Assembly: GCA_022821275.1 (NCBI GenBank)
Contig: JAJEDY010000067.1
Span: 111,958-162,020, forward strand
Length of the DNA stretch: 50,063 bases
Direction: 5' to 3'
Source: Candidatus Latescibacterota bacterium
Lineage (GTDB): Bacteria; Latescibacterota; UBA2968
Shown here: one piece after another, positions 1 to 50,063 of the stretch
Position numbering within the stretch: position 1 is the first letter of the stretch
Layout of the letters: each line of letters begins with the position of its first letter
Notes under the pieces: model-generated
Database searches by the model: none
The model's input: the letters and a program-made list of their open reading frames with translations, nothing else
What the model was told of the DNA's origin: nothing
Translations under genes and position numbers: made by a program

Positions 1-938
1 CCCAGGATAGGCCGCGAAACGAAAAGAGCTGTCATAACACCGGCTGCGGCCGCCAAATTGGTATTGACCAGTACATGACTCATCGCGACCGCGTCAAGCG
101 CGCTTCCCAATGCCAGTTGCGATCCGCCGTTAAAGCCAAACCAGCCGAACCACAAAATAAAGACACCCAGTGTTACTATCAAAATATTAGAGGGCGGCGT
201 GGATTTAACCGTACCATCGCTGCGGAATTTGCCGAATCTCGGTCCAACGACTATCGCGCCAGCAAGTGCTGCCCAACCACCGGTGCTATGCACGATGGTC
301 GATCCAGCAAAATCCTTGAAACCCATCGCACTTAGCCATCCCTCGCCCCATGTCCACGCGCCGACGATGGGATAGATAATCGCCGTCAGCACCAGAATAA
401 AAAGGAAAAAGGACCACATCCTGACCCGTTCGGCCAGAGCCCCAGAGACAATAGAAGCAGTGGTCGCAACAAAGACCATCTGAAAAAACCAGTTGGACAT
501 GGTGGAATAGCCGCTCTCAACCACCGCAGCCTTCGAGACCTCATTTCCCGCTATCAGAGCAATCTCATCACCCGACGGTCCGTATAAGAATTTAAATGAA
601 CCGATTACACTCCCCACATCGACGTACATGAGATTATAGCCGAGAAAATAATAGGCAAGCCCGGCAATGGAATAGAGGCCGATGTTCTTCAGGCAGATCA
701 TGGAGGCGTTCTTGGTGCGCACAGAGCCAGACTCGAGCATGGTAAATCCCGCACACATCCACATCACCAGCACGCCCCAAATGAGGAATGAGAACGTATT
801 GAAGACGAACAGGGTTTCCTCGTCAACCGCTGCATGCGCGGTAGTTGTGGCACTCCCAAGGAACCCGAGCACCGCGAGTGCTTTTCCCATCCTGGTAGTG
901 AACCGATGATGAATAAGGTCTTTAGAAAACGTTCGCAT
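1..938 (-). CDS. amt: Ammonium transporter Amt (partial, C-terminus beyond window)
   Basis: Integral membrane channel for ammonium uptake. The reading frame opens at an ATG at 938 behind a strong Shine-Dalgarno (GGAGGAGATAGAT before ATG) and runs off the left edge, so only about 312 residues are visible. Family landmarks are seen: an N-terminal hydrophobic stretch ending near a possible signal cleavage (TTAHAAVDEE), the segment MCAGFTMLESGSVRTKNA, IVHSTGGWAAL carrying the first His of the twin-His pore pair, and FGWFGFNGGS typical of the Amt/Rh fold. The second pore His lies outside the window. It sits 44 bases downstream of a histidine kinase on the same strand and is probably the last visible gene of that operon. 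No GlnK gene is seen here; one could lie to the left. Identification is confident from several motifs. Confidence 0.93.
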   Translation of the reverse strand, partial: MRTFSKDLIHHRFTTRMGKALAVLGFLGSATTTAHAAVDEETLFVFNTFSFLIWGVLVMWMCAGFTMLESGSVRTKNASMICLKNIGLYSIAGLAYYFLGYNLMYVDVGSVIGSFKFLYGPSGDEIALIAGNEVSKAAVVESGYSTMSNWFFQMVFVATTASIVSGALAERVRMWSFFLFILVLTAIIYPIVGAWTWGEGWLSAMGFKDFAGSTIVHSTGGWAALAGAIVVGPRFGKFRSDGTVKSTPPSNILIVTLGVFILWFGWFGFNGGSQLALGSALDAVAMSHVLVNTNLAAAAGVMTALFVSRPIL

Positions 939-982
939 ATCTATCTCCTCCCATAGCAATGAGACAGTGCCTCCACGCCCTT

Positions 983-3145
983 CTATCTCACCACCTCTTC
1001 AGTTGTCACCACGGGCGGCACCAAAGGCAATTCTACTATCATCTCGGTGAATTCACCGGGTTCGGATACAACCCGGATATTTCCCCCGTGTTCGCGCACA
1101 ATATCGTTGGAAAGGGCAAGGCCAAGACCCGTGCCCTTGTCTGTCGGTTTGGTGGTAAAGAAAGGATTGAAAATTTTATCGACAACCTCGGGCGGAATCC
1201 CATTTCCATTATCCCGTATGCTCACCTCTATCCGATCATCCATGCGTCTGGTGCTCAGCGACAGAGTCGGAAAAAAGGTCACACCATCATCTGCTTCAAT
1301 AGCACGCCGTTTCTCGTCGGTAGCATAACAGGCATTGCCTACCATGTTGAGAAAGACGCGCCCCAGGTCCTGCGGCACTGCCTCGATTTGCCCTGCATCC
1401 GGGTCGAAATCCGTCTCAATAGTCAAGTTGAAATCCGCGTCAGTCGCCCGTGCGCTGTGGTAGGCAAGGCGGGCGTGTTCATCGAGCAGATTATTAATTT
1501 CAATGGGCTGTCGCTCACCAGAGCCGCGCCCCATCAGGAGCATATCGTGAACAATGCGGTCAGCGCGGGTGCCGTGTTCGAGAATGCGCCCCATGTTGTC
1601 GGTGAGGTCCTGGCATATCTCGTCAACCAATTCGCGCTGCTCCTCGCTCAGTGCTTCGGGACTTTCGTCCAGTACCTCCACCAACTCCTCCATGAGCTCT
1701 TCCGAAGCTTCCGAGAAGTTTTTCACAAAATTCAGCGGATTCTTGATCTCGTGCGCCACACCTGCGGTGAGTTCGCCGAGCGCGGCCAATTTCTCGCGCA
1801 TAACAATCTGGTCCTGCGCCACCTGCAAATCCTCCAGCACTTTTTCGAGCTCTGCATTCTTAGATTGCAACTCTTCGGCCAATTTTTCCACCAGATTCAG
1901 GCGCTGCACCTCCAGAGCGTGTCGGCGAAAGACTTCAAGGGCTGCGGCCATGTCTGCCACCTCGTCGTTTCCACCGATCTCGACCTTGCCCTCCAGATCG
2001 CCATCAGCCATGCGGCGCATCCGCTCGGATAGCCGCTCGAGACGGGGCAATAGCATTCGTCCCACGAATAAATAAGCGATCAACAACGCGCCAGTAATGC
2101 TGATCACATTCAAAACCAACAGAAGACTGCGCCCGGTGCCGATGGCCAGTGTGGAAGCGCGGGTAGCTTCCTTCGCACTTATGCGGGCAGCATTTACCAG
2201 CCCTTCGGCTTCGGCGACCAGATTAAGGGCAAGAGACTGATTGCGTGCGAGCAGGTCCCGCTGGTGCGCGACGTGTTCGAGTTCTCGTGTACGCAGGTCG
2301 AAGCCCCCTTCTTCCCCCAGCCCCAACTGGTACAGACGGGCACATATCGGAGCGATCTGACTGCGCGCACGGGACGTTCCGAGTGCAGACAAACTCCATT
2401 CAATCCTGTCTTTAGCAGCCTCAAATCGCTCCCGCAATGGCTCAATCAAGGGCGCATCTGAAAGATTGAAAGCACTCGATAGAAGCTGGATTGCGGTGGT
2501 GGCGTCTGCTTGTAATGCAGCCAGATGGCGATAGTGGTCGAATTCTTTTCTCGACAAGTGCTGTGCAGGCGACGCGGGTACTTCGCCGAGATTGCGATAC
2601 CCCGTCATAGCGTAGAATAACTGATCGTCAATAAGCGGAACCATGACACCAGCCAGTTCGTTGCGCACTTTGCTCAATTCTGCACGCAGGGCTTCATTCT
2701 GTTTTTGCAGCGCAAAGAGTTCGGCTATGGAACATTCAATTTCTTCGATATTTGAGATCAGTGTAGTACCCTGGTCGCGAATGCGACTAAAGCGTTCTTC
2801 TTCTCCACCTTGCTGCGTCAAAGCCGCCAACTGCACTTCAAAAGCACTTCGCTCTGTGGCGATCTCGTCAATAACCTGATCAAATGTCTCTGGCGTTGCA
2901 GCAGCGATGAGACGCGGTGCTGCGGCTACAATAGCACCGCTTTGTTGAGCGACTCCAAATGCGGCTGCCATTCCGGGCACACTGCCTTCATTCACGCGAC
3001 TTTGCGCGTCACCCACGCTGTTGAAGGAAAACCAGGCAACCAGACTCGCCCCCATAGTGAGGACAACAGCACCGCCAATACCCAAATAGAGTTGCGTCGA
3101 GATTCGGTAGCGGCCTTCAAGCAGGTGTTTTAGTATGTCAATCAT
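983..3145 (-). CDS. TorS-like membrane sensor histidine kinase
   Basis: 720-residue kinase. TM1 about 20-42, a mostly helical extracytoplasmic sensor about 43-338, TM2 about 340-361, HAMP about 362-415, a coiled coil about 415-447, then the HisKA dimerisation helix with phosphoacceptor His465 (AHEIKNPL), and an HATPase domain with N-box Asn604 (NMVGNACYA), G1 at 645-649 (DNGNG) and G2 at 671-675 (GTGLG). The long paired-helix sensor between two membrane segments is the TorS/NarX style. No receiver or Hpt domain is attached, so phosphate probably goes to a separate receiver such as the RsbU-like protein encoded upstream. The ATG overlaps the stop of the binding-protein gene by four bases (ATGA), implying coupled translation. 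Pairing with a periplasmic binding protein resembles TorT-TorS. The ligand is unknown. Confidence 0.9.
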   Translation of the reverse strand: MIDILKHLLEGRYRISTQLYLGIGGAVVLTMGASLVAWFSFNSVGDAQSRVNEGSVPGMAAAFGVAQQSGAIVAAAPRLIAAATPETFDQVIDEIATERSAFEVQLAALTQQGGEEERFSRIRDQGTTLISNIEEIECSIAELFALQKQNEALRAELSKVRNELAGVMVPLIDDQLFYAMTGYRNLGEVPASPAQHLSRKEFDHYRHLAALQADATTAIQLLSSAFNLSDAPLIEPLRERFEAAKDRIEWSLSALGTSRARSQIAPICARLYQLGLGEEGGFDLRTRELEHVAHQRDLLARNQSLALNLVAEAEGLVNAARISAKEATRASTLAIGTGRSLLLVLNVISITGALLIAYLFVGRMLLPRLERLSERMRRMADGDLEGKVEIGGNDEVADMAAALEVFRRHALEVQRLNLVEKLAEELQSKNAELEKVLEDLQVAQDQIVMREKLAALGELTAGVAHEIKNPLNFVKNFSEASEELMEELVEVLDESPEALSEEQRELVDEICQDLTDNMGRILEHGTRADRIVHDMLLMGRGSGERQPIEINNLLDEHARLAYHSARATDADFNLTIETDFDPDAGQIEAVPQDLGRVFLNMVGNACYATDEKRRAIEADDGVTFFPTLSLSTRRMDDRIEVSIRDNGNGIPPEVVDKIFNPFFTTKPTDKGTGLGLALSNDIVREHGGNIRVVSEPGEFTEMIVELPLVPPVVTTEEVVR

Positions 3146-4314
3146 GGCTTTATTGCGTCCCGCAACGTTTGGATCGAGCGATAACTGCCATCGCTACCAA
3201 TCACGGTGAGAAAAACAGCGTCTGAACCCTGATTGTCATTTGCGCCATAGCGAAGTACAAAGCCATCCAGATCAATAGTATCGGCACCGCGCAAACTGTT
3301 GAGAAACCGGGTGCGGTCAACCTCCCTGCCGCAGCGTTCGAGAGCAGCGATAGCCAATCGCCCCGCCAAATAGCCTTCGTAGGAGACAAAACCAGGAGTC
3401 GCTTCGGGGGCGTGAGCCGTTAGGGCACGACGATAGGCAATACCAACGGGGAGGGTATTATCTGTTGGAAAAGGTACGACCTGAGTAACGAAGACCCCAG
3501 CACCACCGCGACCGAGTTCTTCGGCCAAAGCGTTGCTGCCCACAAAGGAGATGGTCATGAATACGGGATCCAGCCCCGTGTGTCGCGCCCAGGCAATCAG
3601 CGTTGCTACCGGCTGGTAGGCCCCTATCAGGATGACTGCATCGGGGTTTGCACTATGCAGGTTGAGCAGACCCGTCTTCACCGCCGTAGTATTGCGCGGG
3701 TACACCCCTATTGCCACAGGTTCCATGCTACGCCGCTCAAGTGCCTGCCGCACGCCGCGATAACCCGCCCGACCAAAAGAGTCATCCTGGTACATAACGG
3801 CAATGCGTTTAATACCCAGGTCTGTAGTCAAACGAGCGACCATAGCCTCGGTTTCCTGGTTATAAGACGCCCGCAGGTTAATCACGTTTTGCCACCTATC
3901 TTCACGCAGGAAGGCCGCACCGGTAAAGGGAGCGATATAAGGGACGCCCGCAGCTGCGGCCACAGGGGTAGCAGAGAGCGATGTAGGCGTACCGACAGCA
4001 CCGATCAGCGCGAAAACCCCTTCCTGTTCAATCAGGCGACGGGTGTTGGCGATGGCATCTTCGGGTTCGTATGCGTCATCCAGAGACAACAATATTAGCA
4101 GCCGGCCATGCACGCCGCCCTGCGCGTTAGCCTCCTGAAAAGCTGCCTCAATACCAATCCGCATGTTCTTGCCCAATTCTCGAGCGGGGCCACTAAAGGC
4201 GGCGGACTGCCCAAAAAGGATGCGCTCGTCAGAGATTCCAGATTCTTCCGCGCGGATTTCCAAAATCAGCAAGACGAGCAGTAAAACCGCACAACTGTAG
4301 CGCGTTCTCCTCAT
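3142..4314 (-). CDS. Periplasmic branched-chain amino acid-type ligand-binding protein (LivK/TorT-like)
   Basis: 390 residues with an N-terminal signal (MRRTRY then a leucine-rich core, cleavage probably near RAEES at 22-25). The start of the mature domain, ILFGQSAAFSGPARELG, and later SVVGSNAL-like and VSYEGYLAGRLAI segments fit type I periplasmic binding folds (LivK/Peripla_BP_6). Such proteins close around a small ligand such as an amino acid or amide and normally feed an ABC importer. No permease or ATPase gene for it is present in this operon; instead it is translationally coupled (ATGA at both ends) to an anti-sigma-type kinase upstream and a sensor kinase downstream. The context suggests a sensing co-receptor rather than transport; that is inference. 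Confidence 0.85.
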   Translation of the reverse strand: MRRTRYSCAVLLLVLLILEIRAEESGISDERILFGQSAAFSGPARELGKNMRIGIEAAFQEANAQGGVHGRLLILLSLDDAYEPEDAIANTRRLIEQEGVFALIGAVGTPTSLSATPVAAAAGVPYIAPFTGAAFLREDRWQNVINLRASYNQETEAMVARLTTDLGIKRIAVMYQDDSFGRAGYRGVRQALERRSMEPVAIGVYPRNTTAVKTGLLNLHSANPDAVILIGAYQPVATLIAWARHTGLDPVFMTISFVGSNALAEELGRGGAGVFVTQVVPFPTDNTLPVGIAYRRALTAHAPEATPGFVSYEGYLAGRLAIAALERCGREVDRTRFLNSLRGADTIDLDGFVLRYGANDNQGSDAVFLTVIGSDGSYRSIQTLRDAIKP

Positions 4315-4733
4315 CCATTCCTCCGCTTAATCAGAGTAAGATGGTTCTTATCCTGCTCGCGGCGATAGTGTATATCGTCCATCATAACGCGCATCAGATG
4401 GATGCCAAGCCCCCCTATCGGCCGATCTTCTATCCCCGCGTCCAGGTCTGGTTCGGGGGCGTCAGTCAGTGGATTGAAGGCATGCCCATCATCTATAATC
4501 TCAACGGTGAAGACATCCTCATCCGAGGTCAGCGTGATCTCAATCTCGTGGTGTGCATCATCGTCGTATCCGTAGTTCACAGTATTTACGATCAATTCTT
4601 CGAGGACGAGATCGACCTGGTACACGAGATCGGGGGGCCAATCCCCCACCTCGCCGAGTTCTGCCACGGCATCGTGCAGCCGCTCCAACTCGTTGAGTTC
4701 CGACGCAATACATAGAGAACGCTTCACCTTCAT
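4311..4733 (-). CDS. RsbW-like anti-sigma factor / serine kinase (HATPase_c_2)
   Basis: 140 residues from ATG 4733, which overlaps the upstream stop as ATGA and has AGAGATAGG in front; a TTG 18 bases upstream is possible but poorer. It is a stand-alone GHKL ATPase of the RsbW/SpoIIAB class: N-box EELIVNTVNYGY (Asn50), G1 IIDDGHAFNP (81-83) and G2 IGGLGIHLMR (107-110). In partner switching such proteins bind either a sigma factor or a STAS antagonist and phosphorylate a serine of the antagonist. Its partners are probably the PP2C phosphatase coupled in front of it and the STAS protein encoded at 6340-6678. No sigma factor gene is in the window, so the regulated output is unknown and need not be a sigma factor. 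Confidence 0.88.
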   Translation of the reverse strand: MKVKRSLCIASELNELERLHDAVAELGEVGDWPPDLVYQVDLVLEELIVNTVNYGYDDDAHHEIEITLTSDEDVFTVEIIDDGHAFNPLTDAPEPDLDAGIEDRPIGGLGIHLMRVMMDDIHYRREQDKNHLTLIKRRNG

Positions 4734-5899
4734 ATTCCTATCTCTCTGCAAAAAAGTGTCATACAGGTCATATCGTCAAACTGGGGCATATCACCCGCAA
4801 ATGCCTGCACAGCTTGAAAAATCGCCTGATTAATTTCGCGGACACCACACGAACAATACTCGGCCAATACCGCACGTAAGCGCTCTATCTCAAACTCCTC
4901 ATTCTGGGCATTCATGGCTTCGGTGACACCATCTGTGTAGAGCACGAGGACATCGCCGGGCGACAGAGTGACTGAGTTTTGTTCGTATTCAACATCTGGC
5001 ATGATACCCAGAGCAATCCCATTGGTCTGGGGGAGCACAGTCGAACTGCCATCCGCGTGGACGAGAATCGGGGGATTGTGCCCTCCGTTGGCGTACGACA
5101 GCACCCCACTCGCCGGATTGTATTCGGCGTAAAATACAGTGACAAACATCGCTGCATCATTGTCTTCCTGCAGGAGACTATTGACCTCGCTCAGTACCTC
5201 AGCCGGATTCGATCTGCCAATTGCAGCTCCTTTCATCAACGTGCGACTGGACATCATGAAAAGAGCAGCCGGTACACCCTTATCGGAAACATCGGCAATT
5301 GCCAGACCGACACAGTCATTTTCCAGATTGATAATATCAAAAAAATCACCGCCCACTTCGCGTGCAGGCTCCATGTTTCCAAACACCTGATATTCAGGTT
5401 TGTTGGGGAAGATCTTCGGCAGGATCGACTGCTGCATCTCATGGGCAACACGGAGTTCGTTTTGCAGTGCCACCAACTTATCCCGCGAAGCCACAGCCTC
5501 GCGCCACATCTTCAGGTGTTCCAAAGTGCGCTCAATCGTGACCCTCAGATCCTGAAAATCAATGGGCTTAGTAATAAAGTCAAACGCCCCTCGATTCATC
5601 GCTGTACGGATATTTTTCATGTCGCCATAAGCCGAGACAATCACAGCGCGGAGGTCGGGATCGACTTGCGACATCTGTTCGAGTAGTGTGAGACCATCCA
5701 TCCGCGGCATATTGATATCCGAAAGCACCATGTCGATATCCGGATCCTCGTTCAGCACCTCAAGTGCCTCAACGCCGTTTTGGGCAAAGGCGAATGCGTA
5801 GTGCCCGGCGCGTACATCGCGCCGCATGCGCTGCCGTATAAGATGTTCGAGATCGGGTTCGTCATCAACCACGAGTATTTTATATTGCGCCTTTTTCAT
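4730..5899 (-). CDS. Response regulator with PP2C/SpoIIE phosphatase output (RsbU-like)
   Basis: 389 residues from ATG 5899, chosen because GAGAGG lies seven bases upstream; an in-frame ATG at 5914 would add five residues. Receiver domain about 6-122 with acidic pocket VDDE and phospho-acceptor Asp61 (VLSDINMP), followed by the Lys of FITKP. A coiled linker (about 125-165) leads to a SpoIIE/PP2C domain with metal-binding motifs VGGDFFDI, VLYTDGVTEA and DDMTCMTL. Such proteins dephosphorylate a STAS anti-anti-sigma factor when their receiver is phosphorylated. It heads a run of genes joined by ATGA overlaps and is the obvious cognate target of the sensor kinase three genes downstream, which has no receiver of its own. 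The cognate pairing is inferred from linkage. Confidence 0.92.
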   Translation of the reverse strand: MKKAQYKILVVDDEPDLEHLIRQRMRRDVRAGHYAFAFAQNGVEALEVLNEDPDIDMVLSDINMPRMDGLTLLEQMSQVDPDLRAVIVSAYGDMKNIRTAMNRGAFDFITKPIDFQDLRVTIERTLEHLKMWREAVASRDKLVALQNELRVAHEMQQSILPKIFPNKPEYQVFGNMEPAREVGGDFFDIINLENDCVGLAIADVSDKGVPAALFMMSSRTLMKGAAIGRSNPAEVLSEVNSLLQEDNDAAMFVTVFYAEYNPASGVLSYANGGHNPPILVHADGSSTVLPQTNGIALGIMPDVEYEQNSVTLSPGDVLVLYTDGVTEAMNAQNEEFEIERLRAVLAEYCSCGVREINQAIFQAVQAFAGDMPQFDDMTCMTLFCREIGI

Positions 5900-5974
5900 A
5901 TACGCGCCTCTCATATTAATGGTGTCTTACTTATACTAATATTAAGCACTCTTTGATCGGAGCACAATCATTAC

Positions 5975-6001
5975 GATAGGTTTCAGAGACCTATCTTTTT
6001 T
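5975..6001. repeat. Hairpin GATAGGT-N7-ACCTATC followed by T-tract
   Basis: GATAGGT (5975-5981) and ACCTATC (5989-5995) form a seven-pair stem, extendable inwards, followed on the plus strand by six to seven T. It looks like an intrinsic terminator for plus-strand (antisense) transcription, although no plus-strand gene precedes it. For the minus-strand operon it would lie in the untranslated region or be an operator about 75 bases before the RsbU-like start. Confidence 0.5.
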
Positions 6002-6060
6002 ACTCACTCGTGTGGAAAGGATTTCGGGGAGAGTTGCTAAAGTGGACAAATGCCAGACCG

Positions 6061-6076
6061 GTCATTTTGTAATGAC
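6061..6076. repeat. Inverted repeat GTCATT-N4-AATGAC
   Basis: Perfect six-base arms around TTGT, 16 bases in total, lying in the spacer upstream of the RsbU-like operon. The compact perfect dyad is the size of a dimeric repressor site, but no regulator can be named from it. Confidence 0.35.
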
Positions 6077-6339
6077 AAACCGCGCGACACGAGGTAGAAG
6101 GTTGGCTATTATTCGGGAGGTTTTGATAGCGGATATACAGAGCAGGAGAAATACCCTGGAAAGTGATCTATGGACCAGATACACAGGAAAATCGGATCGG
6201 CGTGTGAATTCGATAACGCCTGCAACCCAACTGTGGAAAGCTCACAGATTAAGCCTGACGAGCCTAAATCGGTCTGTGCAACAGGTTTGAGGGCCCTCAT
6301 CTATGACTTGAGAGCACACGCGACAAAGCGAAAGACAGA

Positions 6340-6678
6340 TTATTCGCCCAGTGCGGCGCAAGCCTCTGCCTGTGAGTCGTAGATCGAAATGATCTTGTCA
6401 AATCCGCTGATTTTGAAGACCTCTCCGATGGGACCAGAAAGCGAGCAAAGCGCGAATTCCGCATTGCGATTCCGGAGTGACTTGGCAACCAGCAAAATGA
6501 CCCGCAGGCCCGAGCTACTAATGTAAGAAAGCCCCCCAAAATCTACGACCACACGGGTATCGTCGTCACTGATTGCAGAGCTTAATACATTTTCGAACTC
6601 GCGGGCATTGGCACTATCAACTCGGCCATTCACATTCGCGATTAAAATACCATTTTCTTTTTGGGTTTTAATCTCCAT
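6340..6678 (-). CDS. STAS-domain anti-sigma factor antagonist
   Basis: 112 residues forming a single STAS domain: MEIKTQKENGILIANVNGRV, then VVVDFGGLSYISSSGLRVIL. Aligning with SpoIIAA (DSSGL, phosphoserine 58), Ser55 in ISSSGL is the expected phosphorylation site, although the usual preceding Asp is replaced by Ser54. It is the likely substrate of the RsbW-like kinase and the PP2C phosphatase encoded downstream on the same strand after a 440-base spacer. The start ATG 6678 is preceded by AAAGG. A sigma-70-type promoter and a palindrome lie upstream (6731-6767). Confidence 0.9.
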   Translation of the reverse strand: MEIKTQKENGILIANVNGRVDSANAREFENVLSSAISDDDTRVVVDFGGLSYISSSGLRVILLVAKSLRNRNAEFALCSLSGPIGEVFKISGFDKIISIYDSQAEACAALGE

Positions 6679-6730
6679 TGACCTTTATCCTGATGTGTGA
6701 AATTATCTATGAAAACTCTTGTCGTATGTC

Positions 6731-6749
6731 GCGTGTAAAAAATACACGC
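6731..6749. promoter_or_regulatory. Palindromic operator candidate GCGTGTA-N5-TACACGC
   Basis: Perfect seven-base arms, GCGTGTA (6731-6737) and TACACGC (6743-6749), overlapping the -10 box and start point of the STAS promoter. A near-identical dyad (GCGTATA-N3-TACACGC) overlaps the -10 box of the ThuA/GPP34 promoter at 12784-12800, so both may bind the same regulator. Confidence 0.45.
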
Positions 6750-6767
6750 ACTCATCAATTCGGTCAA
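6739..6767 (-). promoter_or_regulatory. Promoter of the STAS gene
   Basis: Reading leftwards: TTGACC (6767-6762), a 17-base spacer, TATTTT (6744-6739). Transcription would start near 6732, leaving a leader of about 54 bases before the ATG at 6678. The -10 region lies inside the palindrome at 6731-6749. Confidence 0.6.
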
Positions 6768-6877
6768 GAGCTATTGCGCTCCATAGCGAGATGTATTCTT
6801 GCAGGGAATTAAGAAATCCAACTGAAATATTATACTTGTCTATGCGAAAGTCAAATCTTTTTTTTCACTCTTAAGTA

Positions 6878-6919
6878 CACACAAAACGGGTTCACCTGTG
6901 ATGGTCAATGTTTTGTGTG
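6878..6919. repeat. Long-loop inverted repeat after the AGCS gene
   Basis: CACACAAAAC (6878-6887) and GTTTTGTGTG (6910-6919) give a perfect ten-base stem with a 22-base loop just beyond the 3' end of the symporter gene. On the minus strand no T-tract follows, so it is not a classical terminator; it may protect the mRNA 3' end. Confidence 0.45.
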
Positions 6920-6932
6920 CCGGTATAAATTA

Positions 6933-8483
6933 TCAATATACGTCCCTCTGATACGCCTCTATCTCACCCGCCTTGTAACGCTCCCAGTATTCTTTAAGCC
7001 TGTCTTTGATCTCCCGACTCATGATAATACAGCCGATAATATTCGGAAACGCCATTGCAAAAATCATCGCGTCGGAAAAATCGACCACACTCTTTAGCGC
7101 GGTGACAGACCCGATAAATACAAAGCATACAAAAACAATTCGATACGTCAGAGTAGATCGCAATCCAAAAAGATATTCCCATGCTCGCTCGCCGTAATAT
7201 GCCCACGCGATCATCGTCGTATAAGCAAAGAACATTGCCACAATCGCGATGACATAACGCGATCCGGGCGCGAACGAATCAAATGCCGTAGATGTCATCT
7301 GGATTCCCACGAGATACCCACTTTGTCCTTGAAATTCGGGCAACAGATACGCACCCGTAATCATACAAACCAATGCCGTCATTAAACATATAATAACGGT
7401 GTCAATAAACGGTCCTATCATCGCCACTATCCCCTGGCGCACGGGCTCATCGGTTTTGGCTGCCGCATGGGCAAATGCCGCAGACCCCAACCCCGCTTCG
7501 TTGGAAAAAGCCGCCCTGCGTACCCCTTGAACCAGAGCCCCCATGAAGCCGCCATACATAGCTTCAGGTATAAACGCTTGAGAAATGATATTCGCAATCA
7601 GATTGGGCAATTCGGTAATACGCGCGAGAATAATGAGAAAGGATGTGAGCACGTACAACCCACACATGAAGGGTACAATGCCCGCTGTGACAGTGCCAAT
7701 GCGCTTGATACCTCCACTAATGACAACGCCCACCACCCCTGCCATTAAAAGCCCGACAACCCAGTTATAGGTCTTAAATCCCTCGGATACAGTACCGAGC
7801 ATTTCAACTGTCTGATTCACCTGAAACATATTGCCGATGCCCAGAGAACCACCAACGGTCAACACGGCAAAAATCACGGCCATCACGCGCCCCAAAATCC
7901 CAAGTCCTTTTTCTTTTAAGCCCTGTTCCAGATAGTACATCGGACCACCCGACACGCGCCCATCGGGATGGATTCTTCTGTACATCACCGCCAGAGTACA
8001 GGATACAAACTTGGACGCCATACCAAAAAAAGCCGTGACAATCATCCAGAAAACAGCACCGGGACCACCGGCACTCACAGCAATCGCTACACCCGCGATA
8101 TTCCCCTGGCCTACAGTGGCAGACAACGCACTGGTCAATGCCTTAAAATGCGAAATTTCACCGGGATGATCCGGATTATCATACCCTCCGCGAATCACAT
8201 CAACCGAATGTTTTATTCCGCGCAGAGAGATCCAGCGACAATAAAAAGAATAATAAATGCCACCACCTACGAGCACAATAATGACGAGTGGAATACCCAG
8301 GCCAAAATCAAAAAATATAATCGAAGATAGAAAATTGGTTATCGCACTTAAGCCTGCATTCAATACGTCAATAACCATCTGTATCGCGCCAGACGACTCG
8401 CCAGCCAAAGCTTCCTGTGCAAATGCATCACGGGACAGAAACAGCCCCATCAGAAAAGCGAAACGAGAACACCTGAAAAACAT
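6933..8483 (-). CDS. Sodium:alanine/glycine symporter (AGCS family)
   Basis: 516 residues from ATG 8483, supported by TGAGGA upstream; a longer frame from TTG 8561 has no ribosome site. The family signature is clear: HFKALTSALSATVGQGNIAG, SAGGPGAVFWM, ISGGIKRIGTVTAGIVPFM and the RRAAFSNEAGLGSAAFAHAAAKTDEP stretch containing the AGCS-conserved NEAGLGSA. About ten hydrophobic segments are visible. The N-terminus has a signal-like hydrophobic stretch ending in DAFAQE, seen in some AGCS members. The protein is expected to import small neutral amino acids with sodium. It is transcribed alone, divergent from the TrpD-like gene; the exact substrate cannot be told. Confidence 0.93.
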   Translation of the reverse strand: MFFRCSRFAFLMGLFLSRDAFAQEALAGESSGAIQMVIDVLNAGLSAITNFLSSIIFFDFGLGIPLVIIVLVGGGIYYSFYCRWISLRGIKHSVDVIRGGYDNPDHPGEISHFKALTSALSATVGQGNIAGVAIAVSAGGPGAVFWMIVTAFFGMASKFVSCTLAVMYRRIHPDGRVSGGPMYYLEQGLKEKGLGILGRVMAVIFAVLTVGGSLGIGNMFQVNQTVEMLGTVSEGFKTYNWVVGLLMAGVVGVVISGGIKRIGTVTAGIVPFMCGLYVLTSFLIILARITELPNLIANIISQAFIPEAMYGGFMGALVQGVRRAAFSNEAGLGSAAFAHAAAKTDEPVRQGIVAMIGPFIDTVIICLMTALVCMITGAYLLPEFQGQSGYLVGIQMTSTAFDSFAPGSRYVIAIVAMFFAYTTMIAWAYYGERAWEYLFGLRSTLTYRIVFVCFVFIGSVTALKSVVDFSDAMIFAMAFPNIIGCIIMSREIKDRLKEYWERYKAGEIEAYQRDVY

Positions 8484-8612
8484 TGGAAAATTCCTCAGCT
8501 TCTGATTTATACTCTCCAACGAAACACGGAGTGAGACTAAAGGGAAACATAATACAAACAAATTGGGGTGATGTATAGCACTTTTATACCCTCGTCTCCC
8601 TCACTCAATCGC

Positions 8613-8641
8613 TTGACAACGCCACATCCCCACAATATTTT
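8613..8641 (+). promoter_or_regulatory. Promoter of the TrpD-like gene, probably leaderless
   Basis: TTGACA (8613-8618), 17 bases, TATTTT (8636-8641). The expected start point, about seven bases after the -10 box, coincides with the ATG at 8648, and no Shine-Dalgarno is present before that ATG. Together these suggest a leaderless mRNA. Confidence 0.6.
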
Positions 8642-8647
8642 CATCTT

Positions 8648-10063
8648 ATGCCACTATCCGATCCCAATCCCCTCGTCCTCGAAGCCCAATCTCGTGTGTG
8701 CACAGGCCCCACGCAATCCCGTCCTCTGGGCAACAAATCCGGCGATCCACAGCCGCAGCCGGTACTGGACGCCATCCTCAATACCCTGCAAAACAAAGCG
8801 CATCATCCGGTCTCAGATATCCAGATGGGATCCTTTTTTACAGCCATGCGTCTGCGGCGCAATTACCCGCCCAAAACAGCCTGGAGCCAGGCGGAAATCA
8901 ATGCCTTTGAACAATATACCCCCCTTCTACAAACCCACCTCCCACCGGACCTCCAATATATCTTTGGCCTTGTAGAACACTGTCCCGCAGAATCACCCGG
9001 CGAGCAAACCGTCATTACCGCGCTAAAAACCATTCTCGACGGTGGGCATCTCACCTACGGCCAAACGCGCCTTATGTGCGAAGCCATTCTCACCGATAGC
9101 GTTCGCGGTAGCTTCAAAGGCGCCGCGCTGATTGGTCAGCGCATGAACCTCGAATCCTACGACGAAGTGCGCGGATACCTCCACGCCACCTTTGCTCCCG
9201 AATGCGCCCATGCAGTACAGGTGGATAACCTCACCCACTTTGGTCAACCCTACAACGGCTCGACCCGCTACTTCAAACCCACTCTCTTTGTCGCGGCACT
9301 GCGCGCGGCTCTCGGTCGCCCCACCGCGCTTCACGGTGTAGATGCCATGCCGCCCAAATGGGGTATAACCGACGAACAGATCCTCAACGCCCTCAATGCC
9401 CGCACCAATCTATCGCTTTCAGAAGCAGCAGAGCGACTCGAAAATCCAGAGATCGGCTTTGCTTACATCAGCCAGCGCGAATATGCGCCATTGGCCTATG
9501 CAGCCCGCAACCTTCGCGCCCACATTGGCAAACGCCCCCCATGGTCAGCCACAGAAAAAGCGCAGCAACTCTTCACCTGCGCTGGCGGCAATCACATCGT
9601 CATCGGTTATTACCATTCGGGATACGAAATTCCCCTTCTGAAAATCGCACGCGAGACCGGGTTCACATCTGCGGTAGCTATCAAGGGAGAAGAAGGCACC
9701 AGCCACTTTTCTCTTCGCCTGGGAAAACCCACCGATAAAACGCGCAACGCCATCAATTTTTCACAGGGCTTTCGCGCCGATCAAACTTATGCTCGTGACA
9801 TCAATCCCGCCACTTACGGTTTTCACTACACGCAAAATCCACGCCCCAAAGCCGCCAATGCACAGACCTTTGCCGAACTCGGCCTTGCAGCCCTCTCTGG
9901 CGAAAAAGGTCCTGTTTACGACCGCATTGTACTCAATGCTGCCCTCACAGATTACCTGCTCGGTTTCACCGCCGATCCCCACAAGGCAATTCGACAGGCG
10001 CGAGAAACAATAGACAACGGTCGCGCTCTCAAACACCTTCGAGCGTATCTATCTCAGGCGTAA
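8648..10063 (+). CDS. TrpD-like protein (anthranilate phosphoribosyltransferase / glycosyltransferase family 3 fold), divergent
   Basis: 471 residues, longer than the roughly 340 of TrpD. A helical N-terminal part (about 120-175, with LTYGQTRLMCEAIL) is followed by an alpha/beta part resembling TrpD: AHAVQVDNLTHFGQPYNGSTRYF, PTLFVAALRAALG, then HGVDAMPPKWGITDEQIL in the place of the TrpD HGN.....G segment. The PRPP-binding GTGGD motif of true TrpD is not present; FGQPYNG stands in its place. It is therefore probably not an ordinary tryptophan enzyme, and no other trp gene is near. It is followed after 18 bases by a sulfatase gene, presumably one transcription unit ending at the terminator at 11372. 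Function is unknown beyond the fold; the homology call is moderately firm. Confidence 0.75.
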   Translation: MPLSDPNPLVLEAQSRVCTGPTQSRPLGNKSGDPQPQPVLDAILNTLQNKAHHPVSDIQMGSFFTAMRLRRNYPPKTAWSQAEINAFEQYTPLLQTHLPPDLQYIFGLVEHCPAESPGEQTVITALKTILDGGHLTYGQTRLMCEAILTDSVRGSFKGAALIGQRMNLESYDEVRGYLHATFAPECAHAVQVDNLTHFGQPYNGSTRYFKPTLFVAALRAALGRPTALHGVDAMPPKWGITDEQILNALNARTNLSLSEAAERLENPEIGFAYISQREYAPLAYAARNLRAHIGKRPPWSATEKAQQLFTCAGGNHIVIGYYHSGYEIPLLKIARETGFTSAVAIKGEEGTSHFSLRLGKPTDKTRNAINFSQGFRADQTYARDINPATYGFHYTQNPRPKAANAQTFAELGLAALSGEKGPVYDRIVLNAALTDYLLGFTADPHKAIRQARETIDNGRALKHLRAYLSQA

Positions 10064-10081
10064 TAATCACAGGAGAATTCA

Positions 10082-11365
10082 ATGTCCCACCCAAACATCC
10101 TCTACATCCACTCTCACGACACGGGTCGCTACATTCAGCCCTTTGGGCATGCCATGCCCACCCCTAATTTTCAGCACCTCGCCGAACAGGGCGTTCTCTT
10201 TCGTCAGGCATTTTGTGCCAACCCAACCTGCTCGCCGAGCCGAGCCGCACTCCTGACCGGACAATGGCCCCACAGTTGTGGTATGCTGGGACTTGCCCAC
10301 CGCGGTTTTCGGCTCAACGATTACAGCCATCACCTCGTTCACACACTCAAAAAAGCGGGTTACACAACCGCGCTCTCGGGATTTCAGCACGTCGGTCGTC
10401 CCCCAGCAGCCGATCCCTCAGAAATCGGTTATGACGAAATATTCGACACCTCTAAAAATCAACAGGCGACCTCCGACGCAGCCATTGCATATATCAACCG
10501 ATCTCACGACAAACCCTTCTTCCTCGACGTCGGATATACCGTCACCCATCGCAGCTTTCCCGAACCGGGTCCCGGAGACGACCCGCGCTATTGCATACCC
10601 CCTGCGCCCTTCCCCGACACCCATGAAACCCGATACGACACCGCCGCTTACAAAACCTGCGTTCGCATTCTCGATACCGAAGTCGGACGCGTCCTCAACG
10701 CCATAGATCGCGCCGGACTTGCCGAAAACACCATCGTCATCAGCACCACAGATCACGGCATCGCATTCCCCATGATGAAATGCAACCTCACCGATCACGG
10801 CATCGGCGTCATGCTCATCATGCGCGGACCGGGTTTTTCAGGCGGCAAAGTCATCGATGGCATGGTCTCTCAAATTGACCTCTTCCCCACCTTGTGCGAT
10901 GTGATCGGCATAGACCACCCAGATTGGCTGCAAGGCAAATCCGTGCTACCACTCGTCCGCGAAGAAACAGATGAAATCCACGATGAAATTTTCGCAGAAA
11001 TCAACTATCACAGCTATTACGATCCGCAACGCACCATTCGCACAAAAAAATGGAAATACATCCGCCACTGGTATCCCACACTGCGCCCCGGCGACATCAA
11101 CTGCGACGGTAGCCCCAGTAAAACCTACTTTCTCGCCCAGGGCTGGCGGCAGAAAAACCAACCCCACGAACAACTCTACGACCTCATCTTTGACCCCTAT
11201 GAGACCAACAATCTCGCCTCTGATCCCAAATATCAGGACGCGCTACACGACCTGCGCGATCGCCTCCAGACCTGGATGGAAACAACCGACGACCCATTGC
11301 TCGCAGGCTCAGTTTCTGCTCCCGAAGGCGCGCGCATCAACGACCCCGCAGACCTTCAGACTTAA
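10082..11365 (+). CDS. Sulfatase (formylglycine-dependent, cytoplasmic type)
   Basis: 427 residues, ATG behind CACAGGAGAATTCA. The alkaline-phosphatase-fold sulfatase signature is intact: Cys50 in CSPSRAALLTGQ is the residue converted to formylglycine. The N-terminal metal segment is NILYIHSHDTGR, the form found in the N-sulfoglucosamine-sulfohydrolase-like subfamily, and further segments are STTDHGIAFP and KWKYIRHW. No signal peptide is seen, so substrates would be hydrolysed inside the cell. The protein is made in tandem with the TrpD-like protein. The sulfated substrate cannot be predicted from sequence; no formylglycine-generating enzyme gene is in the window. Confidence 0.93.
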   Translation: MSHPNILYIHSHDTGRYIQPFGHAMPTPNFQHLAEQGVLFRQAFCANPTCSPSRAALLTGQWPHSCGMLGLAHRGFRLNDYSHHLVHTLKKAGYTTALSGFQHVGRPPAADPSEIGYDEIFDTSKNQQATSDAAIAYINRSHDKPFFLDVGYTVTHRSFPEPGPGDDPRYCIPPAPFPDTHETRYDTAAYKTCVRILDTEVGRVLNAIDRAGLAENTIVISTTDHGIAFPMMKCNLTDHGIGVMLIMRGPGFSGGKVIDGMVSQIDLFPTLCDVIGIDHPDWLQGKSVLPLVREETDEIHDEIFAEINYHSYYDPQRTIRTKKWKYIRHWYPTLRPGDINCDGSPSKTYFLAQGWRQKNQPHEQLYDLIFDPYETNNLASDPKYQDALHDLRDRLQTWMETTDDPLLAGSVSAPEGARINDPADLQT

Positions 11366-11371
11366 AAAAAA

Positions 11372-11405
11372 GCCGCCTTGCTGAAGTCCCAGCAAGGCGG
11401 CTTTT
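11372..11405. terminator. Intrinsic terminator after the sulfatase
   Basis: Perfect eleven-base stem GCCGCCTTGCT (11372-11382) / AGCAAGGCGGC (11391-11401), eight-base loop, then TTTT; A-rich on the other side, so it can serve both converging transcripts. Confidence 0.9.
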
Positions 11406-11407
11406 CT

Positions 11408-11441
11408 CTTCACACTTCAACCTTCACACTTCACACTTCTT
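11408..11441. repeat. Short tandem repeat based on CTTCACACTTC
   Basis: The motif TTCACACTT occurs three times within this stretch, immediately after the terminator and before the GPP34 gene end. The same motif, in both orientations, fills the gap between two converging genes at 45357-45455. Confidence 0.6.
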
Positions 11442-11446
11442 CCTTC

Positions 11447-12097
11447 TCACGGCATCATCTGCACGGCGAGGGCGAGTGACAGCTCAATATCTGTAATCGC
11501 CTGCGACATAGCCTGACCGATCAAATCCAGCTTTCGCACCTGATCAATCCGATCGGCAACACGCGCCAGTTCGCGTGCGGATAGAATCTCCTTAAATATA
11601 TCACATGCATGCGCCAGACCGATAATCACGACATCGCGCGGACTGGGGATCTGGTCGCTAAACAGCACCTCCATAATCCTCAGCTTGACCTCGCGCTCGG
11701 CCGTATTGTCAACAATGGGATAGCGCCGCGCCTGGAATACCCACATGAACCGGTCCTCTTCGCGATTGAGAATACCCTGTTCTACGAGCCGATTGAGAGC
11801 CTCTTCCCGAATCGTATCTGCGCGAAGCGCGGTGCGCTCCACCCAAAAGCGCGCATCCTTAGTATCGTCCGCCTCTGCAATATCCGCCAGCGTCGGATCG
11901 AGCAAGCTATCCCCAACTGGCGTCGAATCGACCAGAATCAAATTTTTGAGATCCGTATCAATCCGATTCTCCAGCGCCAAATCCATCAACACACCACCGG
12001 CCAGCGCATACCGCATCAGCCGGTCTGGCACGCGAGCAAACCGCCCATTCTCATCGTCGAGTATGAGAAGCATGAGTTCTTCGGCAAATCTAAGCAT
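11447..12097 (-). CDS. GPP34 (GOLPH3-like) family protein
   Basis: 216 residues from ATG 12097. That start overlaps the stop of the ThuA-like gene as TAATG and has TGGAGGG upstream; a longer frame from 12118 is less likely. The opening LRFAEELMLLILDDENGRF is the typical start of the GPP34 fold, followed by helical segments such as RLMRYALAGGVLMDLAL and EEALNRLVEQGIL. In eukaryotes GOLPH3 binds phosphatidylinositol-4-phosphate; bacterial members are of uncertain function. Translational coupling with the ThuA-like gene suggests co-expression. Confidence 0.85.
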   Translation of the reverse strand: MLRFAEELMLLILDDENGRFARVPDRLMRYALAGGVLMDLALENRIDTDLKNLILVDSTPVGDSLLDPTLADIAEADDTKDARFWVERTALRADTIREEALNRLVEQGILNREEDRFMWVFQARRYPIVDNTAEREVKLRIMEVLFSDQIPSPRDVVIIGLAHACDIFKEILSARELARVADRIDQVRKLDLIGQAMSQAITDIELSLALAVQMMP

Positions 12098-12744
12098 TAC
12101 GAGTTCCCTCCAGCCCATCTCACGCCCTGCGTCACCAGTTGCTGCATCCCCGCCCGTTCAAATGTACCCGGTCCGTGTCCCAGAGTCGTGTAAAATACTC
12201 GTCCTTCGCCATAACCCTTCACCCAGGCCATGGGATGCTGCTTATCGCTCCAATCCGCAGTTGCCAAAATGTGAACAGCGGGATCCCATGCCGACATATA
12301 AATCTCGTCTTCCACTTCAAAATCATCCACACCCTGTGTGATCGGGTGCGCGTCATCCGCAATATTCACGATGAACGTCAATCCCGGCGGATGCCAGTTT
12401 GCGTGTCCGCCAATCAAATCCACCGCTCTCCCACCAATCCACCAGGCCGTACCGTGAATCCCCACCAGACCCTTGCCACCTGCGACAAAATCGAATAGTC
12501 CCTCTTCTTGATCAGGCGTCAAATCCGGCAAGCGGTTCACCGTCCCATCCGCATCCCGCTCTGTACGCGTGAATCCCGTACCGTGTACCAGCACATCAAA
12601 ATCGTTCAAAGCATCTGAAGTCAGCACATCCTTATCGTCTTCAAGCGCGACAGACAAATCGTCCTGAGCACCCAAAAACCCATTGATAACCTCGGCACTT
12701 GCATCAAACCGATGGTTCGGACCCGACAAAACCAGCACTTTCAT
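12097..12744 (-). CDS. ThuA-like domain protein
   Basis: 215 residues, ATG behind AAGGAGGATGAG. The ThuA (trehalose-utilisation, type-1 glutamine-amidotransferase-like fold) pattern is seen: MKVLVLSGPNHRFDASAEV, DFVAGGKGLVGIHGTAWW, GHANWHPPG, and the terminal GRVFYTTLGHGPGTFERAG. Such proteins are often found with sugar catabolism genes, but their reaction is unknown. The gene is the first of a two-gene unit with the GPP34 gene, under its own promoter at 12787-12815. Confidence 0.87.
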   Translation of the reverse strand: MKVLVLSGPNHRFDASAEVINGFLGAQDDLSVALEDDKDVLTSDALNDFDVLVHGTGFTRTERDADGTVNRLPDLTPDQEEGLFDFVAGGKGLVGIHGTAWWIGGRAVDLIGGHANWHPPGLTFIVNIADDAHPITQGVDDFEVEDEIYMSAWDPAVHILATADWSDKQHPMAWVKGYGEGRVFYTTLGHGPGTFERAGMQQLVTQGVRWAGGNS

Positions 12745-12782
12745 CTCATCCTCCTTTGTAATTATTCATACTTCAAAGCGCA

Positions 12783-12801
12783 GGCGTATATAATACACGC
12801 C
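12783..12801. promoter_or_regulatory. Operator candidate overlapping the ThuA-GPP34 -10 box
   Basis: GGCGTATATAATACACGCC pairs with itself except at one position. Its core GCGTATA-N3-TACACGC matches the STAS-promoter palindrome (GCGTGTA-N5-TACACGC), with the spacing two bases shorter. Confidence 0.4.
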
Positions 12802-12815
12802 CGCAACCCGGTCAA
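12787..12815 (-). promoter_or_regulatory. Promoter of the ThuA-GPP34 operon
   Basis: Reading leftwards: TTGACC (12815-12810), 17 bases, TATATA (12792-12787). The leader would be about 36 bases. The -10 region is inside an imperfect dyad, GGCGTATATAATACACGCC, closely like the one at the STAS promoter. Confidence 0.6.
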
Positions 12816-12880
12816 GTGCTTTTCAAAATGAGCGATCTGCTCGCAGTTCTACTTTGGCCTGTTCCCATGACATCACTTCT

Positions 12881-13753
12881 TCACCTGCGTCGCGAAGATA
12901 AAGAACGTTTGAAGAGCGCGATATCCTTATCTATATCCTCCATATCTTCAATATCCTCTCCTCGGGCGGCTTTTAGATGGAGATTCAGGGCATATTTGCA
13001 ACAATGTGCGACATAGGCGATAAACTCCGTCAAATCTTCGGTCTTATCGGCCTGCTCCAGCATCCCAATGTATTGACCTCTCTCCTCAATAGGAACTATG
13101 GCCACCGTGTACCCGTGCTTGATCAAAATCATATTCATTAACAGTCGTGCCATGCGGCCATTACCATCATCAAAAGGATGAATGCGGATAAAACGGTAGT
13201 GAAACGTAGCGGCTATAACAATCGGATGTTCGCCCTCGTCTTCTTGTCTTCTATACCAATCTATGAGATCGCCCATCGCAGATTTCACCTGATCTGGCGG
13301 CGTAAAATAATAAATCTCTCCTGTAGAAGTCCGCACATTATTTGGCTGTGTCTTATACTCTCCGATGGCAATACGTCGTTTCACCGGCTGTCCATCGGGC
13401 GTTATCACGTCGTTTTCATAAGGCTCCTTCAGCAACACTTTATGGAGATTTCGGATAAAGACCTCGTTGAGTAATTCATCTCTTTTTACTGCATCCTCCA
13501 TCGCCTTTACCGCTTCATCATGTCCCTCAATGTCCAGATGATCGCGCATTGGTTTCCCGCGAGCAGTAAGCCCATGAAGAATCAGACTTCTCGTTTCTCC
13601 GAGCGTCAGGCTATTGCCTTCTACAGCATTGGAGTGATAGTTCGACTCAATTCGGAGCTTTTGTTCTATCTGGCCCACGATCTCAGAAGGCAATGGGCGC
13701 AATGCGTCCAGTTCCTCTTTAAGCCGATCAATTTCTTCAATGACATTGCTCAT
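12881..13753 (-). CDS. Fic-domain protein (probable AMP transferase) with built-in inhibitory helix
   Basis: 290 residues. The catalytic Fic motif is complete, HPFDDGNGRMAR at 192-203 (His192 base, Asn198, Arg200, Arg203). An N-terminal inhibitory motif is visible, SNAVEGN at 41-47 with Glu45, making it a class II (intramolecularly inhibited) Fic protein. The flap region is about 140-152 (TSTGEIYYFTPP). These enzymes transfer AMP or related groups to target hydroxyls and can act as toxins, but with a built-in inhibitor a separate antitoxin is not needed and none is seen. The start ATG 13753 has GAGGATATACC. The gene lies alone, flanked upstream by a cluster of CTCACACAAAG repeats. Target unknown. 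Confidence 0.92.
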   Translation of the reverse strand: MSNVIEEIDRLKEELDALRPLPSEIVGQIEQKLRIESNYHSNAVEGNSLTLGETRSLILHGLTARGKPMRDHLDIEGHDEAVKAMEDAVKRDELLNEVFIRNLHKVLLKEPYENDVITPDGQPVKRRIAIGEYKTQPNNVRTSTGEIYYFTPPDQVKSAMGDLIDWYRRQEDEGEHPIVIAATFHYRFIRIHPFDDGNGRMARLLMNMILIKHGYTVAIVPIEERGQYIGMLEQADKTEDLTEFIAYVAHCCKYALNLHLKAARGEDIEDMEDIDKDIALFKRSLSSRRR

Positions 13754-13761
13754 GGTATATC

Positions 13762-13844
13762 CTCACACAAAGACACTAAAATATAAAGAATATTCTCACA
13801 CAAAACTATAAAGTCCCAAATATCCCTTTGTGCTTTCGTGTGAG
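13762..13844. repeat. Three-copy CTCACACAAAG repeat upstream of fic gene
   Basis: Two direct copies (from 13762, CTCACACAAAGACACT; from 13795, CTCACACAAAACTATA), each followed by TATAAAG, plus one inverted copy ending at 13844 (reverse strand CTCACACGAAAGCACAAAG). The outer copies can form a hairpin through CTCACAC/GTGTGAG. The element fills the whole gap between the fic start and the nitroreductase end and covers the presumed fic promoter. Confidence 0.6.
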
Positions 13845-13848
13845 TTCC

Positions 13849-14601
13849 TTACCGCCTCAACTTAAATCCCTGCGCCGTCAGAAACTCGTCCAGTTCCTCA
13901 CGCACATGAAATTGCCCGGTGCGCCCTCCCACCACCGTCGTCCAGCGTTGGTCTCCTTCGTGCATCCCCTGTGACGCATAAAACTCCACCATCTTCTGAT
14001 CGTAATCCTTCATAATCGCGCAATGCGTTTCATCATCTAAATAACGCTCCCGATGCAACACCGCATCGACGGGCAAGCGCGGTTTCACCTCTGGCTCCTG
14101 TGCTGGATAACCAATACAAAATCCCGATACAGCCGCAACATAAGGCGGTAAACCGAGCAATTCACCCACAGCCTTTGGATTATTCCGCATCGCTCCAATC
14201 ATACAAATGCCTAAACCCATCGACTCTGCTGCAATCGCCACATTCTGCATCATCAACGCGACATCCACCGTCGCAATCATCAACGCCTCGACATAATCCC
14301 CATCAAACCGCTCAACCCCATGCATCTGATTCGCCATCCGATCCCGATGCAAATCCGCACAAAAAGCCAAAAATGCCGCACTCTGATGAATCTGCACCTG
14401 ATCGGCACACAACTCAGCCAACCTCTTCTTGCGCTCCGAATCAGCCACATGAATCACCGTATAAGCCTGCAAATTGCTCGACGTACTCGCCTGTTGCCCG
14501 CACTGAATAAGCGTCTCCAACACCCCATCGGGCAACGGTCGATCTTCAAACCTCCGAATACTCCTGTGCGACATCAGCAAATCAATCGTGGGATTCGACA
14601 T
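13849..14601 (-). CDS. NfsA-group nitroreductase family flavoprotein
   Basis: 250 residues, ATG behind AGAAAGGATTATT. The opening LLMSHRSIRRFEDRPLP contains the SIRRF flavin-phosphate-binding pattern. The middle has ALMMQNVAIAAESMGLGICMIGAMRNNP, typical of nitroreductases, and FCIGYPAQEPEVKPRLP is typical of the NfsA/FRP group. Expected to be an FMN enzyme using NAD(P)H to reduce nitro compounds, quinones or flavins. It is transcribed alone, divergent from the BNR gene. Confidence 0.9.
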   Translation of the reverse strand: MSNPTIDLLMSHRSIRRFEDRPLPDGVLETLIQCGQQASTSSNLQAYTVIHVADSERKKRLAELCADQVQIHQSAAFLAFCADLHRDRMANQMHGVERFDGDYVEALMIATVDVALMMQNVAIAAESMGLGICMIGAMRNNPKAVGELLGLPPYVAAVSGFCIGYPAQEPEVKPRLPVDAVLHRERYLDDETHCAIMKDYDQKMVEFYASQGMHEGDQRWTTVVGGRTGQFHVREELDEFLTAQGFKLRR

Positions 14602-14675
14602 AATAATCCTTTCTAAGAAACCGGGTTTTGCACGCTACACTTCATTGTGTGAATGAAGCCATGAAACCAACCTTT

Positions 14676-14690
14676 GTCAAGAAACTTGAC
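14676..14690. promoter_or_regulatory. Palindrome of divergent -35-like boxes
   Basis: GTCAAG-AAA-CTTGAC (14676-14690). TTGACA on the minus strand (14680-14675) and TTGACG on the plus strand (14686-14691) are potential -35 boxes for the nitroreductase and BNR genes. The expected -10 boxes are poor (TTCATT 17 bases away on the minus strand), so promoter function is uncertain. Confidence 0.3.
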
Positions 14691-14747
14691 GCAAACTCCT
14701 TTTCTTCTTTCTTTAAAAATCTTCAAATTTCATACAAAGGAGAAAAC

Positions 14748-16157
14748 ATGCCCCTCACCTTAAACCAGAAAGACACGGGCTATCGCGGGATATGGTATTA
14801 CAATCAGCCATCGGGCGATGAATACGTGTACAAATACAGCGGCGGATTGGGCACGTACTGTGCAAAACATCGCCCCTTTGCCGTGTATCGTCCCGAAGTC
14901 GAAAAAACCTTCTTCTGTTATGGCGGCACACCTGTTGACGCACACCTCAAACACACCGAAGAAGACCTCAATGGCGACCGCTCTTTTGCGCGCAATCGCA
15001 GCGGCTTTCTCCTGCACATGATCTCCTACTTCGACCACAAAACCCGACAGGTACCCCGTCCGACCATCCTCCTCGACAAAAACACAGCCGACGCCCACGA
15101 CAATCCCGTCATATCCATAGACGACAAAGGCTATATCTGGATATTCTCAACCGCACACGGCTTATCGCGCCCCTCGTATATCCACCGAAGCTCGGAACCC
15201 TATGCCATTGACGAATTTGAACAGATCGACGCGACCTATCGCCTCAATGGTGAAGAACGCCCCATGGACAACTTCTCCTACATGCAAGCCTGGCACTTAC
15301 CCGACCGCGGCTTCATCAACTTTGTCACCCGCTACAAAGACCCGGCTGACCGCACCCTCTTCTTCATGACCAGTCCCAACGGCGTCAAATGGTCTGAATG
15401 GACGCGACTGGCCGCCATCGAAAAAGGACATTATCAAATCAGTATATGCTCTAACTACAAAGCCGTCACGGCCTTTAACTACCATCCCGACCCTCTCGGT
15501 CTCAACTGGCGCACCAACCTCTACTACCTCGAAACCCCCGACTTTGGACAAACCTGGCAAAACGCGGCTGGTGAACCCGTCGAAATACCGCTTACAACCC
15601 CAAACAACAACGCCCTCGTGCGCGATTACGAAGCCGAAGGACTCAAGGTCTATCTCAAAGACATTCGCCTCGATCCACAGGGCAATCCCGTCATCCTCGT
15701 CATCACCAGCAAAGGGTATGAATCTGGCCCGGAAAATGGCCCGCGCACCTGGACCCTATTGCAATGGACCGGGAGCGACTGGCACGCCCACCCCATCACC
15801 ACATCCGACAGCAACTACGACATGGGCTCCCTCTACCTCGAAGCAGATGGCACATGGCGCGTCATCGCCCCCACAGAAACCGGACCACAACCCTATAATC
15901 CCGGCGGGGAAATGGCTATGTGGGAACGCAGTGGACAAACGTGGAAGCGCGTCGTACAACTCACGCAAAACAGCACGCGCAACCACACCTATGCCCGAAG
16001 CCCCGTCAATGCACATCCCGACTTTTACGCTCTGTGGGCCGATGGCAATGCGCGACGTGCATCCAAATCCTGCCTTTACTTCTGCAATAAAAAAGGCAAC
16101 GTATATCAACTCCCCGAAACAATGGAAAGTGATTTCGAGCACCCAATTTCCCTTTGA
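14748..16157 (+). CDS. BNR-repeat (sialidase-like beta-propeller) family protein
   Basis: 469 residues from ATG 14748, chosen because CAAAGGAG lies just upstream; a longer frame from 14628 has no such site. It begins TLNQKDTGYRGIWYYNQPSGDEYVYKYSGGLGTY, the pattern of BNR_4 family proteins, and has repeated propeller blades: NPVISIDDKGYIWIFSTA, FSYMQAWHLPDRG, NPVILVITSKGYESG, ADGTWRVIAPTE. There is no signal peptide. Such proteins occur beside sulfatases and glycan-degrading genes in environmental bacteria; a glycan-related role is likely but not shown. The downstream gene folD is controlled separately. Confidence 0.8.
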   Translation: MPLTLNQKDTGYRGIWYYNQPSGDEYVYKYSGGLGTYCAKHRPFAVYRPEVEKTFFCYGGTPVDAHLKHTEEDLNGDRSFARNRSGFLLHMISYFDHKTRQVPRPTILLDKNTADAHDNPVISIDDKGYIWIFSTAHGLSRPSYIHRSSEPYAIDEFEQIDATYRLNGEERPMDNFSYMQAWHLPDRGFINFVTRYKDPADRTLFFMTSPNGVKWSEWTRLAAIEKGHYQISICSNYKAVTAFNYHPDPLGLNWRTNLYYLETPDFGQTWQNAAGEPVEIPLTTPNNNALVRDYEAEGLKVYLKDIRLDPQGNPVILVITSKGYESGPENGPRTWTLLQWTGSDWHAHPITTSDSNYDMGSLYLEADGTWRVIAPTETGPQPYNPGGEMAMWERSGQTWKRVVQLTQNSTRNHTYARSPVNAHPDFYALWADGNARRASKSCLYFCNKKGNVYQLPETMESDFEHPISL

Positions 16158-16191
16158 AAAACGCCCCAAATCCCTTAAATTTAAAAAAATT

Positions 16192-16266
16192 CCAGTGTAA
16201 CTGGCGGAAAAGTGGAAATAACCACGAGGAAGCACTGGACCATATCACACGCCGACCGCCTGGGCA
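16192..16266 (+). ncRNA. ZTP (pfl) riboswitch aptamer upstream of folD
   Basis: All hallmarks of the ZMP/ZTP aptamer are present. P1 is CCAGTG (16192-16197) with CACTGG (16233-16238). The conserved CTGGCGGAA follows at 16201-16209. P2 is GTGG (16212-16215) with CCAC (16222-16225), then the GAGGAAG stretch. After a short linker comes the second conserved block CCGCCTGGGCA (16256-16266). The downstream gene folD is a known ZTP-riboswitch target: ZTP/ZMP accumulates when 10-formyl-tetrahydrofolate is short. The 3' block also forms the left arm of a terminator, so ligand binding should prevent termination and switch folD on. Confidence 0.9.
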
Positions 16267-16302
16267 GAAAACAATCACATCGCCCGGGCGTATTTTTATT
16301 TT
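16257..16302 (+). terminator. Riboswitch-controlled terminator (expression platform)
   Basis: CGCCTGGGC (16257-16265) pairs with GCCCGGGCG (16282-16290) with one T-G wobble, followed by TATTTTTATTTT. The left arm is the same sequence as the 3' conserved block of the ZTP aptamer, so aptamer and terminator exclude each other. Confidence 0.88.
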
Positions 16303-16328
16303 GGGCATTCACATGGGAGAAAGCGACC

Positions 16329-17210
16329 ATGGCAAAAATCATAAACGGCACAGACCTGTCCCAAACCATGCGCGCTGAAATGGCCGAAGAAGTCAAGAAC
16401 CTCAAAACAGATCACAACCTCACCCCCGGCCTCGCGGTCGTACTCGTCGGCGACGATCCGGCATCCATATCCTACATCAAAGGCAAACGCAAAGCCTGTA
16501 CAGACATCGGCATATATTCTATTGAACACACCCTGACAGCCGACCAGCCCGAATCCGACCTCCTCGACATCATCGAACAACTCAACGACGACCCTGCCAT
16601 TCACGGCATCCTCGTTCAACTCCCCCTGCCCGAAGGCTTTGACGAACAAACCGCCCTCAACAGCATCTCGCCCGACAAAGATGTAGATGGTCTCCACCCG
16701 GTCAATCTCGGTCGCCTCATGCGCGGCGAAGAAGGCTTTTTGCCCTGCACGCCTCACGGCGTACAACAAATCCTCAAACGCGGCAACTTCGAAGTCGCGG
16801 GCAAACACGTCGTCATCGTGGGACGCAGCACCCTGGTGGGGCGTCCCCTCGCCAATATCCTCTCGCAAAAAGCCACAAACGCCACCGTCACCTTATGCCA
16901 TACCGGCACGCGCGACCTCGGGCACTTCACCCGCCAGGCGAATATCCTCATCGTGGTGACAGGACATCCCAACACCGTCACAGCAGACATGGTACAGGAT
17001 GGCGCAGTCGTCATCGACATTGGCGTCAACCGCGTACACGACAAATCCAAAAAAGCGGGTTATCGCCTCGTCGGCGATGTCGATTACGAGTCCATCAGCA
17101 AAAAAGCGCGCGCCATCACACCCGTCCCGGGCGGCGTTGGTCCCATGACCATCACCATGCTCCTGTACAACACCATAACATCTGCCAAACGCAAGCATGG
17201 CCTCACATAA
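16329..17210 (+). CDS. folD: Bifunctional methylenetetrahydrofolate dehydrogenase/cyclohydrolase FolD
   Basis: 293 residues from ATG 16329, which has GGGAGAAAG upstream and lies after the riboswitch terminator; a longer frame from 16212 would run through the riboswitch. Cytosolic enzyme interconverting 5,10-methylene-, methenyl- and 10-formyl-tetrahydrofolate. Visible signatures: SYIKGKRKACTDIGI with the catalytic Tyr...Lys pair, ILVQLPLPEG, DVDGLHPVNLGRL, VIVGRSTLVGRPLA (NADP site) and the closing PGGVGPMTITML. Expression is predicted to rise when ZTP signals lack of formyl-folate. A terminator follows at 17213. Confidence 0.98.
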   Translation: MAKIINGTDLSQTMRAEMAEEVKNLKTDHNLTPGLAVVLVGDDPASISYIKGKRKACTDIGIYSIEHTLTADQPESDLLDIIEQLNDDPAIHGILVQLPLPEGFDEQTALNSISPDKDVDGLHPVNLGRLMRGEEGFLPCTPHGVQQILKRGNFEVAGKHVVIVGRSTLVGRPLANILSQKATNATVTLCHTGTRDLGHFTRQANILIVVTGHPNTVTADMVQDGAVVIDIGVNRVHDKSKKAGYRLVGDVDYESISKKARAITPVPGGVGPMTITMLLYNTITSAKRKHGLT

Positions 17211-17212
17211 AA

Positions 17213-17247
17213 AACCGCCGACTGCTGAGATGCAATCGGCGGTTTTT
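17213..17247. terminator. Intrinsic terminator after folD
   Basis: AACCGCCGA (17213-17221) / TCGGCGGTT (17236-17244) followed by TTTTT on the plus strand and preceded by A-tract, so usable from both converging genes. Confidence 0.88.
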
Positions 17248-17258
17248 CGCATTCCCCA

Positions 17259-17990
17259 CTAAACATAATCTTCGGCATTATCTACGGGATCATATCCGAT
17301 CTCCTCGCGCGCATTCTGAATATCCCAATACGCTCGCGTATTACCCGAAATCCCGTAATAAATCGCAAAATCAATTTTCTCAGATGCCTCAATACTCCGC
17401 CACGTCAATTGCACCGTATCTTTATAACTCAACCAGCTCGATAAAATGCGGTCACTACCTCGATTCTGAACAGAAGAAACAGGCTGAAAAGACCCGATGC
17501 GATGACAAATCACAGACAGGCCATACGCATCGACATAATACCGTCCCAACGCTTCGCCATACGCTTTGCTCGCACCGTAATAACTATCGGGACGCACGGG
17601 CATGTCCCAGGTCGTATAAATTGGTCCCTTCTTCTCGTACATGCCGGTAACGTGATTTGTACTGGCAAAAATCACCCGCTTCACCCCCCTGCGCTTGCAC
17701 GCCTCGTAAATATTGTAGGTACCGATAATATTCGCCTCAACTGTTTCTTCAAACGTCGCCCCACCCGACGGATTGCCCGCCATGTGAACCACCGCATCCA
17801 TTCCATCCACAGCCTCTTCCATCTTCTCCAGATCCGCAATATTCCCCACCATCACTTCCTCATCGTACTTCTGATCTAAAATCGTGCGATTGTACAGAAC
17901 CCTCAGTTGATACCGCTCGTACAAACCATCTGTGAGAACCACACCAATTCGCCCTGCTGCACCTGTAATCAACACCCTCTTTTGCGCCAC
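17259..17990 (-). CDS. NAD-dependent epimerase/dehydratase (extended SDR, uronate dehydrogenase-like)
   Basis: 243 residues beginning at a GTG (17990) with GGGAGATATT upstream. Rossmann motif GAAGRIG at 10-16, VHMAGNPSG, FASTNHVTG, and the catalytic pair YGASK. The pattern VLITGAAGRIGVVL with PDSYYGASKAYGEALGRYY resembles uronate dehydrogenases and other short NAD sugar dehydrogenases rather than full-length UDP-sugar epimerases. Transcribed leftwards towards folD, sharing the bidirectional terminator. The substrate is unproven. Confidence 0.85.
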   Translation of the reverse strand: MAQKRVLITGAAGRIGVVLTDGLYERYQLRVLYNRTILDQKYDEEVMVGNIADLEKMEEAVDGMDAVVHMAGNPSGGATFEETVEANIIGTYNIYEACKRRGVKRVIFASTNHVTGMYEKKGPIYTTWDMPVRPDSYYGASKAYGEALGRYYVDAYGLSVICHRIGSFQPVSSVQNRGSDRILSSWLSYKDTVQLTWRSIEASEKIDFAIYYGISGNTRAYWDIQNAREEIGYDPVDNAEDYV

Positions 17991-18017
17991 AATATCTCCC
18001 TTGAAAAAAATAAAAAA

Positions 18018-19742
18018 CTATTCGTCCTCGCGCTTGAGTTCACGAGGCGAAACCATCACGGTTTTTTCGTTCCGAATCGCGACCAGACCCGGCGGTGCCC
18101 CGCGCGGTTTTCGCACATAGCGAACCTCCGTATAATTGACCGGCACGCTTTGGGCGCCCCGCGCTTTACTCCAGTAAGCCGCCAGACTGGCCGCCTCTTC
18201 AAGTGTTTTTCGAGAAGGCCGATCCGCTTTGCCATCGCGTTTGAGAATCACATGGGATCCCGGGCATCCGTGAACGTGCAAAAAAAGATCGTCGCGCCCC
18301 GAACTTTTGGTAAGCCTGTCGTTCTCCGCATTATTCCGCCCCACCAGCACGCGCCAACCATCCCGTGTGCGATACCGCCTGGGATGAATATCGCCGCTCT
18401 GGCGTTTAGACCTGACTTGCGGTCTCTTCTTTGGCGCTTTGATCAGGCGCGCATCTTCCAGTTCCCGGCGTATCTCATCGAACGCATCTTCCGAACGGAT
18501 GGCATTGAGACGATCTGCATAACGCTGTATTTTGTCCCTCTCCCTCTGTGCATCCTCGAGGCGTTTGGCGAGAATGGGTGCGCCTTTTCGCGCTTTCTGC
18601 GCCCGCTTGAGATACGCGCTGGCATTCTCCGAAGCCGTCCGCCGCGGATTGAGGGAAATATCCATATCCTCACGAGACGGATCAAACACATCGGGCAGCG
18701 TAATCGTATCGACATTTGGAGGAATCTGCGCAATGTGACACATCAGCACATTCCCCATCTTTTCGTACAGATCCGCATTATCCGCATCGTCGATATCTGC
18801 GCGAATACGCCCAATTTTCCGCTCGCAGACACTCAGGCGATTCTTCAGATCCTTCTCGATATTTTTTTTCCGTCCTTTAAGAGCCTCAGACTGGACTTCG
18901 CACGCCACCACATCCGATATGGCTTCGCTGAGCGTATCATACCTCTGTTCTACCTGCGTATGCCGAATTTCGAGCGCACAAACCGCGTTGCGATTATCTC
19001 CTTCGCGCACACGCAGGCCTCCGTCATAAAATGGTGGCTTCGCAAAAAAGGCGCGAATAATCTCCAAAAAATTTGCGAGATCGCTGGCGAAAAGCGAGCG
19101 TTTTTCCCCAAAACCAGCGATATGAAACAATTCGCGTGCAGACAAAAGGTCAAGCCCTGCAATATGTTGTACAAGCGCGTCTGCACGCGCATCTTCGGGA
19201 ATATCGATCAAAAAAGAAAGGGATTGCACATCCGCGCTTTCCGGCGGCGTGCGGTCAAGTGCTGGCGGCGGCTGATAGATCTTCCCCGGGGATATTTCCC
19301 GCACGCGGTTCTGTCGCGCGCGAATCGACCTGAGCGATCCCAGAATCCGTTCCGTCCTCATATCCACGAGAACGACATTGGCATACCTGTTGATCAACTC
19401 GCATATAATGCGGGAATCGGTAGCAGTGCCAATGCGGTCGCGCTTGCGAACCACGAGATGCACAATGCGTTCGTGGGGAACATGATCAATACCAATAATA
19501 CCCCCACCGCGCAAATAGCGATCTGCCCAGGGAATGCGCACGCGCTGGGTATCGTCGGGCAGTTGGGTCATCATCAGACAACTTCGACCCGGATGTGCGG
19601 ACAGTAAAAGGTACCCGGCATCACCCAGATAAAAATAGAGATCGTACTGACCAACGAGGTACACATCTCGGATCAGACGATGGTCGATCTGGGGCCGCAA
19701 TTCATCGCATAATTTGCGAAGTGTTAGTGGACTGAGATTCAT
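18018..19742 (-). CDS. rqcH: NFACT family ribosome quality control protein (RqcH-like)
   Basis: 574 residues. NFACT-N domain from the start (MNLSPLTLRKLCDELRPQI), with RDR around Asp102-Arg103 matching the tRNA-recognising DR pair of RqcH; a long coiled region about 260-430 (ERKIGRIRADIDDAD); and the NFACT-R domain near the end (GWRVLVGRNNAENDRLT, DDLFLHVHGCPGSHVIL, RYVRKPRGAPPGLV). RqcH binds stalled 50S subunits and recruits Ala-tRNA for C-terminal alanine tails. Its gene is divergent from the ClpX-like ATPase gene, an interesting neighbour since alanine tails are degraded by Clp-type proteases. Confidence 0.9.
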   Translation of the reverse strand: MNLSPLTLRKLCDELRPQIDHRLIRDVYLVGQYDLYFYLGDAGYLLLSAHPGRSCLMMTQLPDDTQRVRIPWADRYLRGGGIIGIDHVPHERIVHLVVRKRDRIGTATDSRIICELINRYANVVLVDMRTERILGSLRSIRARQNRVREISPGKIYQPPPALDRTPPESADVQSLSFLIDIPEDARADALVQHIAGLDLLSARELFHIAGFGEKRSLFASDLANFLEIIRAFFAKPPFYDGGLRVREGDNRNAVCALEIRHTQVEQRYDTLSEAISDVVACEVQSEALKGRKKNIEKDLKNRLSVCERKIGRIRADIDDADNADLYEKMGNVLMCHIAQIPPNVDTITLPDVFDPSREDMDISLNPRRTASENASAYLKRAQKARKGAPILAKRLEDAQRERDKIQRYADRLNAIRSEDAFDEIRRELEDARLIKAPKKRPQVRSKRQSGDIHPRRYRTRDGWRVLVGRNNAENDRLTKSSGRDDLFLHVHGCPGSHVILKRDGKADRPSRKTLEEAASLAAYWSKARGAQSVPVNYTEVRYVRKPRGAPPGLVAIRNEKTVMVSPRELKREDE

Positions 19743-19771
19743 AACTGTGTCTCATCCTGCCGTCAGACAAC

Positions 19772-19800
19772 TTGACAGTCAGAAGCAGTATTGGTATTGT
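19772..19800 (+). promoter_or_regulatory. Promoter of the ClpX-like gene
   Basis: TTGACA (19772-19777), 17 bases, TATTGT (19795-19800). Start point near 19807, leaving a leader of about 75 bases before the ATG at 19883. Confidence 0.65.
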
Positions 19801-19882
19801 TTAGGAACTTTCAGCATTACTATTCTGGATGGACTGCGAGCTTATCCCCAGTCCCCAGCCCCTTGACTCTGGAGCTTTTTTT

Positions 19883-21412
19883 ATGTCTGAAAAAAGACCT
19901 TTTTCTCCTGCAGACTTGCAAAAAGATCTCAAAAACTTTCTCGAAGAAAAATACGGGAATCAGGTAGTCTTTCCACAGGGAGAAGCCGCCGGGATACAGG
20001 AAGGTCCCCGCGTGGAAGAACCCGCAGAACAAACCATAGATTTTGACCTCAAGCCCGAAGAGTTGGAGGCATATCTAAACGAATATGTGGTACAGCAATC
20101 CGAAGCAAAAGAAGTATTAGCCACCAAGATATGTACGCACTACAATCGCATGAAACTCGACCGCGAAGACCCGGAATTTTCGCGCAAAAATGTGGGACAC
20201 ATCAAAAATAATATTCTCCTGATTGGGCCTACGGGCGTGGGCAAAACGTACTTGATCAAATTAATTGCACAACGTATTGGCGTTCCATTCGTCAAAGGCG
20301 ATGCAACAAAATTCAGCGAAACGGGATATGTGGGCGGCGATGTCGAAGACCTGATTCGGGAACTCGTGCGCGAAGCCAATGGCAGCATTGAAATGGCGCA
20401 ATACGGCATCGTGTACATCGACGAAATAGACAAAATCTCATCAGCCTCAAACCTGGCCGGCCCAGACGTATCGCGCACGGGTGTTCAGCGCAATCTGCTC
20501 AAGCTCATGGAAGAAACCGATGTCGATCTCAAAGCACCACACGACCTCACATCGCAGATGGAATCCATGATGCAATTTCAGCGCAGTGGGAAAGTAGAGC
20601 GTCAAAAAATTAACACGCGCAACATCCTGTTTATCGTAAGCGGGGCATTTAGTGGCCTCGATGACATCGTGCGAAAGCGTCTCAATCTGGGCAAAGTCGG
20701 GTTCCAATCGGGGCGCGACATATCTCGCGAACAGGACCACACAGAACTTTTGCAATACGCCAAAACAGAAGACCTGATCGAATACGGTTTTGAGTCTGAG
20801 TTTGTGGGGCGATTGCCCGTAACAGCAATTTTAACGCCCTTGAGGGTGGATGACCTCTACGCAATTTTGCAGAGCCAGACCAGTTCGGTAATTCTGGGCA
20901 AAAAACGCGACTTCAAAGCCTACGATATTGATCTAACTTTTGACGACGACGCGCTCAGGTTATTGGCCGAACAAGCCGCCCTGGAACAAACCGGGGCGCG
21001 AAGCCTGGTCAGCGTATGTGAACGCGCATTGCTAAAATTTGAAAAATCATTGCCATCGACAGAAATCAAGTCGTTTCACGTCACGAAAAATGTGATTGAA
21101 GATCCCGAACACGCGCTTCAGCAGTTGTTGATCTTGCGGGGTACGAGCGCGTTTGTCAAGCGATTCCAGGACGCCTATGGTATTGCGCTCACCTTTGACG
21201 ATGAAGCACTGAGAACACTTGCTGAAAAAGCCGAAAAAGAAAATCGCACAGTTGACGAAGTATGTCCAGATTTATTCAACGATTACGGGCACGGGCTGAA
21301 GCTATTGGGCCACCAAGCCTACGTCATTACCGCAGAAGCCGTGCGCCAGCCCAAAGACTTTCTCGACGGTCTGGTAAAAGCCTTCTATCAAGGGGAAGAA
21401 AATAGGGCTTAA
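19883..21412 (+). CDS. ClpX-like AAA+ ATPase without zinc-binding domain
   Basis: 509 residues from ATG 19883, preceded by TGGAG; a longer frame starts at 19829 without support. The AAA+ core is ClpX-like: Walker A GPTGVGKT (115-122), pore loop TGYVGGDVED (147-156), Walker B IVYIDEIDK (176-184), and TGARSLVSVCERALL as the sensor-2 region. The Cys4 zinc-binding domain that opens true ClpX is missing; instead there is a charged 55-residue head. After the ClpX core (to about 415) come some 90 further residues including an EKENRTVDEVCPDLFNDYGHG segment, absent from ordinary ClpX. It is therefore a variant unfoldase; whether it works with ClpP is unknown. Its stop overlaps the murQ stop by three bases on the opposite strand. 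Confidence 0.88.
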   Translation: MSEKRPFSPADLQKDLKNFLEEKYGNQVVFPQGEAAGIQEGPRVEEPAEQTIDFDLKPEELEAYLNEYVVQQSEAKEVLATKICTHYNRMKLDREDPEFSRKNVGHIKNNILLIGPTGVGKTYLIKLIAQRIGVPFVKGDATKFSETGYVGGDVEDLIRELVREANGSIEMAQYGIVYIDEIDKISSASNLAGPDVSRTGVQRNLLKLMEETDVDLKAPHDLTSQMESMMQFQRSGKVERQKINTRNILFIVSGAFSGLDDIVRKRLNLGKVGFQSGRDISREQDHTELLQYAKTEDLIEYGFESEFVGRLPVTAILTPLRVDDLYAILQSQTSSVILGKKRDFKAYDIDLTFDDDALRLLAEQAALEQTGARSLVSVCERALLKFEKSLPSTEIKSFHVTKNVIEDPEHALQQLLILRGTSAFVKRFQDAYGIALTFDDEALRTLAEKAEKENRTVDEVCPDLFNDYGHGLKLLGHQAYVITAEAVRQPKDFLDGLVKAFYQGEENRA

Positions 21413-22317
21413 TCCAACAGAACCTCGTTGATAACGCCACCGTTTTGCCGCAGTAATTCACGGGCTGTTTCTATGGAGACAGCCCGTTTTGTCATGACAA
21501 TCGCCGTTTTGAGATCTCCCTGTGCGTTGTCGAGTGCCCGGCGACCTTCTTCAGGTGTCATATCACATACAATCCCCAAAATGCGCTCGGCGCGGTCTAT
21601 CAGTTTGTCGCAGGTCGGCGCGAGATCAACCATCAAATTCTCATAGACTTTGCCCAGGCGGATCATCGCCGTTGTCGTAATCATATTGAGTACGAGTTTG
21701 GTCGCCGTACCCGCTTTCATGCGCGTCGATCCGGCAATGACCTCTGGCCCCACCACAGGAACAATCGCAACATCTGCACGCACCTTTCGTACGACATCTG
21801 GATTGCAAGTAAAAAACAAAGTCTTCGCGCCAATGCATTGCGCGTATTCGAGCGCCCCGAGCACAAAAGGTGTCACCCCGCTCGCAGCAATGCCCATAAC
21901 GACATCATCAGATGTGCAGCCGCGATCTTTGAGCGCTGCTTTGCCGTCTTCGGAATGGTCTTCCGCGCCCTCTTGCGAACGCGTCAAAGCGGGAATACCG
22001 CCCGCGATAATACCCTGCACGAGACCGGGTGACACGCCGTAGGTCGGTGGGCATTCAGACGCATCGAGAACGCCGAGACGACCGCTGGTCCCCGCGCCAA
22101 CATAAAAGAGGCGACCGCCCCTTTGGAACGCCGAGACCACGAGATCGACAGCCCTGGCAATATCATCTATCACGCCTTCAACAGCACGTGCTACTTTTTG
22201 ATCTTCGGCATTGATAAGGCGCAACGCATCCACTGTCGAACACCGGTCGATATGGGTGCTATTGGAATTGCGCTGTTCAGTGAGCAATCCAGCCCACTTT
22301 GAAACCTGCCTATTCAT
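21409..22317 (-). CDS. murQ: N-acetylmuramic acid 6-phosphate etherase MurQ
   Basis: 302 residues from ATG 22317, a start that overlaps the end of the UPF0182 gene by eight bases and gives the typical MurQ opening (WAGLLTEQRN); ATG 22344 is an alternative. The enzyme removes D-lactate from MurNAc-6-phosphate in cell-wall recycling. Signatures: RGGRLFYVGAGTSGRLGVLDASECPPTYG, GIAASGVTPFVLGAL, and EVIAGSTRMKAGTATKLVLNM. No AnmK or MurNAc transporter gene is adjacent. Its tail meets the ClpX-like gene tail with a three-base overlap. Confidence 0.95.
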   Translation of the reverse strand: MNRQVSKWAGLLTEQRNSNSTHIDRCSTVDALRLINAEDQKVARAVEGVIDDIARAVDLVVSAFQRGGRLFYVGAGTSGRLGVLDASECPPTYGVSPGLVQGIIAGGIPALTRSQEGAEDHSEDGKAALKDRGCTSDDVVMGIAASGVTPFVLGALEYAQCIGAKTLFFTCNPDVVRKVRADVAIVPVVGPEVIAGSTRMKAGTATKLVLNMITTTAMIRLGKVYENLMVDLAPTCDKLIDRAERILGIVCDMTPEEGRRALDNAQGDLKTAIVMTKRAVSIETARELLRQNGGVINEVLLD

Positions 22318-25066
22318 CGCGTCTATTTTGTCCTTCACTTTCATACATGCGCCGAAGCGTTTGGCGCAGTGCTTCAACGCTTTGACCATAATCGGAAAAC
22401 GCACCCTCCCGCAAGTGCTTTTGCGCCGTTTCAAATTGCCGATAAGCCTGCCGGGCGAGTGTTTTGAGGTCTTCTGGCAAATCTTCAGTATCTCGCACGC
22501 CCTTTGTTATGGAAAAAACCCTGTTGAGAGCATCGTTGAGATCTTCGCCCATAGCGAGGTGGTCGCCGTGAATGGCGAGCACGCGCTTGAGCTCTGGCAT
22601 GCCGTGTTGGGACGCGCGCAAATAAAGCGGCTCGACATAAATAAACGAATTGCGGATGGGAATAACCAGCAAATTGCCGCGTATGACGTCTGACCCGCGC
22701 TGGTCCCACAGGGTAATTTCTCGGGAAATATCGGTATCCTGATTGATGCGTTGTTCAATGAGCATTGGCCCGTAAATAAGCTTTTCTTTGGGCAATTTAT
22801 AGACCACGAGCCGTCCGTAATTTTCTCCGTCACAGCGCGCAAATACCCAGCCGATCATATTGGGTTTATTCGAAGGCGTAGCCGGTAGCATGAGAATATA
22901 TTCTTCGTGGTCTTCACCTGGCAAACGCGCCATCACATAATACGGACGCATGCGAATAGGACGATCAACTGTCCCGTAATATTCTGTGGGGATCTCCCAC
23001 ACATCTTCGCGATTGTAGAACACAATCGGGGTGGTCATGTGATAGGTATTATAGAGCGTCGCCTGAATATCAAAAAGATCTATCGGATACCGCAGATGCG
23101 CGCGAAGTGCGGGACTGATTTCATCGGCTGACTTGAACAGATGCGGAAAAATCGCCATATAGGTCTTGAGGAGGGGGTCGCTCGTATCCCAGGCGTAAAA
23201 AGTAATACTCCCGTTATACGCGTCGAGCACCACCTTGACAGAATTTCGGATATAATTCATCTCTCGCACATAGGGCCGTCCATAAGGCATCGAATAGGGA
23301 AACATATTGGATATAGTATAAGCATCCTGTATCCAGAGCAGGCGACCTTCAATCACGGCGAGATAGGGATCGTTGTCAAAGCGGAGAAACGGGGCAATTT
23401 TATCAAACCGCCGCGGGGCATCTTCTCCGAAACGGGTGCCGATATGCCGGTCAAAAACAACGCGACTTTGGGGCGTTATCGCATCGGTAAAAAGAATAAA
23501 TGGATCGACAAAGCGAATGGCAAATGCAAGACGCGTCAAAAATCCATCCAATAGCACGCCACCGCGCCCTTTATAAGTCGTGTATATATTCTCATCGCCT
23601 TTGGGATAGTCAAATTCGGGTGTATTGGTCCGAACGATAATATAATCGCGCATGTCTTCCCCGTAGTAGAGTTCGGGGCGGACAATCTCAATGCCATTTG
23701 ATGAAACTGGTGGGATATCTTTTAATAAAAATCCCGGCAGTCCTTCGGCGGCAATCTCATTGGCAGGACTCATGACCAGACCGTATCCATGCGTGTACAC
23801 AAGACGCCGATTGACCCATGTATCTCCTGGTAAATCGCGCGGATTTCTCGCCAGTTCGCGTGCGGCCAGCATCACCTGTCGATACACGCCGTCAATGCGA
23901 TACCGATCCACATCGACACTTCGAAACTTATAATAGGACCGAATTTCCTGGATCTGCGAATACGTATCCATAAGCGGACGGCGATCCCACAGCGGAATAC
24001 TTTGTATGGTAGCCTGATTATTTGCAATATCATCTGCGGTCAGATCGGATTCACCGGGAAAAGGCACTTCCTCGATCTTGTCCAGGCGATATGCTTTGCG
24101 CGTATAATCGATGGCATATTGAATATAGGGCTTTTCTCTGTCAAATTCATTGGGCCGTACAACCACCAATTCAAAAATAATGGGGATGCCCCAACTCACG
24201 ACAATGAGCGCACCGAGATAGCCCGCCGCACCAAACCCGGGAATCTTCAATGAGCGAACGCGCACATTGTAAAAAAACAAACCCGCGAGAATAACCAGCC
24301 CCAAAAGCATCAGATAATAAGCCCAGATCTGGATATTGAGATCTGTATAACCCGCGCCAAAAAACGCTTCTTTGCGAAAAGAATAGAGCAACTCGTATCT
24401 CTTTAGCCAATATCCCCACGCGAGTAAAAGAGCGAGAATAGCAGCGAAAATCGAGATATGTGCTCGCACATGTGGCGTCGTAATCCAGCGCTTGTCGTCA
24501 TATCGAATTGCTCTATCCTGATGATAGCAAACAATCGTGGCAATCCCCGTCACAATAATCGCAGAAATAAGCCACCCCTGCAGAAAATTGTACAGCGGCA
24601 GGCTGAAAACATAAAATCCTATATCGTACCCGAATATGGGATCAGCCAGATCAAAAGAGGTGGGATTGGCGTATTTTAGAACAACGGACCAGGCCGAAGT
24701 GCCTGCAACACCCATAAAAAAGGACAACAGCGCGACAATGCCGGTCCAGGCGTAACGCTGTCGGAGAGAGTGATCAGGTGGTATGGGAACATCGCCATCG
24801 ATAATAACCTCAAGCGCCATAATGCGGGTGGGCTGCCCATAGCGCCGAGCAGCGACAATACTGATACCGCAAATCAGTGCAAAAACACTTCCAAATGCGA
24901 AAAAGGCGAGGGTTTTTGTGCGTATAATGGTGATAAACACATCTTGAAAATCGAGAGATGAAAACCAGAGATAATCGGTATAAACCACCGAAAGCAGTCT
25001 CAGCCCAACAAAAGCTGCTAAAACAGCAAAACCCAAAATGAGGAAGACAAACGCGCGTTTTGGCAT
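22310..25066 (-). CDS. UPF0182 family large membrane protein
   Basis: 918 residues. The N-terminal third has about seven hydrophobic segments (first at about 5-30, FVFLILGFAVLAAFVGLRLL, with VVYTDYLWFSSLDFQDVF typical of UPF0182). The rest is a large extracytoplasmic region with PLYNFLQGWL, PPVSSNGIEIVRPELYYGE, GYGLVMSPANEIAAEGLPGF and VVLDAYNGSITFY, all recognisable UPF0182 segments, followed by GPMLIEQRINQDTDISREITLWDQRGS. The function of the family is unknown. The gene is the first of a two-gene unit with murQ, which starts inside its last codons. Confidence 0.92.
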   Translation of the reverse strand: MPKRAFVFLILGFAVLAAFVGLRLLSVVYTDYLWFSSLDFQDVFITIIRTKTLAFFAFGSVFALICGISIVAARRYGQPTRIMALEVIIDGDVPIPPDHSLRQRYAWTGIVALLSFFMGVAGTSAWSVVLKYANPTSFDLADPIFGYDIGFYVFSLPLYNFLQGWLISAIIVTGIATIVCYHQDRAIRYDDKRWITTPHVRAHISIFAAILALLLAWGYWLKRYELLYSFRKEAFFGAGYTDLNIQIWAYYLMLLGLVILAGLFFYNVRVRSLKIPGFGAAGYLGALIVVSWGIPIIFELVVVRPNEFDREKPYIQYAIDYTRKAYRLDKIEEVPFPGESDLTADDIANNQATIQSIPLWDRRPLMDTYSQIQEIRSYYKFRSVDVDRYRIDGVYRQVMLAARELARNPRDLPGDTWVNRRLVYTHGYGLVMSPANEIAAEGLPGFLLKDIPPVSSNGIEIVRPELYYGEDMRDYIIVRTNTPEFDYPKGDENIYTTYKGRGGVLLDGFLTRLAFAIRFVDPFILFTDAITPQSRVVFDRHIGTRFGEDAPRRFDKIAPFLRFDNDPYLAVIEGRLLWIQDAYTISNMFPYSMPYGRPYVREMNYIRNSVKVVLDAYNGSITFYAWDTSDPLLKTYMAIFPHLFKSADEISPALRAHLRYPIDLFDIQATLYNTYHMTTPIVFYNREDVWEIPTEYYGTVDRPIRMRPYYVMARLPGEDHEEYILMLPATPSNKPNMIGWVFARCDGENYGRLVVYKLPKEKLIYGPMLIEQRINQDTDISREITLWDQRGSDVIRGNLLVIPIRNSFIYVEPLYLRASQHGMPELKRVLAIHGDHLAMGEDLNDALNRVFSITKGVRDTEDLPEDLKTLARQAYRQFETAQKHLREGAFSDYGQSVEALRQTLRRMYESEGQNRRDE

Positions 25067-25152
25067 AAAAAAATTCCGTTCAGAATAATGACATGATTTT
25101 TTAAAGTAAAATAAACAAACAGGTTGAACAAGGTTTTTGTCCGTGCCCAGAC

Positions 25153-25181
25153 TTGACAGATATACATAGCGGGTGTATTAT
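25153..25181 (+). promoter_or_regulatory. Strong sigma-70-type promoter of the lysine aminomutase gene
   Basis: TTGACA (25153-25158), 17 bases, TATTAT (25176-25181): eleven of twelve consensus bases. Start point near 25188, leader about 50 bases. Confidence 0.75.
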
Positions 25182-25237
25182 AGATAGCCTGTTCACAGGC
25201 GTACCCACACCTTGTATCTCAATAAAAAGGCAGAAAG

Positions 25238-26599
25238 ATGGACGTTATCGAAGAAGTATATGCCCCTCGCACAAAACCGCTCTTCGATCCCGAGGATCTC
25301 GCGCATCGCGCGTTGCGTCGGGACGAATTCTGGCGACATATCCCCGCTTTTGCAGACATAGACGCGCGCACCTTTCACTCGCACATCTTTCAGATGCGCC
25401 ATTCCATAACCAGTGTGGGCAAATTGATGCGGGTACTCGAGGACCGGGTATCCAACGACTTCTACCAGGAGGTCGCAGCGGGCCTCCAACACGCGCCCAT
25501 GAGCGTGCGGATCTCGCCGTATATCACGAGCTTAATCAACTGGGATGACCCATATCGCGATCCGATTCGCAAACAATTCTTGTCTCTCAGATGCGAGCAA
25601 GAGCGCGATCACCCCGAATTGCATCTCGATTCGCTCAACGAATTGGGAGATTCCCCCGTTGCGGGATTGACACATCGCTATCCAGACCGCGTTTTATTCC
25701 TCGTATTGGACACCTGTCCCGTATATTGTCGATTCTGCACCCGTAGCTATGCCGTGGGACTGGATACAGAAGATGTGGAAAAGGTAAATCTGCGGGTCAA
25801 CCGCGAGAGATGGGACAACGCGATTGGGTATATTCAATCGCGTCCCGAAGTCGAAGACGTCGTGGTCAGCGGCGGCGACATGTATCAACTCAAAGCCGAT
25901 CAACTCGAAGAATTGGGCAATCGCCTGCTGGATATCGACCACATTCGGCGATTTCGCTTTGCGACCAAAGGCCCGGCGGTCATGCCACAAAAACTCGTCA
26001 CAGATGATGCCTGGGTAGATGCGCTGACGCGCGTGGTAGATCGCGGGCGCAAAATGCACAAAGAAGTCGTTCTACACACCCATTTTAATCACCCCGCCGA
26101 AATCACCGGCATCACACAGGACGGACTTAATCGGCTACAGTCGCGCGGAATAACAATACGCAACCAGGCAGTACTTCAAAGCGGCGTGAATAGCAGCGCC
26201 GAGACAATGAGACTTCTGGTCAAACGATTGAGCTACTTAAACGTACAACCCTATTATGTGTATTTCCACGACCTCGTACGCGGCGTTGAAGACCTGCGAA
26301 CAACACTCGAAGATGGTCTCGCCATTGAAAAAGCCATACGCGGCACCACATCCGGGTTCAACATGCCCACATTTATTGTAGATACACTGGGTGGCGGCGG
26401 AAAACGAGACGCGCACTCCTATGAATACTACAACAGGGAAACCGGAATCGCCGTTTATATCAGTCCCGTAGTAAAACCCGATACGTTTTTCTTTTATTTT
26501 GACCCACTCTGGCGTTTGCGCGAAGATATTCAAGCGCGATGGCAGGATGATGTGGAAAGAGAAAAAATGAAAGCCGAGGCCATAGAGGCGGCACGATAA
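25238..26599 (+). CDS. kamA: Lysine 2,3-aminomutase family radical SAM enzyme
   Basis: 453 residues. Radical SAM cysteines Cys160, Cys164, Cys167 (CPVYCRFCTRS), SAM-binding SGGD at 211-214, and the PLP lysine Lys389 in GGGGK. Counted back from that lysine, Asp345 (VYFHDL) and Asp382 (FIVDT) sit where the two aspartates of clostridial lysine 2,3-aminomutase hold the substrate side-chain amine, so L-lysine to beta-lysine is the likely reaction rather than glutamate. Beta-lysine can serve as an osmolyte precursor, EF-P modification donor or degradation intermediate. No ablB acetyltransferase, epmA or lysine-degradation gene is adjacent. Ends in a terminator at 26617. Confidence 0.9.
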   Translation: MDVIEEVYAPRTKPLFDPEDLAHRALRRDEFWRHIPAFADIDARTFHSHIFQMRHSITSVGKLMRVLEDRVSNDFYQEVAAGLQHAPMSVRISPYITSLINWDDPYRDPIRKQFLSLRCEQERDHPELHLDSLNELGDSPVAGLTHRYPDRVLFLVLDTCPVYCRFCTRSYAVGLDTEDVEKVNLRVNRERWDNAIGYIQSRPEVEDVVVSGGDMYQLKADQLEELGNRLLDIDHIRRFRFATKGPAVMPQKLVTDDAWVDALTRVVDRGRKMHKEVVLHTHFNHPAEITGITQDGLNRLQSRGITIRNQAVLQSGVNSSAETMRLLVKRLSYLNVQPYYVYFHDLVRGVEDLRTTLEDGLAIEKAIRGTTSGFNMPTFIVDTLGGGGKRDAHSYEYYNRETGIAVYISPVVKPDTFFFYFDPLWRLREDIQARWQDDVEREKMKAEAIEAAR

Positions 26600-26616
26600 G
26601 ACACAGCAACTACAAC

Positions 26617-26652
26617 AAAAAGGGGCAACCGGAAAAGGTCGCCCCTTTTTTT
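26617..26652. terminator. Intrinsic terminator after kamA
   Basis: AAAAGGGGC-A-ACC / GGT-C-GCCCCTTTT stem with one mismatch and a six-base loop, followed by T7. It runs into the last codons of the converging Uma2 gene and can serve both. Confidence 0.82.
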
Positions 26653-27199
26653 AGAACACATCTGCAAGTGGCAATTGCCACCCGGGCACGACATCTTCAC
26701 CGTCAATTGTGTCGCCTTCTGTGAGAATACGAACATCATCTAAACCGCGATAGACAGTTGCCGTGCTCGTTTTGGGATCGAGAACAATAACCATCTTCGC
26801 ACCTGCCCGCAGCCAATCAAATGCTTTTTCCGTCACTTCGGATGCGCGGTCATTTGGCGAGACGACTTCAACGGCGAGGTCGGGCGCGCCGGGGAAGAAC
26901 CCTTCTTCGTCTATGGCTTCCGCACGTTCTTTCGACACAAAACTCGCATCGGGTGCGCGCACCGTATCGGGCGCAGTGTCAATAATAAATCCGGTTTCGG
27001 CAGCGTACGTTGTTCCGAGTCCGCTCTCTTCGACAAACTGGGCAAGACGCCATCCTATCTTCAATGCAATTCGTCCGTGCTGACTTCCCGCTGGAGCCAT
27101 CTGGCGCAATTCTCCCTTTATGAGTTCATAGCGATAGCCATTGTGCGGCATCACCAGAAGCTCATCGGCTGTCATGGTGGCAACGGTTTGTAGGGCCAT
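26651..27199 (-). CDS. Uma2 family (DUF820) putative restriction-endonuclease-fold protein
   Basis: 182 residues. Typical Uma2 layout: MTADELLVMPHNGYRYELIKGEL, RAPDASFV (Asp84), PDLAVEVVSPND (Asp107, Glu111) and a following Lys in the EKAFDWLRAGAKMVIVLDP stretch, together a PD-(D/E)XK nuclease-like centre. Uma2 genes are multicopy in many cyanobacteria and environmental phyla; their role is unproven. The gene converges on kamA. Its relation to the deoxyribosyltransferase gene upstream is only proximity. Confidence 0.9.
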   Translation of the reverse strand: MALQTVATMTADELLVMPHNGYRYELIKGELRQMAPAGSQHGRIALKIGWRLAQFVEESGLGTTYAAETGFIIDTAPDTVRAPDASFVSKERAEAIDEEGFFPGAPDLAVEVVSPNDRASEVTEKAFDWLRAGAKMVIVLDPKTSTATVYRGLDDVRILTEGDTIDGEDVVPGWQLPLADVF

Positions 27200-27268
27200 A
27201 CCTGAACCTGTTGTGTTTGGGTAAAATGATGATTGTCATTAAAATAATACTCAGGAATAACTGGTCTG

Positions 27269-27739
27269 TCAATCCAGAGACCCATTCAGCCAGCGCGCCA
27301 GGGCTTTATCGGGATCGGCAACTTCATCCAGAGAGGTGTAATAATAATTTTCCCAGCCGTGTTCTGGCAGACCTGTAAAAAGCATGAGATTGAGGGCATA
27401 GTCTTCTGAGTCGGTGCAACGGCGAAAATCGTCTCGAAAGAGAAAAGTCTTTTTGCCCAAAGCAATGGCAATGCCGAGTTCAACCATCACACCTTCATCG
27501 GGCGGCGTACCATTGACAATGGCAAATATGGCATCTGATTCTTTGACATCGCGCACATCAGCCTGCCCAATTTGATACGCCCATCCAGGTTGTGCCTTGT
27601 CAATCTGATTATTGCGTTCAAAAGGCTCCCACACTTCTGCGCCGAGAGACTCGAGCACCTGAATAAACTCGGGCAAAAGTTTCTGTTTCTGTTGAGACGA
27701 GAAACCATAAGGACTGGCGAGATAGATTATTTTGGACAT
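27269..27739 (-). CDS. Nucleoside 2-deoxyribosyltransferase family protein
   Basis: 156 residues, ATG behind AAGGAGAATTTT. Opening IIYLASPYGFS and the acidic segment NGTPPDEGVMVELGIAIALGKKTFLFRDD match nucleoside 2-deoxyribosyltransferases, with Glu87 the probable nucleophile and Asp81 a supporting residue. Such enzymes exchange the base of 2'-deoxynucleosides in salvage. Members of this broad family also act as nucleotide hydrolases, so the exact reaction is open. Own promoter upstream at 27777-27805. Confidence 0.87.
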   Translation of the reverse strand: MSKIIYLASPYGFSSQQKQKLLPEFIQVLESLGAEVWEPFERNNQIDKAQPGWAYQIGQADVRDVKESDAIFAIVNGTPPDEGVMVELGIAIALGKKTFLFRDDFRRCTDSEDYALNLMLFTGLPEHGWENYYYTSLDEVADPDKALARWLNGSLD

Positions 27740-27776
27740 AAAATTCTCCTTATTTTAAAAATCGATCTATAACCAA

Positions 27777-27805
27777 GATATAGAAACGAATTTTCCGCTT
27801 GTCAA
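27777..27805 (-). promoter_or_regulatory. Promoter of the deoxyribosyltransferase gene
   Basis: Reading leftwards: TTGACA (27805-27800), 17 bases, TATATC (27782-27777); start point near 27770, leader about 31 bases. Confidence 0.65.
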
Positions 27806-27856
27806 GAAAGGAACAATAGCGGCGCACGCCACATCGCATACAACACAACTTTCATC

Positions 27857-27885
27857 TTGCATCCCCCGCCTGTGCAAGATATAAT
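27857..27885 (+). promoter_or_regulatory. Promoter of the MFS-sulfatase operon
   Basis: TTGCAT (27857-27862), 17 bases, TATAAT (27880-27885, perfect). The leader to the ATG at 27910 would be only about 18 bases and shows no Shine-Dalgarno. Confidence 0.6.
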
Positions 27886-27909
27886 AATGCGCCAACAGTG
27901 AAAATATAA

Positions 27910-29190
27910 ATGGGATTCTTACCAGAAAAGGGCAATGCGCGATTCAACTTTATTGTGGGAACATTAAATGGCGGCATCTTCGCATTTGGCACGGCGTTTT
28001 TAGACCCCACCACAGTCCTACCCGTTTTTATTCGGCATTTTACAACCTCAGATACGCTGGTCGGCCTGGCCGCATCTCTGCACCGAGCAGGTTGGCATTT
28101 ACCCCAATTGCTCGTGGCGGGATACCTGGAACGGCGCACGCGTCGGCTACCTGTTTACAGACAGGCCAACCTCATGCGTATGTCACTAATCTGGACAACC
28201 GTGCTACTGCTTGCGTGGTACGGACTCGAGCGCCCCGGTCTGGTATTGAGCAGCTTTCTCATTCTCTATGGCATCGCTTCTCTTTTTGGTGGCCCCGCGG
28301 GCAATGCCTATACAGATATCGTGGGCAGGTCTCTGCCGAGATCGCACACGGGAATATTTTACGCATCCCGTTCATTTCTCGGCGGCATATTGAGCATTCT
28401 CGCAGGCATATTGGTCAAGTATTTTCTGGACACTGAGAACGGTTATGACTTTCCGATAAATTACGTCATGATCTTCGCGTTGGGCGCGGGGATGATGAGC
28501 CTGGGCATCGGGTGTTTCTGTCTGGTTCGAGAGCCAGAGGGCGAGATGAGCACGACCCACCGAAATGCCATTCAGGTAATTCGCGGTATTCCTCAATTAT
28601 TGCGCCGCGACCGCAATTTCGGTCGGTTTCTCCTGGTTCAAATACTGGCATCGGGCATCGGATTCTCACTCCCATTTTACGTGGTACTCGCCCGAGAGAC
28701 ATTTCACATCTCGGAAAGCACAGTCGGCTTTTTCTTAGCCATACAAACCATAGGCGCGGCTATTTTTAATGTGATATGGGGAAGACTCTCTCTCAATTAC
28801 GGAAACCACCGCGTGGTGTTATTTGCCGTGCTGGGTGTGGCTTTAATCCCGTGTATGGCACTGGTCTTAAGCAGCCAGACGAGTTTGTTGCAACACGCCT
28901 CTGAGTGGACCATCGCGGCGTCTTTTTCGCCGATTTTTCTCTTAATAGGCGGAACGACAACAGGCATTTTTATCGGATTCAAAAGTTATCTACTGGACAT
29001 CGCGCCAGCAGAGCGCCGCCCAACCTATATCGGCATCACCAACACCGTACTGGGCATTGGTTCGCTCTATCCCATATTCGGAGGCATACTCGCAGACCTC
29101 GTACATCTTCAAGGCGTGTTTGCCCTATCTGCCACCACCGTTTTGGCGGGATTTTGGCTGTGTTTTTATATGAAAGCGTCAGATTATTAA
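27910..29190 (+). CDS. MFS transporter
   Basis: 426 residues with about 12 hydrophobic segments, beginning FIVGTLNGGIFAFGTAF. After the first pair of helices comes AGYLERRTRRLPVYRQANLMR, in place of the usual MFS loop 2-3 motif, and GRSLPRSHTGIFYASRSFLGG follows later. The segment LPFYVVLARETFHISESTVGFFLAIQTIGAAIFNVIWGRLS marks the second half. Substrate unknown. It is 19 bases upstream of a sulfatase gene on the same strand and most likely co-transcribed with it, so it may move the sulfated compound or its product. The start lacks a clear ribosome site. Confidence 0.87.
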   Translation: MGFLPEKGNARFNFIVGTLNGGIFAFGTAFLDPTTVLPVFIRHFTTSDTLVGLAASLHRAGWHLPQLLVAGYLERRTRRLPVYRQANLMRMSLIWTTVLLLAWYGLERPGLVLSSFLILYGIASLFGGPAGNAYTDIVGRSLPRSHTGIFYASRSFLGGILSILAGILVKYFLDTENGYDFPINYVMIFALGAGMMSLGIGCFCLVREPEGEMSTTHRNAIQVIRGIPQLLRRDRNFGRFLLVQILASGIGFSLPFYVVLARETFHISESTVGFFLAIQTIGAAIFNVIWGRLSLNYGNHRVVLFAVLGVALIPCMALVLSSQTSLLQHASEWTIAASFSPIFLLIGGTTTGIFIGFKSYLLDIAPAERRPTYIGITNTVLGIGSLYPIFGGILADLVHLQGVFALSATTVLAGFWLCFYMKASDY

Positions 29191-29209
29191 ATTTTCCAAG
29201 GAGTAAAAA

Positions 29210-30688
29210 ATGTCCAAACAACCCAATATTCTATTCGTATTTACCGACCAGCAACGCTGGGACACCATTCACGCGGCTGGCAATCCGCATATTCGCACGC
29301 CAGTAATGGACCGGCTGTGTCATGAAGGGGTGAATTTTATCAAGGGATATACGCCATCGCCCGTTTGTGTATCGGCGCGTGCATCCCTTATTACCGGGCA
29401 GTATCCGCACAAAAATGGGTGCTTTGACAATGGATTTCCACAACCGACAGATCGCCCATCTCTGATGGACCTCCTCGCACAGGGCGGGTACCTCTGTCAC
29501 GGCGTGGGCAAAATGCACTTTACCGGTGATCGTGGAGGACTGCGGGGATTTCACGCACGAGATGTACAGGAAGAAATTTCGGGAACAATTGATACAAAGG
29601 ATTATCTACAATATCTACACACCCATGGCTATGACTATGTACACGACCCAATGGGCGCAAGAGGAGAAATGTATTATATCCCGCAAATCTCTCAACTGCC
29701 CGCACGCCATCATCCAACGGCCTGGGTCGCAGACCGCAGCATTGACTTTCTAAAAAACCGCGACACATCCAAACCGTTCTTCCTCTGGTCGGGTTTTATC
29801 CATCCACACCCGCCCTTTTCACCGCCAACGCCCTGGAACAAACTCTATCGCGGTGCCCTGATGCCCTTTCCCAAACGCCCCGATAACATGGAAGATCTCT
29901 GGACGCATTTCAATCGCCATCAGAATCGATACAAGTACCGCGATGCGGGATTGGATAATCGCATGTTGCAGGTCATGCGCGGGTATTACTGGGCGTGCAT
30001 ATCGTTTATCGACTACAGCGTGGGCCGGATCATCGACGAACTCGAACAACAGGGCGAACTGGACAACACCCTCATAGCCTGGTCATCGGATCACGGTGAA
30101 CTATTGGGAGATTACAACTGTTTTGGCAAACGCAGCTTTCTCGATGCAGCAGCCCGAGTGCCCATGCTGGTGCGCTATCCCGAGCGCTTCCCTCGCGGTG
30201 CCGTAGAAGAAACACCGTGTGGATTAATGGACTTGATCCCCACATTTTTGGGCGCAGCAGGTATTTCCGATCACAACGCAGATTTAGACGGCCAGGACAT
30301 GGCCGATCTCGTCGGCAATGGGCGTGAACGAATGATTTACGGTCAGATTCAACACGGACAACGCGGTATGTACATGGCCTATGACGGCAATTTGAAATAC
30401 ATCTATTCAGCGGGCGACCAAAAGGAATACCTGCTCGATCACCGCACAGATGCAGAAGAAACGCGCAACTGTGCGTACAATATTTTGTACGCTTCCGAGG
30501 TAAAAACAATGCGCGAAAATCTAATAGGCTTCTTCCAAAACGAAAGCTATACCGATCCCCTGGATGGCAACCAATGGAAAGACTTTGGCGCGATTGCCGA
30601 GCCCAAAAGCGTGGATGCAAATTTGTTAATTCAGGATGCGGGATGGTCGGTTCCTCTCTACAATATCCCCGGATATTCAAGAGACTGA
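29210..30688 (+). CDS. Sulfatase with CVSAR active-site motif
   Basis: 492 residues, ATG behind AAGGAGTAAAAA. Sulfatase/alkaline phosphatase fold: NILFVFTDQQRWDTI at the metal site, Cys53 in SPVCVSARASLITGQYPH as the formylglycine position, WSSDHGELLGDYNCFGKRS with the second metal site, and a C-terminal segment GNLKYIYSAGDQKEYLLDH. The third position of the usual C-x-P/A-x-R motif is Ser, a departure from the strict consensus. No signal peptide, so cytoplasmic. Paired with an MFS transporter; a terminator follows at 30762. Confidence 0.93.
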   Translation: MSKQPNILFVFTDQQRWDTIHAAGNPHIRTPVMDRLCHEGVNFIKGYTPSPVCVSARASLITGQYPHKNGCFDNGFPQPTDRPSLMDLLAQGGYLCHGVGKMHFTGDRGGLRGFHARDVQEEISGTIDTKDYLQYLHTHGYDYVHDPMGARGEMYYIPQISQLPARHHPTAWVADRSIDFLKNRDTSKPFFLWSGFIHPHPPFSPPTPWNKLYRGALMPFPKRPDNMEDLWTHFNRHQNRYKYRDAGLDNRMLQVMRGYYWACISFIDYSVGRIIDELEQQGELDNTLIAWSSDHGELLGDYNCFGKRSFLDAAARVPMLVRYPERFPRGAVEETPCGLMDLIPTFLGAAGISDHNADLDGQDMADLVGNGRERMIYGQIQHGQRGMYMAYDGNLKYIYSAGDQKEYLLDHRTDAEETRNCAYNILYASEVKTMRENLIGFFQNESYTDPLDGNQWKDFGAIAEPKSVDANLLIQDAGWSVPLYNIPGYSRD

Positions 30689-30761
30689 ATCCTCCTCTTC
30701 CAGCATTCAAATATTTCAACCCATCATCCACATTGTGAACAAAAGATTCACATCAAAAAGA

Positions 30762-30788
30762 AAAAAAGCCCATTTTATGGGCTTTTTT
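30762..30788. terminator. Intrinsic terminator after the MFS-sulfatase operon
   Basis: AAAAAAGCCCAT (30762-30773) / ATGGGCTTTTTT (30777-30788) with a short loop; the T-tract is part of the stem. Confidence 0.85.
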
Positions 30789-30847
30789 CTTTGGCACAAA
30801 CATTGCTATCTATATCCCTAAAAACCACCATTTCAAACGAGACATTT

Positions 30848-31945
30848 ATGTGTAACCATGCCCTACCCTGGCTGGTACTCTACGCCGTACCGGGCCTGGG
30901 ACCCGCTGCCTATTGCGCTCTCCTCGAGCATTTTGAAACACCGGAAAATATTCTTTCCCAATCTCCCAAAGCACTGTGCGAGGTCCCCGGCATTGGTCCC
31001 AGTACCGCACAATCTATCTCTACCAATCGAGACTGGGCCTGGGCGCGAGATCAAGTCGCACGCGCAAAAGACCTCGACATCCAGATCTGCACACTCACGG
31101 ATTCCCTCTATCCCGAAATACTAACTAAAATCTACGCCCCACCACCTCTGCTCTTTGCCAAAGGCGACATAAGCCATTGCCACAGCCCCACCATAAGCAT
31201 TGTCGGCTCGCGCGCTCTCACAGCTTATGGACGGCAAACCGCGCATCGTCTGGGCAGTGATCTCGCCCGAGCGGGGATAACAGTAGTCAGTGGCATGGCC
31301 GTTGGCATTGATACCCATGCACACCGGGGGGCACTCGAACACGGCGCAACAGCAGCAGTGCTCGGCAGCAGTCTGGATTGCCCCTATCCACCCGAAAATC
31401 GCACCCTATTTAAACAAATAGGTGAACGCGGTGTGGTCTTCTCGGAATTTCCACTGGGCACCACCCCAGAAGCCCACAACTTTCCAAGACGCAACCGCAT
31501 TATCAGCGGCTTGAGCCTCGGCACAGTCGTCGTTGAAGCGGGCAAACAGAGCGGCGCACTCATCACCGCCCAATTTGCACTTGACCAGAACCGCGATGTC
31601 TTTGCCGTACCCGGTCCAATTTATTCGGGCAAAAGCCAGGGCACAAATAGCCTTCTCAGTCAGGGGGCCATTCTCGTACAAACGACACAGGACATCTTGA
31701 GCGAAATCGAACATCAGTCAACGCTCCCCCCTCAACCCTCTGAGCAACCTGTCTTATCCGACCGAGAACAACGCGTATGGGACGCTCTTATCAGCCTGTC
31801 TGCCGATGCGACCCCGGTACATATTGACGCCCTCACCAAAGCCGTAGAATTCTCTTCTGGAGAAACCCTCAACATCCTCTTGAGCCTCGAAATCAAGGGC
31901 CATGTCGAACAACTATCCGGCATGCATTTCAGGGGACAAACATAA
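30848..31945 (+). CDS. dprA: DNA processing protein DprA
   Basis: 365 residues from ATG 30848, preceded by GAGACATTT; a longer frame from 30791 overlaps the terminator region. DprA loads RecA onto incoming single-stranded DNA in natural transformation. An N-terminal helix-hairpin-helix part (PGLGPAAYCALLEHFE, VPGIGPSTAQSIS) is followed by the Rossmann-like core with SIVGSRALTAYGRQTA, SGMAVGIDTHAHRGAL, FPRRNRIISGLSLGTVVVEAG and KSGAL-type segments, and a C-terminal winged-helix domain. No other competence genes are nearby. It converges on lexA with a shared terminator. Confidence 0.96.
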   Translation: MCNHALPWLVLYAVPGLGPAAYCALLEHFETPENILSQSPKALCEVPGIGPSTAQSISTNRDWAWARDQVARAKDLDIQICTLTDSLYPEILTKIYAPPPLLFAKGDISHCHSPTISIVGSRALTAYGRQTAHRLGSDLARAGITVVSGMAVGIDTHAHRGALEHGATAAVLGSSLDCPYPPENRTLFKQIGERGVVFSEFPLGTTPEAHNFPRRNRIISGLSLGTVVVEAGKQSGALITAQFALDQNRDVFAVPGPIYSGKSQGTNSLLSQGAILVQTTQDILSEIEHQSTLPPQPSEQPVLSDREQRVWDALISLSADATPVHIDALTKAVEFSSGETLNILLSLEIKGHVEQLSGMHFRGQT

Positions 31946-31948
31946 AAA

Positions 31949-31978
31949 AAAAGAGAGATCCGTTAAGACCTCTCTTTT
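31949..31978. terminator. Bidirectional terminator between dprA and lexA
   Basis: AAAAGAGA / TCTCTTTT stem, extended inwards with one mismatch, around the loop CGTTAA; symmetric A and T tracts suit both converging genes. Confidence 0.8.
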
Positions 31979-32008
31979 GTTCTATCGCGCAGCGGCATCC
32001 CGCCTCTT

Positions 32009-32632
32009 TTAAAAAGACCGCATCAAACCCACGATTTTACCGGCAATCCGGAATGAGTCGTGGCTTTCGCCCACCACAATGGGTTGATAGGCTTCATTTT
32101 CGGGCATCAGCTTGACCTGAGAACCCTCCCGATAGTATCGCTTAACCGTCGCTTCTTCGCCAATCACAGCCACGACAATCTCACCTTGATGGGCGGACTC
32201 CTGATGGCGCGCGAGCACAAAATCGCCATCTAATATTCCGGCATCGCGCATGCTATCACCCTCAACCTGGAGGGCAAAAACATCGCCCCGCGGCACAAAC
32301 CCGGAATCAACCGCAAGCGTACTCTCGATATTTTCCATCGCCAGAATCGGTTCACCGGCAGCAACGCGCCCAATCACTGGCACTTCGCGCACATCGCCCG
32401 AAAGCGACGCATCCTGGTAATCCGTCAACTCAATACTGCGCGACAACATAGCGGTTCGCCGAATATACCCTTTCTTTTCCAATGCAGACAGCGTGGTTCG
32501 CACACCATTGGTTGAAGCAATGCCAAAAGCCTCCATGATTTCTCGAATCGTAGGCGGATATCCCTGGTTGCGAATCACCTGGGCAATAAAATCGTATATC
32601 TCCTGTTGGCGCGCAGTTAGTTTTTTTCGCAT
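32009..32632 (-). CDS. lexA: LexA repressor (SOS regulator)
   Basis: 207 residues, ATG behind AAGGAGGTGTGT. N-terminal winged helix (LTARQQEIYDFIAQVIRNQGYPPTIREIMEAFG), the Ala92-Gly93 self-cleavage site (VAAGEP), and the Ser127 (GDSMRD) / Lys164 (ATVKRY) catalytic dyad, all as in E. coli and Bacillus LexA. It represses DNA-damage genes until RecA filaments provoke self-cleavage. Its promoter at 32690-32718 carries a GAACGTTC dyad between the -35 and -10 boxes, a good candidate for autoregulation. Confidence 0.97.
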   Translation of the reverse strand: MRKKLTARQQEIYDFIAQVIRNQGYPPTIREIMEAFGIASTNGVRTTLSALEKKGYIRRTAMLSRSIELTDYQDASLSGDVREVPVIGRVAAGEPILAMENIESTLAVDSGFVPRGDVFALQVEGDSMRDAGILDGDFVLARHQESAHQGEIVVAVIGEEATVKRYYREGSQVKLMPENEAYQPIVVGESHDSFRIAGKIVGLMRSF

Positions 32633-32689
32633 AACACACCTCCTTATTTATTAGCCAAAAACGCATATATCAACAAACCTGCACATTTG

Positions 32690-32718
32690 AATATAGTGAA
32701 CGTTCGTGCATCCGTCAA
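32690..32718 (-). promoter_or_regulatory. lexA promoter with operator candidate GAACGTTC in spacer
   Basis: Reading leftwards: TTGACG (32718-32713), 17 bases, TATATT (32695-32690). The spacer contains the perfect dyad GAACGTTC (32698-32705). It shares half-sites GAAC/GTTC with the Gram-positive SOS box but lacks the four-base gap. Confidence 0.65.
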
Positions 32719-32881
32719 GTTTTCATCTCAAATAATTCTAAAAAAATGTACTATCTTTCCCCATCTCATCCACACCAAACACCGCAAATACATCTATATC
32801 TCCTCTCTTGACACCACAAATACCCCCTTGTATCTTATCTGTGTAAGCACAGACGCACGAGCCACAAACGGAAAGCGCACC

Positions 32882-33823
32882 ATGACAAACCTCACATTTG
32901 ACGAATACGTACCCTTTTCCTGGCATGGCGTTGGCCTGAACATTCCATCAGAATGGAACCCGGGCAAAATATCGGGAGAAGCCAACTCGGGCGAAGTGCG
33001 CCTCGACGATTCTCAAATTGCACGCCTTGAACTCGAATGGAAAGAAGCGCGAGGAGATGACCGCGTGGCGCAAATTGTAGATCGCTACATCGAAGGTCTG
33101 GCAAAAAACGCCAAAAAGCAAAAAAGCCGCCTGCGCGTTGAACGCAACCCCAAAGCCATTGACCTCGACCTTCCCGCCATGCAAAACACGCAGTATTTTG
33201 TGTGGGAATCGCGTTATACAGTACACACACTTGCAACGTATAGTCCCGCCTCGGACCGTCTCATTTTTATTCGCATCATGGGGCGCACAGATGAAAACCT
33301 CGCCCCTGTTCTGCCCCTCGTCCTCAACACCCTTCGGGACACTCCGCCCGGCGGTCCCCTGACCTGGGCACTCTACGATATGGTCTGCCAATCGCCCCCA
33401 GAATACGAACTCGAAAATTTTGAACTCAAATCCGGGCATATAGGCTTGAGATTTCAAAAAAACAGCACGCGACTCAATATTGACCGCTTCAGCTTAGCGC
33501 GCACAATCCTCAGTAGCAAAGACCTCGATGAATGGTATGTTGAATTTTTTACAAAAGACCTTCGACATATTCACATTGAAACCAATATCCAAACCCGGGA
33601 TTCCAACATCGTGCTCTCCGTCAATGGACGCCCCAAAAGTCGATGGCAGGGCCTTCTTCAACCCTTGCCCTTTTGGAATATGCGCCCCCGCCAGAATCTA
33701 TCGGGACGGGTTTGGACCGATATGGAGACCAATAAAATTTTTGTTGTACAGACCTTCTGGAAAAAATCCGAGGGTGCCCCAAACCTCGATGCCTATTGCA
33801 AGGATGTAACAGCCATTTCCTGA
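32882..33823 (+). CDS. Protein of unknown function encoded with a PqqD-like gene
   Basis: 313 residues from ATG 32882, which has GGAAAG upstream; a longer frame from 32687 runs through the lexA promoter region and is unlikely. No signal peptide or membrane segment. It begins FDEYVPFSWHGVGLNIPSEWNPGKISGEANSGEVRLDD and contains LARLELEWKEARGDDRV-like segments, then repeated alternations of beta-type sequence with WESRYTV and RLIFIRIMGRT. I do not recognise a family. It is 35 bases upstream of a PqqD-like gene on the same strand, and the two are probably co-transcribed, which is the only clue to its role. Confidence 0.7.
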   Translation: MTNLTFDEYVPFSWHGVGLNIPSEWNPGKISGEANSGEVRLDDSQIARLELEWKEARGDDRVAQIVDRYIEGLAKNAKKQKSRLRVERNPKAIDLDLPAMQNTQYFVWESRYTVHTLATYSPASDRLIFIRIMGRTDENLAPVLPLVLNTLRDTPPGGPLTWALYDMVCQSPPEYELENFELKSGHIGLRFQKNSTRLNIDRFSLARTILSSKDLDEWYVEFFTKDLRHIHIETNIQTRDSNIVLSVNGRPKSRWQGLLQPLPFWNMRPRQNLSGRVWTDMETNKIFVVQTFWKKSEGAPNLDAYCKDVTAIS

Positions 33824-33858
33824 CAGAATATTGTTCTGTCTATTCGCGGAGTCCCGTT

Positions 33859-34281
33859 ATGCTATTCAAAAAACAACCCAAAATTGGCCGCGAAGCCATG
33901 TTCAAATCCAAACCCGTTCGCAACAACCAGGTCGAATGGGAAAAAAACGACGATGGCGAGATCCACGTCACCCTTACCCGTGGCGATTCGTGGAAAGTGC
34001 GCGCGCTATCTAAACTGTTTTGGATTCCCCAACAAAAAACACTGGTACTAGACGAAATTGGCGCACAGGTCTGGGATATGTGCGACGGGCGCACAACCGT
34101 CGAAGCCATCATCAGACGCCTGAGCAAAACCCACCAACTCAATGTAAAAGAAGCCGAAATATCCCTGCTCGCCTATCTCAAAAAGCTCGGACAAAAAGGG
34201 CTACTCGGCTTTGCCGTTGCCAAAAAAGACCTGCCCGGCAGCAAGCGTCGCAGGCGTGCCAGTGGCAAGGCCTGGGGATAG
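33859..34281 (+). CDS. Stand-alone PqqD-like protein (RRE fold)
   Basis: 140 residues from ATG 33859 with GCGGAG upstream. The PqqD pattern covers about 40-125: WKVRALSKLFWIPQQKTLVLDEIGAQVWDMCDGRTTVEAIIRRLS, LNVKEAEISLLAYLKKLGQKGLL. PqqD domains bind precursor peptides or present metabolites to partner enzymes, usually a radical SAM protein (PqqE). No PqqA, PqqE or other maturase is near. The C-terminus is rich in basic residues (SKRRRRASGK). Partner and purpose are unknown; the unknown protein encoded just upstream is the most likely partner. Confidence 0.82.
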   Translation: MLFKKQPKIGREAMFKSKPVRNNQVEWEKNDDGEIHVTLTRGDSWKVRALSKLFWIPQQKTLVLDEIGAQVWDMCDGRTTVEAIIRRLSKTHQLNVKEAEISLLAYLKKLGQKGLLGFAVAKKDLPGSKRRRRASGKAWG

Positions 34282-34371
34282 TAATAGGGTTAAATTACCT
34301 TCAGGATTTTTACAGCCTCTAATATGTTACTTTACAACAAATTATTTTTTTGTTTTTTTATATTTTTAATC

Positions 34372-34400
34372 TTGACATTTTTGTATGCTTAAGGTAAGTT
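34372..34400 (+). promoter_or_regulatory. Probable promoter of the suf operon
   Basis: TTGACA (34372-34377), 17 bases, TAAGTT (34395-34400), in an AT-rich region. The -10 box is poor, as expected for an activated or repressed promoter. TGCTTAAGGTAAG around it could be bound by the Rrf2 regulator of the operon, but no dyad is certain. Confidence 0.5.
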
Positions 34401-34443
34401 TGCCATTGCACGGCTACTTTTTTGACCTCAAAAGGAGTGTACA

Positions 34444-35913
34444 ATGAGTTCACAAGCCCGGGAACTTGAAACGCTCGCAACGAGTGATTACAAATTTGGA
34501 TGGGTGACAGACATCGAGCAGGAATCTGCCCCGCCAGGTCTGAATGAAGACATTATTCGATTTATATCAGAGAAAAAAAATGAACCCGACTGGCTGCTCG
34601 AATGGCGCTTAAAAGCCTATCGCCACTGGCTGACCATGACAGACCCACTCAAACGCAAAAAAAGCGAACAGTGGGCTATGGTTACCTATCCCGATATCGA
34701 CTATCAAAGCATCGTGTATTACGCAGCACCGAAAAACGCAGGCGATGGTCCCGCAAGCCTGGACGAAGTCGATCCCGAACTGCTCGCCACCTATGAAAAA
34801 CTCGGCATCCCCCTCGAAGAGCAAAAAATGCTCGCCGGTGTCGCTGTCGATGCGGTCTTTGACAGCGTCTCAGTCGCCACCACCTTTAAGGAAACGCTCG
34901 CCGAAGCAGGCGTTATCTTTTGCTCTTTTTCGGAAGCCGTACAAGATCATCCCGATCTCGTGCGCCAATATCTCGGTTCTGTCGTCCCCCACACCGACAA
35001 TTATTTTGCCGCCCTCAACTCGGCTGTCTTTAGCGATGGGTCCTTCTGCTATATCCCCAAAGGCGTGCGCTGCCCCATGGAATTATCGACTTATTTCCGC
35101 ATCAACGCCGCCAACACCGGGCAATTTGAGCGCACGCTCGTCATCGCCGAAGAAGGTGCTTATGTATCGTATTTGGAAGGTTGTACGGCGCCAATGCGCG
35201 ATGAAAACCAGCTTCACGCAGCCGTGGTCGAACTCGTCGCGCTCGACAATGCACAGATCAAATACTCCACCGTCCAGAACTGGTATCCCGGCGACATAGA
35301 CGGCAAGGGAGGCATCTACAACTTTGTCACCAAACGCGGCGCCTGCCGGGGCGCAAATTCCAAAATCTCATGGACACAGGTCGAAACCGGATCGGCCATC
35401 ACCTGGAAATATCCCAGTTGCATTCTTCAAGGCGACAACTCGGTGGGCGAATTTTACTCTGTCGCCGTCACCTCTCTCAAACAACAGGCGGACACAGGCA
35501 CAAAAATGATCCACATTGGCAAAAACACCCGAAGTACCGTCATCTCCAAAGGCATATCCGCCCTGCTCGGACAAAACACCTATCGCGGTGCCGTACAGGT
35601 GCTCAAAGGCGCGCACAACGCCAGAAACTTTACCCAATGCGACTCCATGCTCATCGGCGACCAGTGCGGTGCGCACACCTTTCCCTATATCGACGTGCGC
35701 AACCCATCCGCGCAGGTCGAGCACGAAGCCACCACATCCAAAATTGGCGAAGACCAGATCTTCTATTGCAACCAGCGCGGCATCTCCACAGAAGACGCTG
35801 TCTCAATGATCGTCAACGGCTTCTGCAAAGAAGTTCTCGCAGAATTGCCCATGGAATTTGCAGTCGAAGCCCAGAAGTTGCTCGGCATCAGTCTTGAAGG
35901 CAGCGTCGGTTAG
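34444..35913 (+). CDS. sufB: Fe-S cluster assembly scaffold SufB
   Basis: 489 residues, ATG behind AAAAGGAGTGTACA. SufB forms with SufC and SufD the scaffold on which clusters are built in the cytosol. Signatures: [99 protein letters not shown], and [38 protein letters not shown]. First gene of an eight-gene suf operon. Length and sequence are as expected. Confidence 0.98.
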
Positions 35914-35934
35914 ATCACACTCTAAGGAAATAAC

Positions 35935-36696
35935 ATGCTCGAAATTCGGAATCTGCACGCAGGTGTGGAAGGCGCGGAAATTCTCCACGGCATCGACCTC
36001 GCGGTCAACGCGGGAGAAATCCACGCCATTATGGGACCCAACGGGTCGGGCAAAAGCACATTGGCCCAGGTACTCGCGGGTCACGAAGCCTATAGCGTTA
36101 CAGAAGGCGAAGTCATCTACGAAGGCCAGGACCTGCTCGATATGGACCCGGATGAACGCGCAGTTCATGGCGTCTTCCTCGCCTTTCAGTATCCAGTAGA
36201 AATACCCGGTGTCAACAGCGCGTACTTCTTGCGCACAGCACTCAACGCCCTTCGAACGGCCAGAGATGAAGAAGAAGTCGATGCCATAGACTTTCTCACA
36301 CTGATTCGCGACAAACTCAAACTGGTTGAAATGGACGAAAAATTCCTCAAACGTTCGGTCAACGAGGGCTTTTCCGGCGGGGAAAAAAAGCGCCATGAAA
36401 TTCTGCAAATGGCCGTTTTAGAACCCCGCCTCGCCATACTCGACGAAACCGATTCTGGACTCGATATCGACGCCCTGCGCATTGTTGCCAACGGCGTCAA
36501 TACACTCTACAGCGCGGACAAAGCGACCATTGTGGTCACGCACTATCAGCGCTTGCTCAACAACATCGTGCCCGACTTCGTCCACGTCATGCTCGACGGA
36601 CGCATCGTGCAATCGGGCGACAAAACACTCGCCCTGGAATTGGAAGAAAAAGGCTATGACTGGATCAAAGAAGAACACGCGACACACAGCGTCTAA
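35935..36696 (+). CDS. sufC: Fe-S cluster assembly ATPase SufC
   Basis: 253 residues, ATG behind TAAGGAAATAAC. ABC-type ATPase of the SufBCD complex: Walker [10 protein letters not shown], signature [15 protein letters not shown], Walker [13 protein letters not shown], and the switch His in VVTHYQR. Its end overlaps the start of sufD. Confidence 0.98.
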
Positions 36697-37981
36697 TCAC
36701 ACATCCTGGGTTCAAAAATTTGAATCGGGCCTCAACGGTCAATCATTGCGCGCATTGCGCCAACGAGCAATAGCCGACTTTGACCGCCTGGGATATCCCA
36801 CCACCGCAGATGAAGCCTGGAAAAGCGTGAATCCCTCAGCGCTCATCAGAACCGATTTTGAACCTGCAGCCCCTGCCTCCCTTGCAGATGCAGAACTCGA
36901 ACCCTTCACCTATCCCGACCTGCAAGGCATCCACCTCGTATTCGTAAATGGGCACTACGCGCCAGAACACACATCTGACATACCAGAAGGCATAAACATC
37001 GCCAACCTCGCCGATGTTTACGATCAGCCACTCGTCAAAGCGCACCTGGGAAAACTCGCACAAACCACAGATTTGGCCTTCACCGCCCTCAACACGGCAT
37101 TCATGCGCGATGGCGTATTCATTCACGTTCAGCCAAATGTCGCAGTTGAAACCCCCGTGCATATCCTCTTTATCACAACCGCGTCAGAAATCCCCACAAT
37201 ATCTCATCCGCGCAACCTGATCATCGCGGATGAGAACAGTCAGCTTTCACTTGTTGAAACCTATGCGGGAACGGGCACAGAGACTTATTTCACCAATGCA
37301 GTCACAGAAATCATCGCCCGCGACAATGCCAGCGTGGATTGTATCCGCCTCGAATTGCAGGGCACAGCGGGTTTGCACGTCGCAAATTTTCAAGCCCAAC
37401 TCGGGCGCAACAGCAGAATGACCTTTCACGATTTTACACTCGGCGGGGCATTTGTTCGCAATGACGTAAACGCGTACATGCGCGGCGAAGGCAGTGAAGC
37501 CACCGTCAACGGATTTTATGCCCTCGAAGGATCCCAACACGTCGATAACTATACCCTGCTTGAGCACGCCGAACCCCATTGCCCCAGTCACGAGCTCTAC
37601 AAAGGGATTTTGGGAGGATCATCTCGCGCGATTTTTAGGGGAAAAATTCACGTACATCAAAAAGCGCAACACACCGATGCCTACCAGCAAAACGAAAATA
37701 TTCTGCTCTCGGACAATGCGCGCGTCAACACCAAACCCCAACTCGAAATCTACGCCGACGAAGTCAAGTGTTCCCATGGCGCCACAATAGGCCAACTCGA
37801 CGAAAACGCGCTCTTTTACCTGCAAGCGCGCGGCATTCCCAAAGCCGAGGCAAAGCGGATCTTACTCCGCGCTTTTGCCGATGATATTATCGGGCGCGTG
37901 ACCCTTGCCCCCGTGCGGTCACACCTCAGCGACTTAATCGACACCCGCCTCGAACACATCGACGCAAAGGACACGGCATGA
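36656..37981 (+). CDS. sufD: Fe-S cluster assembly protein SufD
   Basis: 441 residues from ATG 36656, inside the end of sufC (41-base overlap), with TGGAAG nine bases upstream. The conserved part begins just after ([43 protein letters not shown]), and no other in-frame ATG fits, so this or a nearby non-ATG start is used. Family segments: [82 protein letters not shown] and [26 protein letters not shown]. Partner of SufB. Confidence 0.96.
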
Positions 37982-39258
37982 ATTCGCCTCTGGACATATT
38001 AACACTTCAACCGCCCGAACCCGTCGCGCGTCCGGCACAGCCTTTTGATGTGCGCCGCATTCGCGCGGACTTTCCCATTTTGGGCCAACAAGTGCAGGGT
38101 CGGCCGCTCGTGTACCTCGACAATGGCGCCACAGCGCAAAAACCCCGCGCGGTCATCGATGCCCTCTCGCATTATTACACCGATCAGAATGCCAATGTAC
38201 ACAGAGGCGTACACCACCTTTCGCAAGTAGCGACCGACGCTTATGAAGCCGCCAGAAGAAAAGTGGCGACCTTTATCAACGCGGCCTCAGACAGAGAAAT
38301 CATCTTTGTGCGCGGAACCACCGAAGGCATCAACCTCATCGCACAAACCTTTGGACGCGAGCAAATTGGCGAGGGCGACGAAATCATCATCACCGAAATG
38401 GAACACCATTCCAACATCGTTCCCTGGTGGATGCTCTGTCGAGAAAAGGGAGCCAAACTGCGCGTCATCCCCATGAACGACCGGGGCGAACTCTGTTTGG
38501 ACACGTATCAAACCCTTTTCTCCTCGCGCACAAAACTCGTCTCCGTCGTACACATCTCCAATGTGCTCGGTACAGTCAATCCCGCGCGAGAAATCGTGCA
38601 AATCGCGCACGCACACGGCGTGCCCGCACATATCGATGGCGCACAGGCCGTGCCCCATCAGCGCGTGGATGTACGCGCCCTTGGCTGCGAATTCTATACC
38701 TTTTCTGGACACAAAATGTTTGCACCCACAGGCATTGGCGTCCTGTACGGCTGCGAAACATATCTCGATACCATGCCGCCCTATCAGGGTGGGGGCAGCA
38801 TGATCCAGAACGTTGATTTTGACAATATCACGTATGGAAATTTGCCCAACAAATTTGAAGCGGGAACGCCCAATATCGCGGGCAGTATTGGTCTGGGTGC
38901 CGCCATCGATTACCTCAACAGCATCGACTTTGATGGCGCGGCAAAATACGAAACCAATCTGCTGGAATACGCACACGACGCACTGCGCGGCGTGCCGGAC
39001 CTCAAATTGATCGGCACAGCCGAGCGCAAAGTAGGCGTGATCTCATTTACCCTCTCTGATATTCACCCCCACGACGTGGGCACCATTCTCGACCAGGCCG
39101 GCGTTGCGGTTCGCGCCGGGCACCACTGCGCGCAACCCATTATGAAACACTACGACATACCCGCAGCAACGCGCGCTTCCCTGGCATTTTACAACACGCG
39201 TGAAGACATTGACGCGCTGGTCTCTGGCCTTCACAGCGTGCGAAAGATTTTTGGCTGA
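37978..39258 (+). CDS. sufS: Cysteine desulfurase SufS
   Basis: 426 residues; start overlaps the sufD stop as ATGA. PLP enzyme that takes sulfur from cysteine for cluster building. Signatures: FPILGQQVQGRPLVYLDNGATAQKP, HRGVHHLSQVATDAYE, PLP lysine in TFSGHKMFAPTGIGVLYG, and the active-site Cys in RAGHHCAQPIM. A typical group II desulfurase whose persulfide is passed to SufU. Confidence 0.97.
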   Translation: MNSPLDILTLQPPEPVARPAQPFDVRRIRADFPILGQQVQGRPLVYLDNGATAQKPRAVIDALSHYYTDQNANVHRGVHHLSQVATDAYEAARRKVATFINAASDREIIFVRGTTEGINLIAQTFGREQIGEGDEIIITEMEHHSNIVPWWMLCREKGAKLRVIPMNDRGELCLDTYQTLFSSRTKLVSVVHISNVLGTVNPAREIVQIAHAHGVPAHIDGAQAVPHQRVDVRALGCEFYTFSGHKMFAPTGIGVLYGCETYLDTMPPYQGGGSMIQNVDFDNITYGNLPNKFEAGTPNIAGSIGLGAAIDYLNSIDFDGAAKYETNLLEYAHDALRGVPDLKLIGTAERKVGVISFTLSDIHPHDVGTILDQAGVAVRAGHHCAQPIMKHYDIPAATRASLAFYNTREDIDALVSGLHSVRKIFG

Positions 39259-39719
39259 TGTCAGATTTGCGCGAACTCTACCAGCAACTCATTCTGGATC
39301 ACAACAAAAATCCCAGAAATTTTCGCGTACTCGATCCAGCAGACCGCTTCGCCGAAGGCTACAATCCCCTCTGCGGAGATAAAGTGCAAATCTATCTCCA
39401 ACTCCACGGTGACCGCATAAACGACATTGGCTTTCAGGGGTCGGGATGCGCCATTTCCAAAGCATCGGCTTCCCTAATGACCGAAACCATCAAAGGCAAA
39501 ACCCTCGGCGAAACAGAAACCCATTTCAAAAACTTTCAAGCAATGCTCACCGATCCATCCAGCAATCTCGACCTCGACCAGATGGGCAAACTATTCGTTT
39601 TTGCCGGCGTACGCGACTATCCCACCCGCATCAAATGCGCGACCCTATCGTGGCACGCGCTCCGGGCAGCCATAGAAAATGTCCAAACGCCCATAACTAC
39701 AGAAAGAGATAACTCATGA
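39258..39719 (+). CDS. sufU: Sulfur transferase SufU
   Basis: 153 residues; overlaps the sufS stop by one base (TGATG). SufU accepts persulfide sulfur from SufS, with zinc-binding Cys39 (NPLCGD), Asp41, Cys64 (GSGCAIS) and Cys127 (RIKCATLSWHAL). The insertion and spacing fit SufU rather than IscU. Together with SufS and no SufE this is the Gram-positive-type arrangement. Confidence 0.95.
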   Translation: MSDLRELYQQLILDHNKNPRNFRVLDPADRFAEGYNPLCGDKVQIYLQLHGDRINDIGFQGSGCAISKASASLMTETIKGKTLGETETHFKNFQAMLTDPSSNLDLDQMGKLFVFAGVRDYPTRIKCATLSWHALRAAIENVQTPITTERDNS

Positions 39720-40156
39720 GCCTCCTGAACATCTTTCGCAAAGACACAGATGCACCATCCAACGATGAATCCGACCAGACTGGGGAAATTCACGATATTG
39801 AAGCGCCAGAATCGCCGCCCGAAAAACCCTCTCAGGAAGGCCCCATCGACACCGAAGCCGTAAAAGAAGAAATCGTAAAAGCATTCAAAACAGTATATGA
39901 TCCAGAAATCCCCGTTGACATTTACGAACTGGGCCTCATCTACGAGATCAAAGTCGAAGAAGATGGCAATACCTACGTTCAAATGACACTCACGGCACCC
40001 AATTGTCCCGCCGCGGGTATCTTACCCGGACAGATCGAATCCGCAGCCCGATCTGTCGAAGGCGTTTACGATGTCAAACTCGACCTCGTATTCGATCCTC
40101 CCTGGACGCCAGAACGCATGTCAGAAGCGGCCAAACTCGAACTGGGCCTGTTTTGA
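39716..40156 (+). CDS. sufT: SufT-like Fe-S cluster maturation protein (DUF59/MIP18)
   Basis: 146 residues, ATGA overlap with sufU. About 45 acidic, low-complexity residues precede a DUF59 domain: YDPEIPVDIYELGLIYEI, LTAPNCPAAGILP (Cys97), and LVFDPPWTPERMSEAAKLELGL. SufT helps load clusters on target proteins. The disordered N-terminal extension is longer than in most SufT proteins. Confidence 0.93.
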   Translation: MSLLNIFRKDTDAPSNDESDQTGEIHDIEAPESPPEKPSQEGPIDTEAVKEEIVKAFKTVYDPEIPVDIYELGLIYEIKVEEDGNTYVQMTLTAPNCPAAGILPGQIESAARSVEGVYDVKLDLVFDPPWTPERMSEAAKLELGLF

Positions 40157-40190
40157 CAGTGCCTCTTACTCGAAAGAAAAAGGTTCTTTT

Positions 40191-40673
40191 ATGAAATTGA
40201 GCACACAAGAAGAATACGGCCTTCGCTGTCTCATGCAGGTAGCACAACGCGCATCTGAAACCGGTGGCAGCATTTCGATTCCCGAGATCAGCCGCGCCGA
40301 AGGATTATCCACCGCCCATGTCGGCAAACTCGTCCGCCTCTTGCGCCTGGGCGACCTCGTCGAAAGTGTGCGCGGTCAAGCCGGCGGGTATAAATTGGCT
40401 CGCCCCGCCAGTGAAATCCTGATCTCCGATGTACTCGGTGCCCTTGGCGACCCTTTCTTCAACGAAGACTTTTGTGACGAACACACCGGTTATGAAGCCT
40501 GCTGCACACATTCTGTCGATTGCTCAATTCGCTCCCTCTGGAACGCCATCCAATTTGTAGTTGACCAGATGCTCGACCGCATTACATTGCAAGACCTGAT
40601 GGGAGATGGACATCAGCTTGAAAATCATCTCGCACACAAAGCAGACGAACTCTTACAAGTCACAATGCCGTAA
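40191..40673 (+). CDS. Rrf2 family transcription regulator (IscR/SufR-like)
   Basis: 160 residues from ATG 40191 (AAAGG upstream). Winged helix with LSTQEEYGLRCLMQVAQRA, EISRAEGLSTAHVGKLVRLLRLGDLVESVRGQAGGYKLARPASEI, typical Rrf2. Cys95, Cys104/105 and Cys111 (FCDEHTGYEACCTHSVDC) could hold an Fe-S cluster, as in IscR. It lies inside the suf operon, 34 bases after sufT, and probably controls that operon in response to cluster supply. It is not at the head of the operon as iscR often is. Confidence 0.93.
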   Translation: MKLSTQEEYGLRCLMQVAQRASETGGSISIPEISRAEGLSTAHVGKLVRLLRLGDLVESVRGQAGGYKLARPASEILISDVLGALGDPFFNEDFCDEHTGYEACCTHSVDCSIRSLWNAIQFVVDQMLDRITLQDLMGDGHQLENHLAHKADELLQVTMP

Positions 40674-40692
40674 TTGACACAGGAGAAAATAC

Positions 40693-41277
40693 ATGGACAT
40701 CACCGTCACAGACGTTGCACAAGCAGAAATCACCCGCTTGATAAACGAGCAAGAACTGGTGATCACAGGCGTGCGAATAACCGCCGAAGCAACATCGCCC
40801 TTACAGGCCAACTACCGCCTCGCCTTTGTCGCCGAAGGACAGGACACCGACCGCGACACCACCATACCATACGACGGCTTCAAAATTTACATCGACGAAA
40901 ACAGCGTGCCTTATGCCCAGGACATCACACTCGATTTTGTCGATGGTCTGATGGGACGCGGCTTCAAAATTGACAACCCACACAAAGTGCCCCCGCACCT
41001 CAAAGGCAGTGTGGCCGAAAAAATCCAAATGGTAATCGACGAAAAAATCAACCCGGGCATTGCCGCACACGGCGGTCACGTATCCCTGATCGATGTAAAA
41101 GAAGACACGGCCTATCTTCAATTTGGCGGCGGATGCCAGGGCTGCGGGATGGTCGATGTCACCCTCAAACAGGGCGTGGAAGTCATGATCAAAGAAGCCG
41201 TTCCCGAAATTGCAAACATCCGCGATATCACAGACCACGCCGAAGGCACCAATCCGTATTATCAGACCACGCAATAA
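40693..41277 (+). CDS. nfuA: NfuA-type Fe-S carrier protein
   Basis: 194 residues. An N-terminal HesB/IscA-like domain (about 1-95, FVDGLMGRGFKIDNP) that lacks the three conserved cysteines is joined to a C-terminal NifU-like domain with Cys148-x-x-Cys151 (GGGCQGCGMVDVTLKQGVE), the NfuA layout. It carries [4Fe-4S] clusters to apo-proteins. Last gene of the suf operon; ends at a strong terminator. Confidence 0.95.
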   Translation: MDITVTDVAQAEITRLINEQELVITGVRITAEATSPLQANYRLAFVAEGQDTDRDTTIPYDGFKIYIDENSVPYAQDITLDFVDGLMGRGFKIDNPHKVPPHLKGSVAEKIQMVIDEKINPGIAAHGGHVSLIDVKEDTAYLQFGGGCQGCGMVDVTLKQGVEVMIKEAVPEIANIRDITDHAEGTNPYYQTTQ

Positions 41278-41306
41278 GACTCTGGATTTCACCTTTAAAA
41301 AAGCGC

Positions 41307-41347
41307 GTGCCCGATTCTCACATACAGAATCGGGCACTCTATTTTTT
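41307..41347 (+). terminator. Intrinsic terminator of the suf operon
   Basis: Perfect twelve-base stem GTGCCCGATTCT (41307-41318) / AGAATCGGGCAC (41326-41337), seven-base loop, then TCTATTTTTT. Confidence 0.92.
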
Positions 41348-41454
41348 ATGGCCAAGTTCCTCCAGCTAAAAAAAATTCCCTGAACCAAAACACACTTGCC
41401 GCGATACCTGTCTTATAAAGGACGTAGAAGTCCACCTGTAACTTACAATCTCAC

Positions 41455-42432
41455 ATGTCCCACATCACCGTCGAAAACCTCGTCAAAACCTTCCAAATCG
41501 CCCAGCGACAGCCCGGTGTGTGGGGCGCTCTGCGCGGCGTCATGCATCGCAACTACCGCCAGATAACCGCCCTTGACGGCATCTCCTTCGCCATTGAACC
41601 CGGTGAACTCATCGGTTACATCGGACCCAATGGCGCGGGCAAATCCACCACCGTCAAAGTATTGTCCGGCATCCTCGTTCCCGATACTGGACGCTGTGAA
41701 ATCCTCGGCCGCGTACCCTGGAAAGAACGCATCGCCCACGTCGCACACATCGGCGTAGTATTTGGACAACGCACACAATTGTGGTGGGACCTGCCCGTCA
41801 TCGAATCTTTCGATCTGCTCCGCGACATCTATCGCGTCGATCATCACCAATACGCGCAAACCCGCGATGAAATGATTGCCATCCTCGATCTCGAATCGCT
41901 ACTCGATATACCCGTGCGCCAGCTCAGCCTGGGCCAGCGCATGCGCTGTGACCTCGCCGCTGCCCTCATACATCGTCCATCAATCCTCTTTTTAGACGAA
42001 CCGACTATTGGCCTCGACGTCGTCTCCAAACTCGCCGTGCGCGACTTCATCAAACGCCTCAACCAGGAGCGCGATGTCACCGTCATCCTCACCACCCACG
42101 ACCTGGACGACATCGAAGCCCTCTGCACGCGGGTAATGGTCATAGGACAGGGCCAGATACTATCTGACGGCCCCCTCGAAAACCTTCGCGCCCGCGTCAC
42201 AACAGAGCGTCGCCTCATCGTCGATCTCGAAGGCACAGAAGACATCACCGACCCCGACGCTCATGTCGTATTGCGCGATGGACACCGCGTACATCTCACA
42301 TTTGATCCCGACCGCATTGCCACAGCAGATCTGATCGCCCGCATCACAGCGCAGCATCCCGTGCGCGACCTCTTTGTCGAAAACACGCCCATCGAAGAAA
42401 TCATCTCGCGTCTCTATGCCGAAAATCGCTAA
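41455..42432 (+). CDS. ABC-2 type exporter ATP-binding protein
   Basis: 325 residues. Walker A GPNGAGKSTTV, signature LSLGQRMRCDLAAAL (LSLGQ in place of LSGGQ), Walker B ILFLDEPTIGLD, His switch TTHDLDD. It has the longer ATPase form, COG4586-like, with GVWGALRGVMHRNYRQITALDGISF before the core and a C-terminal regulatory stretch. Works with the two permeases encoded next. No Shine-Dalgarno is obvious. Export substrate unknown. Confidence 0.94.
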   Translation: MSHITVENLVKTFQIAQRQPGVWGALRGVMHRNYRQITALDGISFAIEPGELIGYIGPNGAGKSTTVKVLSGILVPDTGRCEILGRVPWKERIAHVAHIGVVFGQRTQLWWDLPVIESFDLLRDIYRVDHHQYAQTRDEMIAILDLESLLDIPVRQLSLGQRMRCDLAAALIHRPSILFLDEPTIGLDVVSKLAVRDFIKRLNQERDVTVILTTHDLDDIEALCTRVMVIGQGQILSDGPLENLRARVTTERRLIVDLEGTEDITDPDAHVVLRDGHRVHLTFDPDRIATADLIARITAQHPVRDLFVENTPIEEIISRLYAENR

Positions 42433-43246
42433 TCACACATCATCACCGGCCATCAAATCCTACATAGCCGTTTTCTCCGCCAGATTTCGCACCCTCTTGC
42501 AATACCGCGCTGCGGCCTTCGCGGGATTCGGTACCCAGTTTTTCTGGGGCCTTATCCGCGTCATGATCTTTGAAGCCTTTTACAGATCGACAACGGCACC
42601 CCAACCCATGACCGCCGATGAAGTCATCACCTATATCTGGCTCGGCCAGGCATTTCTCGTTCTCATCCCCTATCAGGGTGCCGACCCCGACATACGCGCA
42701 ATGGTGCGTTCGGGCAACATCGTCTATGAACTCGTGCGCCCGACCAACCTGTATTTCTTCTGGTACAGCCGCGCCATAGCGCAGCGCACAGCGCCCGGCG
42801 TCTTCCGCGCCCTCCCCATGTTTATCATGGCCGGTCTTTTCTTCAACATGCAAATGCCCCCCAATATTCCAACTGCCTGCGCCTGGCTCGTATCGATGCT
42901 CTTCGCCGTCCTCATTAGCGCAGCCATCACCAATCTCCTGAACATCTCACTCTTATGGACCATATCTGGCGAAGGTCTGGGCCTGCTTCTGAGCAGTTTG
43001 ACCTGGCTCTTCAGCGGCATCATAATCCCCTTGCTCTTTTTTCCCGACTGGGCACAGGCAACCCTCAACATCCTCCCATTCCGATACATCCTGGACATCC
43101 CCTTCCGCTTCTACCTGGGCCACATCCCGCCAGAAGAAATCTGGTATCACCTGCCGTTTCAAATCACCTACCTGATTGCGCTGATCACTGCCGGGCATCT
43201 CATCCTCACCCGCGGTATTCGCCGCCTCGTCGCACAAGGAGGATAA
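42416..43246 (+). CDS. ABC-2 type permease (COG4587-like)
   Basis: 276 residues from ATG 42416, overlapping the ATPase gene by 17 bases; a start at 42374 would overlap more. Six membrane segments: about FRTLLQYRAAAFAGFGTQFFWGLIRVMIFEAFY at the start and LILTRGIRRLV at the end. The segment IRAMVRSGNIVYELVRPTNLYFFWYSRAIAQR is characteristic of these paired ABC-2 permeases. Forms one half of the exporter channel with the next protein. Confidence 0.9.
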   Translation: MPKIANHTSSPAIKSYIAVFSARFRTLLQYRAAAFAGFGTQFFWGLIRVMIFEAFYRSTTAPQPMTADEVITYIWLGQAFLVLIPYQGADPDIRAMVRSGNIVYELVRPTNLYFFWYSRAIAQRTAPGVFRALPMFIMAGLFFNMQMPPNIPTACAWLVSMLFAVLISAAITNLLNISLLWTISGEGLGLLLSSLTWLFSGIIIPLLFFPDWAQATLNILPFRYILDIPFRFYLGHIPPEEIWYHLPFQITYLIALITAGHLILTRGIRRLVAQGG

Positions 43247-43250
43247 CGCA

Positions 43251-44054
43251 ATGACCAATGCCCTTCGCCTCTACATGCACTATCTCGGTCAATCTATCCG
43301 CAGCCAAATGCAATATCGCGCATCATTTATCATGCTCTCATTTGGGCAACTCCTCATCACCGGCATCGAATTTCTCGCCATCGCCTCTCTCTTCGCGCGA
43401 TTCAAACACATCCAGGGCTGGACACTCCCCGAAGTGGCCTTTCTCTACGGCCTCATCAACATCTCCTTCGCTTTTGCCGACGCTGCCTCGCGCGGCTTCG
43501 ACATGTTCGGCACCATGGTCAAAAGCGGCGACTTCGACCGCCTCCTCCTTCGCCCCCGCAGCACAGCCCTGCAACTCGCGGGCTATGAACTCACCCTCCG
43601 TCGCATTGGCCGCCTGGTCCAGGGCCTGATCGTCTTCTCATGGGCCAGCTACACCCTCGACATCGCCTGGTCTGTACCAAAAATCTATCTCGTCTTCATC
43701 GCCATCTTTGGAGGTGCTTGCCTCTTTATCGGCCTCATGATAATTCAAGCCACCATTGCATTTTGGACCACCGAATCCCTCGAACTCATGAACACCATGA
43801 CATACGGCGGTGTGGAGACCGCACAGTACCCTTTACCTATCTACCGCATCTGGTTTCGCAAATTTTTTACTTACATCATACCCCTTGCGTGTGTAAATTA
43901 TCTACCATCACTGGCAATTCTCGAACGCGGCGACCCCATGGGATTGCCCGTCATCTTGCAGTGGGTCGCGCCCCTGATTTGCATTCTCTTTCTCATAGTC
44001 GCACTCCAGATATGGAAAATCGGTGTGCGCCATTATCGCTCCACCGGAAGTTAA
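43251..44054 (+). CDS. ABC-2 type permease (COG3694-like)
   Basis: 267 residues, ATG behind AGGAGGATAACGCA. Six membrane segments; MFGTMVKSGDFDRLLLRPRSTALQLAGYELTLRRIGRL matches the conserved cytoplasmic loop of its partner permease, and YPLPIYRIWFRKFFTYIIPLACVNYLPSLAIL the final part. Second half of the exporter channel. Confidence 0.9.
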   Translation: MTNALRLYMHYLGQSIRSQMQYRASFIMLSFGQLLITGIEFLAIASLFARFKHIQGWTLPEVAFLYGLINISFAFADAASRGFDMFGTMVKSGDFDRLLLRPRSTALQLAGYELTLRRIGRLVQGLIVFSWASYTLDIAWSVPKIYLVFIAIFGGACLFIGLMIIQATIAFWTTESLELMNTMTYGGVETAQYPLPIYRIWFRKFFTYIIPLACVNYLPSLAILERGDPMGLPVILQWVAPLICILFLIVALQIWKIGVRHYRSTGS

Positions 44055-44081
44055 AAAAACAGAATCACAAAGGAATCTTCC

Positions 44082-45356
44082 TTGAACAACACCACCTTAT
44101 TTGACACCGCGTATGCAAACCGCAAACGCTCGCTCCTCGAAAAAGCAATCGATCAAATTCGCCCGATTTACACCGCAGAGGAACTGGCTGCGCTTCGCAT
44201 TGACCCCATCAATCGCGCGATCCTTTCGCAACGCTCAGGCCGCGGTTTTGTCAATCGCGACCTGCTCGAAACCGTACTCGGCAACCTCCTCGAATGCGTC
44301 GCACCCGGTTCTCACAATGCATCCGAAACCGCGCAGGCGACCCTGACTGAAAACATCGAAGAAATTGCCGATCAGCTCTACGCCATGATCTACCAATCGC
44401 TTCAAGCCGCGCAGGGTGGTGAAAACGGTCCCATAGAAGACATAGCACTACAATCGGCCTTCGCGCTCATCTCTCGACTGGCCCAACTCAAAACCCGCGC
44501 ACTCTGGAACCGATTTGCATCGCTCAAAGACCCCGCCGTATGGGATGCGTATTTACGCAAACTACACAACCTAAATGACAGCGACCTCGCCGCCCTCACA
44601 TTTGCACCTACCATTGACAGAGCCATTGAAGCGCGCGACTTTGATCTCTACGAAACCTTTCTCGCCGAAAAGGGCCTGCAATCTGCCTTCGCATATCAGA
44701 TGCAACTCGTCGCCAGTGCTTATCCCGGATGGCGCGTCCTGTTTTATCACGACATCGCCAATGCCCTCACGCAAACCGGCGTGGTTGAAAATTTTAACTG
44801 CACGCCCATCCCCCTCCTGCCCCGTGCCATCTCAGAACTCGGCGGGCGTTATTATCAGGCCGATCTTCATCCGGAAACCACCATTGCAGACGCCAACTTC
44901 CTCGAACACCCGCACCGCGGCCTCACAACCGGTCAAACGGGCATCATAGGCTACGGGTGTATCATCTACCCCTGCACGCTCGGCGGATTGACGGGAAGAG
45001 CGCGACAACGACATCCCACCATTGGCAATTTTGTAAGAATTGGCACAGACGCCACCTTGCTCGGTCCCGTCGTCATAGGCGACCGCTCCACAATTGGCAG
45101 CGGCACAGACATCTACGGCTTTGTCGAAACCGGCACCGACTGTCAAATCGCATCGTCAGTCGTGCTCGGCACCGTGCGCTCTGGTTCTCGAGATCCGGGC
45201 AAAATCATCCTTGGAGATCACGTGCGCGTGGGCGACGGCACAATTGTCGAAAACAGCACCGAACTGGACCTCATCATACCCGAAAAATCCGAAATCCCCG
45301 CCCGTTCCCACATCGTCAACGACGGCTTTGGCAACCCCAAATACGCGAGAGAATAA
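44082..45356 (+). CDS. Serine O-acetyltransferase-like hexapeptide-repeat protein with long N-terminal extension
   Basis: 424 residues starting at TTG 44082, supported by AAAGGAATCTTCC; no ATG is better placed. The last 200 residues resemble serine acetyltransferase: PGWRVLFYHDIANALTQTG, ADLHPETTIADANFLEHPHRG, IIGYGCIIYPCTLGGLTGRARQRHPTIGNFVRIGTDATLLGPVVIGD, and hexapeptide repeats. His263 and the HPHRG segment sit near the catalytic acidic-His sites of CysE, where DHG is usual. About 200 preceding residues are helical and not recognised. No cysteine synthase gene is near. It may acetylate serine or another small substrate. Confidence 0.78.
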   Translation: MNNTTLFDTAYANRKRSLLEKAIDQIRPIYTAEELAALRIDPINRAILSQRSGRGFVNRDLLETVLGNLLECVAPGSHNASETAQATLTENIEEIADQLYAMIYQSLQAAQGGENGPIEDIALQSAFALISRLAQLKTRALWNRFASLKDPAVWDAYLRKLHNLNDSDLAALTFAPTIDRAIEARDFDLYETFLAEKGLQSAFAYQMQLVASAYPGWRVLFYHDIANALTQTGVVENFNCTPIPLLPRAISELGGRYYQADLHPETTIADANFLEHPHRGLTTGQTGIIGYGCIIYPCTLGGLTGRARQRHPTIGNFVRIGTDATLLGPVVIGDRSTIGSGTDIYGFVETGTDCQIASSVVLGTVRSGSRDPGKIILGDHVRVGDGTIVENSTELDLIIPEKSEIPARSHIVNDGFGNPKYARE

Positions 45357-45460
45357 AGAAGTATGAAGTGTGAAGTATGAAGTGTGAAGAAGCACCCGCT
45401 CTGGGGAGGTGTTGGGTGGCTTCTTACTTCTACCTTATCACTTCACACTTGCTCTTCAAA
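45357..45460. repeat. Inverted GAAGTGTGAAG repeat between converging genes
   Basis: Left arm: GAAGTATGAAGTGTGAAG twice over from 45359, running into GAAGAAGCACCC. Right arm: GGGTGGCTTCTT and CACTTCACACTTG, its approximate reverse complement. The arms flank a G-rich loop (GCTCTGGGGAGGTGTT) and can fold back on each other. The same CTTCACACTTC unit recurs at 11408-11441. Confidence 0.65.
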
Positions 45461-46390
45461 CGGCATCACCGCTGAAGCTTCATCAGAAGCATTAAAAGAA
45501 AGCACCCGATCGTACAGCGTTGGACCGTACAACTCGCGATAATACGCGAACAAATACTCATTGCAATAGCCCGCCCACTTGCCCCATCGCGCCTCGCCCC
45601 ACCGGCATATCTTCGCATCTGAACCCGTTACGCCATACCATTCTCGGGCAAATTTTCGCACCCAGGTATCAACGGGAACAGCATAGAGCCGGTCCAGCGA
45701 GAACAGATCGATACACCGCGCCACCTTAATACCGACCCCACTGCCAGACAGCGCGTGCAAATCATCAGAAATACACCGCCAGGTATCCAGATCAGCCCCA
45801 CCGCGCACCGCCCCAGCGATAAACTGCGCGGTTTCAGCCACCCGCTCCGAACGCCAGCCAAAACGGTGGCGCCTGTAAAATCCACTGTCCAACTCAGATA
45901 GGGCATCCGCTCCCGGAAAGGTCCAGTACGTCTCGCCCTCAAAAACCCGCCTCTCGCCCAGGGTCCGCGCAAGAAATCCGATCCGCTTTTTGGTCAACGA
46001 CATATGTGCTTGAACCGAGAGAACATAAGAAATAATACACTCGAAAGGATCCTGTCGGACAAATTGCAACCCCTTCAACAAATCCCGCGCCCTTCGCAAA
46101 TAGGTATCCTCGCGCGGCACTCTAATCCGGGGCATGTGATCCAACCTTAAATACCACCTCAAAAAATCATCAATCGCCATCTCGCCGCAGTACGTAGCCA
46201 CCCGCTCAGACGACGCGCGATATTGGATCTGGTCTCCCATTTGTCTCAAATGCACAACCACCCCATAAGCAATACCCTTCCACCACCCATCGACATCTCG
46301 CCCCCACCGAAACACCTGCCCCGAACCCAGTGTCAATCCTATATCAACCGATGTGCTCTCGAGCATCCCCTCAAAACAATGCATCGCCAT
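45443..46390 (-). CDS. ogg: 8-oxoguanine DNA glycosylase, OGG1-type
   Basis: 315 residues, ATG behind GGAGAGGATTAGATC. Bifunctional glycosylase/AP lyase excising 8-oxoguanine. An N-terminal OGG-type beta domain (LTLGSGQVFRWGRDVDGWW) precedes the HhH-GPD region: LSGSGVGIKVARCIDLFSLDRLYAVPVDTWVRKFA, with Lys222 as catalytic nucleophile and Asp241 (PVDTW) as the activating acid, matching Lys249 and Asp268 of human OGG1. Most bacteria use MutM instead. Starts divergent from the outer-membrane efflux gene. Confidence 0.92.
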   Translation of the reverse strand: MAMHCFEGMLESTSVDIGLTLGSGQVFRWGRDVDGWWKGIAYGVVVHLRQMGDQIQYRASSERVATYCGEMAIDDFLRWYLRLDHMPRIRVPREDTYLRRARDLLKGLQFVRQDPFECIISYVLSVQAHMSLTKKRIGFLARTLGERRVFEGETYWTFPGADALSELDSGFYRRHRFGWRSERVAETAQFIAGAVRGGADLDTWRCISDDLHALSGSGVGIKVARCIDLFSLDRLYAVPVDTWVRKFAREWYGVTGSDAKICRWGEARWGKWAGYCNEYLFAYYRELYGPTLYDRVLSFNASDEASAVMPFEEQV

Positions 46391-46419
46391 GATCTAATCC
46401 TCTCCGATTGCGATATATA

Positions 46420-46447
46420 TTGACAAAAACAAAAGTTTCCTTATGAT
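46420..46447 (+). promoter_or_regulatory. Promoter of the outer-membrane efflux gene
   Basis: TTGACA (46420-46425), 16 bases, TATGAT (46442-46447); leader about 33 bases with AGGAGA before the ATG at 46487. Confidence 0.68.
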
Positions 46448-46486
46448 AGGCGCGGTCAGCAGTCAGCTTCATTCAGGAGATCGAGA

Positions 46487-47914
46487 ATGAGAACCCACGC
46501 AACATGGCATTGCTTTGCACTCTGCTTAGCTCTTATGACCGCTTGTGCTTCTGCGCCTCGCGTGCAACAATCTCCCATCCAGCCACCTCGGGCTTATCAG
46601 ACGGGAACCGCTACAAAAACACCTGCAGACACCCTCTGGTGGACGACATTTAACGACAGCCGCCTCGACAGCACAATCGCGCGGGCACTCGCATACAACC
46701 ACAACCTGCACGCTGCTGCAGCGCGTCTCAAAGCCGCACGCGCACAGGCCAAAATGGCCGGCGCACCCCTGTACCCACAAATCAGCGCGGGATCATCTGG
46801 GTTGAGACGCAAACAAAACTTCATCGGCTTTCCCATCCCCGGTCAAGCACCTGGAGAAGTCCTCTCAAACACCAGCACCACCTATGGCGTTTCCATCAAT
46901 GCCGCGTGGGAAATCGACCTCTGGGGACGACTCGGCGCAAGTGCTGCGGCTGCACAGGCCACCTATCAGGCAACACAGGCTATGTATCGGGGCGCGCGCA
47001 TGTCACTGGCGGCACAAACCGCCAAAGCGTGGTTTGCCACCATCGAAGCCAGGCGCCAACTCGAACTCGCGCAGGCAACGTACGAAAACAGCCTCACCAA
47101 CCACAAACAGGTACGCACGCGCTACGAACGGGGGGTGCGGCCCTCGCTCGACATGCGCCAGAGCCAATCTGAACTCGCGCTATCACAAGACCGCCTGCAC
47201 CAGCGCGAACAACGCTATGAAATGGCTATTCGCCAACTCGAAGTACTCACGGGCCGCTATCCCTCGGGCACATTCGCCGTTGGCGACGACCTTCCCCAGG
47301 TACCGCACCCGGTGCCCGCGGGCCTTCCGGCAGATCTCATTTCCCGACGCCCCGACCTCATTGCAGTTGAACGCCAATTTGCCGCGTCTCAGGCCAATCA
47401 CAAAGCCGCCAAACGCCTGCGTTATCCGCGTATCAGCCTGACCGCTTCGGGCGGGACCAGCAGCGACGCATTGGGCAACTTACTCAATGGAGACTTCAGC
47501 GTATGGAACCTGATTGGCAACCTCACACAATCCCTCTTCCAGGGCGGGCGCATACAGGGCAATATCGATCTGGCAAGTGCCAGGGAAACCGAAGCCGCCG
47601 CAACATTTGCCCAAACCGTTTTGCAAGCATATGGCGAAGTTGAAAATGCACTCTCAGCAGAAGCACATCTGGCAAAACGCCAGACCGCTCTGGAAACCGC
47701 CGCCGAACAGGCGCGGGAAGCACGTCGATTGGCAGAAGACAGATATTACAGAGGGCTTATAGACCTGTTGACCGTGCTTCAAACGCGCAACACGGCTTAT
47801 CTCACCGAAAGCCAACTGCTCGTTGTGCGCCAGCAACGACTCCAGGCGCGCATTGACCTTCACCTCGCATTGGGCGGCGGATTTCCCAACCGCGAAGCCA
47901 TAACAACACCATAA
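46487..47914 (+). CDS. Outer-membrane efflux lipoprotein (NodT/OprM family)
   Basis: 475 residues. Lipoprotein signal with lipobox LMTAC (Cys20). Two TolC-type halves are visible: WWTTFNDSRLDSTIARALAYNHNLHAAAARLKAARAQAKMAGAPLYPQISA and SRRPDLIAVERQFAASQANHKAAKRLRYPRISLTASGG, plus TQSLFQGGRIQGNIDLASARETEAAA and DLLTVLQTRNTAYLTESQ. It forms the outer-membrane channel of a tripartite efflux pump (RND or MFS type). No periplasmic adaptor or inner-membrane pump gene is adjacent, so its partner lies elsewhere. It proves the outer membrane of the host. Confidence 0.94.
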   Translation: MRTHATWHCFALCLALMTACASAPRVQQSPIQPPRAYQTGTATKTPADTLWWTTFNDSRLDSTIARALAYNHNLHAAAARLKAARAQAKMAGAPLYPQISAGSSGLRRKQNFIGFPIPGQAPGEVLSNTSTTYGVSINAAWEIDLWGRLGASAAAAQATYQATQAMYRGARMSLAAQTAKAWFATIEARRQLELAQATYENSLTNHKQVRTRYERGVRPSLDMRQSQSELALSQDRLHQREQRYEMAIRQLEVLTGRYPSGTFAVGDDLPQVPHPVPAGLPADLISRRPDLIAVERQFAASQANHKAAKRLRYPRISLTASGGTSSDALGNLLNGDFSVWNLIGNLTQSLFQGGRIQGNIDLASARETEAAATFAQTVLQAYGEVENALSAEAHLAKRQTALETAAEQAREARRLAEDRYYRGLIDLLTVLQTRNTAYLTESQLLVVRQQRLQARIDLHLALGGGFPNREAITTP

Positions 47915-48043
47915 CAGGGAGGACCACACAGTTTCACCACGCAAATAATCCAGAGCGGGCACACACCACAGAAAATCCTCTGTCCGCTAACCCCCACAAC
48001 CCTCATTTTTTGCAACCGTCTTTTTTAACTCAGGAGGTATCTC

Positions 48044-48898
48044 GTGAACAACAACAAGCAAATTATCCTGGTAATTGGCATTGCCGCCATCGCACTGGCT
48101 CTCCTGTTGTACATCGCGTTTTTGCCCAGCGAAGAGGAAATTATTAAAGAAAGTCCCTATGTCATGCAAATAGAGGAAGAAGCCAAACGCGATGAAGCCA
48201 TCATAGACTCCCTGAATCAGGTAGTCAACAACTTAAATGTCCGCATCGATTCCGTGCGTGCGCAAATGGATAGCACCAGCACATCGAATAAAGTTTTGCT
48301 GACCACCCTTCACCGCGTTACCAACGAGATGAAAGAATACCGCCGGCTCACCGTGAGTCTGCAAGGCGATATGGAAATGATCCAGGCTGCCCGCGACAGC
48401 CTCCGCAATATCCTCTTCGAGCAAACCAATCGCCTTCAACGCGTGACAGAGGCCCTCGAAAAAGCGCATAAGGAAAGCCAACAATTGCGCGCAGACCTTC
48501 AGGTCACCCAGGAGGATCTCCAGGTCACCAAAGAAGACCTTCAGGTCACCAAAGAAGATCTCCAGGACGCCCAGGACATTATCAATTCAGTCCTCGTCTA
48601 TATCGGCACTGAAGATAACCTGAAAGAACAGGGATTTCTCCATACCTGGCGAAGGATTCGCAAAAACTACAAAATTGTAAATTTCCCCGATGTTGACAAC
48701 ACCGACGTTAAAAAAGTTCCCATTGGAGAAACCGTTACCGTTCAGGGTGAACTCGCCGCCGTGTGCGACGACCATGGCAAACTGGGCAAAGACAAAGAAT
48801 ACGCACTCACCGAAGATAAAGAAGCCCAGACCCTCAGTATTTCCTTTTCCGATCCCCTGCTCGTCGGTCAGCGCGTTCTCATCGTGTTGAAAAATTAG
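48044..48898 (+). CDS. Membrane-anchored coiled-coil protein
   Basis: 284 residues starting at GTG 48044, supported by a perfect AGGAGG six bases upstream. One membrane segment at about 7-29 (IILVIGIAAIALALLLYIAFL), then a long coiled coil about 40-185 with a run of near-identical heptads, DLQVT(K/Q)E, at about 151-178 encoded by 21-base DNA repeats. The C-terminal part (about 195-284) is a small beta-rich domain with TVTVQGELAAVCDDHGKLG. The fold resembles envelope-spanning or tether proteins, but no family is recognised. Confidence 0.75.
   Translation: MNNNKQIILVIGIAAIALALLLYIAFLPSEEEIIKESPYVMQIEEEAKRDEAIIDSLNQVVNNLNVRIDSVRAQMDSTSTSNKVLLTTLHRVTNEMKEYRRLTVSLQGDMEMIQAARDSLRNILFEQTNRLQRVTEALEKAHKESQQLRADLQVTQEDLQVTKEDLQVTKEDLQDAQDIINSVLVYIGTEDNLKEQGFLHTWRRIRKNYKIVNFPDVDNTDVKKVPIGETVTVQGELAAVCDDHGKLGKDKEYALTEDKEAQTLSISFSDPLLVGQRVLIVLKN
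48494..48577 (+). repeat. 21-base tandem repeat inside the coiled-coil gene
   Basis: Four in-frame 21-base units (48494-48514, 48515-48535, 48536-48556, 48557-48577), alternating GACCTTCAGGTCACC and GATCTCCAGGTCACC starts, encode heptads DLQVTQE, DLQVTKE, DLQVTKE and DLQDAQD. Confidence 0.85.
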
Positions 48899-48901
48899 AT
48901 C

Positions 48902-48936
48902 GCGGATTACGGGGATTGCGGGATGACGCGGATTGG
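48902..48936. repeat. Degenerate nine-base direct repeat GCGGATTAC
   Basis: GCGGATTAC, GGGGATTGC, GGGATGAC and GCGGATTGG follow head to tail just after the coiled-coil gene. It looks like a dispersed intergenic repeat rather than a regulatory site. Confidence 0.5.
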
Positions 48937-49016
48937 GGCTTGGCAGGAGATAGGGGATGCGTTTTCAGTGATTGAGAAATATTCGCGCCAATCTGTGATT
49001 GCGATTAAGGAATGAC

Positions 49017-49898
49017 ATGACGGGCTTTCGATACATTGGAGGGTTGAGAATTGCAACCCTCCTTTGTTTTTTTTATTCACTGGATCGGCCAGCATGTGTC
49101 GAAGCAGACAGCGTGCTTCCGGGATATCAGGTAGTGAGTCGGGCAGAGATAATAGAGGCAATGCGGAAGTGTGGCGATTACGACCCGACAGCGACGACCA
49201 ATGGGGCGCGGTTTCAAGCAGATGTGGTGTCTTATCTCGCGCGAAAAGCACGGGAGCGCAACCCACAGGGACCACCGCTATTTATCGGGTATGAGGACTG
49301 GTTTCGGGCATTTATGGAAGTGACCGCACGCACGAAAGACGCGATGCCCCAGTACGCACAGTTATCCTATCAATACAAACAGAATACAGAAATAGATTAT
49401 CGGGCAAATCGCGTCATCCGAGAGATAGTGGAAGCCCCAACACCAGAACTAACAGCAAATGTACGCATTTGGTGGGAAGATCAGCCCGGCAAGCCGGATC
49501 GGTATTCGTACCGGGATACGCTTTCGACGCCAAAATTGAAAGTAACCAATCAGCGGGTGATAACCTATCGGTTGGTGGATTTTGGAAATTGGGTTGTCTA
49601 TGACGAGATCAAAGGGCTTACAGGCCGCCCAACATCCGGTATCCTGGGCTTTCTTTTTCGCATTTTTGGCGAAGGACGCATTTTACAGACTCGCATGGCA
49701 ATTTCAAAAGACGGCCTTCAGATCTATCGCGCAACAGCCAAAAAGGGATTCGTGAAAAGGATAGACACAGTAACCGTATATCCCGACGGAAAGATGGAGA
49801 AAGATGTCCCACCTGGCCGCCCAGACCTCCTGGAAATTGCCAAACGGATCTCCCAGCCACTGGAAATTGAGTATGCGAAGTTAGCGGGTGATAGATAA
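49017..49898 (+). CDS. Secreted protein of unknown function
   Basis: 293 residues from ATG 49017 with TAAGGA in front; an upstream TTG 48999 is possible. Signal peptide about 1-30 (IGGLRIATLLCFFYSL, then CVEADS). The mature part is mixed alpha/beta: VVSRAEIIEAMRKCGDY, FQADVVSYLARKARERNPQGPPLFIGYEDWFRAFMEV, and beta-type strands such as TANVRIWWEDQPG, RVITYRLVDFGNWVVYDEI and YRATAKKGFVKRIDTVTVYPDGKM. I do not recognise a domain. No downstream gene is visible before the window ends. Confidence 0.72.
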   Translation: MTGFRYIGGLRIATLLCFFYSLDRPACVEADSVLPGYQVVSRAEIIEAMRKCGDYDPTATTNGARFQADVVSYLARKARERNPQGPPLFIGYEDWFRAFMEVTARTKDAMPQYAQLSYQYKQNTEIDYRANRVIREIVEAPTPELTANVRIWWEDQPGKPDRYSYRDTLSTPKLKVTNQRVITYRLVDFGNWVVYDEIKGLTGRPTSGILGFLFRIFGEGRILQTRMAISKDGLQIYRATAKKGFVKRIDTVTVYPDGKMEKDVPPGRPDLLEIAKRISQPLEIEYAKLAGDR

Positions 49899-50063
49899 AC
49901 CCTCGAAGTCAGGCTCTGCCTATTTAGAAGCTGTTTTAAAATTATCGGTAAGCCCTGAATCGGAGCAAAAAATTAGGCAAATAGGGTGGATATATCGGCG
50001 ATATGGGGCGTTTTGGCTAGCATCAGGCGGTTGATTTGACAACTTTTCAAAGACTGTTCGGGT
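49899..50063. other. Terminal non-coding stretch, possible insertion-sequence end
   Basis: No gene is seen in these 165 bases. GAAGCTGTTTTAAAATT near 49929 and AAAGACTGTTCGGGT at the very end resemble the terminal sequences of some IS4/IS5-type elements, but no inverted pair or target duplication can be shown in the window. Confidence 0.25.

Follow-up and report, generated by a model that had tools for sequence, protein, structure and literature searches.

How might an uncultured bacterium sense a nutrient outside the cell and tie that sense to the uptake of ammonium? One possible answer lies in the window (the whole stretch of Candidatus Latescibacterota DNA analysed here, 50,063 nucleotides in length), where genes for a putative partner switch, a periplasmic binding protein and a histidine kinase run towards an ammonium transporter gene, all on the minus strand. 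We read this locus, with moderate confidence, as a binding-protein-gated two-component partner switch controlling nitrogen acquisition.

At its head lies a STAS-domain protein of RsbV/SpoIIAA-like type (6340..6678, 112 aa; PF01740 at 75 bits, TIGR00377 at 83.6 bits, over cut-off), followed after a spacer (5900..6339) by an RsbU-like protein joining a receiver to a PP2C phosphatase (4730..5899, 389 aa; REC PF00072 at 92 bits, SpoIIE PF07228 at 186 bits), an RsbW-like serine kinase (4311..4733, 140 aa; PF13581 at 100 bits), a periplasmic type I binding protein (3142..4314, 390 aa; Peripla_BP_6 at 208 bits) and a histidine kinase (983..3145, 720 aa). Three ATGA overlaps, at 4733-4730, 4314-4311 and 3145-3142, tie the last four together, and the STAS gene stands outside this run because it lies 440 bases upstream of the RsbU-like gene. 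The 440-base spacer contains blocks conserved in the genus (in an alignment of the window with five genus members) and may carry a promoter for the four genes downstream. Only 44 bases separate the kinase stop from the start of amt (938), whose first 312 codons lie in the window (3..938; PF00909 at 217 bits) before the gene continues past the edge. The best NCBIfam model for this part is TIGR03644, a marine subtype, at 354.5 bits against a whole-model cut-off of 514; the whole gene is seen in L006 (11514-12917, minus strand). An earlier note, made from the sequence alone, had described this gene set, its overlaps, the upstream STAS gene and amt 44 bases on, all of which are confirmed at base level. 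Its numbering of the receiver's phospho-acceptor as Asp61 is likewise right, counted from the ATG at 5899: the longest open reading frame begins at 5914, and since five aligned relatives lack an ATG there and keep that at 5899, the start was set at the latter.

The catalytic signatures of the switch proteins are conserved. Ser54 and Ser55 in the STAS phospho-site motif YISSSG are invariant in 23 sequences; the RsbU-like protein is a SpoIIE-type PP2C with metal-binding Asp residues, its catalytic motifs conserved across 23 sequences; and the RsbW-like protein is a GHKL kinase with N and G boxes, its motifs conserved in 24. Judged by these signatures, the three appear to supply the components of an RsbU/V/W-type partner switch, and a histidine kinase gene lying close to that for a REC-PP2C protein whose Asp is intact matches the RsfSR/RsbKY class.

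Gene order across three phyla

Conservation of gene order in relatives had been named beforehand as a check on the proposal of a single signalling unit, and the order is indeed kept: STAS, RsbU, RsbW, binding protein and histidine kinase follow one another intact in 48 of 59 loci, spanning Latescibacterota, Chloroflexota and Actinomycetota. The remaining 11 comprise seven in which STAS has moved beside amt, two truncated at the end of a contig (L009, L087) and two alphaproteobacteria with a different partner, and in one genus (g7) STAS lies 0.7-2.1 kb away from RsbU. Loci within one genus are not independent, and the count omits two loci (L065, L068) as repeats of others (L014, L010); sampling took in 20 of the 28 additional Chloroflexota genomes in which a kinase match was seen and seven of eight g11 genomes, and genomes known by handle carry the phylum of their search centre. 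Retention of the order across three phyla backs the single unit that had been proposed, and the five-gene module is a real unit, beyond chance. Pairwise distance correlations among the five module proteins (0.83-0.93, leaving aside the cut or broken loci L009, L012, L059 and L087 and the two alphaproteobacteria) were rejected as proof of co-evolution, there being no unlinked control gene.

Sensor fold and binding protein

The histidine kinase is laid out as a transmembrane segment, an all-helical periplasmic sensor of TorS type, a second transmembrane segment (both read from hydrophobic windows), HAMP, HisKA with His465 placed in it, and HATPase_c; Pfam finds solely these last three domains after the sensor, and no receiver or HPt, and the kinase reaches 153.8 bits against TIGR02956, for which the cut-off is 676.5. 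Sequence profiles register the sensor faintly: PF21689 (TorS_sensor_domain) gives a weak 30.3 bits where the cut-off is 27, and falls below that cut-off in three of four relatives' kinases scanned. The modelled fold points to TorS: TorS takes ranks 1-6 in Foldseek (the best four chains with TMt 0.79-0.83), and against TorS in the TorS-TorT crystals the modelled sensor scores a Z of 20.1 with an rmsd of 2.9 over 256 residues, at about 14% identity, the best non-TorS row having a Z of 15.7. As regards sensor type, the model thus bears out the earlier description of the kinase as TorS-like.

The binding protein begins with a hydrophobic, signal-peptide-like N-terminus, and its model (pLDDT 83) finds its best PDB match in 4kv7. 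The histidine kinase follows it in all 57 of the loci that are not alphaproteobacterial, and the two alphaproteobacteria have chemoreceptors next to a related binding protein. The family is paired with differing outputs: a chemoreceptor (MCP) carrying a homologous sensor (26% to kinase residues 12-416) in L031, another MCP in L032, and a tandem sensor with no recognised output in L098.

Had the binding protein belonged to an ABC importer encoded elsewhere, its placement here would be accidental. It does belong to the family of Liv-type substrate-binding proteins, and four BPD_transp_2 matches occur in the window's genome (G000) away from the module contig. Against this stand the unbroken succession of binding protein and kinase and a search of 12 genomes for PF02653 (BPD_transp_2), in which no Liv-type permease turned up on the G000 module contig or anywhere in G023, the nearest to any module lying about 23 kb away (G064). 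An importer is accordingly a very improbable explanation; a cognate permease in the locus had been named beforehand as a refuting condition, and the claim that the binding protein has none there stands. The amino-acid-like ligand suggested alongside it finds no support: the leucine-pocket anchors of LivK, which we take to be Ser79, Thr102, Tyr202 and Glu226, align with Thr109, Gly132, Ala232 (Tyr233 if shifted by one) and Ser256, and three of the four look replaced.

Ammonium transport and the possible output of the switch

An Amt gene lies in the fetched flanks of 19 of 19 Latescibacterota loci and 11 of 23 from Chloroflexota, in four arrangements, with the match limited to the last part of the protein in L059 (residues 380-465) and in two pieces in L012. 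For a 3.4 Mb genome with an assumed three amt genes, one of them would lie no more than 8 kb from a given locus in about 1.4% of cases. The link to ammonium uptake is borne out in two phyla, and is stronger than a single window could show. Actinomycetota flanks contain no Amt (0/15), and instead carry malate synthase G (14/15) and a DAO-type oxidase (12/15). Because Amt is missing from all 15 of these and from 12 of 23 Chloroflexota flanks (some of them short), nitrogen may not be the output in every case. The module could even sense nutrients more generally and act on a distant target, its Amt, malate synthase and other neighbours being lineage-specific products of local operon history. The Actinomycetota neighbours speak for this, as do the 10 of 23 Chloroflexota loci with neither Amt nor the cassette described below; the recurrence of Amt in four arrangements, including an amt-STAS pair, and the small chance of proximity (for the assumed number of amt genes) speak against it, and we regard it as a possible but rather doubtful account. 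Two further neighbours were set aside: malate synthase in one Chloroflexota locus (L028) came from loose clustering and was not reproduced by tblastn, and a Na:alanine symporter was dropped as a unit member, being seen upstream in only two of the 19 Latescibacterota loci, whose flanks are short in some cases.

The amt-STAS pair, found in seven Latescibacterota loci, is co-directional with 62-67 bases between match ends. Such adjacency would suit a STAS protein acting directly on Amt as a GlnK-like post-translational gate, and STAS domains do occur within SulP transporters, according to the available part of one source (PMC8256260). In most loci, however, STAS stays with RsbU, apart from amt, and P-II is present in all seven genomes with the pair, so direct gating seems decidedly improbable.

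Nitrogen acquisition as the output is also suggested by the company that Amt keeps. Across 14 loci in two phyla the kinase is followed by CP-ATP-grasp, Amt, Alpha-E and transglutaminase genes, and ATP-grasp, Alpha-E and transglutaminase occur together in 16 relatives' loci (for both counts, Pfam was run on L033 and L070 only). This cassette is found in many Chloroflexota and one Latescibacterota genus; the window itself is without it, and in the window's genome ATP-grasp and Alpha-E lie on a different contig. Anbu aside, these three are the genes of the Anbu operon, which is linked to nitrogen starvation: in the accessible portions of two reports (PMC6376114, PMC5666114), that operon has, like the loci here, ATP-grasp, Alpha-E and transglutaminase-like genes, and Anbu is reported to be up in nitrogen-limited P. 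putida. In contrast to that operon, Amt here lies between ATP-grasp and Alpha-E (14 loci) with the signalling module in front, and no Anbu gene was recognised among the few downstream genes scanned.

The earlier note saw the end of the path as an anti-sigma switch, and STAS, RsbW and RsbU are indeed the classical trio. On this account RsbW would hold a SigB/SigF-type sigma factor encoded elsewhere, STAS would free it, and amt would be among its promoters; with many sigma genes in Latescibacterota (24 Sigma70_r2 matches in G000), a distant target is possible. Yet no Sigma70_r2 match lies on the G000 module contig, and in 19 other genomes the closest among the matches listed are about 11 kb from STAS (G023) and 38 kb from the kinase (G064), and farther elsewhere. 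Four genomes (G582, G498, G065, G066) have two matches each; in G065 and G066 these are one large sigma and one of ECF type (regions 2 and 4 only), leaving no SigB/SigF-like candidate unless the assembly misses one. The RsbW-like protein also falls far under the cut-off of curated RsbW/SpoIIAB models (at best 39.5 of 145 bits), in itself weak evidence. The anti-sigma claim thus fares poorly, and a classical switch of this kind is unlikely.

A bolder variant of the nitrogen reading would make the module a P-II-independent circuit, in which a binding-protein-gated kinase feeds a STAS/RsbW pair whose target is Amt and the amide-forming ATP-grasp cassette, not sigma, the whole perhaps having moved between phyla as a unit and replacing P-II where that is missing. 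Canonical P-II is found in none of the 14 genomes with a complete nine-gene cluster (10 with no match, four with just 38-43 bits). It is also missing from 18 of 20 Chloroflexota that do not have the module and from 14 of 18 that carry the module with no complete cluster established, and the four Latescibacterota with the complete cluster are one genus, P-II being present in 20 of 21 other Latescibacterota tested. P-II loss was rejected as proof of replacement, being confounded by phylum, and we rate this variant a tentative, unlikely proposal.

A proposed signal path and its relatives

Of the overall reading in the earlier note, the single unit, TorS-type sensor, orphan binding protein and Amt link hold, and the anti-sigma output and amino-acid-like ligand are not supported. 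In the path that we favour, an extracellular ligand would be taken up by the binding protein, which would dock on the helical sensor of the kinase; autophosphorylation at His465 would pass phosphate to Asp61 of the receiver-phosphatase and so alter its activity on STAS, probably at Ser55, with the RsbW-like kinase opposing it by phosphorylating STAS. The phosphorylation state of STAS would then set which partner STAS or RsbW holds, and the output would most likely be Amt expression or activity, together with the ATP-grasp/Alpha-E/transglutaminase cassette in many Chloroflexota and one Latescibacterota genus.

TorT belongs to the type I binding protein fold class, and TorS is a hybrid kinase whose target is TorR. 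The TorT-TorS system (3o1h, 3o1i, 3o1j; TMAO) therefore offers both a type I binding protein and a kinase with a matching sensor fold; unlike TorS, the kinase here is without a receiver or HPt by Pfam, its likely target is a phosphatase, and the two sensors are only about 14% identical.

Precedent for the next steps, from histidine kinase through REC-PP2C phosphatase to STAS, comes from RsfS-RsfR with RsfB in Mycobacterium smegmatis and RsbK-RsbY in Bacillus cereus, where, in the available text of PMC10950880, the kinase passes phosphate to a receiver-PP2C phosphatase, whose own substrate for dephosphorylation is a STAS anti-sigma antagonist. That text describes CHASE3 kinases and a SigF or SigB output, and mentions no binding protein; as RsfSR and RsbKY have opposite signs, the sign of the response here is not predictable from them. 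GlnH-GlnX-PknG-OdhI of Corynebacterium glutamicum, as given in the sections available (PMC9769921), likewise joins a binding protein to a helical-bundle membrane protein that steers Ser/Thr phosphorylation and ammonium assimilation, but uses an SBP_bac_3 family binding protein and no histidine kinase, PP2C, RsbW or STAS. In SypE-SypA of Vibrio fischeri, so far as the accessible text goes (PMC8256260, PMC12826045), an RsbW-like kinase phosphorylates a STAS protein whose target is not known as a sigma factor; there, by contrast, kinase, receiver and phosphatase share one protein, and the input and gene context are other.

We found no published description of this gene set among the matches listed in the literature searched, which was available in part and lay mostly outside subscription papers, and the module suggests an undescribed way of controlling nitrogen acquisition. 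It offers a concrete candidate, found in more than one phylum, for the means by which uncultured Latescibacterota and Chloroflexota detect nutrients in their surroundings and couple this to ammonium uptake. It may also regulate the ATP-grasp/Alpha-E/transglutaminase genes, and the available parts of the Anbu literature call the role of these genes unconfirmed. Set beside its relatives, the module joins in one path two signalling families, the binding-protein kinases and the partner switches.

Layout and conservation of the module

The window's minus strand carries a STAS gene (6678-6340), then genes for an RsbU-like receiver-PP2C phosphatase (5899-4730), an RsbW-like kinase (4733-4311), a Peripla_BP_6 binding protein (4314-3142) and a histidine kinase (3145-983), followed by the start of the ammonium transporter gene amt, which runs from 938 out of the window. 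The window DNA bears out the layout described in the earlier note, with ATGA at all three junctions from RsbU through the histidine kinase and with amt separated from the kinase stop by 44 bases. The longest version of the RsbU frame starts at 5914, and the ATG at 5899 is the only one that relatives keep; counted from this ATG the receiver aspartate is Asp61, as previously assigned. A 440-base spacer (5900-6339) separates RsbU from the upstream STAS gene, and its strongly conserved blocks across the window's genus suggest that it may hold a regulatory element or a separate promoter for the genes downstream. Outside the module, the window's genome (G000) contains a second RsbW-like kinase domain (C32:49254-49625, 95.5 bits), so other partner switches may exist there.

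Searching 84,980 species, one genome each, for proteins close to the binding protein yielded 25 loci; those at 90-94% are in five MAGs labelled Candidatus Latescibacterota/Latescibacteria, bacteria known from sponges (PMC12993501), and one labelled Gemmatimonadota. Locus L012, titled Gemmatimonadota, has five module proteins 91-96% identical to those of the window and probably belongs to a Latescibacterota MAG that was mislabelled; amt is matched there in two fragments. When the kinase alignment was used to search whole genomes, matches turned up in 24 of 64 from the window's phylum, counting the window's own genome (11/11 in its genus, 4/4 in genus g7, 8/11 in genus g11, and one matched in the kinase core only). 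Matches occurred in 29 of 400 sampled Chloroflexota (phylum of L028; centre counted, 28 near full length) and 2 of 396 sampled Actinomycetota (phylum of L016; the centre and one more).

Gene order was counted in 59 loci, with flanks taken for many of the matching genomes, a subset; loci were assigned to phyla from the title of their record or the centre of the search, and L012 and L027 by likeness. STAS, RsbU, RsbW, binding protein and histidine kinase follow in order on a single strand in 48 of them (Latescibacterota 11/19, Chloroflexota 22/23, Actinomycetota 15/15), and this conservation over three phyla strengthens the earlier proposal of a single signalling path from a periplasmic ligand through a TorS-like kinase. 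RsbU lies 0.7-2.1 kb from STAS in g7; seven more Latescibacterota, of g11, keep the run from RsbU to the kinase, with STAS past the kinase and convergent to it, and two loci (L009, L087) are interrupted by contig ends. Residues invariant in all 23-24 sequences include the receiver aspartate, the PP2C aspartates, the RsbW boxes, the STAS serines and the kinase H box. Upstream of the module, L080 carries a receiver-STAS fusion (11937-12851, minus; Pfam scan of this locus alone) and extra STAS genes, and the tblastn pattern there is similar in three other Chloroflexota loci (L082, L084, L086). Six kinase paralogues (L090-L095) share the catalytic half at 43-57%, L091-L095 matching only from about residue 334-348 onward; no RsbU-like neighbour was detectable in their fetched flanks.

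The binding protein and its probable sensor partners

The binding-protein model (pLDDT 83) is closest to structure 4kv7 of Rhodopirellula, at 40% identity. Across 12 genomes searched, no BPD_transp_2 permease lay closer than ~23 kb to the module (nearest in G064), with none on the module contig of G000 and none anywhere in G023, a g7 genome; the binding protein is therefore most likely a sensor subunit. Kinase residues 1-440 were modelled with AlphaFold (mean pLDDT 75, mostly above 80 for residues ~60-320), and the best Foldseek match of this model is TorS from TorS-TorT crystals, which VIA-align superposes with Z 20.1 and rmsd 2.9 over 256 residues, ahead of E. coli TorS (16.0) and McpZ, McpS and PilJ (14.6-15.7). 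The Pfam TorS model matches the window kinase weakly (30.3 bits) and falls under its cut-off in three of four other module kinases scanned.

Both alphaproteobacterial loci lack the partner switch. One (L031, 7899-11409) encodes a binding protein (53%) and then a chemoreceptor (MCP) whose N-terminal part matches the window kinase sensor (26%, residues 12-416); in the other (L032, 7956-11867) the binding protein (52%) adjoins a different chemoreceptor. A third arrangement (L098, 54-2944, genome G065) pairs a 62% relative of the binding protein, its start lost at a contig end, with a 718-residue protein of two tandem TorS-type-sensor-like stretches (28%), recalling GlnX of Corynebacterium, in which no output domain was recognised. 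That the output partner varies among kinase, chemoreceptor and tandem sensor while sensor adjacency stays speaks for a putative direct contact between binding protein and sensor.

Ammonium transporter, Anbu-type cassette and P-II

Amt was found in the fetched flanks, some of them short, of all 19 Latescibacterota and 11 of 23 Chloroflexota loci, strengthening the proposed link to nitrogen and ammonium uptake, and in none of the 15 Actinomycetota or two alphaproteobacterial ones. These transporters share 71-94% identity with that of the window along most of their length (the L059 match is partial), and the marine subtype TIGR03644 is the best NCBIfam model for the window's part and for L070, the latter scoring 510.9 bits, slightly below the cut-off of 514. 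Amt occupies four positions: after the kinase, after the kinase and an ATP-grasp gene, paired with STAS with the two convergent to the module, or upstream of STAS (L075). The module followed by an ATPgrasp-Amt-AlphaE-transglutaminase cassette, intervening genes allowed, occurs in 14 loci (four Latescibacterota of g7, ten Chloroflexota), and two further Chloroflexota have the same order minus Amt; cassette domains were confirmed by Pfam in L033 and L070 and assigned by tblastn elsewhere. ATP-grasp, Alpha-E and transglutaminase genes accompany Anbu in the Anbu operon; nitrogen-limited Pseudomonas putida reportedly up-regulates Anbu (PMC6376114, PMC5666114). In the window's genome ATP-grasp and Alpha-E sit on a separate contig. 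Between kinase and ATP-grasp, L055 of g7 encodes a further Peripla_BP_6 protein (10661-12268), whose N-terminal part is long and which ORFs in L054 and L057 resemble by appearance.

Canonical P-II is absent from all 14 genomes with the complete nine-gene cluster, four of which have a 38-43 bit relative. A tie between absence and cluster is only a lead, because P-II is also absent from 18 of 20 sampled module-less Chloroflexota (one with a 32-bit match) and from 14 of 18 with the module but without an established complete cluster. The g7 genomes G020-G023, 97-98% complete, gave no P-II match (0/4); two other tested genomes of that family (G019, G024) each have one. Upstream of STAS, Actinomycetota loci carry malate synthase G (14/15) and a DAO-type oxidase of unsettled subfamily (12/15), neighbours suggesting that output may differ there.

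Target of the switch and known systems

The anti-sigma part of the earlier reading found no support, the module contig of G000 having no match to sigma-70 region 2. Among the matches listed, the nearest in 19 other genomes is ~11 kb from STAS (G023), and in G064 38 kb from the kinase; four genomes carry just two, the smaller being ECF-type in G065 and G066. Vibrio fischeri has a STAS/RsbW-like pair that is not known to act on a sigma factor (PMC8256260, PMC12826045). On this evidence we consider it unlikely that the switch acts on a SigB-like sigma target.

No description was found, in the literature searched, of an RsfSR- or RsbKY-like half joined to a GlnH-GlnX-like one and linked to Amt and an ATP-grasp cassette. 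Among tested systems RsfSR and RsbKY come closest: in both, the target of the kinase is a receiver-PP2C phosphatase that acts on a STAS protein, and its phosphorylation reduces activity in one system but increases it in the other (PMC10950880), so the module's response could by analogy have either sign. GlnH-GlnX of Corynebacterium offers a precedent for a binding protein and a helical-bundle protein steering ammonium assimilation (PMC9769921). By analogy, the module would work like RsfSR joined to TorT-TorS, and we file it as a member of neither.
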